Shown here piece after piece: positions 1 through 64,000 of a stretch of DNA of 64,000 bases. Below the pieces are notes generated by a model that saw only the letters and a program-made list of their open reading frames with translations, searched no databases and had not been told where the DNA came from. Source of the stretch: Crambe crambe (lineage: Eukaryota > Porifera > Demospongiae > Poecilosclerida > Crambeidae); the NCBI GenBank assembly GCA_963924555.1, contig OZ004589.1, forward strand, positions 4,278,001 to 4,342,000, written 5' to 3'. A program made the position numbers and the translations under genes. Every line of letters begins with the position of its first letter. Position 1 is the stretch's first letter.

Positions 1-1490
1 ATACCGTTATAGCATGAAGAAATTCTGTGTTTGTGGTTTTGAAGTAAAGCAGGCATATCAGATGTTCTCTTGGGATGACTGGTTAACACACTAACTTCAT
101 CCTGTTGGGGAGTTTCATTGCTGCCAGGATCAAGGAAAATAGCCAGTGCTGCAACAAAATGCACTCTCCTGACAAGAGTCAGCCAAGAAACCTGAAACAG
201 CTTCTTGGAAGAACTAGAAAGAAATGGGAGGGGAAACAACAATAATAACAACAAAAATTATCAGTATTGACTGCATGGCAGCTAAGCCACAGATTTTCAG
301 TCGGACAGACTCAGATATTCAAGTCCTTGGCTTAGCTATTAGGTGGCCAGGCACTCTTTCTCTTTTTGAGACAAGGCTGCAGAAACTGCCATGTAGAATG
401 CAACATGGACTCCCTATCCATTGGACCCTTTGAAGGTAGCTGTGCCTATTGAGTCTCTTAGTGACGCTCTCCACATTCGCAACTCCATCCTTGTTCCTTC
501 ACTTTATTATACGGTCATCCCTATTATAATTTCATTAGAGAATTTTTGCCCTATTCACAGCGAAAAATTAAACAGATCTGGACTGCCCCACATACCAGTT
601 ATGAGTACATGTCTGTATTTTTGGACTGTATCATGTCTGTATTTTTGGACTGTATCAGACCTGCTGCCCCACGGACTGCCAGATCAAAAATTAGTACTTC
701 CAGTCCCTAGGGTTTACTGATTTTTGTTCTGTTACATACCTGTTACAGGCTGGTTACAAGTTGTAGATTTTTTTATTGTGAAGTGAGCAACCAAATCAAT
801 TTTCGTCACTCTTACATAACAAACAGTGAGTGACAAACAATTCAATTATGCCACCCCAAGTATGCTATACCACTTAATTGCCACTCCCTTGTTGGAGTGG
901 CAATTATGCCACTCCAATTATGCTATACATCTATACAGAATATGAAATTGAAAATACAACCAGAGCATAAATCCACTGCATGCATTGTTGCGACATTAGT
1001 GTGGTGAAATTATCCTTGCAACAGAATTTTCTAGGATGCGAATCAGCAACCTGTTGTTTGATGGTTTTTAAAAAACAGCTCTCAGGGCAGGCAAGTGCAT
1101 TTCTAACACTTGACCATCAATACTAGATCTCTGCACTTGGTTTCTCTCACTTCCCTACTTTACTTCCATTTTATCGCCGCAACAGAATCTTCAAATGACC
1201 AAATAAACTGTAATACCACAATTAGACAGTTCCAGCAATAATTATTATGACTTGACTGGGTGAAAATAAAATTGTACTTTAAATCTCAGATATTGTGTGT
1301 GACAAAATCTTTTGTTGATCAAGTCTGGCCAGCGAGACTAGATCATTGTTGCTTTATGGTGAGCAACAAGTGCTCTGAGAGATTTTGTCTGATGCTCTTT
1401 AGATAAATCCTAGTCCTGGATAAATCTGTTGTTCTTTATTACGTACACATAAGGCTATGGGATAAAGGGTATGTACCTAGCTACCTGGCC
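1..1490. other. Intergenic, no gene recognised
   Basis: No stretch here reads like a conserved protein on either strand; the open frames are short and low in recognisable motifs. Visible structure is limited to a 24-bp tandem duplication around 607-655 (the phrase CTGTATTTTTGGACTGTATC occurs twice) and the hairpin listed separately at 876-905. The right limit is set by the terminal repeat of the large transposon. Confidence 0.6.
848..927. repeat. Hairpin with flanking direct repeats
   Basis: A perfect 12-bp inverted repeat (AATTGCCACTCC, 876-887; GGAGTGGCAATT, 894-905) has a 6-nt loop. It is flanked by two near-identical 26-bp direct repeats of the form ATTATGCCAC.CCAA.TATG (about 846-870 and 902-927). 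It may be a small foldback element; no function can be assigned. Confidence 0.5.
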
Positions 1491-1580
1491 GGGCTAATTT
1501 TTTTTTTGGACGTACTTCCGACTTAGAATTTTTTTCAAGTCCTGATTTAACCTTTCACCCCAACACGGCCACACCCATGC
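1491..1580 (+). repeat. Left terminal inverted repeat of the MULE element
   Basis: Reads GGGCTAA, ten T, GG, a 12-nt insertion, CTTAGAATTTTTTTCAA, about 20 unmatched nt, then ACGGCCACACCCAT. The same blocks occur in the same order in reverse complement at 9500-9553. A run of ten or more G follows near 1597. Confidence 0.75.
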
Positions 1581-2062
1581 ACACCCATGTAGCCGGGGGG
1601 GGGGGGGACGTGACTACCCAGGCCATGTGCCAGTAGCCAGTTAACTTGTGGCAGCACTCACTTTCTTGTTGGCTAGTTGAACTTCCTTGAGTAAGTAAGT
1701 TTATGGTTGTAACGGGGAATGGATGATGGCAGTGATAGATGGTAGCATGGTAGCTATCTATGTCAGTGAGCTGTAACACCTTCAGATCCCTTACTTTATT
1801 TTCAGGCATGTGAGTTGACAAATTGTAGAAGATATCAAGAAAGAGTGAAGTAGATTTTTCTCCCTCCCACTGCTGTGTATTATTACATAGACAGGTATGC
1901 AAGCTACCAGTATTATAAATTGAGAATTTCTACCATTTTTAAGTGTCTACTGTATCCGATATCCTGTCTCTGTCTAGCCAAGTGGTTAATTTTAATATTA
2001 TGGAAATAATAAAGATATGTACCATGTGGAATGGAAATAAAGAGTAACTGTATATAGCTACT

Positions 2063-5000
2063 TCACCATTTCCCAGCATTTTGAAGCCCTTTCATGATAT
2101 TTTGTTGTAATGAGTGTACTCTCTTTCCTTTGGGTTCTTTTCGAATTGGCATGGAATGTACATCCTGTTTCTGTGACAACATTCTAGCCTTCCGTCCAGC
2201 TGGCACTTTTGATTTACCACGTGCAGTGTCTCCTCTCCTGAGAAAAGTTATAAACTCGGAACCAAGAATAAAAAACATCTCAACCTTATCAGGCTAGCCT
2301 AAACTGAACTGTTTGTTGTTTGTATTAATGCCAATGTAATTTTTTTGGTACAAGCCCCAGAAGGTTGATTCAGAAATGTACTATTATGCTGTAATAGAGG
2401 TCCCTAAAGAGCAGAGGTGTCCATTACTTGGATGGGGGGTTGTACTGTAAAGCTATCCTCTATAAAATTGATTATGTACCTTCTGCCAGCAGCTGTAGCT
2501 TGGACTGGAATTCTTTTCCCATGACGAATCTTGCCCTTAGTATATGAGCTTGAGCTCCCACCAAATGTCCATCCAAACTGGTGGAATGCAGAGGCAAGTC
2601 TCACAGTTGATCTTGACTTTGACATGGAGTTGTATCTTTTTAAGAATTTTTTAACACCGTCGATTAGTTGGTTGTCTTCAGAACAAACCAATTGTTTAAG
2701 ACTACTGGCAAAATTATCAATTTCAACCTTTAAATTGTCCACTTCTAAGGGGTCCGATAGTGAGGGATCTAAGTAAGAAATATTCATTATATACTGTAAC
2801 AATCATGCTATTACTGTTTTGGTTTGACATTCTGTCCTATAGCAAAGCGATGTGTGCATGTTTTGCTTTTAGTTACTATAATTATATGATTAATGGTGTT
2901 CACTATATTGACTCTTGAACACTAAGTATTATGGAAATAGAGAAGTGAAGAACTGAAGAACTATGCACTCACCTTTGACTTTATCTTCAGAACAGGCATT
3001 GCTTGGTGTGTTGGATTTTTTAATCAGATCCCATTCAGACTCTTCAAAACTTTGATAGCCTTGAGTATCTTGACTTAGTTTGAACCTCTCCTCATGGGCT
3101 TGTTGGTGCAAAGAGTAATAGAATGAAAGTTGTTTAACTGCTCCACTACCCAGTGCAATGATAGCTATTTTTAGCCTTGCTGTAGCTGAGAGTGTTGCAA
3201 TGTAATTAAGAGATTCAACACCAAAATTCAGCACTACAGCTGCTTGATGTACACATGGGGCGCCACTCATTCCTTGCTCACAGGTGCAAACTCCAATGTT
3301 TACATTCACATCATAAAATTTGTTTTCGTCAACACAACTCCTGACCTTATACCAGATGCCATTTGGGTGCCTGGTAATGTGTTCTTTGTGCACTTTAGTA
3401 GCATTAAGGCCTTGAAACCTTAATGCAATGTAAGTGTCGAATCTGTGGTTAGAAATAGCTACGAGTTTCTTTTGATAATACAACTCCATAATGTCTTGAA
3501 TAAATATAAACATTTCAACAAGATTGAAGGCTTTAACTCTAGAAAAGACCAATTCCTTCAGAATTTTAATTCTGCTTCAGCATAATTGTTAGTGTTATTC
3601 CCCCTTATGAGTAGATTTTTTCTGTAGCAATGTGCCCACATACACCTTTTGTCCCATGTCAGCTTTATGTGTCCAATCAGGTTAGGGTACTTTTTCACAG
3701 TTGGATGGTTCAGTATTTTGCTGTGCAGACTCTGTAAATCTATTTCATTGTCACAATAGACAAGTTTTTTGAAATAACCAATAAGTAATATGCGATCTTC
3801 CTTTTCTCGTATCATATTCTTTCCATCATGAAGCCAAGTCCACTGACGTTGAAGAAAGTGGAAGGTACATAGCAGTATATGGGCTTTTGGCCAACACTTA
3901 CCCAAAGCACTTTTTTCAGCAGAACTGTCATCAATCATGATGATGTCATGGCCTGCATCTGCTCCTTTTCCAAAGAATGCATTTTTTGGTACAATTTTTT
4001 TGAGTAACTGAAGCCCAGTTAGTATAGTTTCTTCCTTTTCATCAGATGTCAAAATAACACCTAATGGGATGCCAGAAGAGACAGAGTGAGTGGATAAGAT
4101 GAATACCGATGTATTAAATCTGTCCATGGAAGAGGAGGAATCACAAAATAAAAGCTCACCAGCTTGGACCACATGCTCATGTGCCCTGGCCATGAGTGGA
4201 GTGCATATTGCTAGAATAAGTGGCTTGTCAGTGGCAGTCTGCTTAGCTTTCTTTTCTGGGGGTGTTCCCTCTGGGTTAAGCTCGTTATACTCATAGCTTC
4301 TTTGCTCAAACCACTGAAGAACTGCTTTCCCATTCTGCTCGTGTTATATCTGGTTATACCTCTCTACCTCAAGCTGCAAGCGCTGAAAGAGTGGTTTGCC
4401 GTCTTCATCTCCATAGTTCTTCTTTCGCCATAGCTGAAAAAGTCTACATATATCTTGAGCAGATGGATTGATTGCTCTATCAGCTAGTGAAATCTGCTTT
4501 GACTCTTCTGTTGCAGCATCAATTAGGAGACGCTGCTCATGCATGTGTCGAGCTGATGATGCGCTATGTCCCTCATCAAATAATTTAAAGAAGGTTTCCT
4601 TTGTTTCATCTGAGATGGAGTGAAAGCTTAATGAATGGCACATACAATAGGGTGGTTGTGGATGAACTTCATCTTTAGAACTGCTGTATGGGTGTGTAGG
4701 TAGGACAGTGAACTAAAAAGCTGTTTATTTGAAGGAATTTGGCCAACAAGTGTCAGCCGAGAAGGACAATTCGTTTTTTTGTCCCTGACCTGCATAGTGA
4801 AAGGTTTTCTTGCCTTCTTAGAGTTAGTGATCATGGCTATTTCCTTTTGCTTCTTGCTCTGGCCTTTTCTAAAATGTTGACAATGCATTTCATACTTGTA
4901 AGCTACCTTCTTCATTAGTGGCTTCTTTGATGTATGTGTAATTCGATATGTACAATAGCTATGAGTCATCATTTTTATCTAGAAAGGCTTTGGCTTCATC

Positions 5001-6370
5001 AGCATTCTTCAAGTTAATGCGGACAACTAAATGAAAATTAATCTTTGGTGCACCTTCAAAATGTAGGGGTTTTTCTTCCTGGTAATTTTCTACAACATAA
5101 GTCCACTCTTCGTCAGAAGGCAAAATAGTCTGTAATGATTGATTAAGTTGTGACCAGCTGATGGGATCTAGCATAGTAGGACATTTCTTCTTTCTAGCAG
5201 TTGTAACAAATTCATTAAACAGCCAAAAAAGAAATATTATATTATGGTACAGCATCCTTTACTCCCAGTGTGTTTTTTTAATTATGATACCGGAACCACA
5301 ATTTTAAATATTTATGGCCTGATATCATGTTAGTGCACCAAGTGTACTTTGAGACCCTGGGGATGTAGCTACTTGTACATACACGGATTTGGTCGTATAG
5401 TGCTAGTTTGGTAATGAGGGTCTATGACTGATTAATTTATAGTGTACTCCCTAGAAATTTCTGAAGGCATACACATCAAAGGGTATTTTGCATTCCATTG
5501 ACCACAACATATGCTTAAGGAATAGTGGGTCCTATGCTAAAAGCATGCTGGGAAGAATACTAGCTTGTATTGGTGACATACCATTTTGAGCTGAAGAATC
5601 ATGGTCAGACAGGGGCTGATAATCAGGTATGGTATTAACAGTAGCACTGGCAAACAGGGAGGTGCCTGACGGAGCAGTGATAGGCTGAGAAGTGCCTGAT
5701 GGAGCAATGGTGAGCTGAAAGGTGCCTGATGGAGCAATGGGAGACTGAGAGGTGCCTGACGGAGCAGTGGGAGACTGAGAGGTGCCTGATGGAGTGGTGA
5801 GCTGAGAGGTGTCTGATTGAGCGGTGAGCTGAGAGGTGCCTGATTGAGTGGTGAGCTGAGAGGTGCCTGACAGAGCAGTGGTGAGCTGAGAGGTGCCTGA
5901 CGGAACAGTGGTGAGCTGAGAGGTGCCTGACAGAGCAATGAGAAAATGAGAGGTGCCTGACGGAGCAATGGGAGACTGAGAGGTGCCTGATGGAGCAGTG
6001 GGAGACTGAGAGGTGCTTGATGGAGTGGTGAGCTGAGAGGTGTCTGATTGAGCGGTGAGCTGAGAGGTGTCTGATTGAGCGGTGAGCTGAGAGGTGTCTG
6101 ATTGAGCGGTGAGCTGAGAGGTGCCTGATGGAGCAGTGAGCTGAGAGGTGCCTGATGGAGCAGTGAGCTGAGAGGTGCCTGATGGAGCAGAGAGAGACTG
6201 AAAGTGTCTGACGGAGCAGTGGTGAGCTGAGAGGGGCCAGATGGAATGGTGGACAGAGAAGTGCCTGACAGAACAGGATTGTTGGCAGAATACTGGACTG
6301 ATGTATGGAGGAACCTCACAGTATAGGGTTCCAAGTATACTTTGGAGTGATAATAGGTTTCTTCTTCCAT
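2063..6370 (-). pseudogene. MULE transposase with FLYWCH/WRKY-like and SWIM zinc fingers, frame-disrupted
   Basis: Reading down the minus strand, the protein shows: a Ser/Thr-rich 9-10-residue repeat region (about 6250-5640); a C2H2 finger of the FLYWCH/WRKY-GCM1 type ending in HNHP (about 4900-4640); a MULE transposase core with LLFCDSSSSMDR, a second acidic block (MIDDSSAEKSALG), a LLCTFHFLQRQW motif and NNYAEAE (4250-3560); a SWIM finger, CTCEQG..APCVH (about 3290-3230); and a basic tail. A GT-AG intron is clear at about 2985-2770 (AAAG/GTGAGT donor). Family knowledge says the acidic residues form the DDE site and the fingers bind DNA. Three one-base frame changes (near 4966, 4632 and 3556) break the reading frame. 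They could be decay or homopolymer errors in the assembly. The N-terminal join of the repeat exon (donor near 5580) to the finger exon is not phase-resolved. Confidence 0.75.
5640..6245 (-). repeat. Minisatellite encoding Ser/Thr-rich repeats
   Basis: About 20 copies of a 27- or 30-bp unit (core GTGAGCTGAGAGGTGCCTGA on the plus strand). Every unit length is a multiple of three. One minus-strand frame reads as SGTSQLT-type repeats, continues into non-repetitive sequence (SLFASATVNTIPDYQP) and ends at a GTATGT donor near 5580. A second frame rich in Leu/Pro/Gln is also open but has no flanking coding look. The repeats probably form a mucin-like linker of the transposase gene. Confidence 0.65.
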
Positions 6371-6464
6371 TGGTGTGTGACTGTTTAGAATCTTAGATCA
6401 TTCCCACTGGCATCTTGTTGGCAAAAAAATTAGAGAGAGAGTTCACGCATGTGAAGAAGAACAC

Positions 6465-7564
6465 TTACAGCAATGATCCTGACAAAAGCTCCTCAAGCAT
6501 TATTTTTCTGAAAATACCCATATGCTTCTGTAATGTATTATTCATGTAACAATCCGTCAGATATTGTGTCAAATAATAATTCTCACCTGTTGATAATTAA
6601 AAGGATAGTCCATGCTCCGATAGAAAATGTACTACAATAGATTGGTTACCAGGAGGTGCTTAGCCTCATTTACAGACTTGCTTCTTATGTTAATGATATG
6701 CCATGGTACATATGCAATTCTAGTTGTGTACATACCTGGCAGACAAACACCCCACAATCGAAGCTGTTCTTTTGCTGAGGAATGTCCTGTAATTAACATA
6801 ATTTGCATCATAGTCTCAAAGTATATTTTTAAGAGCACAGAATGAACTATTAGCAAGTGGTTTACTGCATAATTGGTACTTACCACTCTGTGAATATACT
6901 GCCACTTGTCAAACTTCAAATTTTTGCTCTTGCACTTCAAGAATGACCTTCAATTTTTGCATAGGTGTGTTAATTACTCCATTCTTAGATTGACATACTT
7001 CACATGTGACCAATATGATGGATTGGCCATTCCTAAAGAGTCATAATATTCTGTTTTTTGTCCTTTCATGTCCACAATCTAATTGTATAGCCAAAGTATG
7101 TATAATGTAAGCGCCTAATGAAGAATGGCATACCAATAAAGTCCAATGGCATCCTCCATGGTTGATTGGAAAAAGTAATAAATCTTGCTCAGTTATGATC
7201 ACCTTAATAAGTTAAAAACTAACAACTGATTTATTGTGATACATGCATACATACTTCTTTGTACCATCTTGCCACACCTTTAAACCCCCTTTCAAGGAAT
7301 GTCTGAAGAAAATGTGGCTCAAAGGGTAATATCTGCTTTCCAATCTGCCATAAAAATGTCTTTTTTATTATTTTTAAATCAATAGATGAACTTATACCAT
7401 TCGAGCCTTTTCTGTAACTAGCCTGGCATATTCATGCACAACCTGCAGTTGGGCATAATTATTGCTGGGATCAGTTTCCATTTGTAAATCTACCTGATCT
7501 GTCAGCCAACTTTGTCTCAATAGAGGGCTACAGATGTAGAGGGGTAAGCGTTCTCTTGTTGGTT
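6465..7564 (-). CDS. SENP/Ulp1-like SUMO protease (peptidase C48), transposon-borne
   Basis: Eight exons can be read: 7564-7398, 7344-7255, 7202-7134, 7078-6978, 6947-6884, 6786-6736, 6631-6587, 6527-6465 (stop TAA at 6467-6465). All introns within this list start GT and end AG, and the phases agree. The catalytic pieces of the C48 family are all present: WLTDQV near the start, the catalytic His in NHGGCHWTLL, the catalytic Asp in TEYYDSLG, and the oxyanion Gln plus nucleophile Cys in DIPQQKNSFDCGVFVCQ. The C-terminus YQQKHMGIFRKIMLEELL resembles SENP1/2. The family cleaves SUMO or other ubiquitin-like proteins. No convincing start Met was found; the first exon is 128 bp beyond the last USP-like exon, so this could be the C-terminal half of one long protein. 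The stop codon lies about 95 bp before the transposase exon on the same strand. Confidence 0.82.
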
Positions 7565-7692
7565 CTGAATACCAAGGGTATAAATTAAATTATACCTGGG
7601 GAACAACTACGTACGTCCTTACAACCACAAATTTGAAGGATGGGTTTTATTTTTCATTGCAGCAATGCAGTTTTGGTAATAAGTATGCATAC

Positions 7693-9389
7693 CTCTTGGA
7701 AGGTCATAAATAGCATGAATGGTTCTTGCTGTAACACTGTAGCAATGCTCACTGGAATTACCTGAGATGTATTTTTGGTGATTTTATATTATTATAACTT
7801 ATTTTGTACTACTGTACCTTTGTATCATCCATGTAAACCCAGTGTGCAGGATTAACCAAAGACCTTGTGAAAGCGGTGTAGTGTGCACAATCTTTAAAAA
7901 GCTTTTTGTACGTTATCACACCTGCTAGTGTGTATCGTGTGTGCTTCCCACTAATTGCACATGAAATTGTAGTGCTCTATAATAAAAAGGCACATAGTCA
8001 ATTGTTATTGATTCATGATTATTTACCTGAATTTGAACAGTTTTTCCAGCACCGAAAAGGAATGTATGTTATAGTAAATTTTAGCTACTTTAAATTTTAA
8101 ACTGTGACTGAAATAATCAACCAATTAAAATTTGCTAATAAAAAGTTAGCTTAGAGTATAATCAGCGGAGTATGATGGACCAACCCTTCTTTACTTACGC
8201 ATTGCTAAGTCCCAAGCATAGACAGAGGAGATGAGGTGGTGTGGGGTTGTCGACAGATTTTGCCTTGTTTTTAACGGTGTCTTTGTTACAACTGTAAATA
8301 TAATTCAATTATAGCCCCTTTAAAAGAAAACTTGTACCTATCACAGTGGCTGACCACCTTCTCATCACTCAAAAATGTGTCTAAAAGATGCTGACTCGTA
8401 CATACTGCTGGTAGACTTTCCTATAATCATTCAACACATGCATGCAAGTAAACATAATGTGTTAGTCTTACTTCAAGTTTTGTGTACAGCACCATCTCAT
8501 TAGTTGTATGGGTTGAGGATACCACACCACATGTGGCTGCATGTCAGTTTGCTATTATTACCCACTGCAAAATTAATGACAACATTCTCACTTACAGGTC
8601 TCTGTGTATACCACTGAGAATTCATCCAAATATTCAGTTTGTTGTCTACAAATATCATTGGTGGGTGTAGTAATAATGGAGTTAAAAAGTACTGTGCTGG
8701 CCTTCATTTCTCAAAGTGTTTGGCTAGGAGCACTAGTATATGGCCTGTGAATCGCTGCATTGTGTAATTCAACTTGGATATGGTCTGACTTGAAGCTACT
8801 CACAATCAGCATTGTGCCAACCACTTTGAGAAAATTCTGGCAGTTCAGCAAATTATAAATCTGCTCTATTTTACTCCTCTTGGTCACATACTGGTCTGGC
8901 AGCATATTTAATAGTTTATTAACTAGTCCAATGTAAAATTCGTTAGCGTCCTCTTGCATCCCATAAACCATATTTGGAGTTATGCCTGTAGTATAGGCTA
9001 TGGGTGAAGTCAATTTTTTATCCATAATTGTCCTTACCACCCAGATTACTGAGAAGAGGTTCCAGATCAAGGGGGACTGAATGCTTCAATGAGTAACGAT
9101 AACTTTTCTTTAGCTCACTGATTTCTTTTATAAGCTCTAATTTTTATCAGAAAAAAATTGTTTGTTTATTTTTTTGTGCATATATTTATTTACCTTCAAC
9201 TCCATCACAAATACCCAGGCATCTACACAGCAGCTGAAGAGTTGAATGGTTCATGATGCAATGGACAACACTATTAGCATAGCAGCAATTCTTCTTGCTG
9301 ACAAACCCAGGTGGTTTGGATCGCCAGTCAATGGCATAAATACTAGGAGTGTTTGGAATATGGGTAATTTTTTTCCTTCCTTTTTAGGG
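7693..9389 (-). CDS. USP-like deubiquitinase (peptidase C19), transposon-borne
   Basis: Exons recognised on the minus strand include about 9389-9194, 9136-9038, 8985-8892, one near 8390-8340, one near 8288-8200, 7890-7818 and 7761-7693. The Cys box reads GFVSKKNCCYANSVVHCIMN, the QQD-like box GMQEDANEFYIGLVNKL, and the zinc-binding region HLLDTFLSDEKVVSHCDR followed by CNKDTV. The His box is DCAHYTAFTRS followed by HWVYMDD, and the fold ends in VLQQEPFMLFM. These are the defining blocks of ubiquitin-specific proteases in the correct order. The start codon is not visible (the first exon is open back to a TAA just upstream), and the exon between 8892 and 8390 was not pinned down. Splicing of the last exon into the SENP-like gene is out of phase by my reading, so fusion is unproven. 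Confidence 0.75.
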
Positions 9390-9499
9390 ACAGAGATGCA
9401 CACCTGCTACCTCTAGCCTGGTCCATCTGTTGCTTTCCCGCGAAAGATTACCCGCGAAAAATTACCCGCGTGCAAGTATAAGCATGCGCATGAGCTAAA

Positions 9500-9553
9500 T
9501 GGGTGTGTCCGTATGGGTTGAAAAAAATTCTAAGCCAAAAAAAAAATTAGGCC
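9500..9553 (-). repeat. Right terminal inverted repeat of the MULE element
   Basis: On the plus strand ATGGGTGTGTCCGT (9500-9513) and TTGAAAAAAATTCTAAG (about 9519-9535) lead into CC, ten A and TTAGGCC. These are the reverse complements of the left-end blocks at 1491-1580, in mirrored order. Just outside lies CCTAGCCTAGCC simple sequence. Confidence 0.75.
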
Positions 9554-10677
9554 TAGCCTAGCCTAGCGCGCGCCTGGGGCTGTCCCGGCATAGTCGACCC
9601 GTTTCCATATTATGCGTATACGGTAAAGGGTATCCTACGGATCGACTCCACCGGTATACCCCAGGGTATACCCGGTACCCTGAAAGGTTGGCGCTGCGGA
9701 ATCGAGTGCATCATCATGAAGCTGAACTTTCATCACAAGGTAAATCATAATTGCTAGCTTCTTTTATCTATGATCTGCTGAGCCAGACCTCATAGTCGTG
9801 GAGTGGTGAAATTGAAGAAGCAATATTAACTAAATCTGGTACTCTCTGAGTATCGCTAATCTACTGTTGCAAGTTCAAAGCCTAAGTTACATGCCTGTTT
9901 CATTCCAGTCCACTATACCATTAAGGCATTGCATTATCTTGCTACCAGATATAATAAATGAAAGGCTTACTCCACCATATCCATTTATGGCAATGAATTT
10001 TAGGAAGTGCAGGTAGCTACCTATATACCAGGCACTAATTTACAGTCCTAAGTACAAAATATGTGGGCATGTGACATGGTAACAGGGGTGGATTTAGGTG
10101 GTTTCTTTTACTTCTTAAGAAGTACCCATCTTAATTCACTTCTTAAATTTTTTGCACAGCATTTGCAATAAAACTATTAAAGAATGTAGTGGCGTATCTA
10201 GCGAGGTGCTAAGGGTGCCCCTCTAGCTACTTCAGTAGGCTCACTTCTATAGCAATTAAGCTGATCGTCTAGCAAGTAGCATAAAATTACAGAAAGAGAA
10301 GATCGGGTCAGAGTTCAATAATTTATCAGCGCATGTGCCCCATCATGTTTCTACCCGGTACCGTCATCTCGATCTAAAATCGTTCGTCTGCACTAGTGTC
10401 TCAAACTGAATTCTGACCCTGTACGCTGGCAAAGTAGGGTAGCTACTACTTAAGCTATCTGCCATAATAAAAAGGGTGTGGTTAATCAAAGTGGGCGTGG
10501 TTCTCGGATTTTTCGCACGCGCTTATGCATGCAAGAAGTACCCTTAAGAAATTCCTGGCTCCGCCACTGTGGTAGTTAGTAGCATTAGCATTTTCCATTC
10601 CTTGAAAATTACGTTATGAAATTTCTTATTCAAAAGTATTTTGAGGTTGATAATTCTATTTTCCACAGCATGGAATA
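9554..10677. other. Intergenic with a possible MITE
   Basis: No coding sequence is recognised. The segment 10083-10569 starts CAGGGGTGGATTTAGG and ends with the reverse complement of CAGTGGCGGAGCCAGG (11 of 16 matches). Related AAGAAGTACCC/GGGTACTTCTT blocks lie just inside. This resembles a hAT-like non-autonomous element, but no clean target duplication is visible. A similar phrase (GTGGCGTATCTAGCGAGG) begins near 10191, suggesting nesting. Confidence 0.45.
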
Positions 10678-13600
10678 GTGCTTCTAATTGTGGTCATGAG
10701 TTCAAAACTATGTTCCTCTTGTGTTTTACCTCGAGATTATTCTATTTCATCATCTGGTAATGATTCTCAAGATTGTATTAACAGTAACACCTCTGTATCA
10801 TGTGCTACTCTAGACTACTTGATTAGTCACACACGTACAGATCAAAACTGTTTGGCAATTATAATTTTGGATCCTCAACAGCTATCAGGTAATGTAACAC
10901 TGACAGGTTCACATGATATTTCGATCGTTGGCAGCAGTGTTACAGGACTAGCAGTGGACATACTCTGTGAAGCAAATAGTGGAATCGTATTTGAAAACTG
11001 TGAACATGTTCATCTTGAGAATCTGAACTTTATAGCATGTGGAAGTGATGCTGGATATAGCAAGGACTACTCTCTGCTAACTGAATATGCAGCTCTTTAC
11101 TTTTCAAGAGGAAATGATGTACACATCATTGGGTGTAGTTTCATCAATGGAACAGGAACTGGAATGCTAATGCGTGATGTCACTGGAGACAACCTATTGA
11201 AAAAATGTAATTTCATAGCCAATAAGCCACAAGAAAATATGATGCGTGATAGTTCTATCAATGCAACGTATGGAGGTGTGATTATAAAGCAAGAAAATGT
11301 TTCAGGGGCTGTTAATCATTCATTTGATACTTGTTCTTTCAAAGGAAATGGAAACATTAAAAGTTCTACCTCCAAGGATGGATATGATGAAGGCTTTGGA
11401 GGAGGTCTCTCTCTTTACGTGGGAGCTCCAGAAAGCAAAATCAATATCACCATCTTGAAATCTGATTTTTCTAATAATTATGCTGTTGAAGGTGGTGGTC
11501 TTTATATCAACCAGAGTGGTTACCACTCCAGTATCACAGTGACAGTATCACACACTTTTTTCCGGAACAATTTGGCCTATGGTGAAGGAGGTGGAATTTC
11601 TGTCAATGTAGGCCTAGGCCCATGTCAGTTTACTCTGTCTTTGATTAGGAACTGCACCTTTTCCAATAACACTGCTGATTGGGGTGGAGGATTAGCCGTG
11701 TTTACAGCAAGTCATCTTGCACAAATCAATATCGTGGCTAATTACTCCTACTGGAGCACCAACAATGCAAACACCAGTGGAATGGGTATAGGTCTTTATT
11801 CTGAAACCTCTTTGATTGCAACCTTTTATAACTGTTGGTTTGTGCGTAATTCTAATAAAGGTCTATATGAAAACTTGAATGCTGTGGGTGCAATATATAA
11901 CAGTGGAAGTAAGACACAATTTATTCAGACTTTTTTCACTAATAATCTTGGCACAGCACTATATCTTCGAAATCAGGCATATGCTACCTTCGCAGGTAGT
12001 ATCTCTTTTAGCCATAATCATGGTATTGATGGGGCAGCTATATATGTGGACGAGTCTTCAGTAATCACATTGAGTGAAGGAGTGACTTTAAACTTCCAAC
12101 AAAACTATGCTCTTATAAGAGGTGGAGCTATTTATGCCAAAACATCTGAAAAATTAAATGATACCTGTGTCTTTATGTCATTAAACAAACTCCTTCAATC
12201 TTCAAAAACTTTTAAAGTAATATTTTTTCAGAACATTGCTAATGGTGAGGATCAGTCTATATTTGTGCAGCATCCTGAAAATTGCTTCAGCAGTCCTAAT
12301 GGTAAGACACTACTTCAGGATAGCAGGATCTTTACGTATGATCCCAATGTATCCAGCCAAATACGTGGTCCTGGGAAGAGTATAGTTCTCAACAGCAAAC
12401 CAGAGAAAACGCATGATTACCTTGAAGTAATGTTGGGGGAACAGTTTTCTATAGTTCCTGAAGTACTTGATGCATTTGGTGGGCATTCTCTCATTACAGG
12501 AAACACTATACTGAAATTAAATGATGTTGAATTTCATACAATCAGGAGATTTGAGCTAATTGGGCCACGATATATTGGAATGGATGATTTTACTAAGGAT
12601 AATAAATTTTATATTATTGGAAATAAAGACTTTGTAAACGATGATTATACTGACTTATCCTTTGAGTTCATATACAGTAAGGAAGATACTGGTTATCGTG
12701 ATAACAGTGTTGTGCTAAATATCAAACTGAAAAAATGCAAACTTGGATTTCAATATGTAAACAGTTCAAAGAAATGTGAATGTCAAAGCAAAGATCAAGT
12801 CTTATTGTGTTCTCCTTTTGACGACTATGCCTGCATCAAATATGGATACTGGTATGGATATCACAACCAAACTGCTGGTGATTTTTTCCCTTGTGCTGGA
12901 CTACAATGTGACTATTTTGATGGAAAATGTCCACAATCTGCAGATTGTCCAAATACTCCAGGGTTTTGTGAATTGAGTCAGCCAGATGATCTATGTTTTA
13001 GCAATGACAGAAATCATAGTGGACGAGGTGGACTTTTATGCTCAGAATGCAGAGAAAATTACTCCTTCACTTTCTCAGCTCTCTACTGTGTGCCATCCGA
13101 TACTTGTACAATCAGAAACACTACTCTCATTGTCCTGGGATTAGTCCTTTATTGGATAGTAATTATCATATTCGTACTTTTTATCCTTTGCATAGACCTC
13201 AGTATTGGTGCTGGATTCATGTATGGTATCATCTACTTCTTCAGTGTGGCCACTTTATTCACTGATAATTTTGTCACTGATTCATTTCTTCTAGTCGTGA
13301 TGAACACATGTGTAGCCGTAACTCAACTCTCTCCACGTTTCTTTGGAGATATCAAGGTGTGCTTTACCAGAGATTGGAACTTGAATTTACATCACTTAGT
13401 CTTTCGTTATGCTACACCTCTGTTTGTCATTGCTATGATAGTGGCCATAATTTGGCTATCACGTTGTTGTCGATGCCCTAAGAAAATATCTCTTGCCCAA
13501 AACTCCCCCATTCATGCAATATGCATGCTTATTCTCTTCTCGTACACTGAATTGACTTACACGAGCTTTGAAATACTTACACTGATAATTATTAAAGATA

Positions 13601-14442
13601 ATGTTTATGTGAAATCAGATCCAAAACTTGCTTACTTCCACAAAGAGCACATTCCCTATGCTTTAGTAGCGCTATTTATCGAATGTTTCATTTCACTTCC
13701 AATATGTATACTGCTCTTGCTGGCTCCATGTCTTTCCAATCGAGTGAATATAGTGAAACTGAGACTTAAGCCCTTCCTAGATGAATTCCAAGCATGCTAT
13801 CGTCCAAAATGTCGCTGGTTTGCAGGCTTTTATTTCCTAACTCGGCAGCTGATGTTCTTGACCACTACAATTCTAGATTTAGGATGGGTACATAGTAATA
13901 CCATGCCAGGAACCGTAAGTATAGCCATATTAGGCATACACTGTATATTTCAGCCATACAAATCAAAATGGTTGAACATATTGGACACCGTTTTACTGAT
14001 TGATATCACACTTTTATCTTTTGTTCGGTTGGATTCTGCCTCTCCAAATATTATGTCTAAAGTCACTCTGTATGCCTTGATCTTGATCCCATCCTTGTAT
14101 CTATTAGTGGCAATATTATTGGTATTACTTAAGCGAATCTTTATTTTTCTTAAGTCCCATCACTGGAATAATTGCATACACAAGAAAACAAGTCAAGTCC
14201 CTCCTGTGGTACCCACTGTTACTTCTGTCAATATCGAGGGTGAAGATGTAACTGAGGCTACAGATAGTGAATCATTTTTAGATTCTTTCTATAAAGACAC
14301 TGGTGAGCGTGAGCCATTACTCTCAGAGAATGATTCTGAAAAGCCTCACAAAAAGCGGAAGGATGCATTCACAACCAACAGTTTGAGGATCACTGGGATG
14401 AAACATTTCCCACCACGCACCAATAAAACTACCACTAATTGA
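10678..14442 (+). CDS. Beta-helix ectodomain / multi-pass membrane protein, paralogue A
   Basis: A single long exon of about 1,250 codons ends in TGA. Residues about 60-640 carry repeated GGGL.../N-rich units typical of right-handed parallel beta-helices (pectate-lyase/Pmp-like fold). Residues about 685-830 are Cys-rich (CECQSKDQVLLC onward). About seven to nine hydrophobic segments follow, the first TLIVLGLVLYWIVIIIFVLF, and the tail is acidic (EDVTEATDSESF). Together these suggest a surface receptor or adhesion protein; no ligand or signalling role can be claimed. The open frame begins at a GTG (10678-10680), with the first in-frame ATG at 10696, which would remove the hydrophobic leader. 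The CACAG just before CATGGAAT (about 10662-10669) looks like a splice acceptor, so a short upstream first exon is likely. Confidence 0.82.
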   Translation: MLLIVVMSSKLCSSCVLPRDYSISSSGNDSQDCINSNTSVSCATLDYLISHTRTDQNCLAIIILDPQQLSGNVTLTGSHDISIVGSSVTGLAVDILCEANSGIVFENCEHVHLENLNFIACGSDAGYSKDYSLLTEYAALYFSRGNDVHIIGCSFINGTGTGMLMRDVTGDNLLKKCNFIANKPQENMMRDSSINATYGGVIIKQENVSGAVNHSFDTCSFKGNGNIKSSTSKDGYDEGFGGGLSLYVGAPESKINITILKSDFSNNYAVEGGGLYINQSGYHSSITVTVSHTFFRNNLAYGEGGGISVNVGLGPCQFTLSLIRNCTFSNNTADWGGGLAVFTASHLAQINIVANYSYWSTNNANTSGMGIGLYSETSLIATFYNCWFVRNSNKGLYENLNAVGAIYNSGSKTQFIQTFFTNNLGTALYLRNQAYATFAGSISFSHNHGIDGAAIYVDESSVITLSEGVTLNFQQNYALIRGGAIYAKTSEKLNDTCVFMSLNKLLQSSKTFKVIFFQNIANGEDQSIFVQHPENCFSSPNGKTLLQDSRIFTYDPNVSSQIRGPGKSIVLNSKPEKTHDYLEVMLGEQFSIVPEVLDAFGGHSLITGNTILKLNDVEFHTIRRFELIGPRYIGMDDFTKDNKFYIIGNKDFVNDDYTDLSFEFIYSKEDTGYRDNSVVLNIKLKKCKLGFQYVNSSKKCECQSKDQVLLCSPFDDYACIKYGYWYGYHNQTAGDFFPCAGLQCDYFDGKCPQSADCPNTPGFCELSQPDDLCFSNDRNHSGRGGLLCSECRENYSFTFSALYCVPSDTCTIRNTTLIVLGLVLYWIVIIIFVLFILCIDLSIGAGFMYGIIYFFSVATLFTDNFVTDSFLLVVMNTCVAVTQLSPRFFGDIKVCFTRDWNLNLHHLVFRYATPLFVIAMIVAIIWLSRCCRCPKKISLAQNSPIHAICMLILFSYTELTYTSFEILTLIIIKDNVYVKSDPKLAYFHKEHIPYALVALFIECFISLPICILLLLAPCLSNRVNIVKLRLKPFLDEFQACYRPKCRWFAGFYFLTRQLMFLTTTILDLGWVHSNTMPGTVSIAILGIHCIFQPYKSKWLNILDTVLLIDITLLSFVRLDSASPNIMSKVTLYALILIPSLYLLVAILLVLLKRIFIFLKSHHWNNCIHKKTSQVPPVVPTVTSVNIEGEDVTEATDSESFLDSFYKDTGEREPLLSENDSEKPHKKRKDAFTTNSLRITGMKHFPPRTNKTTTN

Positions 14443-14804
14443 CACTAGTCTCATATTTTGATTCTGCTATTTTGATTAAATTTATGCACTTTTATGTGGT
14501 TGCCACATTTCATACTGCACTGTAATTATTCATAACTCATGACTGAAAATGAAGGTTTACCGTTAGCATTGGCTGTCATGTTGCGGGTATAAGGGATGCT
14601 TCTTTGTAGGAATCACATTCACAGAGAACAAGGCTATAGCTGTATTTTAATTGTACTCTATTTGTAACTTGGTGGAGGTTAATGTGTCAATGGTTTAGGG
14701 GTCACTTCTTTATCATGAAGTATTATCAATAATTTTTTTTTTTTTAAAGCTGTATTTAAAATGATAGTTAATAGACCAAAAAAAAATCTGACCTGCAGAA
14801 ATTG

Positions 14805-15030
14805 CCAGGCTCAGAATAATTCTTCAAAAGTCTAATTTTTTGTTAAAGAGTCTGGCCATATCTTTTTTCATGGCATGTATATATTTGTGGTTGGTGTGCA
14901 TGTAGCCTTGTTCCCCTCCTTTTATTTTCTGGGAGTAGCAGAGGGTCTGGCAACGAGGCTAGGTTGTATGTGTTGGTGCAGAAATGTCTGTATACCAGAA
15001 CCATAATGAGCTGTCTTCATGTCCCAGTAA
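14805..15030 (+). repeat. Direct repeat copy 1 in paralogue spacer
   Basis: Shares phrases such as GCCAGGCTCAGAATAA, TGGCATGTA.ATATTTGTGG, CCTTTTATTTTCTGGGAG and GCAGAAATGTCTG with 16440-16690, with small indels. It lies downstream of paralogue A; the second copy lies upstream of paralogue B. Confidence 0.7.
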
Positions 15031-15618
15031 ATCATCCTTGTAGGACTCTGGCTTCAACCTGGTGATCTCCTTATCTGTCTCTTATATACTCACTATAAAG
15101 CATTTAAAATAAATAAAAAAGTCAAAGGTTGCACTTAAGTGCCAAGGCATTCCTAGTCTTATAAAAGACTAACTTGCAACTTGTTATGTGATGGTGGAGC
15201 TGAAAAGGGCGGGGCATGCATCAATGGCTTAGTCGACCTTTTACCAAGAGACTGAACTCCTTATAGACTATTGGACTCTGACAGTGTGGAAATGAGTTAT
15301 CTAGCACGGTGGACAGACTATCCCTTTATTAAGGTAAGCAATATGAGGTACATAGCTAGTAGTTTCAGTTGCATGGACCCTTCACATTCGGTCACTAAAG
15401 AAAAAATTATTTGTATGTTCTCCTGAAGAAGAGTATTTCATGTTGCAATTCAGCAGGTGGAGTCTGATTGTTGACTCTTCAATAGCTTTTGCTACTGCAA
15501 TTTGTTTTTGGATTAATCAGTAACAACACTGCATCTCAAACAAAAGATCCTTTATGCTACCTGATTTCTTGGACTGAAATACATCTTGGTGAATAGGATG
15601 CATGCAGTAACCATCTAC

Positions 15619-16224
15619 TAGTCTCGCGGGCCGACCCTTTACCTACCCAAGGGAAGGGAAAGGGTCTGGTCAAACTTGCATGAGCATTTCGTTCTGCACA
15701 CTCAGCAAAATAGAAAGTGCTAATGATTTGCGTGCGTCACACTGCGTCACATTATTGCGCGCATGGAATAGTGCTATATGCTGTATGCAGATTAAAGAGC
15801 TTCTCTTTCACTTTCTGAGCTTGATCAGGCCCTGATGGCGTGATGCCATGGATTTCAGCTAGCACTCACAGCTCGAGCACAAGCATGATCTCTGCTGGGG
15901 TTTCCAAAGGCGCAGTAGCTGCTGTGTAGTCTCACGGCCAACCCTTCAGTGGCACAACTAGCTAGCTCCATGCAACTTCTTATGGCTTAGTCCAGCAGCT
16001 GCTCTCTCCGGCAGCTCGCTCTCGATCGATCGCTGGTTTATGTCCAAATGACTAAGCTTACACGCTAATTTATTCTTAACATTATTCATAGCTTTGAGGT
16101 TATTTTACACTAAATTAATTATCGGTCCAAGAAATTCCTGGACCAGTAGAACGAAACGCTCATGCGAGTTTGACCAGACCCTTTCCCTTCCCTTGGGTTG
16201 GTAAAGGGTCGGCCCGCGAGACTA
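15619..16224. mobile_element. MULE-type MITE with 9-bp target duplication
   Basis: Terminal inverted repeats begin TAGTCTCGCGGGCCGACCCT and continue through the AAGGGAAGGGAAAGGGTCTG block and beyond (60 bp or more of matching arm, ending near CATTTCGTTCT). The 9 bp ACCATCTAC flank both ends (15610-15618 and 16225-16233). A 9-bp duplication is the hallmark of Mutator-like elements. There is no coding capacity. Related TIR-like sequence (TAGTCTGGCGCAGCCAACCC) occurs at about 30339, and a GGTTGGTAAAGAGTCG fragment near 45029. Confidence 0.85.
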
Positions 16225-16439
16225 ACCATCTACACTGTAGGGCAAAATGTCCTGGGGGATAATCTACTTGTGGTACCTCATTAGCTAATAAGTTTCTGGA
16301 TCCTATATCAACATTATTCCTATAATGGTTTGAAGTTTTGACTAACAGGCCTCGCATGATCACATCAAATAATAAGTACTCATATATGAACTAGATCATA
16401 TTTATATCAGGACCTGCAGAAGCAGTCTAGCTAAGTCCT

Positions 16440-16690
16440 AATTGCCAGGCTCAGAATAAGTCAAATTTTTGAGTCTGGCCATACATATGTATCTTTTTTT
16501 GTGGCATGTACATATTTGTGGTTGATGTGCATGTAACCTTGTTCCCTTCCTTTTATTTTCTGGGAGGAGAAGAGGGCCTGGGAACGAGGCTAGGTGTTAT
16601 GTGTCAGTGCAGAAATGTCTGCTGTGGTTTGTCCACAGTATACCAGAACCATAATGGTTGCTGTCTTCATGTCCATGCAGTTATGATTTA
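16440..16690 (+). repeat. Direct repeat copy 2 in paralogue spacer
   Basis: Second copy of the repeat at 14805-15030, with a few insertions (for example an extra CTGTGGTTTGTCCACAG-like segment). Confidence 0.7.
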
Positions 16691-17166
16691 ATTTTTCATT
16701 GGCAAGATAGCTATTATATATATTATATATATTTATTTTTATTTATTTATTAATTTATTTTTTTGAATCACGCTTTGTATATCTTTTTAGAGCATACACT
16801 GTACTTTTGTTGTTTTTGTCTGGGGAAAAAAATTGCTTGCCAACTCCTGTGTTTCGAGTGACTAAGCGCCCCAGAAGGGTGTGGGCTTGTTCTGACTCTC
16901 TTAGTGCCTTCTAGATTACTAGTGGAAGGGGATCTATATAGAGCATGTGAGGAGTGCTGGGTGTATGAAAGCTTAATAGGACTTGCGTACCAACTATGTG
17001 GTCTTCCACTTTTATACAGAACAAAGACAAGTTTGTATAGAACAAGGGCGGCATGTAATAGATGTGGTTCTTACTATAATAGTGGTACTACAAAAGGAAG
17101 CTGGTTTCCTTATAAAAGTTGTACACATGTGACCACTTCTCCAGTGTAGTTTACCATACATGACAG

Positions 17167-20100
17167 ATGTATTTCGTTATTTCACAGCATGGAATTATGC
17201 TTCTAATTGTGCTTACAAGTTCAATAACATGCTCTTCTATTTCTGACTGCTCTTTACCTCGAGATTATTCTGTCTCATCATCTGGTAACGATTCTCAAGA
17301 TTGTATTAACAGTAACACCTCTGTATCATGTGCTACTCTAGACTACTTGATTAGTCACACACGTACAGATCAAAACTGTTTGGCAATTACAATTTTGGAT
17401 CCTCAACAGCTATCGGGTAATGTAACACTGACAGGTTCACATGATATTTCGATCGTTGGCAGCAGTGTTACAGGACTAGCAGTGGACATACTCTGTGAAG
17501 CAAATAGTGGAATTGTATTCGAAAACTGTGAACATGTTCATCTTGAGAATCTGAACTTTATAGCATGTGGAAGTGATGCTGGATATAGCAAGGACTACTC
17601 TCTGCTAACTGAATATGCAGCTCTTTACTTTTCAAGAGGAAATGATGTACACATCATTGGGTGTAGTTTCATCAATGGAACAGGAACTGGAGTAATAATG
17701 CGTGATGTCACTGGAGACAACCTATTGAAAAAATGTAATTTCATAGCCAATAAGCCACAAGAAAATATGATGCGTGATAGCTCTATCAATGCAACGTATG
17801 GAGGTGTGATTATAAAGCAAGAAAATGTTTCAGGGGCTGTTAATCATTCATTTGATTCTTGTTCTTTCAATGGAAATAAAAATATCAAAAGCTATGCACC
17901 TAAGAGTGGATACGATGAAGGTTTCGGAGGTGGTCTCTCTTTTTATGTTGGAGCTAAAAAAAGTAAAGTCAACATTACCATCTTGAAATCTAATTTCTCC
18001 GATAATTTCGCCTTAGAAGGTGGTGGTCTGCACATTAACCAGAGTGGTTTAGAGTCCAGTATTATGGTATTAGTGTCACACTGCATGTTTGAGAATAACT
18101 TTGCCCACAAAGAGGGTGGTGGAATCTTTATTGAAATACATAATAACCTGTCATGCCAGTGTAACCTTCATTTGATTAGCAGTTCTTTCAGCGAAAATAC
18201 TGCAATGTGGGGTGGAGGATTGTCTGCATATACAGCAGGTAAACTTGGACAAATAAGCATAACAGCTAATCAGTCCTACTGGAGCACCAACAATGCAAAC
18301 ACTAGTGGAATGGGTGTAGCTCTGTATGCAACCTCAAAGAATTCTGCTGATTTTCCATTGATTGCAAGTTTCTACAAATGTGTGTTTTTACGTAATACCA
18401 ATAAAGGTCATTACGATAAAAAAACTGCTGTAGGTGCCATTTATAACCATCACAGTAAGACACAGTTTATTCATACTTCATTTATAAACAATTTCGGCTC
18501 AGCACTGTATCTTCATCAGTCAGCATATGCCACATTTGGAGGTAACACTTCATTTAGTTATAATCATGGTATTTATGGGGCAGCTATATATGTGGACCAG
18601 TCTTCAGTAATTGCTTTGAGTGAAGGAGTGGTTTTAAGCTTTAAGCAAAACCTTGCTCTTCTAACAGGTGGAGCTATTTACACTGAAACTTCCAACCAAT
18701 TAAATGGTACCTGTGTCTTCATATCTTTAAATAGTCTCCTCCGATCTTCGAAAACATATTCAGTTATTTTTTCTCAAAATATTGCTAATGGAGAAAATCA
18801 GTCCATTTACATCAAACAGCCTGAAAATTGCTTCCCTAACACCCATGGTCTGGGTAAGACACTTCTTCTGGATAGTAGAATCTTTACTTATAGTCCCAAT
18901 GCATCCAGCCAAATACGTGCTCCAGGAAGCAGCATAATTCTCAACAGCAATCCAGAGAAAACTGGTGATTATCTTGAAGTTATGTTAGGGGAGATATTTG
19001 CTTTAGTTCCTACAGTACTTGATGTATTCAATGGGAATGCTCGACTCAGTGGTGATATTATCCTAGTGACAGATGAACTTGGATTTCATACCTCACAGTT
19101 CAAACTGATTGGGCCAGGCTATGTAGGCATGGACATTTTCACCAAAAATAATGGCTTCCATATTGTAGGAAATGAGAGCTTAATCGGGTATACTAATTTG
19201 TCTATTGAATTCATCTATGACAAGAAGGAAGCTGGTTATCGTGAAGGTAGTGCTACACTTAAGATCAAACTGTTGAAGTGCAAACTTGGATTTATGTATG
19301 AGAGGAATTCAAGGAAGTGTGAATGTCATGCGAAAGATCAAGTCTTATTGTGTTCTCCTTTTGACGACTATGCCTGCATCAAATATGGATACTGGTATGG
19401 ATATCACAACCAAACTGCTGGTGATTTTTTTCCCTGTGCTGGACTACAATGTGGCTATTTTGATGGAAAATGTCCACGATCTGCAGACTGTCCAAATACT
19501 CCAGGGTTTTGTGAATTGAGTCAGCCAGATGATCTATGTTTTAGCAATGACAGAAATCATAGTGGACGAGGTGGACTTTTATGCTCAGAATGCAGAGAAA
19601 ATTACTCCTTCACTTTCTCAGCTCTCTACTGTGTGCCATCTGATACTTGTACAATCAGAAACACTACTCTCATTGTCCTGGGATTAGTCCTTTATTGGAT
19701 AGTAATTATCATATTCGTACTTTTTATCCTTTGCATAGACCTCAGTATTGGTGCTGGATTCATGTATGGTATCATCTACTTCTTCAGTGTGGCCACTTTA
19801 TTCACTGATAATTTCGTCACTGATTCATTTCTTTTAGCTGTGATGAACACATGTGTAGCCATAACTCAACTCTCTCCACGTGTTTTTGGAGTCATCATGG
19901 TGTGCTTTGTCAGAGATTGGAACCTGCATTTATATCATCTACTCTTTTGTTATGCTACACCTCTGTTCGTTGTTAGTACAATTGTGGCCATAATTTGGCT
20001 ATCGCGTTGTTGTCGGTGTCCTAAGAGCATATCCCTTGCCCAAAACTCCCCCATTCATGCAATATGCATGCTTATTCTCTTCTCATATACAGCTATGACT

Positions 20101-20973
20101 TATACAAGTGTTGAAATACTCAAACCAATAACAGTTGCAGGTACTGTTCGTGTGAAATCAGATCCGAATCTTGCTTACTTCCACAAAGAGCACATTCCCT
20201 ATGCTTTAGTGGCAGTATTTTTTGAATGTTTCATTTCACTTCCAATCTGTATTCTGCTCTTGCTGGCTCCATGTCTTTCCAATCGAGTGAATATAGTGAA
20301 ACTGAGACTTAAGCCCTTCCTAGATGAATTTCAGGCATGCTATCGTCCAAAATGTCGCTGGTTTGCTGGCTTCTATTTCTTAGCCCGACAAGTGATGTAC
20401 TTAGCCATGATGGCAAATTCAGATACAATTGTGCCAGTAATTCTGAACATGGCAATTTTAGTTGTACATACGATATTTCAGCCATACAAATTGAAATGGC
20501 TGAACATACTGGATACAATTTTACTGACTGATGTTCTGCTATTGTCTATACTTCAGAATAACGGTTATATCTTTTCATCAAGTATCTTATCTAAAATAAC
20601 CCATTACATCTTGATCTTGATCCCATCAGTATATCTACTGGCAGCTATAATGGTTTTGCTACTTAAAAGAATCTCTGTCTTCCTCAAATCTCACCATCTC
20701 TGTAATTTCAAAAATAAAATAAGCCAATCCCCTCCTGTGGCACCAACTTTTACTTCGATCAATATTGAGGGTGAAGATGTAACTGAGGCTACAGATAGTG
20801 AATCATTTTTAGATTCTTTCTATAAAGACACTGGTGAGCGTGAGCCATTACTCTCAGAAAATGATTCTGAAAAGCCTCGTAACAGGAAGAAGGATGCATT
20901 CACAACAAACAGTTTGAGGATCACTGGGATGAAACATTTTCCTCCACCTACCAATAAAGCTACCACTAATTAA
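17167..20973 (+). CDS. Beta-helix ectodomain / multi-pass membrane protein, paralogue B
   Basis: A single long exon, 1,268 codons from ATG 17167 to TAA. The architecture is the same as in the upstream paralogue: leader (IMLLIVLTSSITC), beta-helix repeats, Cys-rich segment (CECHAKDQVLLC onward), hydrophobic C-terminal region and acidic tail. The first about 190 residues and the Cys-rich/early-TM part are almost identical to paralogue A, while the middle of the helix and later TM segments differ clearly. TTTCACAG/CATGGAAT near 17183-17199 matches the presumed acceptor in paralogue A. The real start may therefore be an upstream exon or the ATG at about 17197 rather than 17167. AATAAA-like sites follow near 21169. 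Confidence 0.82.
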   Translation: MYFVISQHGIMLLIVLTSSITCSSISDCSLPRDYSVSSSGNDSQDCINSNTSVSCATLDYLISHTRTDQNCLAITILDPQQLSGNVTLTGSHDISIVGSSVTGLAVDILCEANSGIVFENCEHVHLENLNFIACGSDAGYSKDYSLLTEYAALYFSRGNDVHIIGCSFINGTGTGVIMRDVTGDNLLKKCNFIANKPQENMMRDSSINATYGGVIIKQENVSGAVNHSFDSCSFNGNKNIKSYAPKSGYDEGFGGGLSFYVGAKKSKVNITILKSNFSDNFALEGGGLHINQSGLESSIMVLVSHCMFENNFAHKEGGGIFIEIHNNLSCQCNLHLISSSFSENTAMWGGGLSAYTAGKLGQISITANQSYWSTNNANTSGMGVALYATSKNSADFPLIASFYKCVFLRNTNKGHYDKKTAVGAIYNHHSKTQFIHTSFINNFGSALYLHQSAYATFGGNTSFSYNHGIYGAAIYVDQSSVIALSEGVVLSFKQNLALLTGGAIYTETSNQLNGTCVFISLNSLLRSSKTYSVIFSQNIANGENQSIYIKQPENCFPNTHGLGKTLLLDSRIFTYSPNASSQIRAPGSSIILNSNPEKTGDYLEVMLGEIFALVPTVLDVFNGNARLSGDIILVTDELGFHTSQFKLIGPGYVGMDIFTKNNGFHIVGNESLIGYTNLSIEFIYDKKEAGYREGSATLKIKLLKCKLGFMYERNSRKCECHAKDQVLLCSPFDDYACIKYGYWYGYHNQTAGDFFPCAGLQCGYFDGKCPRSADCPNTPGFCELSQPDDLCFSNDRNHSGRGGLLCSECRENYSFTFSALYCVPSDTCTIRNTTLIVLGLVLYWIVIIIFVLFILCIDLSIGAGFMYGIIYFFSVATLFTDNFVTDSFLLAVMNTCVAITQLSPRVFGVIMVCFVRDWNLHLYHLLFCYATPLFVVSTIVAIIWLSRCCRCPKSISLAQNSPIHAICMLILFSYTAMTYTSVEILKPITVAGTVRVKSDPNLAYFHKEHIPYALVAVFFECFISLPICILLLLAPCLSNRVNIVKLRLKPFLDEFQACYRPKCRWFAGFYFLARQVMYLAMMANSDTIVPVILNMAILVVHTIFQPYKLKWLNILDTILLTDVLLLSILQNNGYIFSSSILSKITHYILILIPSVYLLAAIMVLLLKRISVFLKSHHLCNFKNKISQSPPVAPTFTSINIEGEDVTEATDSESFLDSFYKDTGEREPLLSENDSEKPRNRKKDAFTTNSLRITGMKHFPPPTNKATTN

Positions 20974-22024
20974 CCAATGTATTTCAATTCCCTAATGTAA
21001 AGTTTGTTTTAAAAAATATTACAGTTTCTTTTGCTACAACTATCAAAGGACTTATGCTAGCTGTCAGTAAATATATTGTCTATCATAAAACTATAAATTC
21101 TCTTGTGCACATCTTTCAGCTCAGATAATTCTTGTCTCATTGTCTGAAGAGCCAAGTCCTGTGTTAATAAAAATTATTGATCACCACCTTTGAGTGCGCG
21201 TGCAGTATGTGGTAAAAGACAGTCTCTGCATGCAAGAGGTCGAGGCTAGGCCTTTGTAAATTATGCTGGCATAATTTTGAGAATAATAGGTACCAATTTT
21301 TGAAGTGATATAAGAATTGATGCAATGTGATGTCATGGTTAGATCTAATTTAGATTATCTAGTCTATGGTCTAATTAACATGCTATCTAGCTAGTCAGTG
21401 ACTATCCATGCCAAGATACAGATAGGTCTAGATCTACTGCTGACCTGAGTATGTTACAGTACAACTACAGGAAAGAGAATAATTTGAGAATAATAGGTAG
21501 CTATATACACTTCACTGAAGAATAATGGGCACAGTTTTTGAGAATACAAGAATAGAATAATAGGCAAAATTTTGAGCATAATTTACAAAGGCCTAGTCGA
21601 GGCTAGACATATATCATGTGCATGTATATTGAAGCAGGCTTAGCTAAACCTAAAGCATGCTTGTGGAGCAGTACTATAGCTGTGACACTGGACCCAGGCC
21701 TTTTGGAACATAAGCTAGTACAACAATCCTAGGCCATTTTACAGTATGATAATGCAATGTCACTCTACTCATAACATACTTTTTCCATTACACTTGCTGT
21801 GCCCACTGATAGGGGGTAGTGCATTGACTCCAAGTCACACAAGTCAGCTGAAAAATCAATGGGTACTTCACCTGTTCAGGAACATAACATGGCTCACATG
21901 ATGACCATTACTATAAATATAAAATTAGTCTTACCTTACATGAAATTAGCAATGAATTGGCTCACTTAGCTTGCATAGCTACATGATGAAAGACACAAAT
22001 TATTGTGATGAATAGCAAGTTATA
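20974..22024. other. Intergenic with one MITE
   Basis: No coding sequence is recognised. The only structure is the inverted-repeat element at 21247-21595; the rest is AT-rich spacer separating the plus-strand paralogue from the minus-strand WDR18 gene. Confidence 0.6.
21247..21595. mobile_element. 349-bp MITE with 8-bp flanking repeat
   Basis: The ends are TAGGCCTTTGTAAATTATGC and its reverse complement. GTCGAGGC flanks both sides (21239-21246, 21596-21603), an 8-bp (possibly 9-bp) target duplication as made by hAT or Mutator-like enzymes. Internal GAGAATAATAGG phrases recur. Confidence 0.75.
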
Positions 22025-25000
22025 TTAACAAACTGGATTCACTCCTTGAAGCTGCATAGGAACAGGACCTGTTGATTGACAATTCTTTCCATTCTCTGAT
22101 GAGTTTCTTGAATAGCAGAGCTGCTTTTTGAATGGCTTTATCAGTGATTTAGGGTTGTGGATTTTATGCCGAGATTCCTCAGGACTTGAAAAGTTTTGAG
22201 GCAATTTTCCAGTCAGTAGCATTTTATTGGATGTTCCTGAGATAATAATATTATGTATAGATACACTAGTGGAAAATAACAATTCTTTGCACACACCTAT
22301 ACCTTTAAGTTTGATTTCCTTGATGGTCTGACAGCTAGCAATGTCCCAGACTCTAGCTGTGTCTTCTAAGGTGGATGTGGAGACGAAAGTACAAGTCCAT
22401 GTTGCCACTGCCAACCCTGAAATTGCCTTACTATTATCATACATGAATCAGGCTAATCACCATTGAAGCCAGGTAGCTACAAACCTATGGCCACTGTATA
22501 ACTGTTTGTTCTCTCCTTCTGATATCTTGGGACCTATAGGCTATACAAGATGAAATAGAGAAGCAGGAGAAGATTTATGTACCCAAGGGAGTTATGAATA
22601 GTGGTATCTACAGTGAAGTACATTAGACTGGTTTTGACTGTACACACAATATTATTATACTGTAATCACTATACCTTAGTAAGGAGATCGACTCGAAAGA
22701 TTTTCCCATTGTCAGCTCCTACAAATAGCCACTGTTCAGCAAGGTCAAGTGTTACACTTGTCAGGCAACAGTCAAAGAGTATGGAGTATAAGAGCTTGCC
22801 TGATGCCAACTCATACACCTTGAAATCATAAATCATACACATACTTACATAACCAACTTATAAGTACTCATCTTTAAAAATGAATAATAACCTTTAGCTG
22901 CCCCCTGAATAAACACTTACTTTGCAAGTTTGGTCCAGTGAGACAGTTGCAACTCTGCCTTGTAACCCCCCTTGCCCACAGTGGAGATCTGTAACTGGGA
23001 GGGAATGATCAGACCATATATGGCGGGTGAGGGAAGAAGTTGAGCTGAATGTGAGATTTTTGAGGAAGGTCTCTCCACTTGATGTAAATGCCTCTGAGAG
23101 AACCCTGGGTAGATACAATAAGAGTCTAATATAAGGGTAGCCACCGGCCATTTATAGAATGTAGAATCACCCACCCATAATCTATTTAGCTATCTATCTA
23201 ATCAATTTGTACCTGTTTAGTTGCCATACAATGACCCTGCTATCATCACCACCAGAAACAAGGTGGACCCCATCATCAGTGAACTTCAATACATTAACTG
23301 GTTGATAGTGTTGTGATACCACTGCCATAAGATTGCCAGTACAGATCTACATAGTAAGAGAAGAAGTATAGTTTTCAATGTTACCAAAAAAACAACAAAA
23401 AACAAACAAACAAAAAACAACAACAACAACAAAAAAAAACACTTTCCTGCCAAATGAAGATTTTCTCTGAAATGGCACCAGCACAGTATACACCATTAGG
23501 AGAACATGACAGTGCTCGAATTAATCCAGGGCATGCTATCTTCAGCATAACTTGTTCCTGTAAATAATCATAAGGTCAAATATTTTCACAAGGGAGGTCT
23601 GAGAGACCACCCTCAAATCCAACAAAAAGTTGTCTCCCAAAAGAGGTGGTCTCCCACTAGAGGTAGGCAGGGTAACATAACTATGCACATTTATTATAGA
23701 GTATGTGCATTAAAAGTAATCAGTTTGTTTAGTTTCTTTTAGCATAGTTTCTTCTATAATATTATCCTGACTCTTCCTTATTAGCTCTAATAATTCATAA
23801 TTATATACAAGTCAAGTGCAAGCGTTATGAAATCATCCGTGCATGCAAATTGTGGTTGCTCAAAAGAGGTGGTCTTTGATGGGAAGGGTCTGGGACTACT
23901 GTACTTAATACTCAACACAATAAATTTACTTGGTCCACTTTTTTTTTAATTGGATGGGAGATGATGTCAGTGTTAAATTTAATTGGCCTAAGACTAAAAT
24001 TTGTTATAGGTTATGAGGCTTTAGTCTTGTGAACCAGACCCTACGCGTAAACAAGTTAGTCTTTTAAAAAGATTAGGAATGCCTCACTTGATTGAAGTAT
24101 CTGTACTGGATTCTCTCATTGTTTGGAAGCCTCAAAGTCTTAGTTCTGAAATTCTCTTTCACCATGACTCTCTCTTTGGCGATCACTAGTTCATGTCTCT
24201 GTTGTTTTCGTTCATTGCTGTCTTTAGTCAGTTCTCTGCATGTTATAATGGGCTTAATTTGTTGGCAAAGACAGCCAAGAAGCATCAGCACTCTCTTCAT
24301 AGTGTAGAGTTACTCCGCAGTGACTGCAAGCCTGAGCCTGCGTCTGTCTTAGTACTGCATGTAGTAGAGCTTGTGTTGGCTAGCTAGCTAGCTAGAGAAA
24401 GCTTTTTAATGCATGTGTTCGATACGCATCACTGCATTGCGTGTGCTAAAATACGTACCATCATGCATAGTCACCTTTGGCACTGTGCCTCGGCACTCCA
24501 GTGCTGAGACAAAAAGCGGAAGGGTCTGATGAGTGTGCTATACCAGTTTTGTTGCAGAGGAATTTAATTACATGCCCATAAACCTGTGAATATCATTATG
24601 CATGTGCAAGGTACCCTCTTATTGCTCTCTCTTCAGGCAATAAGTTGAGTGGAAGCTGCTACCTTTGCTATTGCTGACCTGATATCATGAGAATTCTCCA
24701 TCAATGTACAACTATTAAGAATTGTGCAAAAATAAAGCCAGTCACATTTTAATGATTCTCCTCCATAAGCAATACATGCAAAGTAATAATTATCTTTCAA
24801 ATTCCTAGGGAATGCAACATAACTAGTATAGCACACTCACCAGACACTTGCACTTATTTGAACATAGGGTCTGAGCCCCGTGAGGTTATTATATTCATTA
24901 ACCTTAAGCAATTCCCACACATAAATGAATGGCAAGTTGTATGGAGCACAAAGCAAATGACTCCTGCCAAGTAAGCAGATAGAAGTAGGACCTCCAGACC

Positions 25001-25154
25001 CTATCCTAGTCCTAGAAAGGGATCCAGTGTCACAACTGTATGTGCGTTGAGCAATACCGGTTGTTAAGTCCCAAGCAGTAACAGTCAGAAGTTTTTGGCC
25101 TTGCGAGCAGGTAAAACAGTAATCTTTTCTTCGAGATGCTGTCCAATCCGCCAT
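22025..25154 (-). CDS. WDR18: WDR18, WD-repeat subunit of the ITS2-processing (rixosome) complex
   Basis: Eight exons: 25154-24903, 23567-23447, 23346-23213, 23104-22921, 22818-22675, 22540-22495, 22430-22303, 22236-22025. They sum to 1,221 nt, giving 406 residues; human WDR18 is somewhat longer at about 430. Phases agree throughout. Diagnostic stretches are [55 protein letters not shown] and [20 protein letters not shown], which follow the animal WDR18 WD repeats in order. The start is the MADWTAS Met; an upstream in-frame Met (25289) would add a GC-rich, low-quality leader. WDR18 binds PELP1 and TEX10 in the nucleolus and acts in 60S maturation. Intron 2 has a GA instead of GT donor (CAG/GAAAGT). 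Intron 1 (1.3 kb) holds a repeat-family copy. The gene is divergent from NIPBL. Confidence 0.88.
24056..24515 (+). repeat. Repeat family R1, copy 1 (in WDR18 intron 1)
   Basis: Starts TTAGTCTTTTAAAAAGATTA and ends in the palindrome-like CTCGGCACTCCAGTGCTGAG. It shares CTTGATTGAAGTATCTG, TTTGTTGGCAAAGACAGCC, the GCTAGCTAGC tract and ATGCGTATCGA-type sequence with the copies at 32571-33130 and 33856-34595. A short minus-strand frame (24300-24073) is recognisably shared. Confidence 0.75.
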
Positions 25155-25350
25155 TACATCCTGAGCTACTCCCACATGCATGTACCACGCGTACGCGTAT
25201 GGCCGGCCGGCCAGCCACGTGTACCGAACGCTCGCGCGGTGCTGCCAACAACCGGCCGCGCCGGCCGGCCGGATAATTCTACCGGCCAAGCCTGCAAAAT
25301 ACTCGTCGGCTGGCCTATAGCTATAGCGCTGAATGGTTGCCTGGGTGAAA
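25155..25350. promoter_or_regulatory. Divergent WDR18/NIPBL promoter interval
   Basis: Only 196 bp separate the two proposed start codons (25154 minus, 25351 plus). The interval is strikingly GC- and CpG-rich (repeated GGCCGGCC, CGCGCGG, ACGCGTACGCG) compared with its AT-rich surroundings. No TATA box is evident. A bidirectional promoter is inferred. Confidence 0.65.
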
Positions 25351-28300
25351 ATGGATCAGCTGGAGCGCTCAAGCACCGGCCTGCTCGAGGACCGTGAATA
25401 GAGGTTATATTATTAGTTAGCAAGGACCTCTGAATTAGCTCAGTAAGTTTGTAGTAATAATTATGTCAGTAAGGTAGCTATTCTTAGAAACTAGTGTTTT
25501 TGTTATAGCTACTTGTTAATAATTATAAAGCTTATTCTAACAAGAGGTCTTAGCCTAAATATCTGACATAGTTTATCACCATGCAGAAACTTAGGAGTTG
25601 GTGTGCATTTATTGGAATTCAATATGCAGTGTAATGCCAGGAGAGATTTATTCACCAGTCTGGTGGCAACAGTACCACTTACTGATGGTATGATAATAAA
25701 TATCTTTGTTTTATGTATAGTTAATCTGAGAGTACTCCTGATATTTTTCCTCTGAATTTCACATATGTGGAATTTCATAGCACAGACACTTCCTGGTCCT
25801 CCAGATCCTGTGCAGAACCTGTTATAGAATTTACTTTTTTTTTGTATAAATTGACCACCTCTTCTTCCCTTCAGTGCTAGCTGACCTGCCCTTACCATCA
25901 CCTATGCCCACTTCTCTTGAAGAGACAGTTCTAGGAACGCGAAAGGTCAGTGATGAGTCTAAGAAATTTCTGGACTCCACCAATCCAGTTTTATGCTCGC
26001 GTATCAGTGAAGCTCTTCTGGCTGTGGACACCAGTTTTCTGTAAGTAGCTACTGCTTATACTGTACAATATTTTATATTTTGGCATATTTTGTCAGTGAT
26101 GTGAAGGATTCATCTCAAACTGTCCCTTATACTCCACATGCTAAGGATCCTCCTCTCATTAAGGCAGTAATGGGAAAGGTACAGCATCAGGCTGTGGTCC
26201 AGATAGAAAAGTTAGACCCAGGTAATGCTGTACTTTTATAGCTGCTATTAGTAAGGTCCTTGTTTGTTTAATAATATAACAGTCAGGGTTTCTTTCAGGA
26301 TTATACCCAAGAGGGGGCAAAATGGAGGTTAAGCAAAATATGAGGAGAGGGAGTCACACGGAAATATTTTTGGCCTGACCATGCCCACTTTGCCTAACCA
26401 TATACCCTTTTGGATGAATGCGCCCACTTGATAATATAAACAGATGCTGCATTACCTGCACGTCATCACCTATCAATAATATGTGTGCAAAGGAAGCTAT
26501 ATCAGCTCTAAAGATAGTATCTATCTATGTCTATAAGATAGAGCTGGTGATCCGTTCTTTGTGAAACTGGCTCTTAGTCTTGGGAGGCTCAGCCATACTT
26601 AGCTAACTAAGCATAATATATCATTAATATTATGGAATAAGAAGGGGCTTGTCAGGGTTTCATCTAGGAATTTCACCTTGGGGGGGGGGAAGTTCACCGA
26701 TTGTGTAGTCATAGGCCACAGCAAGGGGGAGGGGAATATGCCCCCTCCCACACACAGTGTGAAGTGTGAAGCCAAAAATGCTTACTACTCTAGGCTATTC
26801 CCTCATTGTAAAAAAGTACCCCAAATTGGTCCTTAATTACTCCCTTTGGTGACTACATGTAATATCCTGTGGTCACCAAAGGGAGTAGCCTTGGGGGAAA
26901 GTTGGTTAGTTTGAGGGGAAGCTTCCCCTGCACCCCCCAGTAGATGAAACCCTGCTTGTTGTAACTATGTCATTTTATTAATATTACTGGGGGGACAAAT
27001 GACCCGCCCCCCAGCTTTGACAGTTTTTGTTGCATTTTCTAGGTTTATATAACAGTCCGATTAAAAGCACAAGCACAATATCAATAGTGCAGCCTAGCAC
27101 ACAAGGTTACATGGATGCAGTTGTCCCAGTGCATAAAACTCAAGGTAACTGTTTTATCAGGAATGTAAGAGTTGTTCAATCTGTTGCCTTATTGCCATCA
27201 TTTTAGAACTGTATTACCCTTAAGTAGTTCATGTACGGTAACTTCTCCCCCTTTTTATACTGCATACATGCTTCATAACTTTCTTCTTTAGACTCAATTA
27301 TTCCCAAGGCACAGCACATTAGAAAGAAGAAGGATAAAAAAAAATCTGCTGATGGTGGATCTTTCCTTGACATTTCTGGTGAACATGTGAGGATCAAGAA
27401 AAAATCACGAAGAATTTCATCTAGCTCAGGTATTACATGCGAAATGTCACCAGCAATGTACTCCTTTCTTTTATGTAGATGAGACAAGTCCTCCCAGAAA
27501 ACGAAAAGAGAAGGCAGAGAATACATCTTCAAAGGAACTGCGTGTCTCAATTGAACAATCCTCTGGTCATAATACCTATCAAGATAAAGAATCCTATATA
27601 GTAAAAAAGAATCAAAAACAAGAAGTTCCTACACGATACCAATCACCTCATAGTCACCCAAGCACTCCAGTACCCTTAAATGTTCAAGTCTCCCGTGCTA
27701 AACTCAAGGGATATTTTGGACTCCCCTACTCTGGTGAGATCCAAGTACATGTGGATAGATTGCCAATCTCTGGATTACCTTATTCTGAAAGTGACATGCT
27801 TGCAATGCGTATTGAAGAAGAGAGGTGGGCAGGGAAGAATGAGGCACAGTTTGCAATAGCCTCTGGAGCGACTGACCATGTAGATAATGAGGCCAAGAAA
27901 GGTGTGTGTACATTTTTTTTGGATATGTAATATTTAGCAACAAAATTTTTGGCCTATACCTCTTAGTGAATCCACATTGAGGGTGTAAAATTATTGTACT
28001 CATAGTCACAGGAATTTTGGATGGGGGGAGGGGGAGGGTATTCTTGTGTGCCTAAAAAATTGATGTGTATGTGATTGTTATAGCTACGTACCTTATTTAT
28101 TCTTAGTGCACAAGAAGAAGAAGAAGCATGCTCATCATCGTGGTGATCAAACCAAACTTGCTAATTTGAGACGATTTACCAACATGGTGGATGGCTTATT
28201 TGATCAACAAACTTCTGAAGGTATGTAGAAGTCATAGCTTTCATGATGCAAAATTAACTCTATATTTCTGTATTGTAACAGATGAGTTCTTTAATCGTAT

Positions 28301-31300
28301 GACAATATCGGAGATATTATCACAGGTTGCCAGCCTCAGACAGCAGGGAATTCTTCATGAAGTACGAGATGATCAAAAAGCTTATTTCTTACAGACTTTG
28401 AACTTATTTTCTTGGATTACATAGGTGGCAGTGGATAGTCTGATTCAGTTGATCAGTCTGATGGACAAGCATGTTTTGGATTCAGCAAATTTACTGATAA
28501 ATACTGTCCCTGTGAGTATTGCTTCACTAACCTGTTTAACTATGTGGTCCAACAATTTTATTTGCATGTGTAATTAGAGGTTAAACCAATAAAATGTGAT
28601 GACAAAAATCGATAGAATAATGGCTTCTTAGTTTCTCTGAAATGGTAGCATTCTAGGGTGTCTGGTTTGCCCTGGGCATGCCTGGCTACATAAAATAGCA
28701 GGCCACTAATTCCTAATATATTACTTTCCCTTATTCAATCCTTGTTGAAACAGGAGGAGATGGAGAATGATATTAAGGTTTGGCGTGAGCAGGCACGAGA
28801 TCGGATTCTGCGATCTGCAGATGCTGCTCTTGTCATCCTTCATATCATCACAGCTCCAAATATGCCCAAGAAAGTCCAACTGGAAGAATCCATTGATCAA
28901 GTCTTGGCCCTTACCAAGTTTCATTTGAACTGCAATGTGTACCCTCAGTTTGACCCTGTGTACAAGGCTGAAAACAAAGGTATATGTATTGTACGGAAAT
29001 AATTCTCTATCGGGAGGAATTATACACTGATTTCTCCCCCTCCCACCTCTTTACCTTGGACTTGATTAGTACAAGTACACACATACATGTATTTGAGCCT
29101 ACAGTATTTTTGTGGCTACTAAGACCATCAATTTTCTGTATGTGTACAGGTTGGTCTGTGCAAGTATTCAAAGAGGTCTTGATATTTAGAATCCTTTTGC
29201 AGTGAATATTTCATTATTTTACATCGGATATGCATTGGTACTATGTACGTATGTATGTACAATAGAGAGTGGAATGCTACCACGTCAGAAGCGTCGTGGT
29301 GGAGGACAGATTGGGAACAAGATTACAAATGCTGTCTATCACAAGTTGACAGAAGTGGTAGAGAATATGGCAATCCTGACTGAAACACAACCCCTTACTG
29401 ATACCACTGTTTTACTGGTATGTACATATTAGATACAGCGTCTTGATTATTAGTGTAGCCTGCAGTGGTGTTCATTATGTACATACTGTATAAAGAATGT
29501 GTAAATGTGTACTTATTTTAGTTGTCATCCATGGGTACTCTGCCATTTTTTGTTGAGAATGTATCTCTTCTTCAGTTGAGCGCACTTCGACTAGTCAGAG
29601 CAGTAAGCACTTGCTAGCATACAGTATTATCTATAGAATACAGTATTATCTCATGTATTTAGATTTTTACTCGCTATGATAAGCATCGTGATCTTATTTT
29701 GGAGGAAATTTTTGCATCCCTCCAAAGGCTACCTACAGGCAAGAGGAATCTCAGAAGCTACAAGTGAGTAAACTCTCATATTGCAGAAGAGTTCACAAGA
29801 TAATTGTTTTTGTCACAATAATCAGGGTTTCATACAGAATTTTTCCTTTTTTTTTGGGGGGGGGGGGGGGGGGGGAGGGAATGGGTCTGCGATCATGTGG
29901 CTGTTAGGCTACGGCGAGGGGGAGGGTGTGGGAGGGGGATATGCTCCCTCCCACGTGGAGTGCGAAAGAAATTTGGAGGACTCATTGTTGGCTAATTCTC
30001 CATAGAATTGTACTTTGGTTAATTTATTTTTTGTTGTTCAAGCGTAACCGACATACAGTGCATGTTATTATACCTATTTCATTACAATAATACGGTATCT
30101 TTGGTCTTGTGGTGCTAGTGGAGGGTAGTGGTGGTGCAGTAGGAATAACGTGTTGTGATGGAGGAAGTGGTGTGATTTGACCTGGTAAACTAGTTTATCA
30201 CAGTAATGATTTATTACCCTCAGAGATCCCAGTGCCCTCCAGAACAGCCTACAGACTAATCCTCACTGGCACCAGTGCCCTCGGGCCTATATATGTCCAC
30301 TGGCACCAGTAGCCCACCCCATCCACCTCAGGCCTAGTCTGGCGCAGCCAACCCTTTACCAACTGCGAGGGAAAGAAAGGGTCTAGGGACACGGATCTGT
30401 ACTTGCATGTGTTCTTAGATTGTATGGTAAAGATTATCAACGTGGAGATGGTAGTACAATTTCTGACCTGATGTGCAGTCCAAAACGAAGCAGAGTCAGG
30501 TGCTCTAAGTTAATAACATGGAGAAGGACGAAGGTACTTTAGAGATCCGTGATGGTAGTGATGGTAGTGAAGCGCTGAGGTACTCGGGGAAGAAACGCGC
30601 TTTGATTATTTAGATTATTATTATTATTTTTTTCTACTTGATATTTTTGTTGTTGTTTTTTTTTTGGCTTTCTTGGTAATTTTGTGTGTATGACTATAAT
30701 TTCCTTTGGGGGGGGGGGCATCTTGGGCCAGGTTTCCCACCCCCCTCTATGAAACCCTGATAATTATAACCATTTCATTCGGGTATGCATATATGCAATA
30801 TTGTGTACTGTAATACTATAATGGACTCAATATTTCTTACATATATGATATGCAGGTTATCAAATGGCCAGCATATTCAAATGTTAACAGCTCTGATTCT
30901 CCAGTTAATTCAGTGTACAGTAGTGCCCCCTAAACCTACCCAGGACCACCAGGACAAAGAGCAGTCTAATGCCCCTCAGGAAGGAGCAGCAAAGGAAGAA
31001 ATAGAAAGAGGGGTAGGGATAGTATATAACCTCTGGATTCTGTTTGATGTTCTGTATAGTTACTATCCATGTCCACACAATTATGTACTGCTAATGACTA
31101 TAATTATAGCTTCAGTGTTTCTGGTATGAACTATTATGTAAGTACATAGTTTGACACAATAGCAGCCCCCCCCCCCCCCCCCCCCCCCTTTCCTTCTTTT
31201 CACAGCTTACAAAACTTTTCTCTTGCTTCCTTTTTATAGCCAGATATTGACATCCAGATGACTAATACATACAACATGGCACTGACAACTGGCAAGAATT

Positions 31301-34300
31301 TTTTATCTAAGTTTCTGAAAAAGTAACAGCAGTTCTACATAAATGAACTGATATTGCATAGTTTGGTTGCTATATAGGTGTAGTGGAGGGAAAGACGAGG
31401 ATGACTTCAGGCCTCTTTTTGAAAATTTTGTCCAAGACCTGCTGACAACTCTGAATCTCCCCATGTGGCCTGCTTCTGAGATTCTTCTTACCTTATTAGC
31501 AAGGCTCCTGGTAATTTAACATTCTACAATGTCATTTCCACTAGTCACTCTCCACTTTTCACTAGTCCATTTTCCACTAGTCACTACAACTTGAATACTG
31601 TAGGTGCAGTCCTTCAGCAATCGTAGCACAGAGTTGAGCGTGCGTCTGATGTCATTAGACCACATGGGAGTGATTGCTGCCAGATTGAGGAAAGATGTGA
31701 CCACTCCTACATCTGAGCAAGAGAATGAAGAACTAGTAGATATTTTAGCACAGGTTCTGCAGAGTAAGCTGGATGCTGGAGGTACTGCTACACCTTCTCC
31801 TACTACCCTCACTAGAATGGTAAATATTAGGATGTGGGAGTCATATCAAATACTCCTTTACATAATTATGTGGTTAAAGTGGTTGATTGTAATGATGTAT
31901 TACAGGATGCTTTTTCAGAAAATAACCAACATCTGCAGAAAGCATTGATTGGATATCTGAATAAACAGAGTGACAATGATCCTGCAAGTGCTGTAAGTTA
32001 TCTGTGCTATTTAAGCTTGTATAATTTATATGAAACAATAATTATTTGTCCAGTATGCACGGGACTTTTATATCGCTCAATGGCTGTTTGACACCCACTT
32101 GGAACTAGACAGAGTCTTGAAGGACAATCCAACTTCTCCTACTTCTCACTTGAACCTTGGTGAATTCAGTGAATATCTTGATGCCCCTGGTGGAATTAGC
32201 TCATCAGGAATTGCTCTGCAGCAATCTGAACAGAAGAAAATAACTATTCTTTCATTCCTGGACTCTAAGATGAGGTCATCTTTCAAACAGTTGGAGGGTA
32301 TTCTCACTGAGCAGACTGCTGCTGCGGTTACCAGATATCTTGCATCATCTAGACCTCTTACGAGGAGTTTTGATATGTACTTACAGACGGTAGGTCCTAA
32401 TAATGGAGGGGAGTATTAATTACCATAATTGTGTTGTATTATATTAGCTAATCAGAGTATCGAATGAACCATCAGTACATGTTAGGACTCGTGCTATAAA
32501 GGCCCTATCTTGCATCATAGCTGCAGACCCTTCCATCCTATCTAGAGTAAGTTCCACATACCTTAAGATTTTTTTGCCTCAGCACCGGAGTGCCGAAGGT
32601 GACTATGATGGTACGTATGTCTTATTAGTAGTACATGCAGTGTATTGAACATGTGCATTAGCTCTAGCTAGCCAACATAAGCTCTACTACAGTACTAAAG
32701 ATGAACAGACAGACTCAGGCTCAGGCTCGCAGTCACTACGCAGTAACTCTAGATTGCTGATGCTTCTTGGCTGTCTTTGCCAACAAATCAAGCCCATTAT
32801 GACATGCAGAGAACTGACTAAGATGGACAAAAACAACAGAGATTGCAGTGTACACAAACTAGAACTGCCAAAGAGAGAGCCATGGTGAAGGAGAATCTCA
32901 GAACGAAGCTTCCAAACAATGAGAGAATCCAGTACACATACTTCAATCAAGCTATGCGTGAGAATAACCATTCAAAGCGGCAGTTCGAAAGCATTGAACA
33001 GCAAGAATACTAGCTGTGTAAATACCAACCTTACTACAATAAGCCATGTTGCTCAGTGTGCATTACTTAGAAAGTTTGAAAAGTTGCACTAAAGTCGTGC
33101 CGAGGCATTCCTAGTCTTTTAAAAGACTAATTTGTTTCTACCCGAGTAATATGTGTGTGCTGAATACAGGGCTTTAGCCATTTATTATTTATTGTTTGTA
33201 AAGTTGCGCTCATTTAAGTGATGTTGAATGTACTCTAGTCTGATATGCAACGGGCTGTGGAGTTTAGATTCCGTGACACATCAACTCTTGTGCGAGAAGC
33301 AGCAGTGGATTTGATTGGTCGTTTTGTATTGAGTCGACCGGAACTGACTTCTCAGTATTATGACATGATATCTGAAAGAATTCGAGTTAGTTATAATACA
33401 TGTTGTTAGTGGTGGTTAATGATCTATATATGTACATTTCTTTCCTTGGAATAGGATTCTGGTGTCAGTGTAAGGAAAAGGGTGATCAAGATTTTAAAAG
33501 ATATCTGTGTACTGCAGCCTGACTTCCCAAAAATCAATGATATTTGTGTTAGAATTATCAAGAGGATATGTGATGAGGAAGCCATCAGAGTACGTAGGTT
33601 CAATTCATCTTTCAGTCTGTGCATGGAGGAGTATAATCCTGGAGTGTTGTCCTTAAAGTTGTATCACTTTTTCTTGTATCACCACATGTCAAAGGAACTT
33701 TTGCGTACATGTTATTATTTTGCTATGTAGCAATTGGTGACTAGTGTATTTCGAGAGCTGTGGTTTGCCCCACTGCAAGAAGGTCCTAATTTAAAAGAAT
33801 TTTTGCTCAGAAGAGTCACCAACATCACCTCAGTGGTCAGTATTTTTATAACAAGTTAGTCTTTTAAAAAGACTAGGAATGCCTCGGCACGACTTCAGTG
33901 CAACCTTTATTATTATTAAACTTTATAAATAATGTGCACTAAGCAACATGGCTTATTGTAGTAAGGTGGGTATTTACACAGCTAGTATTCTTGTTGTTCA
34001 AACTGCCGTTTTGAATGATTCTCACGCATATAACTTGATTGAAGTATGTCTGGGATTCTTTCATTAGATTCTCCTTCAACATGGCTCTCTCTAAGTCTTT
34101 GGCACTTCAAATGATCACCTAGTTCATGTACATTGCAATCTCTGTTTTGCTGTCTTCTCTGCATGGGCTTGATTTGTTGGCAAAGACGGCCAAGAAGCAT
34201 CACTCTCTTCACGGTGTAGCATTACTGCGTAGTGACTGTGAGCCTGAGCCTGTCTGTTTGTAACGTGGCTCTGTTATTTTTGTTCATTGCTGTCTTTTAG

Positions 34301-36018
34301 TCAGTTCTCTGCATGGGCTTGATTTGTTGGAAAAGATGGCCAAGAAGCATCAGCACTCTCTTCACGGTGTAGCAGTCATTACTGCGTAGTGACTGCGAGC
34401 CTGAGCTTGAGCCTGTTTATCTTTTTTATCTTGGCTTAGCTAGCTAGTAGCTAGAGAGCTAGCTAGTGCTAATAATGCACGTGCTCGATACGCATCACCG
34501 TGCATCATTGCGCGCGCTATTATTACATACCATCATAGATCGATTATAGTCGCCTTTGGCACTGTGTCTCGGCACTCCGGTGCTGAGGCAAAAATACTGA
34601 AATCATTTCGTACGTAATCTTTGTATGTGTGGCTTTAGGTAGCAATCTGCAAAGAATATGAATGGTTTGAGCAGTTGGTGGAGCAGGTACATACATGTAC
34701 TTTCTATGCATATGATGCATACATCTGTATATACATGCCTTAGATTCTGAAGAATGAGGACCAGGCAGCTACTCAGGCTGTGTTGAATGTATGTCAGATG
34801 ATGGTGGACTGTCTTGTGGAGAATGTCCTTAGCTTGGATGAGAATTCTGGTATGTTTTACATTCACCATAGATCTAAAAAAATAATGATTTGTGTACATG
34901 CATAGCCAAGAGTACATCTAGCACATCTGGCCTAATATCCTGTATCATCACTCTCTACCTATTCTGCAATGTGAGGCCAGCCCTGCTGCTAAATCATGCC
35001 ACCACTCTGCATCCCTACCTTAGCTCTACCTGTGCTGTGAGTGAATCTAGACAGAACCCTATCTACAACTCCCTGAAATACAAAGACCATTTTTATTGCA
35101 TGAAAGTGAAAGTCTCTTCTCTATTTTTATTTACTTTTAGAGCTTCTATGAAAATAAGTGCCCTGTAATAAATATCTTTTCATTTTCCCTTTAATAATTG
35201 TTGCATAACCTAGGCCAACAAAGATGTGATGGTATTACACTTTGTGTCCAAGATCCTCAAAGAAGTGGTTCCCCTGATGGAGCATCCTAGTGAGACTTTC
35301 CTGGCAGGACTAGAAGAGGACTTGATCAAACTCATCATGAAACATGGGCAATTAGTAAGAGATTGAATAAAGAGATTGTGATAGCATCATGTATTTACTG
35401 ACTGTATTTACTTCAGCTGATTCACAGCTGTGTGGAGTGTTTGGGTGCAGTGGTAAACAGTGTCACACACAATTATGCTCTCGTCAAAGACTGCTTTCAG
35501 AAATTTTATAGTGAGTGTCATGATGCATGTACGTAAATTATATAAACATACATTTTACATAATAATATTATGGGAAGGATGCTTCACTTAGCAAAAATTG
35601 ATTCCTCTCAGAGTATCTTGAGTGGATGCGTACATTGCAGACGCAGAACCCAAATAGTCCTCAGCTTAAGAGCAATCGGCCTTACCTTCTTCGCTCCCTC
35701 TTCACTGTGGGTGTACTCTGCAAGTTCTTTGACTTTGATACCATCATTCCTCAGTCTTCTGGGGTCAGTTTTTTCTTATGGCCTCATGGAAATTTACTGC
35801 TGTACTGAATGGAGATTGCATTTGCTTTTCATATCATAGAGCAACCCAATCAGTGTGCAAGTATACTCCCACCTCATCTACTTTTTCAAGAATGGAGATG
35901 AAGAGATTCAAATAAAGACTGTCAAAGGGCTAGGTACATCATATATATATATATATATATAGCATCTTATTCAAATGGAGACATCCCTACTGTATTAATT
36001 TTCACTCCCTGATTTAGA

Positions 36019-36052
<34 letters not shown>

Positions 36053-37095
36053 GTAGGCTTATTTTGCATCCGCTATCCTGAGATGATGCTGGAAGCAGAA
36101 GTCCAAGGACTGATCAATAACTGGCTCACCAAAGACTGTGCTGCCACCAAGAAAATTGAAGTATGTACTGTATGTATACTACATTATGTTTCTTGAAAGT
36201 TAATTAAGCTATAGTCTAGTTCAATAGTCCTTAATTATAAACAGGTTTTACGGAACCTTCAGAGCTATCTTAAAGAGGTAGAGACACAATTGAAGGCAGC
36301 AGATACTAAATGTAAGTGTATGATCTCAGAACATGCATGTATATGCATGTACATTATCAATTATGCAATATATAGGGGAGAAAATGGGTACCGATAAAGA
36401 AAAACTGTTGGAATTTGGTGACCAACACTCAAGGTATGTATGTATGTATGTATGTATGTATGTATGTATGTATGTATGTATGTATGTATGTATGTATGTA
36501 TGTATGTATGTATGTATGTATGTATGTATGCTCCATTTACGTATCTGACCCGGGGTCATATTAGACCATTCATAGCACTCAGTAGAAGCAGTTTCATGAT
36601 ATACTTTCAATATTGCACTTGGGACTGTCAAGGATTGTGCGTGTTGAAATGAAAGCAAAAGAACAGTGTACATATTACATGTATACATTTTCCCCCCATA
36701 ATGTATACAGTGTGAGCAGTAATATAGCCCAGGCCTTTTTGCAGCCAGTTCTGGAATCCTTCTTCCACACTGATCTTCAGGTCAGATTTGGTGCTCTGCA
36801 GGCCATTTTGCTCATTTTGCGCCAAGGACTAGTCCACCCTGCACAAGTAAGTCATTGGGTATGGACATGGGTCCATGCACATGCCTCTCTAGTTGGACTG
36901 GTACTATTTGCCTCCTCATGGAAAATTTTATAAGATACTGCAACTCCATTCCTTTCACTATTATAGAAAGTGAATTACACATAACAAAATTTACTGTTTG
37001 TTATATTTGTACTGTGTTATATACAAAATTAGTTCTTTATTTTGTGTGTATAACTTTTTTTCTCGTGTGTGCATTTCAGATTATAAAATTTGTTA

Positions 37096-37136
<41 letters not shown>

Positions 37137-40100
37137 ACACATAATACAGTGTGTGCCTTACTTAATGGCAATGAGCACGGACCCTGAGCAGACCATCAAA
37201 GTCAAAGCTGATCAGCACCTCACTGATCATACCTCCAGATATGGCCATTTGATGCAGGTACATAGGTAATAACAAAGAGCTCAATGTGAACAAAACTTCA
37301 CACCTGTGGTAATATAGTCCAACTCATTGTAGAACATGTACAGAAGCTTCATTGAAGCATATTAGCACAAGCTAATTAAACAAAATTACACTCTAAGTGA
37401 ATTTTTCGTGTGCACTACTCTATTAATTTTATTCAATTAGACCCAGCTCCTTGGTGGTATGAGAAAATCTTATGACTTTCAGAAGTTGATTGCAGGAGTA
37501 GGTTTCATATGAATTTTATCTACTCAATATTAGAATGTTGTATTATATTACTTTGAATCATTCTGTGTAGGCTGATGATACGATATTACCATTCAGCAGT
37601 TGTGCCATGTTTAAATTACAGTGTATGTGCATAATTATTTAGGATGCTCCACGGGGCTACACTACAGATAACATAGGGAACTGTACCAGTCTGCTTTCGC
37701 ATATCTATGTTCTAATTCGTTCTACTAAACAGCAACGCAGAGTTCTACTCAGAGCCATACTCAGACATTTTGAAGACTATGAGGTTAGCCAGGCTTTCCT
37801 CTGATCCCAATGTAATGATTTAGCATTTTGTTCTATAGAAAAACACTTTGGGGCTCCTGCTGTATTTGGCAGACACACTAGCTTATCTCCCATATAACAC
37901 GGTGGAAGAACCTCTCTTTGTGATCCACCACACTGACATGACCATATCCATTGCTGGATCTAACCTCCTCCAGCAGTTCAAGGAAGTACGTATGTGGCTG
38001 CATGTATACTGTGCACACTACTCGAGTGTAGAATAATGACTCCCTGAATGAAATTAAGTGGTCCCATGTATAGCAATAAGATCCCACTCTTCTATGCAGG
38101 CTCTTGGAAGTAAGGGTGTAGCTGGAACTGCAGATGAGGATGATGATTTAACTACTCTGTGTGAGTCTGCCCTAGGTGTAATATCGAGTGTGGTAGCACT
38201 CTCTAAGTAGGGATGGCAGGTCAAAGGTCATAAGACTAAAACTCTTCTTTCTCTTCTACAGGTTCTCAGAAGGCTATAATGAAATACTACATCTACAAAC
38301 AGAAGAGGGAAGAATGTTTAAAAAAATCTAAAATTTATTCGCGTAAGAAAAAAGCGATTTCTAAAAATGACTTGTTCTGTTTCTTTATAATAATAAGATT
38401 GACGCACCGACTTACTGACTATAGTCATCAAAATTGTTTTGGCCATCTATTAGAGCGGCACCTAGAGGCTGATCTTTGCTATTAGTTTTGACTAAGGTTC
38501 TACTTCACAATTCAGTGATATCGGTGCACTCGGTATGGGGTGGGGCCACATATAAGTGCTCATGTGGCTACAGCCTAATAAGCTTCAGTTCAGTAGCTCT
38601 TAGGTCTTCAGTTCAATCGTTTAGCTAGCTTATCTGATGGTGTTCCAGTCACTCCTTGCTGCACTACAGTACAGATGCTCATCCTATTATAGCCAGTACG
38701 TAGTGTAGTCAGCTCACTTCACCATGCCATGCACATGTCATTTACATTGCTGTTGCGTAAAGTTTGATATTAAATTAATAGTATTAAATTAATAGACAAA
38801 ACTTAATATTCTTCAATCACCAGTGACTGTGTATGTACCTAAAGATAAAGATTAGTTTTTTGTAGATCTTGCTTCGTATAGTACTGTACTTCATATCAAA
38901 CTCAGTTGAAGTGACTGCCACCCTCAATTCTTTACATACACAAACTTACTTTTAACTCTTTAAAATATGAAAGAAAAAAAAGCACTAAGAAAAAGGATAG
39001 AAACAGGTGAAAAAATTTCTTCTAAATAAAAGGTTAAGTAGGGATAGACTAAAATCTAGCTGGGCTGTATAATGTACTGCAGCCTCGTATGAAAACAATC
39101 CCTACATTAATTTTAAAAAAGTCAGATTAAGGAGGGTCTGGGGTCAAGGCTCTGTAAGTTAAGTAGTGATAGCCTAAAATCCAGCTGGGCTGTATAATGT
39201 ACTGCAGCCTCGTATGAAAACAATCCCTACATTTACAACTGCCATAGCTAGTTATAGGCAGTGGATGTAAATGTAGGGATTGTTTTCATACGAGGCTGCA
39301 GTATATTATACAGCCCAGCTAGATTTTAGGCTATCCCTACTTAACTTTTTATTTAGAATATCATAGCCCAGGCCTTCCTTAATTAGACTTTTAGAGGGCC
39401 TGGTACATGAGGGGGTAAACCGACTTAATTGGGTGTGGGCAGTGCACAAGAGCTTTTAGACCCTGCCCATGCATTTGGGCTACTTGGACTAGAGTCTACT
39501 GGATTGACCCAATAGCCTAAAATCCAGCTGGGCTGTATAATGTACTGCAGCCTCGTATGAAAACAATCCCTACATTTACAACTGCTATAGCTAGTTATAG
39601 GCAGTGGATGTAAATGTAGGGATTGTTTTCATACGAGGCTGCAGTATATTATACAGCCCAGCTAGATTTTAGGCTATCCCTACTTAACTTTTTATTTAGA
39701 ATATCATAGCCCAGGCCTTCCTTAATTAGACTTTTAGAGGGCCTGGTACATGAGGGGGTAAACCGACTTAATTGGGTGTGGGCAGTGCACAAGAGCTTTT
39801 AGACCCTGCCCATGCATTTGGGCTACTTGGACTAGAGTCTACTGGATTGACCCAAGGCGCCAGGTGTTCAGAAGAACTTCTGCTCTGTTTCTCTACAACA
39901 AAAAGACTAATTCGCTACAACCAAGGCACTCTTGAAGAATTCTGCAGGGTGATACTAGCCTAAAGGGATGAGCAAAAGCTACTTGATAGCTTACTAGCTA
40001 ACGATAAGCAGTTCCGATACTATCTGCTGCTAGGCTAGCTAAGTGTAGCAACACTTGACTTCAATGGCAGCACAGTGCCCCTTCTTTTTCTCAGGCAAGG

Positions 40101-41328
40101 CCATGTACTTGAATACCTGGTCGTAGCACCGTGACGTATGTGATGATAAAGTGTTTCCTTGGACACACCCATGCTTGGGTTTCTATGGTTTTAGTGATAT
40201 TTTCGTGTACCAGGCCCTCCACAATCATAATTAAAAAGGAGGGCCTAATACATACATACATAACTGTAATTCCATTTTTCTCCTCTCAGTACAAAGAGAT
40301 TATGACTTGAAACAGTTATCAGACTGCTGTCACTCTAGCCAGGGCTGCTCTCTGCTTCTCTTGCTCAAGCAGCACCTCAAGAAAAGCTTTAGCCTCTCTG
40401 ATAGGTGTGTATATACATCTGCACATCTGTGATAGTTGGTTACCACTATCATTCCATTATGCAGCAAGTGTCAAAAGTATTGCCCAACTGAGTCCAATAA
40501 GGCATATGATAAAGCAGCAAGTCGTCGAGGGGGGATAGTGTTTGACCCACAACAAGTGATAGCTTCAGTCAGACAAGAAGCCATTAATATCAACAAACCT
40601 ATCCTGCCAAAGGAGGAATGCCTTAGGCAATATTTAGAGGTACAGTACATTAATTTACTCCCACTGTATTGTTCCAGCCATTGTATGCTACTGTACAAAT
40701 AGTTAACTTGTACAGTTCTAGAACACACTGGTAGCTACAAGCTACATGATTATGCTGGTCTAATGTGCACTCTTATCTAGTTTAAGCAGCTGATGAACAA
40801 GCTAGATCCATTTGATGGTGATGAGGATGGGTCTGACCAAGAAGCTCCACCTCCTGTTCCACCCACTACTGTAGTTGAAGTGAGCCAAATGGAAGCACCT
40901 CAAAAGGTATGTATATAAATTAGTTGCACTGCAGTAATTCTTGTTTGTATAATAATACAGCTTGAAGAGGTCCCACGCCCCCCTTCTAGCCATGGCCGTT
41001 CATCCCGAGCATCTTCCACAAGTAGCATCAGCTCTAGAAAAAAGAAAAGGGAATCTAAACCTAAACGAAAAAAGAGAGTTGTATCCTATGTATGTGGATG
41101 CATGATGTGGAATGATCAATCATATGCAAGTCCTTGAATATGATTCCACTCTTGTGGATCTTTTCCTTTCCTCACTGGTTGAATTTGTTCATAATGAATT
41201 AGACCTTACAATAATGGTCGGTACCGATCATTAATATTAACAATGCAAGAATTTGGATTTCTTAACATTCACTGCAGATACTTAGTTCAGATAGTTCAGA
41301 TGGAGAGGATGACCCCAACTGGACTTAG
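25351..41328 (+). CDS. NIPBL: NIPBL/SCC2 cohesin-loading factor
   Basis: Forty-four exons, 5,568 nt, 1,855 residues: 25351-25393, 25875-26040, 26097-26221, 27043-27144, 27292-27429, 27479-27901, 28107-28220, 28282-28361, 28425-28511, 28754-28979, 29266-29417, 29522-29602, 29663-29763, 30856-31012, 31240-31322, 31378-31510, 31604-31819, 31906-31992, 32054-32389, 32448-32546, 33239-33385, 33455-33589, 33731-33835, 34639-34686, 34744-34849, 34906-35036, 35214-35354, 35417-35510, 35612-35763, 35840-35933, 36057-36160, 36245-36311, 36376-36433, 36711-36846, 37150-37257, 37441-37497, 37643-37783, 37839-37985, 38100-38160, 40290-40404, 40465-40639, 40781-40906, 40961-41080, 41278-41328. Family-specific pieces include DLPLPSPMP (MAU2-binding N-terminus), TSPNMPK-like TAPNMPKKVQLEES, LTDTTVLL, RKRVIKILKDICVLQPDFPK, KSNRPYLLRSLFTVGVLCKF and EEPLFVIHHTDMTISIAGSN, in vertebrate NIPBL order. 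The product forms HEAT repeats that load cohesin with MAU2. It is much shorter than human NIPBL: a compact N-terminus, and the tail ends at a basic/Ser-rich stretch plus DSSDGEDDPNWT, without the final vertebrate segment. The first exon is the least certain. Confidence 0.88.
26653..26954. mobile_element. MITE family R2, short copy (NIPBL intron 3)
   Basis: Ends are CAGGGTTTCAT and ATGAAACCCTG, with a G-run just inside the left end and C-rich sequence just inside the right end. CTTGT flanks both ends (26648-26652, 26955-26959), suggesting a 5-bp target duplication. A related left end (CAGGGTTTCTTTCAGGA) lies at about 26284. Superfamily not assigned. Confidence 0.75.
29823..30759. mobile_element. 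MITE family R2, long copy (NIPBL intron 13)
   Basis: Starts CAGGGTTTCATACAGAATTT followed by a long G-run, and ends CCCCCCTCTATGAAACCCTG. ATAAT flanks both sides (29818-29822, 30760-30764), again a 5-bp duplication. A nested sequence resembling the MULE-MITE end (TAGTCTGGCGCAGCC) lies near 30339. No coding sequence is recognised. Confidence 0.72.
32571..33130 (-). repeat. Repeat family R1, copy 2 (NIPBL intron 20)
   Basis: Opposite orientation to the copy at 33856-34595: starts TTGCCTCAGCACCGGAGTGC and ends GGCATTCCTAGTCTTTTAAA then AGACTAA. Shares the internal blocks and the short frame (here plus strand, about 32757-33013). Confidence 0.75.
33856..34595 (+). repeat. Repeat family R1, copy 3 with internal duplication (NIPBL intron 23)
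   Basis: Begins TTAGTCTTTTAAAAAGACTA and ends CTCGGCACTCCGGTGCTGAG plus GCAAAAA. The segment around GGGCTTGATTTGTTGG...AAGAAGCATCA...TTCACGG occurs twice (about 34165-34230 and 34315-34390), making this copy longer than the others. Confidence 0.75.
35941..36056 (+). repeat. TA and CT microsatellites before NIPBL exon 31
   Basis: A (TA)n tract at about 35942-35961 and a (CT)n tract at about 36020-36050 lie immediately before GCGTAG, the acceptor of exon 31. The CT tract serves as the polypyrimidine tract. A second (CT)n tract at about 37098-37132 lies before exon 35. Confidence 0.8.
36434..36531 (+). repeat. (GTAT)n microsatellite starting at a NIPBL splice donor
   Basis: About 24 copies of the tetranucleotide GTAT start exactly at the donor of exon 33 (CTCAAG/GTATGTATG...). 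Each GTATGT unit matches a donor consensus. Confidence 0.85.
38161..40289 (+). other. NIPBL intron 39, repeat-filled
   Basis: At 2.1 kb this is the largest NIPBL intron. It contains the inverted-repeat segments sharing CTGGGCTGTATAATGTACTG (39045-39110 onward), a tandem duplication at 39169-39854, and an imperfect CCAGGCCCTCC/GGAGGGCCT pair around 40214-40250. An acceptor-like ACAG/GTTCTCAGAAGG near 38262 opens a short frame, but it does not resemble NIPBL and is not used in the model. Confidence 0.6.
39169..39854 (+). repeat. Near-identical 343-bp tandem duplication with palindromic core
   Basis: The units 39169-39510 and 39512-39854 both begin TAGCCTAAAATCCAGCTGGG and end CTGGATTGACCCA, with as little as one visible substitution (GCCATAGC vs GCTATAGC). 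Each unit contains its own inverted repeat: AATCCAGCTGGGCTGTATAA against its complement, ending in TAGATTTTAGGCTATCCCTA. An extra arm copy lies at 39045-39110. Confidence 0.85.
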
Positions 41329-42003
41329 CAATACTCACCAGGATAAACTTCTTATACTGTTATTCAAATCTGTAGCATCATAATTATTCATCTTGATTTA
41401 TGCCATGTCATGGTTTCATATAACTGCCAACATCACACATAGCTAAGACTCCCTCTGTTCTCCTCCTCCCCCCTTTTGAAGCCAAGCCCCTTCAATCCAA
41501 CTGTGGTTTAGAAAAGTGAGAATCAAACTGGGACAAATAAAAAAAAAGAAAAAAAAAGGGCTATTGGACAATGGCCCTGAAACAATACCAGTTTGACCTG
41601 CCTCCGGCTCCCTTGCTGTACAATCAGGTGGTACATGAACAATAGTGCACCCATTGATCTGAACATCAAAATCGCTTCATTTTCATATTAAGTAACTATA
41701 CATTACAGATTTGATAAAATAACAGGTATGCATGTAATTATTTATATTGAAAGTTTATCTTTGATAAGAGAAACCAAGATCAAAGTTTGTGTAACAATAA
41801 TCATGCTAAGTGTTTCTACATGTGGATTCTGAGCACGAGTGTTGAAAGTAAGAGGTATCAACCATAATGGAGCACTAATGAGGTCTACATTATTTGAAAT
41901 TCCTCCAGTCACCTAGGCCTACTGTCCATATCCAATCTGCACTTTTTTTAGTTATTCCTTTCATAGTGTAAATTATCTAGCTAGTTCACAATTAGGCAGT
42001 TAG
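41329..42003. other. Intergenic between convergent NIPBL and GPCR genes
   Basis: No coding sequence or structured repeat is recognised. A-rich tracts near 41535-41560 may include the NIPBL poly(A) site. Confidence 0.5.
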
Positions 42004-44472
42004 CTAAATTGTAGTAGTCTCTGTAGGGAGTTCTGTGTCAACATTATTGGAACATTTGGCATCTTTTTTCCTATCTTTTACTATGTGTATAAATACTAGC
42101 AGCGCTTTAGGGAAGAAAAGGCATCCCAGAGTCGTCGTAGAAGTAAGCAAGACAGCTATCATGAGAGAGGTAGTTTGATAAACTGTTCCCAGTTTAACAG
42201 TCCCGAAGTATGTTGGGATGAAACCTAACCAGATTATGCACACAGTGTATAATGTAATGCTGATGAACTTAGTCTCATTGAAGGTAGCAGGGATGTTTCT
42301 GGCACGAAAGGCATAGTAAGTGCTCAATACAAGTAATAAGAGGTTATAACCCAGGAAGATAGAGAGTCCAATGTAAGGTCGCTCACCACAAATGAGTTCA
42401 GTAACTGTTCTCCCATAGACATGTTCTACACTCGGCCTCTCCAATGCCAACCATAGAACAGCCATCAATACTTGTATCAGAATTAGACCACAGGAAAACA
42501 AGACTTGATGGAAAGAACTTGCAAAACGAGCTGTGCGAGGAGCTTTATGAAAGACACGATATATTCGATTCGTTTTCATCAAGAGAGGGCTGAAACACAG
42601 AGAGAAGCAGAAACCTATGCCAAATCGCCTTATAGCACATACTCCAGGTGAAGGTGTTGCTATATAGAAGAAGGGTAAGATATAACATAGCATGATTCCT
42701 GTTAGCAAAATTGCACTGAGTTCTCTACATGAAGCCAAGATTACTTTATGTTTGTTGAATATTATAAACACAAATATGACAAAAGATGTGGCCAGAATAC
42801 CAACACTCGCTCCAATTATGATGAAAATTCCCCAGGGGTTGGACCATGTCAAAAAAGTCAACGGATTAGGCATGCATGTGTCTCGTTCTTCATTGGGTGA
42901 TGATCCAGTAGCACACTCAATACATTCCTCACCACTGCTTACAGTGTTGTCTCCTTGACAGGGAACACACGTCCAACAACAATCTGATTCACCAGGCACC
43001 AACACAGGTTGATGTCCAGGACCACATAGAATGCTACACATTGAAAGTGGAACTTCTCCACCTCCACTCCAATATATATTATCTGCAGTAAGTTGTAATG
43101 AATGATTCCATGTTCCTACTATTTGGAGCTGGCTATTTGCTCCTAAGTTAATAATTTCATATGAACCTTGTTGGTTTCCTGCACTATCAAATGACACTTG
43201 ATTAGAAGACGGGCTCATGAAAGATATGTTGAAAAGATTCCTTCTTAATTTGGCTCCATCTAAAGCCTTTTTTGAGAAACGGTAGGTTAGAATATCTTGA
43301 CATAGATCAAATTTGTTATCATCCATGCATGAAATGTTTATCATATCATGTATAGCATGGGCAAAAGCATAAACAGCATCGATGACATAGCCTACTCCAT
43401 TTCCTTTGATAGCAGCCGATTCTTCCTCACTGCGGTTGAACATACTGTTCCAGTATTCTGTAAACCAAGGATTAGTAGTGTAGTTGCTAGGATGTAGCGA
43501 TGAAAAGTAATCATCAAAGCTACTTATGCTGTGGATGTCAGGAACAACTCCAAGCATGCCTCTAACTGTATCTCTGAGGTCAACAGGGACTCTTGTTGTC
43601 CACGCATCACTTGCTATCCATGTGCGATTCTTATTCGGTAGATTTGAATCCCTGAAGGCTCTCAACACTCCCTCTGCTGTGCTCCTTTGCCCAAATAGAA
43701 CAATCACTGACGCATTTTCTTTCCATTTCTGATCAATGAATCTGATGACATTAGCATAACTGCTGTCATCAGCATTTAAAGGGAGTGAAGTTACATCTGG
43801 ACGAGTGACCACACATACATTTAAATGGCTCAACTCTTCTTTGAGAGAATTAATTCCACCTCTACCATATGTATCGTCTGAATTAATAGCTATAACATAA
43901 GTCCAGTTGAAATATGCTATGATATCAGCCATAGCTTTTGCTTGGAAGCCGTCTGATGGGATTGTACGAAAGAAGTAGTCAAACCTTTCTTTATCACTAA
44001 GTATTTTAGCAGTTGAAGCATGACTGATTTGGGGGATTTGAAAAACTCTGAGAAGACTAGCAACATGTACAGATGTATCACTTCGTGCTGGACCAATTAC
44101 TCCTGAAATTCCAATCTCAGATATTGCTCCACTGTTCTTGATGTCCATTAGACTCACAGTCTCTTCCAGGGCCTTATTGCTTAGTCCACAGGTGTCTCGA
44201 ATATCAAAACCAAGAGAAATATTAGGCAAGAGGTCAGGATCTGCATTGATTCGATCTACAGCATACACCATGGCTTCAACATTCCTGAAAGGAGCATGTC
44301 TTATCTCACCACAGCTGCTTCCATCACTTTCATGAATAGAGAATAATCCTCCTAACAACAGTGTAATGTTGCCAGTAATATTACTAGTGAAAGAAGTTGT
44401 TAATCTACCGGTAGACTGAGTACTCATAAAGACTAAAATTGTAATGTAGAAGTATTTTTGATACACAGCCAT
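42004..44472 (-). CDS. Class C GPCR, metabotropic-glutamate-receptor-like, paralogue 1
   Basis: An intronless 822-residue frame: leader (YITILVFMSTQST), ANF-receptor/Venus-flytrap domain (about 35-450), NCD3G Cys-rich domain (about 475-545, with CSILCGPGHQP and CCWTCVPC), seven TM segments (about 555-800) and a short tail. The TM3-loop signature MKTNRIYRVFHKAPR is typical of mGluR-type receptors. Residues corresponding to the mGluR glutamate pocket seem present: Arg in CGEIRH, Thr in SHASTA, Asp in IPSDG, Tyr in DDTYGRGG, and Asp/Arg in ASDAWTTR. This supports an amino-acid ligand, by analogy only. It is almost identical to the divergent copy at 46786-49281. Confidence 0.92.
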   Translation of the reverse strand: MAVYQKYFYITILVFMSTQSTGRLTTSFTSNITGNITLLLGGLFSIHESDGSSCGEIRHAPFRNVEAMVYAVDRINADPDLLPNISLGFDIRDTCGLSNKALEETVSLMDIKNSGAISEIGISGVIGPARSDTSVHVASLLRVFQIPQISHASTAKILSDKERFDYFFRTIPSDGFQAKAMADIIAYFNWTYVIAINSDDTYGRGGINSLKEELSHLNVCVVTRPDVTSLPLNADDSSYANVIRFIDQKWKENASVIVLFGQRSTAEGVLRAFRDSNLPNKNRTWIASDAWTTRVPVDLRDTVRGMLGVVPDIHSISSFDDYFSSLHPSNYTTNPWFTEYWNSMFNRSEEESAAIKGNGVGYVIDAVYAFAHAIHDMINISCMDDNKFDLCQDILTYRFSKKALDGAKLRRNLFNISFMSPSSNQVSFDSAGNQQGSYEIINLGANSQLQIVGTWNHSLQLTADNIYWSGGGEVPLSMCSILCGPGHQPVLVPGESDCCWTCVPCQGDNTVSSGEECIECATGSSPNEERDTCMPNPLTFLTWSNPWGIFIIIGASVGILATSFVIFVFIIFNKHKVILASCRELSAILLTGIMLCYILPFFYIATPSPGVCAIRRFGIGFCFSLCFSPLLMKTNRIYRVFHKAPRTARFASSFHQVLFSCGLILIQVLMAVLWLALERPSVEHVYGRTVTELICGERPYIGLSIFLGYNLLLLVLSTYYAFRARNIPATFNETKFISITLYTVCIIWLGFIPTYFGTVKLGTVYQTTSLMIAVLLTSTTTLGCLFFPKALLVFIHIVKDRKKDAKCSNNVDTELPTETTTI

Positions 44473-44686
44473 AGTGCATAGCCAGTAGACTGTAAAGTTG
44501 AAATTAGATAGCTATATTTATAGCCAGTCTTGAAAATGACTGTTTAAGCTTCACTTAGTCAGTAGTTAGTTATGTCAACAGTATCATTCATGATAGTTTA
44601 TCTTTCATCAATGATCTCATAACTACTCTTGCTATTATATCACTAGCATGGTAACTTAGCTGTGGTATTTGCATACAGTACAGTGG

Positions 44687-44979
44687 ATTTACAGCGGATT
44701 TACGTTCCGTTCGAATATTCCGTATGCCGTGCAAAGGAAGCTTATACTTTGTGCGTACATACATTTATATTTAAAAACAAGGCATAAGCTTCCAGTGTAC
44801 GGCATACGGAATATTCGAACGGAGCGTAAATCCGCTGTACGTTCCGTTCGAATATTCCGTATGCCGTGCAAAGGAAGCGTATGCTTTGTGCTTACATGCA
44901 TTTATATTTAAAAACAAGGCATAAGCTTCCGTGTACGGCATACGGAATATTCGAACAGAGCGTAAATCCGCTGTACTGG
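44687..44979. repeat. Two tandem palindromic elements
   Basis: Each unit of about 145 bp has arms CGTTCCGTTCGAATATTCCG plus TATGCCGTG and the complement, around a centre containing ACATTTATATTTAAAAACAA. The outer phrase is AGCGGATTTACG/CGTAAATCCGCT. Units are about 44692-44836 and 44838-44979, very similar to each other. Confidence 0.8.
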
Positions 44980-46492
44980 CACGCGGTGAGTTGTACACGT
45001 GTATTGGCAAGTCACGCTTCCCTCGCGGTTGGTAAAGAGTCGATTACGTATACGGTGCACATGGCTAGCTAGCTAGCTGCCTACATGAAAAAGTTATCAA
45101 ATTGCTTGTAGCTAAATATTTGTTTAACACAAACTTTATTATAACCAACAGTTTCATAAAATAATAAAATCCTACCTTGATCAGGGCACGGCATATTTCC
45201 TTGTTGCATATCCTACAAAAAATGTGTTGCCGGGAACATATACATAGGGGAAAATCTCTTAGTGTAACTACCTAGATAATAGTCAACAGGCCCATCAAAA
45301 CATAAAACTGTCCAGTAATTAATGTTGGCTGAGATCACCGTATTATCTTTGCTATAGCTAACTATCTTACATAATAATCATCCAACAAATCTGCGACATT
45401 GATAGTATAAACAGGCTTGTCATATACCTTTCTGTAGTGAATATCCATTAATAATGTAGCATACTTTAAAGGACTAGGTATTTCTTTTATCAAACACTTG
45501 CTATAGTGTTAGCTATCAATAACTTAAGATATTGAAAAGTGATTGGTGAAAACTACTGTTTTAACAAGCCTGGGCTAAATGTTCCTGTCACAGTGGGATC
45601 TCTGAGACTCTCAATAAAGAAATACCTTGTAGCTATAATACATTCTGTACTACAGTGGGCCCAAGTTTGTCCATTATTTGGAGGTTTCACTGTATGTGTT
45701 AACACTTATGTATATTTACAGTGCAAGCTATTGTATTGAAAACTTTGTAGCCTATTATTTATCATGTATGCTGGTCTGAATATTAGCTGAAAGATTATTT
45801 ATATTTTCAGTATCATTATAGTCATAAGATTATGACTGCATGTTTAACTAGAGATGCTCGTATAGCATTAGTTGGGCGAGCAAGCAGCCAGTGGTCATTT
45901 CAATGTGCTCCTCCCTCACTTATGATTATATAGCCCCAACAGTGACTTTCGATATCTAGCTATTCAGGTTGTTAACTGACTTGGTGCATTCCCAGTTAGC
46001 ATTAGAGTGTCTTCTCTGAACCCAGGCTACCACTCCTGCTCAGACTCAGTAGCTAGTCTCTCAAATAATGAGCCCTCATATGCTCTAATCTGGCAGCTCT
46101 GTGTTCTGCTGACTCTGCTCTCCTTCTGGCTCTCATTTGCTCTGCTCTTGCAGCATTATCTTCTGCTGACTCTGTACATTCCCTCCTCCTGGCTCTATCT
46201 GTTGCATTTCTTTGCTAGTCTTGTTTTTCTCTGTTCCTTTGACTCTGTTCTCCTTCTAGCTCTGTCTCTTTCATTTCTTTCATGAGGTCTCGCTCTTCTT
46301 TGCTGGTCAGTTTCTAGAGGGTGTTCTGGGGCCCTCCTTCGCTTGTTTTCTGGTTCTCTGGGTTCCATAATACTCGCTACAATAGTGCTTCAACTTCAAG
46401 CTTAACGAAAACGATTGCTTATTATGACGTTGCTTAGTAGCTATTTCGTGCGCATGCGTAAGCGCATGCGCATTTTGAGTGACGTACGTGTA

Positions 46493-46657
46493 CAGGGGTT
46501 TTCAGGTTGGTTGACACAAAATTTGCCGACTGTGCAGAATTAAATTCGTGCTCGCAAATTTTAAGATCATTGCATTTATATGACAGTATATTATGCTCGC
46601 TTGAATTTATCTTGCACATGTGCAAATTCTACTGGTCAACCAACCTGAAAACCCCTG
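46493..46657. mobile_element. 165-bp MITE with TA target duplication
   Basis: Terminal repeats CAGGGGTTTTCAGGTTGGTT and its complement are flanked by TA on both sides, as expected for Tc1/mariner-type insertion. Non-coding. Confidence 0.75.
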
Positions 46658-46785
46658 TAACATATAAATATCGCAATTTTCCATTTTGACCAATTAGTGT
46701 GGGGCTTCGCTCGCTTCGCTCGCTCGCCAATTAAGTGAACTGGCTAGTACTATGAGCATTCAGGGTTGAACAAGTTGCTAGAGCC

Positions 46786-49281
46786 ATGGCAATAGATGCA
46801 GATCTAACTTTATCGAATATTGTAGTACTTGTCTTGCTGCTGAACACTCAGAATATTGATTCAACTTCTTTCACTAGTAATGTTACTGGTAACATTACAC
46901 TGTTGTTAGGAGGTTTATTCTCTATTCATGAAAGTGATGGAAGCAGCTGTGGTGAGATAAGACATGCTCCTTTCAGGAATGTTGAAGCCATGGTGTATGC
47001 TGTAGATCGAATCAATGCAGATCCTGACCTCTTGCCTAATATTTCTCTTGGTTTTGATATTCGAGACACCTGTGGACTAAGCAATAAGGCCCTGGAAGAG
47101 ACTGTGAGTCTAATGGACATCAACAGTGGGGCAATATCTGAGATTGGAATTTCAGGAGTAATTGGTCCTGCCCAAAGTGATACATCTATACTTGTTGCTA
47201 GTCTTCTCAGAGTTTTTCAAATCCCCCAAATCAGTCATGCTTCAACTGCTAAAATACTTAGTGATAAAGAAAGGTTTGACTACTTCTTTCGTACGATCCC
47301 ATCAGACGGCTTACAAGCAAAAGCTATGGCTGATATCATAGCGTATTTCAACTGGACTTATGTTATAGCTATTAATTCAGACGATACATATGGTAGAGGT
47401 GGAATTAATTCTCTCAAAGAAGAGTTGAGCCATTTAAATGTATGTGTGGTCACTCGTCCAGGTGTAACTTCACTCCCTTTAAATGCTGATGACAACAGTT
47501 ATGCTAATGTCATCAGATTCATTGATCAGAAATGGAAAGAAAATGCGTCAGTGATTGTTCTATTTGGGCAAAGGAGCACAGCAGAGGGAGTGTTGAGAGC
47601 CTTCAGGGATTCAAATCTACCGAATAAGAATCGCACATGGATAGCAAGTGATGCGTGGACAACAAGAGTCCCTGTTGACCTCAGAGATACAGTTAGAGGC
47701 ATGCTTGGAGTTGTTCCTGACATCCACAGCATAAGTAGCTTTGATGATTACTTTTCATCGCTACATCCTAGCAACTACACTACTAATCCTTGGTTTACAG
47801 AATACTGGAACAGTATGTTCAACCGCAGTGAGGAAGAATCGGCTGCTATCAAAGGAAATGGAGTAGGCTATGTCATCGATGCTGTTTATGCTTTTGCCCA
47901 TGCTATACATGACATGATAAATATTTCATGCATGGATGATAATTTATGTCAAGATATTCTAACTCGGCGTTTCTCGAAAAAAGCTTTGAATGGAACTATA
48001 TTAAGAAAGAATCTTTTCAATGTATCATTCATAAGTCCATCTTCAAATCAAGTGTCATTTGATAGTGCAGGAGACCAACAAAGTTTTTATGAAGTTCGCA
48101 ATTTAGGATTGAATGGCCAGCTCAAAATAGTGGGTACATGGAATCTCATACAGTCACTACAGTTTACGGAGGAGATTTATTGGAGTGGAGGTGGAGGTAT
48201 CCCCCATTCAATGTGTAGCATTCCATGTGGTCCTGGACATCAACCTGTGTTGGTGCCTGGTGAATCAGATTGTTGTTGGACGTGTGATCCCTGTCAAGGA
48301 GACAACACTGTAAGCAGTGGTGAGGAGTGTATTGAGTGTGTTACTGGATCATCACCCAATGAAGAACGAGACACATGCATGCCAAATCCGTTGACTTTTT
48401 TGACATGGTCCAACCCCTGGGGAATTTTCATCATAATTGGAGCGAGTGTTGGTATTCTGGCCACATCTTTTGTCACATTTGTATTCATAATCTTCAATAG
48501 GCACAGAGTGATTAAAGCTTCCAGCAGAGAACTCAGTGCTATTTTGCTAACAGGAATCATGCTATGTTATATCTTACCCTTCTTCTATATAGCAACACCT
48601 TCACCTGGAGTATGTGCTATAAGGCGATTTGGCATAGGTTTCTGCTTCTCTTTGTGTTTCAGCCCTCTCTTGATGAAAACGAATCGAATATATCGTGTCT
48701 TTCATAAAGCTCCTCGCACAGCTCGTTTTGCAAGTTCTTTCCATCAAGTCTTGTTTTCCTGTGGTCTAATTCTGATACAAGTATTGATGGCTGTTCTATG
48801 GTTGGCATTGGAGAGGCCGAGTGTAGAACATGTCTATGGGAAAACAGTTACTGAACTCATTTGTGGTGAACGACCTTACATTGGACTCTCTATCTTCCTG
48901 GGTTATAACCTCTTATTACTTGTATTGAGCACTTACTATGCCTTTCGTGCCAGAAACATCCCTGCTACCTTCAATGAGACTAAGTTCATCAGCATTACAT
49001 TATACACTGTGTGCATAATCTGGTTAGGTTTCATCCCAACATACTTTGGGACTATCAAGTTGGGAACAGTTTATCAAACTGCATCTCTCATGATAGCTGT
49101 TCTTCTCACTTCTACAACAACTCTAGGCTGCCTTTTCTTCCCCAAAGTGCTGCTAGTATTTATACAAAGAATCAAAGATAAACCAAAAGAAGAGGCAAAA
49201 TCGCTCAGTACAGATATGGAGCTTCCCAGCAATGCCAACATGGGGAGTTCAGTGAAGTATTCTTTGGCTAGAAAAAACTAA
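46786..49281 (+). CDS. Class C GPCR, metabotropic-glutamate-receptor-like, paralogue 2
   Basis: An intronless 831-residue frame with the same domain order as the gene at 42004-44472: leader, Venus-flytrap domain, NCD3G domain (CSIPCGPGHQP, CCWTCDPC), 7TM and tail. The flytrap and 7TM parts are nearly identical between copies. Differences cluster in the leader, in the region just before NCD3G (about 390-470) and in the cytoplasmic tail (here NANMGSSVKYSLARKN). All pocket residues named for paralogue 1 are kept. One residue is missing in the DINSGAI segment relative to paralogue 1. The start Met follows a CTAGAGCC context. Confidence 0.92.
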   Translation: MAIDADLTLSNIVVLVLLLNTQNIDSTSFTSNVTGNITLLLGGLFSIHESDGSSCGEIRHAPFRNVEAMVYAVDRINADPDLLPNISLGFDIRDTCGLSNKALEETVSLMDINSGAISEIGISGVIGPAQSDTSILVASLLRVFQIPQISHASTAKILSDKERFDYFFRTIPSDGLQAKAMADIIAYFNWTYVIAINSDDTYGRGGINSLKEELSHLNVCVVTRPGVTSLPLNADDNSYANVIRFIDQKWKENASVIVLFGQRSTAEGVLRAFRDSNLPNKNRTWIASDAWTTRVPVDLRDTVRGMLGVVPDIHSISSFDDYFSSLHPSNYTTNPWFTEYWNSMFNRSEEESAAIKGNGVGYVIDAVYAFAHAIHDMINISCMDDNLCQDILTRRFSKKALNGTILRKNLFNVSFISPSSNQVSFDSAGDQQSFYEVRNLGLNGQLKIVGTWNLIQSLQFTEEIYWSGGGGIPHSMCSIPCGPGHQPVLVPGESDCCWTCDPCQGDNTVSSGEECIECVTGSSPNEERDTCMPNPLTFLTWSNPWGIFIIIGASVGILATSFVTFVFIIFNRHRVIKASSRELSAILLTGIMLCYILPFFYIATPSPGVCAIRRFGIGFCFSLCFSPLLMKTNRIYRVFHKAPRTARFASSFHQVLFSCGLILIQVLMAVLWLALERPSVEHVYGKTVTELICGERPYIGLSIFLGYNLLLLVLSTYYAFRARNIPATFNETKFISITLYTVCIIWLGFIPTYFGTIKLGTVYQTASLMIAVLLTSTTTLGCLFFPKVLLVFIQRIKDKPKEEAKSLSTDMELPSNANMGSSVKYSLARKN

Positions 49282-49788
49282 TATGCTTAATGATTAGCTA
49301 TAGCTAGCTACTTAGTTTATCAATTAGCTACTGCTTATTGTATAGATAGCTATGAAAGTTTGTACGGATGACAAATCAACATCAACTTCAACCAACTTCA
49401 AGTGAATGTACAGGAAAATGACCCTAGGGCGACAAGGTTCCATTTGTGTAAGGAATGGTCTCGGCAAGGGCTAAATGATTGAATAGTGATTAACAAGTAA
49501 GATTAAGGAGGGGTTGAGAGGCATTCCAAGCTACTTCTCTCCTAGCCATAAATATGCTGGGAGGTGGAGATGGCGATTTTCCCTGAAGCATCCAACAATG
49601 ATTTGAATGCATTTTTGTTGATTGAAGGGAACAGTTTGTGTAAGCAGGACGTTCCAGGTTGGTGGTGGCCCAAAGCCCCAACTTATCTTGTCATGTTTTT
49701 TTTGTTTTTTTTTTTTTGTTTTGCAAATAGCGCCTGTCTATTCGACGATCATTACCGGGCGAGACACGTGGACTTTATAGTGTCGGTC
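49282..49788. other. Intergenic, GPCR paralogue 2 to NOL9
   Basis: No conserved gene. The only features are a T-rich tract (49697-49725) and short open frames without family resemblance. It should contain the NOL9 promoter. Confidence 0.5.
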
Positions 49789-52700
49789 ATGGAAGGTCCA
49801 GCTCCTTTTATTCAGCGTCTTTCAGGTGATTTAGTATAGGTAGTCAAGTGCTAGAAATTCTCCCTTTTTCCTTGCTTAATATTACAATTTGGTTGCGATG
49901 AGAATAATAATTATTTTTTTGTATATGCAGGCAATTCCAGTTTCACTAACTTAAGAGTGGGAATTGTTCAGGCTCGTTCACCTGTATTATCCAAAGCTGG
50001 CATATTCATTGCTGTGTTTACAAAACAGTCTGTATGTATATTTTCCATGTCCTCTGTGCATGACCAATACATTTTAGGATTATGGTATTATGCTTACATA
50101 ATCTTGATTATCCTAACCTAGCAACTTTAATTCAGAGTCCATGACTGAAAGTAGTACTGAAAAGATGTGTAGAAATCTCCAAAAGGTTTCACTCTCAATA
50201 TTATACTTGAGCCTAAGAGATAGGTATTGTTGGGTTATGTGCCTGAGGTGTACAATGCAGGGCTGCTTATAACAGTAGACACAGGAGGACTTTTTTTCTG
50301 GTCAAAATTAATGTCCTTTTTATCAGGACAAACTGACAGGTCATAAAGTGGCTATTATTATTGTTAGATGTTCTGTCAATTGTCCAGTCAAACTGGAAAT
50401 GTCGGGCCACTTATCTCAATAGTTTCAGAGGTGTAGACAGATGGTGCTCAAGCACACTCTTATAATTATTGGTATGTGTTTATTATAACCTCTCCTTGTT
50501 CTTCAGCACCTCCTTGAAATCCTTAGTTAGCTATCATTGTTCTGGGTGGTAATTTTTTAATGACACTATTATGGTAGATTGCAACAATGACAACAAAAAC
50601 AACAAAACTTTGTTGCTAACTCATGAGCAGGTCATGGGCCTTTGATCCATGAGTTGCCCAAGCTCATGACTTCGAAAACTTTGTGAAAGCCACTTGACCT
50701 CGTGAAGGCCCATAACCACACTTGTGAAGGCCCATAACCATATTCATGAACACGGGATAGCACTTATGAAGCAAAGGTGCCCATATGTAGCTATTCAGAG
50801 TTTTGTGCATATGTGTGGATGAGTGTGTGGTTTATCATCTCCATGACTGTTGAGCTCTATGAGTATGTCTTGCTACCACTCCCAGTGTGATTTTAGTGAC
50901 TCTGTCACAAAATGGCTTGTGAACACTGCTCACAGAGGTTTGTGAAGTCTCATGAGCATGGGTCAAAGGAACTGCTCATGACAAATATTTTTGCTTCTCT
51001 AAGGAATAGGACAATATAGCTGGTCCCCAAATTAATGTCTACTTTAAATTATAGAGTATTACTTGTTGTACTCTCCAGAGATTAAAAGATACACAGTGTT
51101 TATCAATTGCATTATTAATTTACCTTTTCATATTTATTATGCAAGCATTTGGGAAGTGTGTAGTTTTATGTGAATATTATGAAACTTGGGGGGGGGGGGG
51201 GGGGGGGAAGCCATATATATAATATGAATCGATATTATTATTGATATGATTAGGTATTCAATTTCCATGGGAACTTGGAGATGCGTGTTCTTGGAGGCGT
51301 GGTTACGGTGGAGGCCTTTGCTGTGACACCTTCTGACAAGTACATGACTCTGTGTATCCCTAACAGCTGCAGTAGCCCAGCTGTGAGCATGAGACCCATG
51401 GATCCTAACATGACTGTTAGTAACTGTTTATAGTATAGTTAGAATAATTGTGCTGCAGCTGGCCATTGCTTCTCTTATAACATTATGCTACAGCTGGCCA
51501 TTTAAAATGATTCTATAATTCTGTATGTCCATATTATGTGCTGTCAATGAGTATTGCATAGCACTTTAAATTTAGTACTGAACAATTTAGTACTGAACAT
51601 GTATTGTGTCTATATAGGACGATGTGTTGTGTCTACATTGTGTCTATATGGGACGATGTGTTGTGTCTACATTGTGTTTTTATAGGACGATGAGTACAGT
51701 CGTTACTTACTCCCTTTCAAGTTCAGTGGGTTGGTCCACTTCCATTCCAAATCCAGTCAGCATTCAACCTGTGTTCATCCCAGTAGTTGTGTCCTACTTG
51801 ACTTAGGTATATAGATCAATTATCCTTATACTACAGTTCTAGAATGTTCTCTAGTTTTAGTGAAGTCCAGATCTGTTGTCTAGAATGTAGTGGGGTCCAG
51901 GACATTATGTCTAGAATGTTCTCTGTACTAGTGGGGTCCAGATCATGTTCTCTAATTCTACTAGTACTAGTGGGGTCCGGATCTGTTGGGACATATGTCT
52001 AGAATGTTCTGTGTACTAGTGGGGTCCAGATTTGTTGGACATAATAATGTCTAGAGTGTTCTCTAGTTCTACTACGTGGAGTGGGCGGGTCCACATCATG
52101 CCTAGAATGTTCTAGATAAATGCGTTCTAGACAAATGCAATGCATTGTGGGGTGAGCCTGAGCTGATGTTCCCTTTTAGCAAGGGTGAAACAATGAGAAT
52201 GGCCTCTCTTTTTGAAAACACTGCACTGAATCTCTGGTCTGCATTCTCTGAGACTGGCCAGCTGTCTGTGACATCAACTGCTGACTTGCACTCTCCCTCA
52301 AGCGCTGTCTGTGATGTGCTGAATGTGATGCATGTGAGAATGGCCTCTCTTTCTGAAGACAATCTCTGGTCTGCATTCTCTGAGACTGGCCTCTCTTTTC
52401 CTCAGCTGTCTGTGACATCAACTGCTGACTTGCACTCTCCCTAAAGCGCCGTCTTTTCTCTGTAGCTGTGCTTTGAGCAGGATGTCTTGCCTTCTATGTC
52501 CTACTTTCTTCTTTCTGTTCAGCGGTCTTGGAAGCACGCTGAGTCTCCCTTCTACATCTGAGTTTGTTAGCTTTCTAATTTGATCCAGCTAGCTAGCATC
52601 TGCTATACGATGCCTGAGGCATTCTTTTCTCTGGGCCAGCATTGTCTCTAGATTTCTCGATTTACACTTCCTAAGACGTTCTTCTTTCTGTTCAGCTAGC

Positions 52701-55700
52701 TGTCCCAGCCCTCTCTTACATGTTTATATACGCATGTCCTGTGATGTAATATTACCAGATGATCGTCGCAGAGAAAAACCACTATTATTAGGATGTATGA
52801 GATATATATATATAATTCAAACTTCGCCAGCCAACATGCTAGTGTGGGGCTCGCTCAGGCTTGCCCCAACTAGTGGTGTTAGACATTATGCCTAGAATGT
52901 TCTGTTCTCTGAAGATAATAAAATGATAAAATGTGGGGATAAGTAATACAACTTAGTAATTTAAAGTACATATGTAGTTCATCCACCTGCTATGCAAATA
53001 ATATCTTTCTTATTTCAGTTAATAATTTATGGTTTTCTCCTGAAGGTGAAGAAGATGTAAAGAACCTGAATGAACTGGCAAAGAAGGAGTGGAGTAACAT
53101 TGCAGCCATAGCTCTCCTTAAACCTCTGCAAAACCATCTCACCAGCTTACTAGCTCATCATGGAGTAGGAGTAAAGGTACGTAAGACCTGGAGCTATGTA
53201 CACACAACCTTTCTGAATCATACGATTACACTTGAAACTCTTGTAATAATCAGGACAAACTAAACTATCAGCATTGTGATTATTACAAGAGTTTCAGTGT
53301 AATCATATAATTTTCAACAGTTATAACACAAAATTAATATCTGACCTAAACAGTTATGTATATGCTGTTCAGTAACCTTTGACCCCATAGGATCAAGAGT
53401 CTTTCAGACCACCTTTTTATGACTCTCCTAATAGTATTCTCAGCAGCTGAAAGGAATCTCTGTTGCTAAGGTGGACGAGGCTCTCTACATTCCGGACAGC
53501 TACAGGATGATTGCATGGGACCTGATAAAGGAGAGTGGTGAGGAGTTTGATGATTATACTTTATGAATATTATATTTGTATAGCTTGCCTCTATAAATTT
53601 ACTGGACTGCTGACACATAATAATTATTATTATAAAAGAAAAAAATTTTTTTTAACCACACGGAGTAAATTTCAGAATTTCTTTGCTTATAGGTGCAACG
53701 ATATTGATATGTGGTGATAGTGGGACTGGAAAATCTACTTTTGGAAGATTCCTTATCAATTACTTCCTTAATAGGTAATTTTATTACTGATAGGGGTAGT
53801 GGTTTTACAAGAATTCCCTTGTTTTTGTTGATTTCAGGGGTGACTGCATTTGGGCACGTCTAGAATAGAGCGTTTGCAGTGACGTCACGAATGATGACGT
53901 CATGAACATGTGCGGCCATTTTGGTGCACAATTACTGCAGCTGTATTTTTGCGGTATGTCTGTCTAACCACACACCATGTCCTGCTACGCTCAGAAACTT
54001 CCGCTAGAAAGATATTTGCAGAAATTGCAGCTGATTGGAGGAATAGATCCGTTCTGCATCAGTACAAAAACTCACAAAGAGTCTCCCACACTTCCTCCCT
54101 TTACTTCTGCAGACTTAGTTTCTTACCTGGTGCTCCAAACTAGCTACATCTCTGCAAAGCAATTCAAGGCTTATAAATCACTGGAAGCATACAACCAGTT
54201 TACTAGTGGCTGGATAAAGAATGTAACTACTTGGAAGTTAGAAGAGAAGTATGTTGTCACTGGAAAAGTATGTATAATGTATATAGCTATCATTGCCCCA
54301 TAAAAATTAATTATAGAGCTTTAATTATAATAGGTTAGACATTCTTAGTCTTGTAATGAACCACCTCTAATGTGATGGAAGAAACTGGAGAGGTTTGCTG
54401 CGCTCATTGTAAGTGCATGGCTGGTCTCGGTGAGGTCTGTACTCACATAGCTGCTATTCTCTTCCACCTGGAGACTGTGGCGAGGAATAGATTCCTTATT
54501 TGCAGGTTAAAAATATAGATTTTCCTCCCCGAATAGTAAAAAAAATAAGATCGACAATTCTATTGCAACTGGCAGTTTATCAGCATCCTCATCCACTCCA
54601 TCCACCAAACAAAGTGCAATCCCACCAGATGGCCGCGCGGTTGAGGGGCATGGCTTGTGACGTCAAGTGTAAACGCTCTATTCATGCAGTTTCGTATTGA
54701 CCAGGATTTCATTTAGGGGTATAAGCTAGTAGTTGCAAATAATTAATTACATAATTATCTTTGTTGCATAATATGAATTCCTGAATTCAACAATAAGGGA
54801 TTTCTTTGTTGCATGATAATTTGCCTGTTGAATTCTCAGAACAACAATACAGTTTTATGACCTGTTCTATATTGTGCAGATTGCCAGCAGTGGGATATTT
54901 GGAATGTGACCCAGGACAGTGTGAGTTCACCTGTCCTGAAGTCCTTTCTCTGCATGTCCTGACAGAGCCAGTGTTTGGATTACCATATAACCACTTAAGA
55001 AACCCTTTGAAGTGAGTGGAAAATGTATATTACCTCCTCATAGCCTGCTGCTGTTAGACTTGATGATACCAACTCATACATGTTCCTTTACAGTATTTAA
55101 CACTGGACACATTGTGCATTATGATTATGCAGGGCATACTATTTTGGGGACAGGACTCCTAAAACAGATCCTGAGTATTACATTCGCTTGCTGCAGTCGC
55201 TGTCTTCTCATTTTATTGAATTGGTGAGACGCTCTGGTGATGGCATGCCACTCATCATCAACACTTGTGGATGGCTATGTGGTATTGATAGATTTTTGTT
55301 CTTATTGCATCACTTCTTTCTTTCCTTCTTTCTTCCTTCCTTCCTTCCTTCCTTCCTTCCTTCCTTCCGTCCTTCCTTCCTTCCTTCCTTACTTCCTTCC
55401 TTCCTCTCTTTCCACATATAATAATACAAGTAAAGGTTTATTCTAAATAAAAAAGAAAAGTTGGGATCAAAAAAGTTCAGCAACAAGAGAGTCAAGTAAC
55501 CCCTTACCCATCACCAACTACGAGCTACTTCACTCCCATGACAGGCCAAGATGAGATATAAAGGGAATAGTTAGCTTGTAGTTGGCAATTGGTAAGAGGT
55601 TACTTGAATGATTATGAATCCACCTTCCTCTGCTTCAGCATCCTCTCTTCTATTCTTAGTGAGTTTATCCTTCAGCTGAAAAACTTATTTCCAACCAGAT

Positions 55701-58700
55701 ATACAAAATTCAAAGAATCTCTTTGAAGCTGTCAAATTTTCCTACCCACCCCTACAAAAGAAGAGCATTTTGCAGAACTGGGTGTGTTGCGGTGCATGTC
55801 ATCCTTGCAATAACAGGCTTGTGTTCAACTTTTACTTTTTAAATTAGACCACCTTTGCTTAAATACATGGCTGGCTTCTTCAAACTCAATGCCATTAATT
55901 ATATATACATCTGGCATACTGCTCTTGATAAAAATGAACCTGGTGGGTATGAGCATAGATAGTATATTACCGCCCCGGGATTGGAAACGGTAGCATAGGC
56001 TAATTGAAAATTCCGCGGGCACTCCGTGTTATGGTTTGCGACCAAGAAACTTACCTAGTTACGTGGGTAGCAACGGGCTGCAGCGGTCCGCTAGGAGGCG
56101 TGTGGCTGCTCTTTCACAGGGAAACTGCAAGCGGCGGTTAGTATTTATAATTTGCATCCACAATTTCAATTATTCCTACTAGTATAAGTGAAAAAGCATT
56201 TCGTGAAATGAAAAAAAGATGTAGGGATGACCACTGCTCAAAAAAGTAAGGAAACAAGAAGGATGGAAATGGGATCAATCTTTGTTCTGTATATCCAGCC
56301 AACAATCCCTACATATACACACATTACTACACTATAATCTGAAGTTACCTGACGTATATGTAGGGATTGTTGGCTGGATATACAGAACAAAGATTGATCC
56401 CATTTCCATCCTTCTTGTTTCCTTACTTTTTTGAGCAGTGGTCATCCCTACATCTTTTTTTCATTTCACGAAATGCTTTTTCACTTACTTGTTCCTGGTC
56501 TTTTTTCCTCTCTTTTATGGTTTTAGCTATGATTAGAGTTCATTCTTCTATGTGTATGCAAGGACAGATGAAAGAAGTTCTCCAATAGCATACCAGCCCA
56601 ATCATTTATCGAGTCAAGGTGTTGTGTTGTTGAGCCATACTTGGAGGTCGAAGATGCTGAAATAGAGTCTACCGTGGTGAATCTAAATCCCCGAATCGAT
56701 ACAGTAGTCTATCATCAGCTAGAGCTAGCTAGCTAGCTAGAGACAGCTGAGTAATATTATGATTTCGAATAATTGGATATTCAAATACATGCGCATGCGT
56801 ATTATAGAAAAGATGGCTTCCTAATTGAATTAGTCGAGTGCTGTGCTCCATAGTGTCTTCTTTTTCATCGACTCTTTCGAGGATCAACGAGTAGAAAAGA
56901 TCGTAGTTCGTAGAATTTGGAGTGGATTTGTCCAGAAATCATAGCTGTAGCTTGAGTGGTTCGAGAGATATGGTTGTCTAAGAAGAATAATAAGAAGAAG
57001 AATAATAATAATAATAATAGAGAAGAAGAAGAATATAGCGATTTACCTGCTTGCCGTATTTCTGAAACGGTAAGCTCCCTGGTCCTGAAACTTGGTCTGC
57101 ATATTGTAGTAGGCTCTAGTAGGCTGGATAATCATTCACAGTAGCTTTTGTTAGGTCTAAGTGGGGGAACTGGAATTTCACTTTTGTATTAGTCTATAGG
57201 CGGCGCGCGCGGCCGTCCGAGTCATCCCTACATAGAGAGTGCTACTGCACTCTCTGATAATGGCTAAATTCCACACTTTAGCGATATAGAAAACTAGAAG
57301 AAAATTTGTCGGGGGAATGGTAGTCTTCATAACTTAGGTTTGTGCTTATTATCTAGTTTTGTGAGTAGAGTCATCCTTCTTTTATAGAATGAGTGGCATT
57401 AGATACATGTTACTGCATTAATGGTGAAAATATAAACCAATTACTTAGAGCACTCATGGGAGGAAGGAAACATCGGCTATGTACAAGAAAGTAATGGTCA
57501 TGTAACCTCCACTGCTGCACTCCATTCCAGATATCCTGGTCACTCCACAGTTCATGCCAGTATTAAATGATCAATAGTGTCAATATCATTTATAGATTGC
57601 AACATGACCCTAAAAATTGTTCCGGCATTGCAGCTCCTGTGTCTCTCTAGTAACTGTGCCGGATTGATTCCAGCAAAATTGTGTTGGTAACTCTGATGAC
57701 TGCATCTTGGCATTGAAGTTCATTGATAATTTTGATGGTATAATATTATATTACTAGCGAGTACCCGCAGAAACTCTGCGCATGCCTGCGTCCGCAAAAA
57801 CTCTACACACGGAATGTGTGTGTGTCCACTCACTGGCAGTGAGTGGCTACCAGTGACATATATGAAGGGTACAAGTTATGCATGTCAAGTAAAGGTCTAT
57901 TTGAGACTATTGCAAGGGCATTATCATGTCAGATTCCACTAATTGTAATGTGCAAACTTTAAGCGAGATTTAATTGTGCAAATATTTTGATTTTAACTTG
58001 TACGCTTGAGTTTATTCTCCCTTTTCACATGCATTAATCTGTAGTGAGCCTGACTTTATTAAGTACCACAACCTGCAATAGAGGGTTGCAAGTGTTTGCA
58101 TAAGGATTGATTTTCTCACGTGCAACACAGCTAGCTAGTTACTCAATCCATTTCTCAACTGGAGTAAATCCTTTTAGTGATCAATTCCAAGTTGTCCCAA
58201 ATTTCATTTTAACCAGTAAACAGTTCTTTAAGTGCAGAAGGATAATCAGTAAGAGGTAGCTAGTCCATTGTGACAGCAGTTGAGAGCTTCACTTGCAAAC
58301 CTCAAACTTGACAATGGGCCCAAGGTGCTGCTTGTTTCATTAGCACCTAGCCTATATGTCTTTGTTCTTCCCTGTTAGTTTTCTCCTAATACTCTCTCTC
58401 TCTCTCCCTTCTCTCCTTCACTCTGTACCTCTCTCTTTCTCTTGCTCTTTCATCTTCTGTCAAGTGTGTTCTTCGACTTCTCTCCCTCTCTCTCCCTTGC
58501 TCTTTCATCTTCAGTGAAATGTGCTCTCTGACTTCTTTGCCTCTCTCTCTCCCTTGATCTTCTAGTTTCTGAACTTCAACTCTGCCTCTCTCTCCCTGAA
58601 TTTCGCGCCATTGTATTTAAATCTGAGCATGCGCAGTCATGTCTAAGTATGCGCACATTCGTCGCAAGCTGACTTCCCATCTCTCATCTTGCTACTCTGT

Positions 58701-61148
58701 GGGAGTTGAATTTATCCCGCTTGTGGCTGAAACTCTAGGTGGCCTCGTTGAGGATGCTATCACCTGATGCCACCTCGTCCACCAAGCACCTTTTCGGGCA
58801 TGTCGCCATTGCTCTTCGGCATGGGAATGCAAGTTTATGGCTGCGACCCTGCCCCCTGAACTGGATGGTCTTTGTTTTACTGCTGTTGTGTTTTTGTTGT
58901 TTTATTTTATCTTTCTTTTGATTTTTGTTCACTTGTTTTTTGCTTGTCCCTTGTTTGTTTGTCTTTTGGTTTCATATCATCAGAATTCAATCGAAAAAAA
59001 ACAACAAAAAAACAACAGCATATCTGATCTGCAAAATTATTTTGTTTTTCTTTTGGTTTCTGTTCACTTGTTTTTTTGTTTGTCCCTCTTTTGGTCACAA
59101 TCATGATCATCAGAATTCAATCAAAAACAAAAAATAAAAAAAAACCCAGCATATCTGATCTGTTTTTGTTTTTTGTTTGTCCCTTATTTGTTTCTCTTTT
59201 GGTGTTATCTTATCAGAATTCAGTCAAAAACAAAAAACTATACCAAAAAAACAACAATAGCATATCTGATTTGCAATACCTTTAAGGGTGCAGGCACACT
59301 CCGCCCACGCATGGTTGCTAGGGAAAATTAACTTAAAAACTATTCATGATAGAAATTTCTAACTTGCGCCAAGGTATTAAGTATCAGAATAATACTACAT
59401 ACACAAAAAATGAAGGAGGACCCATCAAAATGACTGATGTTATGACCGATTTCATTCTCAAGGTAAATTGTGTTGCATCTCAATAACCACTTGGAATCAA
59501 TGGCTGATTTTTGATATACAGCTTCTTATACTTATTGCCATAAAAATTACATTTAGTTTTTGTCAATTCACATTCTACTTTTCAATTTATCCATATAGGA
59601 TCTTGTGTCTTGCACATTCTGTACTAGCTATAAACTAAACCAAAATGTAACTTTTTAGACCTTATCAAGTAGTTGCCATATTCAAAATATTGGCTCATTT
59701 CCATGCATAGTTCCTGAGTTGCAATGACTTGTTCATTATTCATGCTAGCATGGATTTTATATGTGCCAAAGCAGCAGCTGCTATTGTGTTTACTATCTGT
59801 TATTTTAGCGCGGTAGTGTTTGTGGTTAATTAGTGCTTGTACTAGCGCATGCCTTGGTTACTATGTGCCTGCACCCTTAAAAAAATCAAATATTGATAGC
59901 ATTGCCGTTGTAGTCATGCAGTAGTGGGTTGGCCGGCGAGGTCCGAGGACTCAGGTTCGAGCCCCAAATCAATTAGGTTTTTTTCTTTTTCTTTCTCAAT
60001 TATTAACTGTGATGCATACCTTGACATAATGTGACATAGTGCGTATGTACGCACTGACAAGCACATTATTATATAGATTAGCAACTCTGCATCAATTTTT
60101 GTGATCACTTACTTGTGCATGCAAATCTATCTGAGCCAGAAAGTAATTATTATATTGTGATAGTATAATTATTGTGTAGTAGCCTTCTCGACTGATGAAT
60201 AAGGAGAGGAAGAAGAGTCCATCACATCACTAGTAACATGCACTGTATGTATTGCACATTATCACTGTATGTTCTGTAATAATTATTAGATTTAAGCGCG
60301 CGCGGGTTGACTTCATAACACGGATTGCCCGTGGAATTGGTTCCGTTTCCAATCCCGGGGCGGTAATATACTATCTATGGTATGAGACATAACTTGGGTA
60401 TAACTACTTATCCTTTTTAACGTGGCAGTGGAAATGAAGTGAAGTCTGTACACTGGCCTTTTTCTTGCAAATATAAGACATAGCTCTCTTAGTATTTTAT
60501 TGCTTAGTAGTTAAATTTAACAAATCTAATATTTGCCTCAGCCATCCTACAAAAATGGTTACTAGGTGTTATGGATTCCGCACATGTGTAGATGTGAATT
60601 ATTCAATGACGATTTCAGAACTAATGAATCCACGTGTACGTACATAATTATTTTGTATTACAGGCGATTTTGGTTATGACATATTTTCCTTGATATAATA
60701 ATTGACGATATGTGTGAATTGACTCACAATGCTTTGTATATGAATTAATTTCAGACATGGGAGTCCAGCTGTTTCTGGACATTCTGCGCTCACTTAAACC
60801 GTCACACATCATCCGACTCCTTCCCAAAAAGAAGTACAGTATAGACACCTGCAAAGACCTCCCTCCACTAACTGAAACTCTCTTCATGACCACCCCTGGT
60901 CTTTTCACACCTGCTGACAAATTTTCATGCATCTCTTCTGACAGTAGCAACCAAGTAAAGTTTGAAGCAAAGGAACTCTCCTCCATCTTTGATGATGATT
61001 CTGTGAATAAATCTTTGATGATGGTGGACAAAGTGATAGAGGGAGAGGATGCTCAGACTAGAGCAGATCCAGAAGACGTTATGTATTTGTCCAGTGATAT
61101 TGAGATGTATGGATCGAGTGAGGATGAATTCAGTATATCTGAAGCAAG
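49789..61148 (+). CDS. NOL9: NOL9, polynucleotide 5'-hydroxyl kinase (Grc3 family), 3' end not found
   Basis: Ten in-phase exons: 49789-49825, 49931-50031, 51254-51415, 51686-51806, 53046-53176, 53447-53537, 53693-53774, 54880-55011, 55133-55281, 60755-61148. The Walker A loop is ILICGDSGTGKSTFGRFLIN, followed by YLECDPGQCEF, LTEPVFGLPYNHLRNP, LIINTCGWLCG and FLDILRSLKPSHIIRL, the order seen in animal NOL9 and yeast Grc3. With LAS1L the enzyme phosphorylates the ITS2 cleavage product in pre-rRNA processing. The preceding exons match the N-terminal beta domain only weakly. Exon 10 can end at GAAGCAAG/GTTAGC, or read on to a stop at 61221. The C-terminal roughly 200 residues expected of the family were not found before 64000: either they lie beyond the window or the gene is truncated. 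Intron 9 is 5.5 kb and transposon-filled. Confidence 0.85.
51184..51208 (+). repeat. Long poly-G tract
   Basis: An uninterrupted run of about 20 G in NOL9 intron 2, 47 bp before exon 3. Comparable runs occur near 29856 (G) and 31166 (C). Confidence 0.85.
51837..52120 (+). repeat. Minisatellite in NOL9 intron 4
   Basis: Five to six imperfect units of about 45-60 bp built from TCTAGAATGTTCTCTGTACT and AGTGGGGTCCAGATC. A late TCTAGAATGTTC-like phrase recurs at 52100 and 52888. Confidence 0.75.
52195..52447 (+). repeat. Duplicated segment of about 125-145 bp in NOL9 intron 4
   Basis: GAGAATGGCCTCTCTTT through TGACTTGCACTCTCCCT occurs twice (starting about 52196 and 52337). The copies differ by small indels. 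Confidence 0.75.
53222..53310. repeat. Long hairpin in NOL9 intron 5
   Basis: Arms of about 28-30 bp (GATTACACTTGAAACTCTTG plus TAATAATCA, and complement with one mismatch) are separated by about 25 nt containing AGGACAAACTAAAC. Confidence 0.75.
53866..54682 (+). mobile_element. ISL2EU-like fragment with SWIM finger (NOL9 intron 7)
   Basis: The ends AATAGAGCGTTTGCAGTGAC and the complement of TGACGTCAAGTGTAAACGCT are inverted repeats. Inside, a plus-strand frame from 53977 (LERYLQKLQLIGGIDPF, KTHKESPTLPPFTSADLVSY) is followed, after an apparent frame break or intron, by a SWIM motif CKCMAGLGEVCTHIAAILFH. This pairing is what I recall from the YqaJ-exonuclease ORF of ISL2EU-type elements; the exonuclease part is absent. 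The insertion falls wholly between NOL9 exons 7 and 8. Confidence 0.65.
55316..55402 (+). repeat. (CTTC)n microsatellite
   Basis: TTCC/CTTC tetranucleotide tract with a few interruptions, just 35 bp downstream of the NOL9 exon 9 donor. Confidence 0.85.
56186..56485. repeat. 300-bp foldback element with nearly perfect 135-bp arms
   Basis: Left arm from AAGTGAAAAAGCATTTCGTG to CAATCCCTACATATAC; right arm is its complement, ending in GCTTTTTCACTT. The loop is about 30 nt (ACACATTACTACAC...). Inner repeats GTAGGGATGACC/GGTCATCCCTAC are nested. A half copy, with substitutions, lies at about 61920-61995. Confidence 0.85.
58386..58570 (+). repeat. CT-rich imperfect satellite
   Basis: Three to four diverged units of the type CTCTCTCCCTTGCTCTTTCA followed by TCTTC.GT.AA.TGTGCTC. 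Confidence 0.7.
58915..59280 (+). repeat. Three tandem units of about 115 bp
   Basis: Each unit has TTTGTTTGTCCCT, CTTTTGGT, ATCATCAGAATTCA.TC (the third copy reads TTATCAGAATTCA), an A-rich stretch with AACAAAAAA, and AGCATATCTGATCTG or near variants. The strong T/A strand bias explains the open frames seen on both strands. Confidence 0.8.
59286..59876. mobile_element. 591-bp MITE inserted at TTAA
   Basis: Ends GGGTGCAGGCACA and complement are flanked by TTAA (59282-59285 and 59877-59880). TTAA duplications are typical of piggyBac and Kolobok. Non-coding. Confidence 0.78.
59905..59970 (+). other. tRNA-like (pol III box B) sequence, possible SINE head
   Basis: GGTTCGAGCCCC matches the box B consensus, preceded about 35 nt upstream by a weak box A-like stretch (TAGTGGGTTGG). 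A cloverleaf was not convincing, and a T-rich stretch follows. A decayed tRNA-derived SINE is one reading. Confidence 0.3.
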
Positions 61149-61693
61149 GTTAGCTGTATGTAGATTACTATTTACTGCAGCAGAGACTTCAGTAAGCCTA
61201 GGCCGGCAAAGAGAGCAATAAATAAGGAGCCAAAGACTGCAGTAAGCCTAGACAGCAACAAGCAAGGCTTACTGCAGTGTTAGGCTTGTAGGCTTACTGC
61301 AGTGTTATCTCTCCCTTGCTAGCCTGTTTATAACCTTTGAACTGTCAGTCGGTTGGTCTAGCACATTAATCATAATGTTACTGGTTCTATATCATACGTA
61401 TACATGTATAAGGCTATCTTTGCACTTACTTAGCCAAAACTTGTATTTCTTTGCCATTGGAGCTATTAATATTGCGAATAGCCAACAATTTCCACATATA
61501 TATCACACTTAGCTGGAAATATTGACTAAGACTTTAATTTGATGCCTTGGTGGTTTAATCATCAAAATAAAACCATCACAAGTTGCATGCTTTAATTAAG
61601 TTTGCGATATGTACGCATGTGCATATTGTGTGCCTATTTATTACACACCACTACATGCAGCTGCTATATGTCTCTGCAGAGAACAAGCAGCTT
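61149..61693. other. 3' flank or intron of NOL9 with short inverted repeats
   Basis: ACTGCAGTAAGCCTAG-type phrases (61187-61205, 61238-61252) face GGCTTACTGCAGTGTTA copies (61265-61305), forming small hairpins. No exon resembling the NOL9 C-terminus is seen. Confidence 0.5.
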
Positions 61694-61969
61694 TCAAGGG
61701 ATGTGTCCAACGATTGCAGCCGTCTTAAGAACAGCAATAGCATAAGGATCGCTACTGTTGTCGGTCTCTCTTCTACACTCCAATTCTTCCCCAAGAACTG
61801 GAGTCCATACGCTTTTGTAGATGTGATGGCCCCTCACAACTGGAGAACTTGAAAGTATCCATGCTAACAACGCACGTGCATTTTTTATTTTGTGTGCTTC
61901 CGGATAATATAATTTCTGTCTATATGTAGGGATTGTTAGTTGGATAGACAGAACAAAGATTGACCCCAT
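61694..61969 (-). pseudogene. HIRAN-like domain fragment
   Basis: The minus-strand frame includes VVRGHHIYKSVWTPVLGEEL, then ECRRETDNSSDPYAIAVLK, then IVGHIP and a stop. The G..Y...W.P..GEEL.CRRE.DN..D.YA.AV pattern with VGH(I/L)P resembles HIRAN domains, which bind DNA ends in helicase-type proteins; similar orphan modules are common in repetitive genes of sponges and cnidarians (recollection). It stops right after the domain and abuts a foldback fragment, so it looks like a remnant. Confidence 0.5.
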
Positions 61970-62501
61970 TTCCCTACCCTTGTTTGCCTACATTTTTAAA
62001 AAGCAGAAGTGTAAATCAGTGCAAATTCAGTCAACTTCCCCGTCCTCTGCATTTCATGCAAATATGCATAAATTTGCTCTATTCGGTCTAATCGCCACCG
62101 TGAAATATACGGAAAATTAATTATGCGATGACGTCATGCTGGAAGTTAAATGATCGGTTCCGGAAGTGTCACTGATGTGTCGTCTTTTTCTTTTGTGCCA
62201 TTCTTGTTTTTCTATATTTGAAGAAAGAGAAAACCACTTCAAGCTTCAGTTACTGTCTACATAACTCCTCAGTAAAATAATTATTGTGCCTTAAAGTACA
62301 TCTTAACCATTATGTTCATGTTTACATTTTTCAAGAAAGAAGCTTGGACACAGAAGGTCTTAATGTCATTTCACACCCTATTGCATGTAGAAGTTATATA
62401 CACAATTGCAGCATGTAGCATGCTCTATTCAACAAATGGCCCACCCTCCAATATAGCTAACTTATGAAACAACATCAAAATCAGTGTATGGAAGGCTATT
62501 A

Positions 62502-62883
62502 TCAGTCACTTTCTTGCTCCGAGTCACAAAAAACATGGCTTAGAATTTCATTGACTTCATCATCATCTTCAATGTCTTCTTCATCACTTGTTTCAACCAT
62601 TTCTTTTCTGTCGTCATTCATTTCTTCCAGTTCCATGTGATGAAGATCTTCATCTTCTGTTTCTGGTGATATGTGTTGGCACACCCAGTGCATTGGCAAC
62701 CAGGGCTATGGTTTTTTTGTGCATATGCATCTCAGTGTTGTGCAACCTGTTTTGCACTTGCAGCCTTTCAAGACATACTCAAGTCTTCTATTGGCCTTGG
62801 CAATGTTGCCATCGATATCCCACACCACATCAAGTTTTCCATTTTCCCTTTTCCATCCATACTCAACAAGTGTTGCATCATAA
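62502..62883 (-). pseudogene. Cys-rich CXC-like C-terminal fragment with frameshift
   Basis: Reading the minus strand: EYGWKRENGKLDVVWDIDGN, LEYVLKGCKCKTGCTTLRCI, then a one-base shift in a T-run (62712-62718), then a Cys-containing stretch, SPETEDEDLHHMELEEMNDD and a very acidic tail to a stop. The CKCKTGC..LRC.C spacing resembles tesmin/TSO1-type CXC motifs. The frame change may be mutation or a homopolymer sequencing error. Relation to the HIRAN fragment 530 bp downstream on the same strand is unknown. Confidence 0.5.
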
Positions 62884-64000
62884 TATTATGTGGACTGGGC
62901 AGTGAGCTAGAAATCTAGGTAATGAAGCTGCACAATCATAATAATAATAATATAGGTTTGCCTCAAGCTGCATATGTACATACCTGATAATTCAATCTCA
63001 TTCTCAGATCCTGTAGAAGCATATAAAGACTGTAGCACTTGTGGTCTGTCATTCAAAGGGATATCACCAATAACAACTAAGAAAATTAATTATTCATATT
63101 CTGCATTTAGTTTTATGTGTATTATTATTTACTATATTCTGCATTGAGTATACCTGAACTGCAAGGAGTTAATAATGGATGTGCATAGTCACTGCTAACC
63201 CGGAGATGACAGAGCTACTTAATGGAGGTGCGCTATATTGTGGATAATAAAGAGACTCTTAAATAAAAAAGTAGCTATATAGCTAACACCTCTGGCGGAA
63301 TTTTGCAGCTAATTTTCTCAATGTAGGAATGTGGGACAATTAATATCTATTGGTGTTTAGTACTGCAGCTATTTGCCTACTTATCTTACCTGCAAATGGC
63401 TCAAGGTTGAAGGAGTATGCCCTTCAGAACTGTTAGTAGCTATAAGTATCTTCTAGTTTGTGATAAAATCCCTAACTTGAACTGCATTTGCAGACTATTC
63501 AGTGCAGAAAGTTTTGCGATTTTGGTCCTTAGCAACTGAACGATTCGTGAGATTCATGACAATTTTAGTATACAGAAAAACATAAATTAAAAGGAGTGGG
63601 CTAGTGAAATTATGTTCCTATGGGCACTTCTGGTAGGTGGCGACTAGACTGTATTATTATACAGTTGATGTAATTATTTGGACTGATGGCCATTGAGCAT
63701 ACTGTCTTTGGTGTGAATATGGCTCCATTCTCGCATATGACAGCTTTATAGCCACTGGGTTGGGAGCATATGCACATTTGGTCGATCACTATGTCCATGA
63801 CCCTTGCATGTCTTCATTATAAAGGGTGAAATCCATGCCCCCAATTGAGTGATTTTATCGCAGCCGTTCTGCAATGGTAACAAGCATCGTAAAAAGCCCA
63901 ACCCTCACCTACAAAACTTTTATGTCCTCATGTAAGCCATAAACTGTGTGGGGGGTATTTCTCCACCAGTATTGATACCATTAAGAAGTAACATTCTATC
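62884..64000. other. No gene recognised to the window edge
   Basis: AT-rich sequence with short open frames only. A 62-codon minus-strand frame (63798-63610) shows no family resemblance. Upstream exons of the Cys-rich fragment, or further NOL9 exons, could lie beyond the edge. Confidence 0.45.

Follow-up and report, generated by a model that had tools for sequence, protein, structure and literature searches.

Unrelated transposons repeatedly carry isopeptidase domains, among them Ulp1 and OTU. The role of these domains is an old question (PMC2836005, PMC13317346), and a part for ubiquitin or SUMO in transposition or repair has been proposed (PMC2836005). In plants, an Ulp1 (C48) domain is carried by the Kaonashi/KIU MULEs (Vandal, in Arabidopsis) and also by MULEs of grapevine, melon and rice (PMC13317346, PMC2836005). 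Kaonashi/KIU elements are described as lacking terminal inverted repeats (TIRs), and their Ulp1 domain is reported to lie within the VANC gene. Vandal MULEs whose VANC contains Ulp1 lift the silencing of elements of their own kind, and the same paper describes the function of this domain in plant MULEs as unknown (PMC13317346). Animal MuDR elements with Ulp1 are described from Hydra and Branchiostoma (Repbase reports cited in PMC2836005), with no USP mentioned in the citing passage.

We examined a window of 64,000 nucleotides from the sponge Crambe crambe (assembly GCA_963924555.1, contig OZ004589.1, positions 4,278,001 to 4,342,000), in which positions 1491–9553 are occupied by a DNA transposon whose inverted ends match imperfectly. 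On its minus strand a C19 (USP) domain comes first, followed by a C48 (Ulp1/SENP) domain, then a linker of repeats rich in S, T and P, and finally a MULE/SWIM transposase. This element and its relatives (the window group) have MULE and Ulp1 in common with Kaonashi/KIU and, as far as a comparison by description rather than layout allows, with the animal MuDR elements; unlike Kaonashi/KIU, they possess TIRs and a USP, and their proteases lie upstream of the transposase, probably in the same gene. Ginger1 also joins a transposase to a protease domain, but its transposase is of the integrase type and its protease is C-terminal and either Ulp1 or OTU (PMC2836005). The Trichomonas protein XP_001314237.1 (transposase_11 + C19) resembles the window group in joining a C19 deubiquitinase to a DNA transposase, although that transposase is of another family and the passage describing it mentions no C48 domain (PMC2836005). 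Helentrons likewise bear a deubiquitinase (VTD or OTU-like), but are rolling-circle elements with other protease families (PMC9741609).

The initial annotation held that Ulp1-like genes were known from plant MULEs and that no MULE pairing a deubiquitinase with a deSUMOylase was known. The former is correct and extends to hydra and lancelet (PMC2836005, PMC13317346). As to the latter, no USP and Ulp1 in one MULE were found in the open-access literature searched.

Organization of the window element

Comparison of the inverted arms delineated a TIR at the transposase (3') end (1491–1578, plus strand, starting GGGCTAATTTTTTTTTTGGAC) and one at the USP (5') end (9499–9553, minus strand), the latter shortened by internal gaps. 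Three arm pairs make up these repeats: 1491–1509 with 9535–9553 (19 nt, 95% identity), 1522–1538 with 9518–9534 (17 nt, 100%) and 1560–1578 with 9499–9517 (19 nt, 84%). The terminal motif GGGCKAATTTTTTTTTTGGAC occurs 35 times in the genome with at most one mismatch, and its reversed control does not occur. Genome matches indicated that the ends of the element recur elsewhere, with only short matches to its interior (about 8374–2226): copies without the interior share a 5' segment (8399–9517, minus strand) that contains the first USP exons and a 3' segment (1489–1914, minus strand), and several derivatives retain nothing of the USP beyond those exons. Elements of the window group can adjoin each other's ends.

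The USP domain extends over several exons on the minus strand (7708–9338), with the Cys box at about 9314–9250, QEDANEF at about 8956, the His/Asp boxes at 7976–7815 and the last exon at 7773–7708; the catalytic motifs NCCYANS, QEDANEF and AHYTAF...WVYMDD are readable. The C48 domain, also of several minus-strand exons (6468–7508), displays WLTD (about 7508), CHWTLL (about 7151), YYDSLG (about 7048) and DCGVFVCQ (6792–6724), and its last exon (6524–6468) ends at a GT donor. Pfam searches of frames in which stops were read as X placed all three domains slightly below cut-off (C48, E=9.7e-4; UCH, E=0.0059; MULE, E=6.8e-6). Since such searches overlook spliced domains, these low scores are not evidence of absence, and the hand-joined exons yielded UCH at 1e-10 and C48 at 1.4e-23.

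Between the proteases and the transposase lies the linker (5532–6392, minus strand), built of 27/30-bp tandem repeats that are preceded by a 'YLEP' stretch also present in families A and B. The transposase (2404–5258, minus strand) is decayed: overlapping frames imply that the frame changes at least three times (near 4970, 4700 and 3570), a stop is found at 4344–4346, and the MULE domain (PF10551) read through stops scores 26.9 bits against a cut-off of 27.6. USP exon 1 also seems to hold a frame change; the frame of the Cys box has a stop upstream, and a start seems reachable only via such a change. The inverted arms, the Pfam matches of joined exons and the motifs thus confirm the initial description of terminal repeats enclosing a transposase, a C19 and a C48 protease on one strand, whereas 'complete-looking' was too strong a term for protease modules in a copy with frame changes and an in-frame stop. 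The window copy is an old and decayed pseudo-element.

Related families in the same genome

Among 54 MULE matches in the same genome, 13 have a USP (UCH) match on the same strand within 8 kb upstream, where random placement predicts about 0.08. These fall into three families (A, five; B, five; D, three) and, as copies of those families, do not represent 13 independent events; the spacing between USP and MULE is nearly constant inside each. For the remaining 41, including the window's own, no UCH match at E 1e-3 was found within that distance. Matches to the USP, C48 and transposase exons are collinear among A, B and the window. Chance neighbourhood or nested insertion of unrelated elements might be considered, given that members of the group do adjoin each other's ends, but the recurrence far above expectation, the near-constant spacing and the collinear exons render it extremely improbable, and it was rejected.

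In families A and B the USP is likewise followed by C48 and then by the transposase, and both catalytic centres are kept. Judged from their sequences both are young, with large, open transposase frames (1328 and 1200 amino acids from stop to stop in A, 933 in B); two B copies are 99.6% identical across 4158 aligned bases, and in the B copy at C10 the reading frame shifts at the USP Cys box. Transposase identity is 34% between A and B and 35–46%, depending on the piece, between A and the window, and the window interior has no match to the A and B loci at the DNA level. Hand-joined exons yielded UCH at 2.5e-24 in A and 5.1e-30 in B, and C48 at 2.2e-16 and 4.7e-16; the C48 domain so joined exceeds the Pfam cut-off in A, B and the window. 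The UCH domain, with its Cys and His boxes, corresponds to C19 and is a predicted deubiquitinase; the C48 His, Asp, Gln and Cys motifs (HWTL, YYDS, QxNxxDCGVF) are present in A, B, C and the window, and protease activity is likewise predicted. The best matches of the family A USP are USP2 and USP36.

Family A shares the terminal motif of the window element and family B has different ends, so that copies with both proteases beside a transposase exist under either type of end, and the window's terminal repeats do occur elsewhere together with protease genes; the initial interpretation is supported. In family C a C48 domain stands without a USP, and in family D the USP is present and C48 is uncertain (local E of 0.025 at C1 and 0.003–0.033 at C14:4.29M, nothing useful at C3, and no Pfam match at C1 or C14). 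A tree of six transposase rows supported one of three inner branches, so that family C may have lost the USP or the other families may have gained it. No relative was confirmed among 129 stretches examined from viral contigs or 57 from genome contigs.

The exon borders suggest that USP, C48 and transposase may form one spliced gene, and hence one fusion protein. GT donors, read by eye, lie at homologous places after WLTDE, HWTLL, DCGVFVxQ and EELLSGSLL, and a frame-keeping GT-AG option was available for 14 of 16 exon joins in family A (by a permissive criterion without a control) and absent for the other two. Such a gene could be read differently, with the C48 domain, and perhaps the USP, as a protease of adenovirus type that would process the polyprotein of the element itself and not act on ubiquitin or SUMO. 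All parts do seem to lie within one long spliced gene, and the window domain, besides matching C48, also scores weakly as Peptidase_C5 (adenain; E=0.056). The family A C48 domain, however, finds its best matches in SENP5 and SENP1 and is nearest to SENP5, SENP1, SENP3 and SENP2 among solved structures, and processing would presumably not need two unlike protease families; we regard this alternative as improbable.

Target site duplications and relationship to Mutator

The window element is flanked by TGGCC on the left (1486–1490), a presumed 5-bp target duplication, and by TAGCC on the right (9554–9558), a match at four of five positions; the 9-bp duplication that had been anticipated is absent. 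Duplications of 5 bp were found in six of nine copies, against 3 of 72 cross-pairs, and none at 3–4 or 6–9 bp. One of the six (L014) also fits 10 bp (1/9 copies; 1/72 cross-pairs), and a B copy has a 7-bp duplication, TTGTGCT, read by eye. Mutator duplications are given as 8–11 bp (PMC6446971). Because the duplications here are 5 bp (7 bp in the one B copy), we use 'MULE-transposase element' and not canonical Mutator.

These lengths could mean that the group is a separate lineage with a MULE-like transposase, marked by 5-bp (A and window type) or 7-bp (B) duplications, of which the double protease would be a trait. The L014 match across 10 bp argues against this, as do the transposase and the ends. 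PF10551, the MULE DDE domain, exceeds its cut-off in the frames of families A, B and C; SWIM (PF04434), which in many MULE groups follows the DDE domain, is above cut-off in A, below it in C and unlisted for B, and a SWIM-type CxC...CxH motif is present in A, B, C and the window. The inverted repeats are long: 113 bp at 96% identity in the A copy at C5 (about 25 bp of which lies outside the border common to other A copies) and a perfect 51 bp in family B. We therefore consider a separate lineage unlikely, though a real contender.

Possible roles of the two proteases

The reading that we favour, and hold to be reasonably probable, is that the window contains an old, decayed autonomous copy of an element whose gene encodes, from N to C terminus, a USP, an Ulp1/SENP-type protease, a linker and a MULE/SWIM DDE transposase, with the proteases acting at the element ends. 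By analogy with related systems, the two proteases would travel with the transposase to the ends and there may remove ubiquitin and SUMO, whether from the transposase or from proteins of silencing and repair, which could make the transposition complex more stable and work against SUMO-dependent silencing.

We compared nonsynonymous and synonymous changes among three recent family A copies (C5, C10 and C12), which differ by few changes throughout. For the USP, C5 and C10 differ by seven nonsynonymous and one synonymous change in 275 codons, equal to the noncoding rate (19/1851), C5 and C12 by five and one, and C10 and C12 by two and none; no purifying selection on the USP was seen among these copies. 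For the same pairs (C5–C10, C5–C12, C10–C12), dN/dS was 0.27, 0.68 and 0.41 for C48 and 0.26, 0.34 and 0.05 for the transposase. The changes are too few to prove selection on the proteases.

The USP counts, the lack of a USP in family C and the derivatives that keep only its first exons would all suit captured pieces of host genes, carried passively in the manner of Pack-MULEs and of no use to the element. Domain order and catalytic motifs nevertheless persist across families whose transposases are only about 34–46% identical, and, unlike Pack-MULEs, which hold captured host sequence and no transposase, the window element and families A, B and C possess one. This reading is disfavoured and, in our estimate, quite unlikely.

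On the favoured reading of an autonomous element with its own proteases, the pairing of ubiquitin- and SUMO-removing domains beside a transposase is perhaps a route of escape from host silencing. A stronger form, in which a MULE lineage with a single transposase fused to two deconjugating enzymes erases SUMO- and ubiquitin-dependent silencing at its own ends, is tentative, and we would not expect it to hold. What isopeptidases do in transposons becomes a testable question in a group that combines USP and SENP domains with one transposase, includes young copies and has a natural relative devoid of the USP.

Structure and decay of the window element

Within the window (C12:4278001-4342000 of the 143-Mb assembly), the element spans 1491-9553, with its coding order on the minus strand. 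Its terminal arms pair over 19, 17 and 19 nt (95, 100 and 84% identity), and the minus-strand order between them is USP (C19), C48 (Ulp1/SENP), an S/T/P repeat linker and a MULE transposase, bearing out the initial annotation of inverted ends enclosing a same-strand transposase and two proteases. Pfam scores from read-through frames are weak, all slightly below curated cut-offs, because introns and frame changes cut the domains; with exon pieces joined, UCH was matched at 1e-10 and C48 at 1.4e-23. Of the modules described as ‘complete-looking’, both C19 and C48 are thus present, but a stop lies upstream in the frame holding the USP Cys box, from which a start seems reachable only through a frame change. 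The copy is decayed, with frame changes in the transposase near 4970, 4700 and 3570 (from overlapping frames) and a stop at 4344-4346. A 27/30-bp minisatellite occupies 5532-6392 within the linker exon, and a 1262-aa plus-strand open frame with no Pfam domain above cut-off adjoins the element at 10654-14442.

The element's ends recur in the genome, unlike its interior (~8374-2226), for which a search that passes over simple repeats returned only short matches (141 bases at 73% in two C14 locations; 67-133 bases at eight places). Twenty loci were compared, counting matches of at least 60 bases at E 1e-5. Five (L010-L014) retain most of the 5' USP part together with the 3' end, without most of the interior, and in four (L016, L018, L020 and L021) both ends are partly present in diverged form; these loci are read as putative internally deleted derivatives. 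At L014:3868-4305 the right terminal repeat is present three times in succession within one nonautonomous element.

Related families in the genome

Genome-wide searches gave 54 MULE and 98 UCH matches. A same-strand UCH match lies no more than 8 kb upstream in 13 of the 54, where random placement expects ~0.08; pairing with the nearest UCH only gives 12, the thirteenth being C12:3316364, whose upstream partner (C12:3320832) is 4175 bp off. The 13 fall into three families, with five copies in A, five in B and three in D. The window element counts as one of the 54 MULE matches and is missing from the 13 because its UCH score was too weak in that search. A and B elements hold USP, C48 and transposase.

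Family A lies at C5:2.62M, C12:3.31M (two in tandem), C10:3.91M and C12:3.54M, the last assigned by its USP and C48 matches. The C5 copy is 8.5 kb long, with inverted repeats matching over 113 bp (96%), ~25 bp of which falls outside the border common to other A copies. Stop-to-stop frames span 1328 aa at C5 versus 1200 aa at C10, and the frame is broken in a C12 copy; A linkers hold a repeat of the same kind as the window minisatellite. Copies differ at ~1% of aligned noncoding positions and are 94-97% identical by BLAST over long stretches. The tandem copies (L031:1106-8805 and onward, in C12:3.307-3.322M) stand head to tail with a single GGAGC between them and a period of 7707 bp. Family B (C10:6.39M, C16:0.736M and three on C9) is represented at C10 by a 6.2-kb copy with a 51-bp perfect inverted repeat, unlike A's, and a 933-aa frame. 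The B copies read (C9, C10) share 99.6% identity across 4158 aligned bases, the USP Cys box being in frame at C9 and affected by a frame change at C10.

Family D (C1:4.33M, C3:2.91M, C14:4.29M) combines USP with a ZSWIM/MULE-type transposase, and its C1 and C14 copies show a C2H2 signal below cut-off. A C48 Cys motif was seen at C14:4.29M; C48 elsewhere in the family is uncertain. At C1 the A-type terminal motif precedes the first USP exon by ~180 bp; among the matches listed, none lies at C3 or C14:4.29M. In family C, the 4.4-kb copy at C14:0.84M (963-aa frame) has C48 beginning just inside its terminal repeat, and no USP was found there; its sister at C14:1.84M is without the C48 core. Upstream of three more MULE matches (C8:2.35M, C5:7.57M and C19:5.25M), C48 end or Cys-box matches are weak (E 0.001-0.19), and no UCH match reaching E 1e-3 lies within 8 kb.

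A further repeat, family E, occupies C18:4284883-4289508 and eight places 96-98% identical to it (C14:2.94M, C16:3.94M, C10:4.00M, C8:3.28M, C1:7.37M, C11:5.07M, C11:5.32M and C9:6.10M). All nine have a same-strand upstream UCH match, and seven a C48 Cys-box stretch among the matches listed, the Cys box alone being seen of C48. Pfam returned no domain for the 2 kb of C18 sequence read, and no MULE or ZSWIM match was seen near these places. A short high-copy repeat (AGGCCACATCAAATTAATTA...) at L040:1909-2001 seemingly interrupts an E copy; one intron of the C5 A element holds a similar sequence.

A predicted fusion protein and a test for selection on its parts

Matches of the A C48 domain are to SENP5 (2.3e-16) and to SENP1, as far as its C-terminal end; those of the A USP are to USP2 (1.9e-9) and USP36. 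Catalytic motifs of both proteases were found in A, B and the window, and those of C48 also in C. By eye, GT donors follow WLTDE/Q and EELLSGSLL in A, B and the window, and HWTLL and DCGVFVxQ in these and C. The exon after EELLSGSLL has an ‘LEP’ stretch common to A, B and the window; in the two families it continues in one frame into the transposase. In a permissive test with no control, 14 of 16 A exon joins have a frame-keeping GT-AG option; the two without one perhaps reflect missing exons. The common donors, the frame-continuous ‘LEP’ exon and these joins make it likely that USP, C48 and transposase form one predicted fusion protein.

Between the C5 and C10 A copies, we counted 7 nonsynonymous and 7 synonymous changes in 898 transposase codons (0.26), 4 and 4 in 200 C48 codons (0.27), and 7 and 1 in 275 USP codons (1.8), with 19 changes in 1851 noncoding positions. 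Corresponding values for C5 and C12 are 0.34, 0.68 and 1.3; C10 and C12 give 0.05 for transposase, 0.41 for C48, and 2 nonsynonymous and 0 synonymous USP changes. The USP counts among these three thus do not show selection on USP in the newest copies. That USP survives, with catalytic motifs, across families whose transposases are ~34-46% identical argues, by inference, for long-term selection on it.

Target sites and possible role

With the terminus set at GGGC, 5-bp flanks are identical in six of nine copies compared (L010, L011, L012, L014, and A at C10 and at C12, the last adjoining its tandem sister), as against 3 of 72 cross-pairs; exact matches are lacking at C5, in the C14 copy and in the window. 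L014, for which one of two matching right ends among three candidates was used, also matches over 10 bp (1/9 copies; cross-pairs 1/72). One B copy has, by eye, a 7-bp duplication (TTGTGCT). The 9-bp duplications anticipated by the initial annotation were not recovered, and the 5-bp length differs from the 8-11 bp given for Mutator in a passage of PMC6446971.

Ulp1-bearing Vandal elements in plants relieve methylation of their own kind, the function of Ulp1 itself being called unknown (PMC13317346); Argonaute-directed silencing in C. elegans is promoted by SUMO (PMC8131101); and ubiquitin and SUMO pathways have been proposed to take part in transposition (PMC2836005). The likeliest role would be removal of both ubiquitin and SUMO near the transposase, a role that, taken alone, we advance tentatively, at somewhat less than an even chance. 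Passages of PMC2836005 describe Ulp1 in MULEs, animals included, and once mention C19 joined to another transposase; the open-access literature searched yielded no single MULE carrying USP with Ulp1. The two-protease MULE adds USP to the Ulp1 already known from MULEs, with an unusual target duplication.
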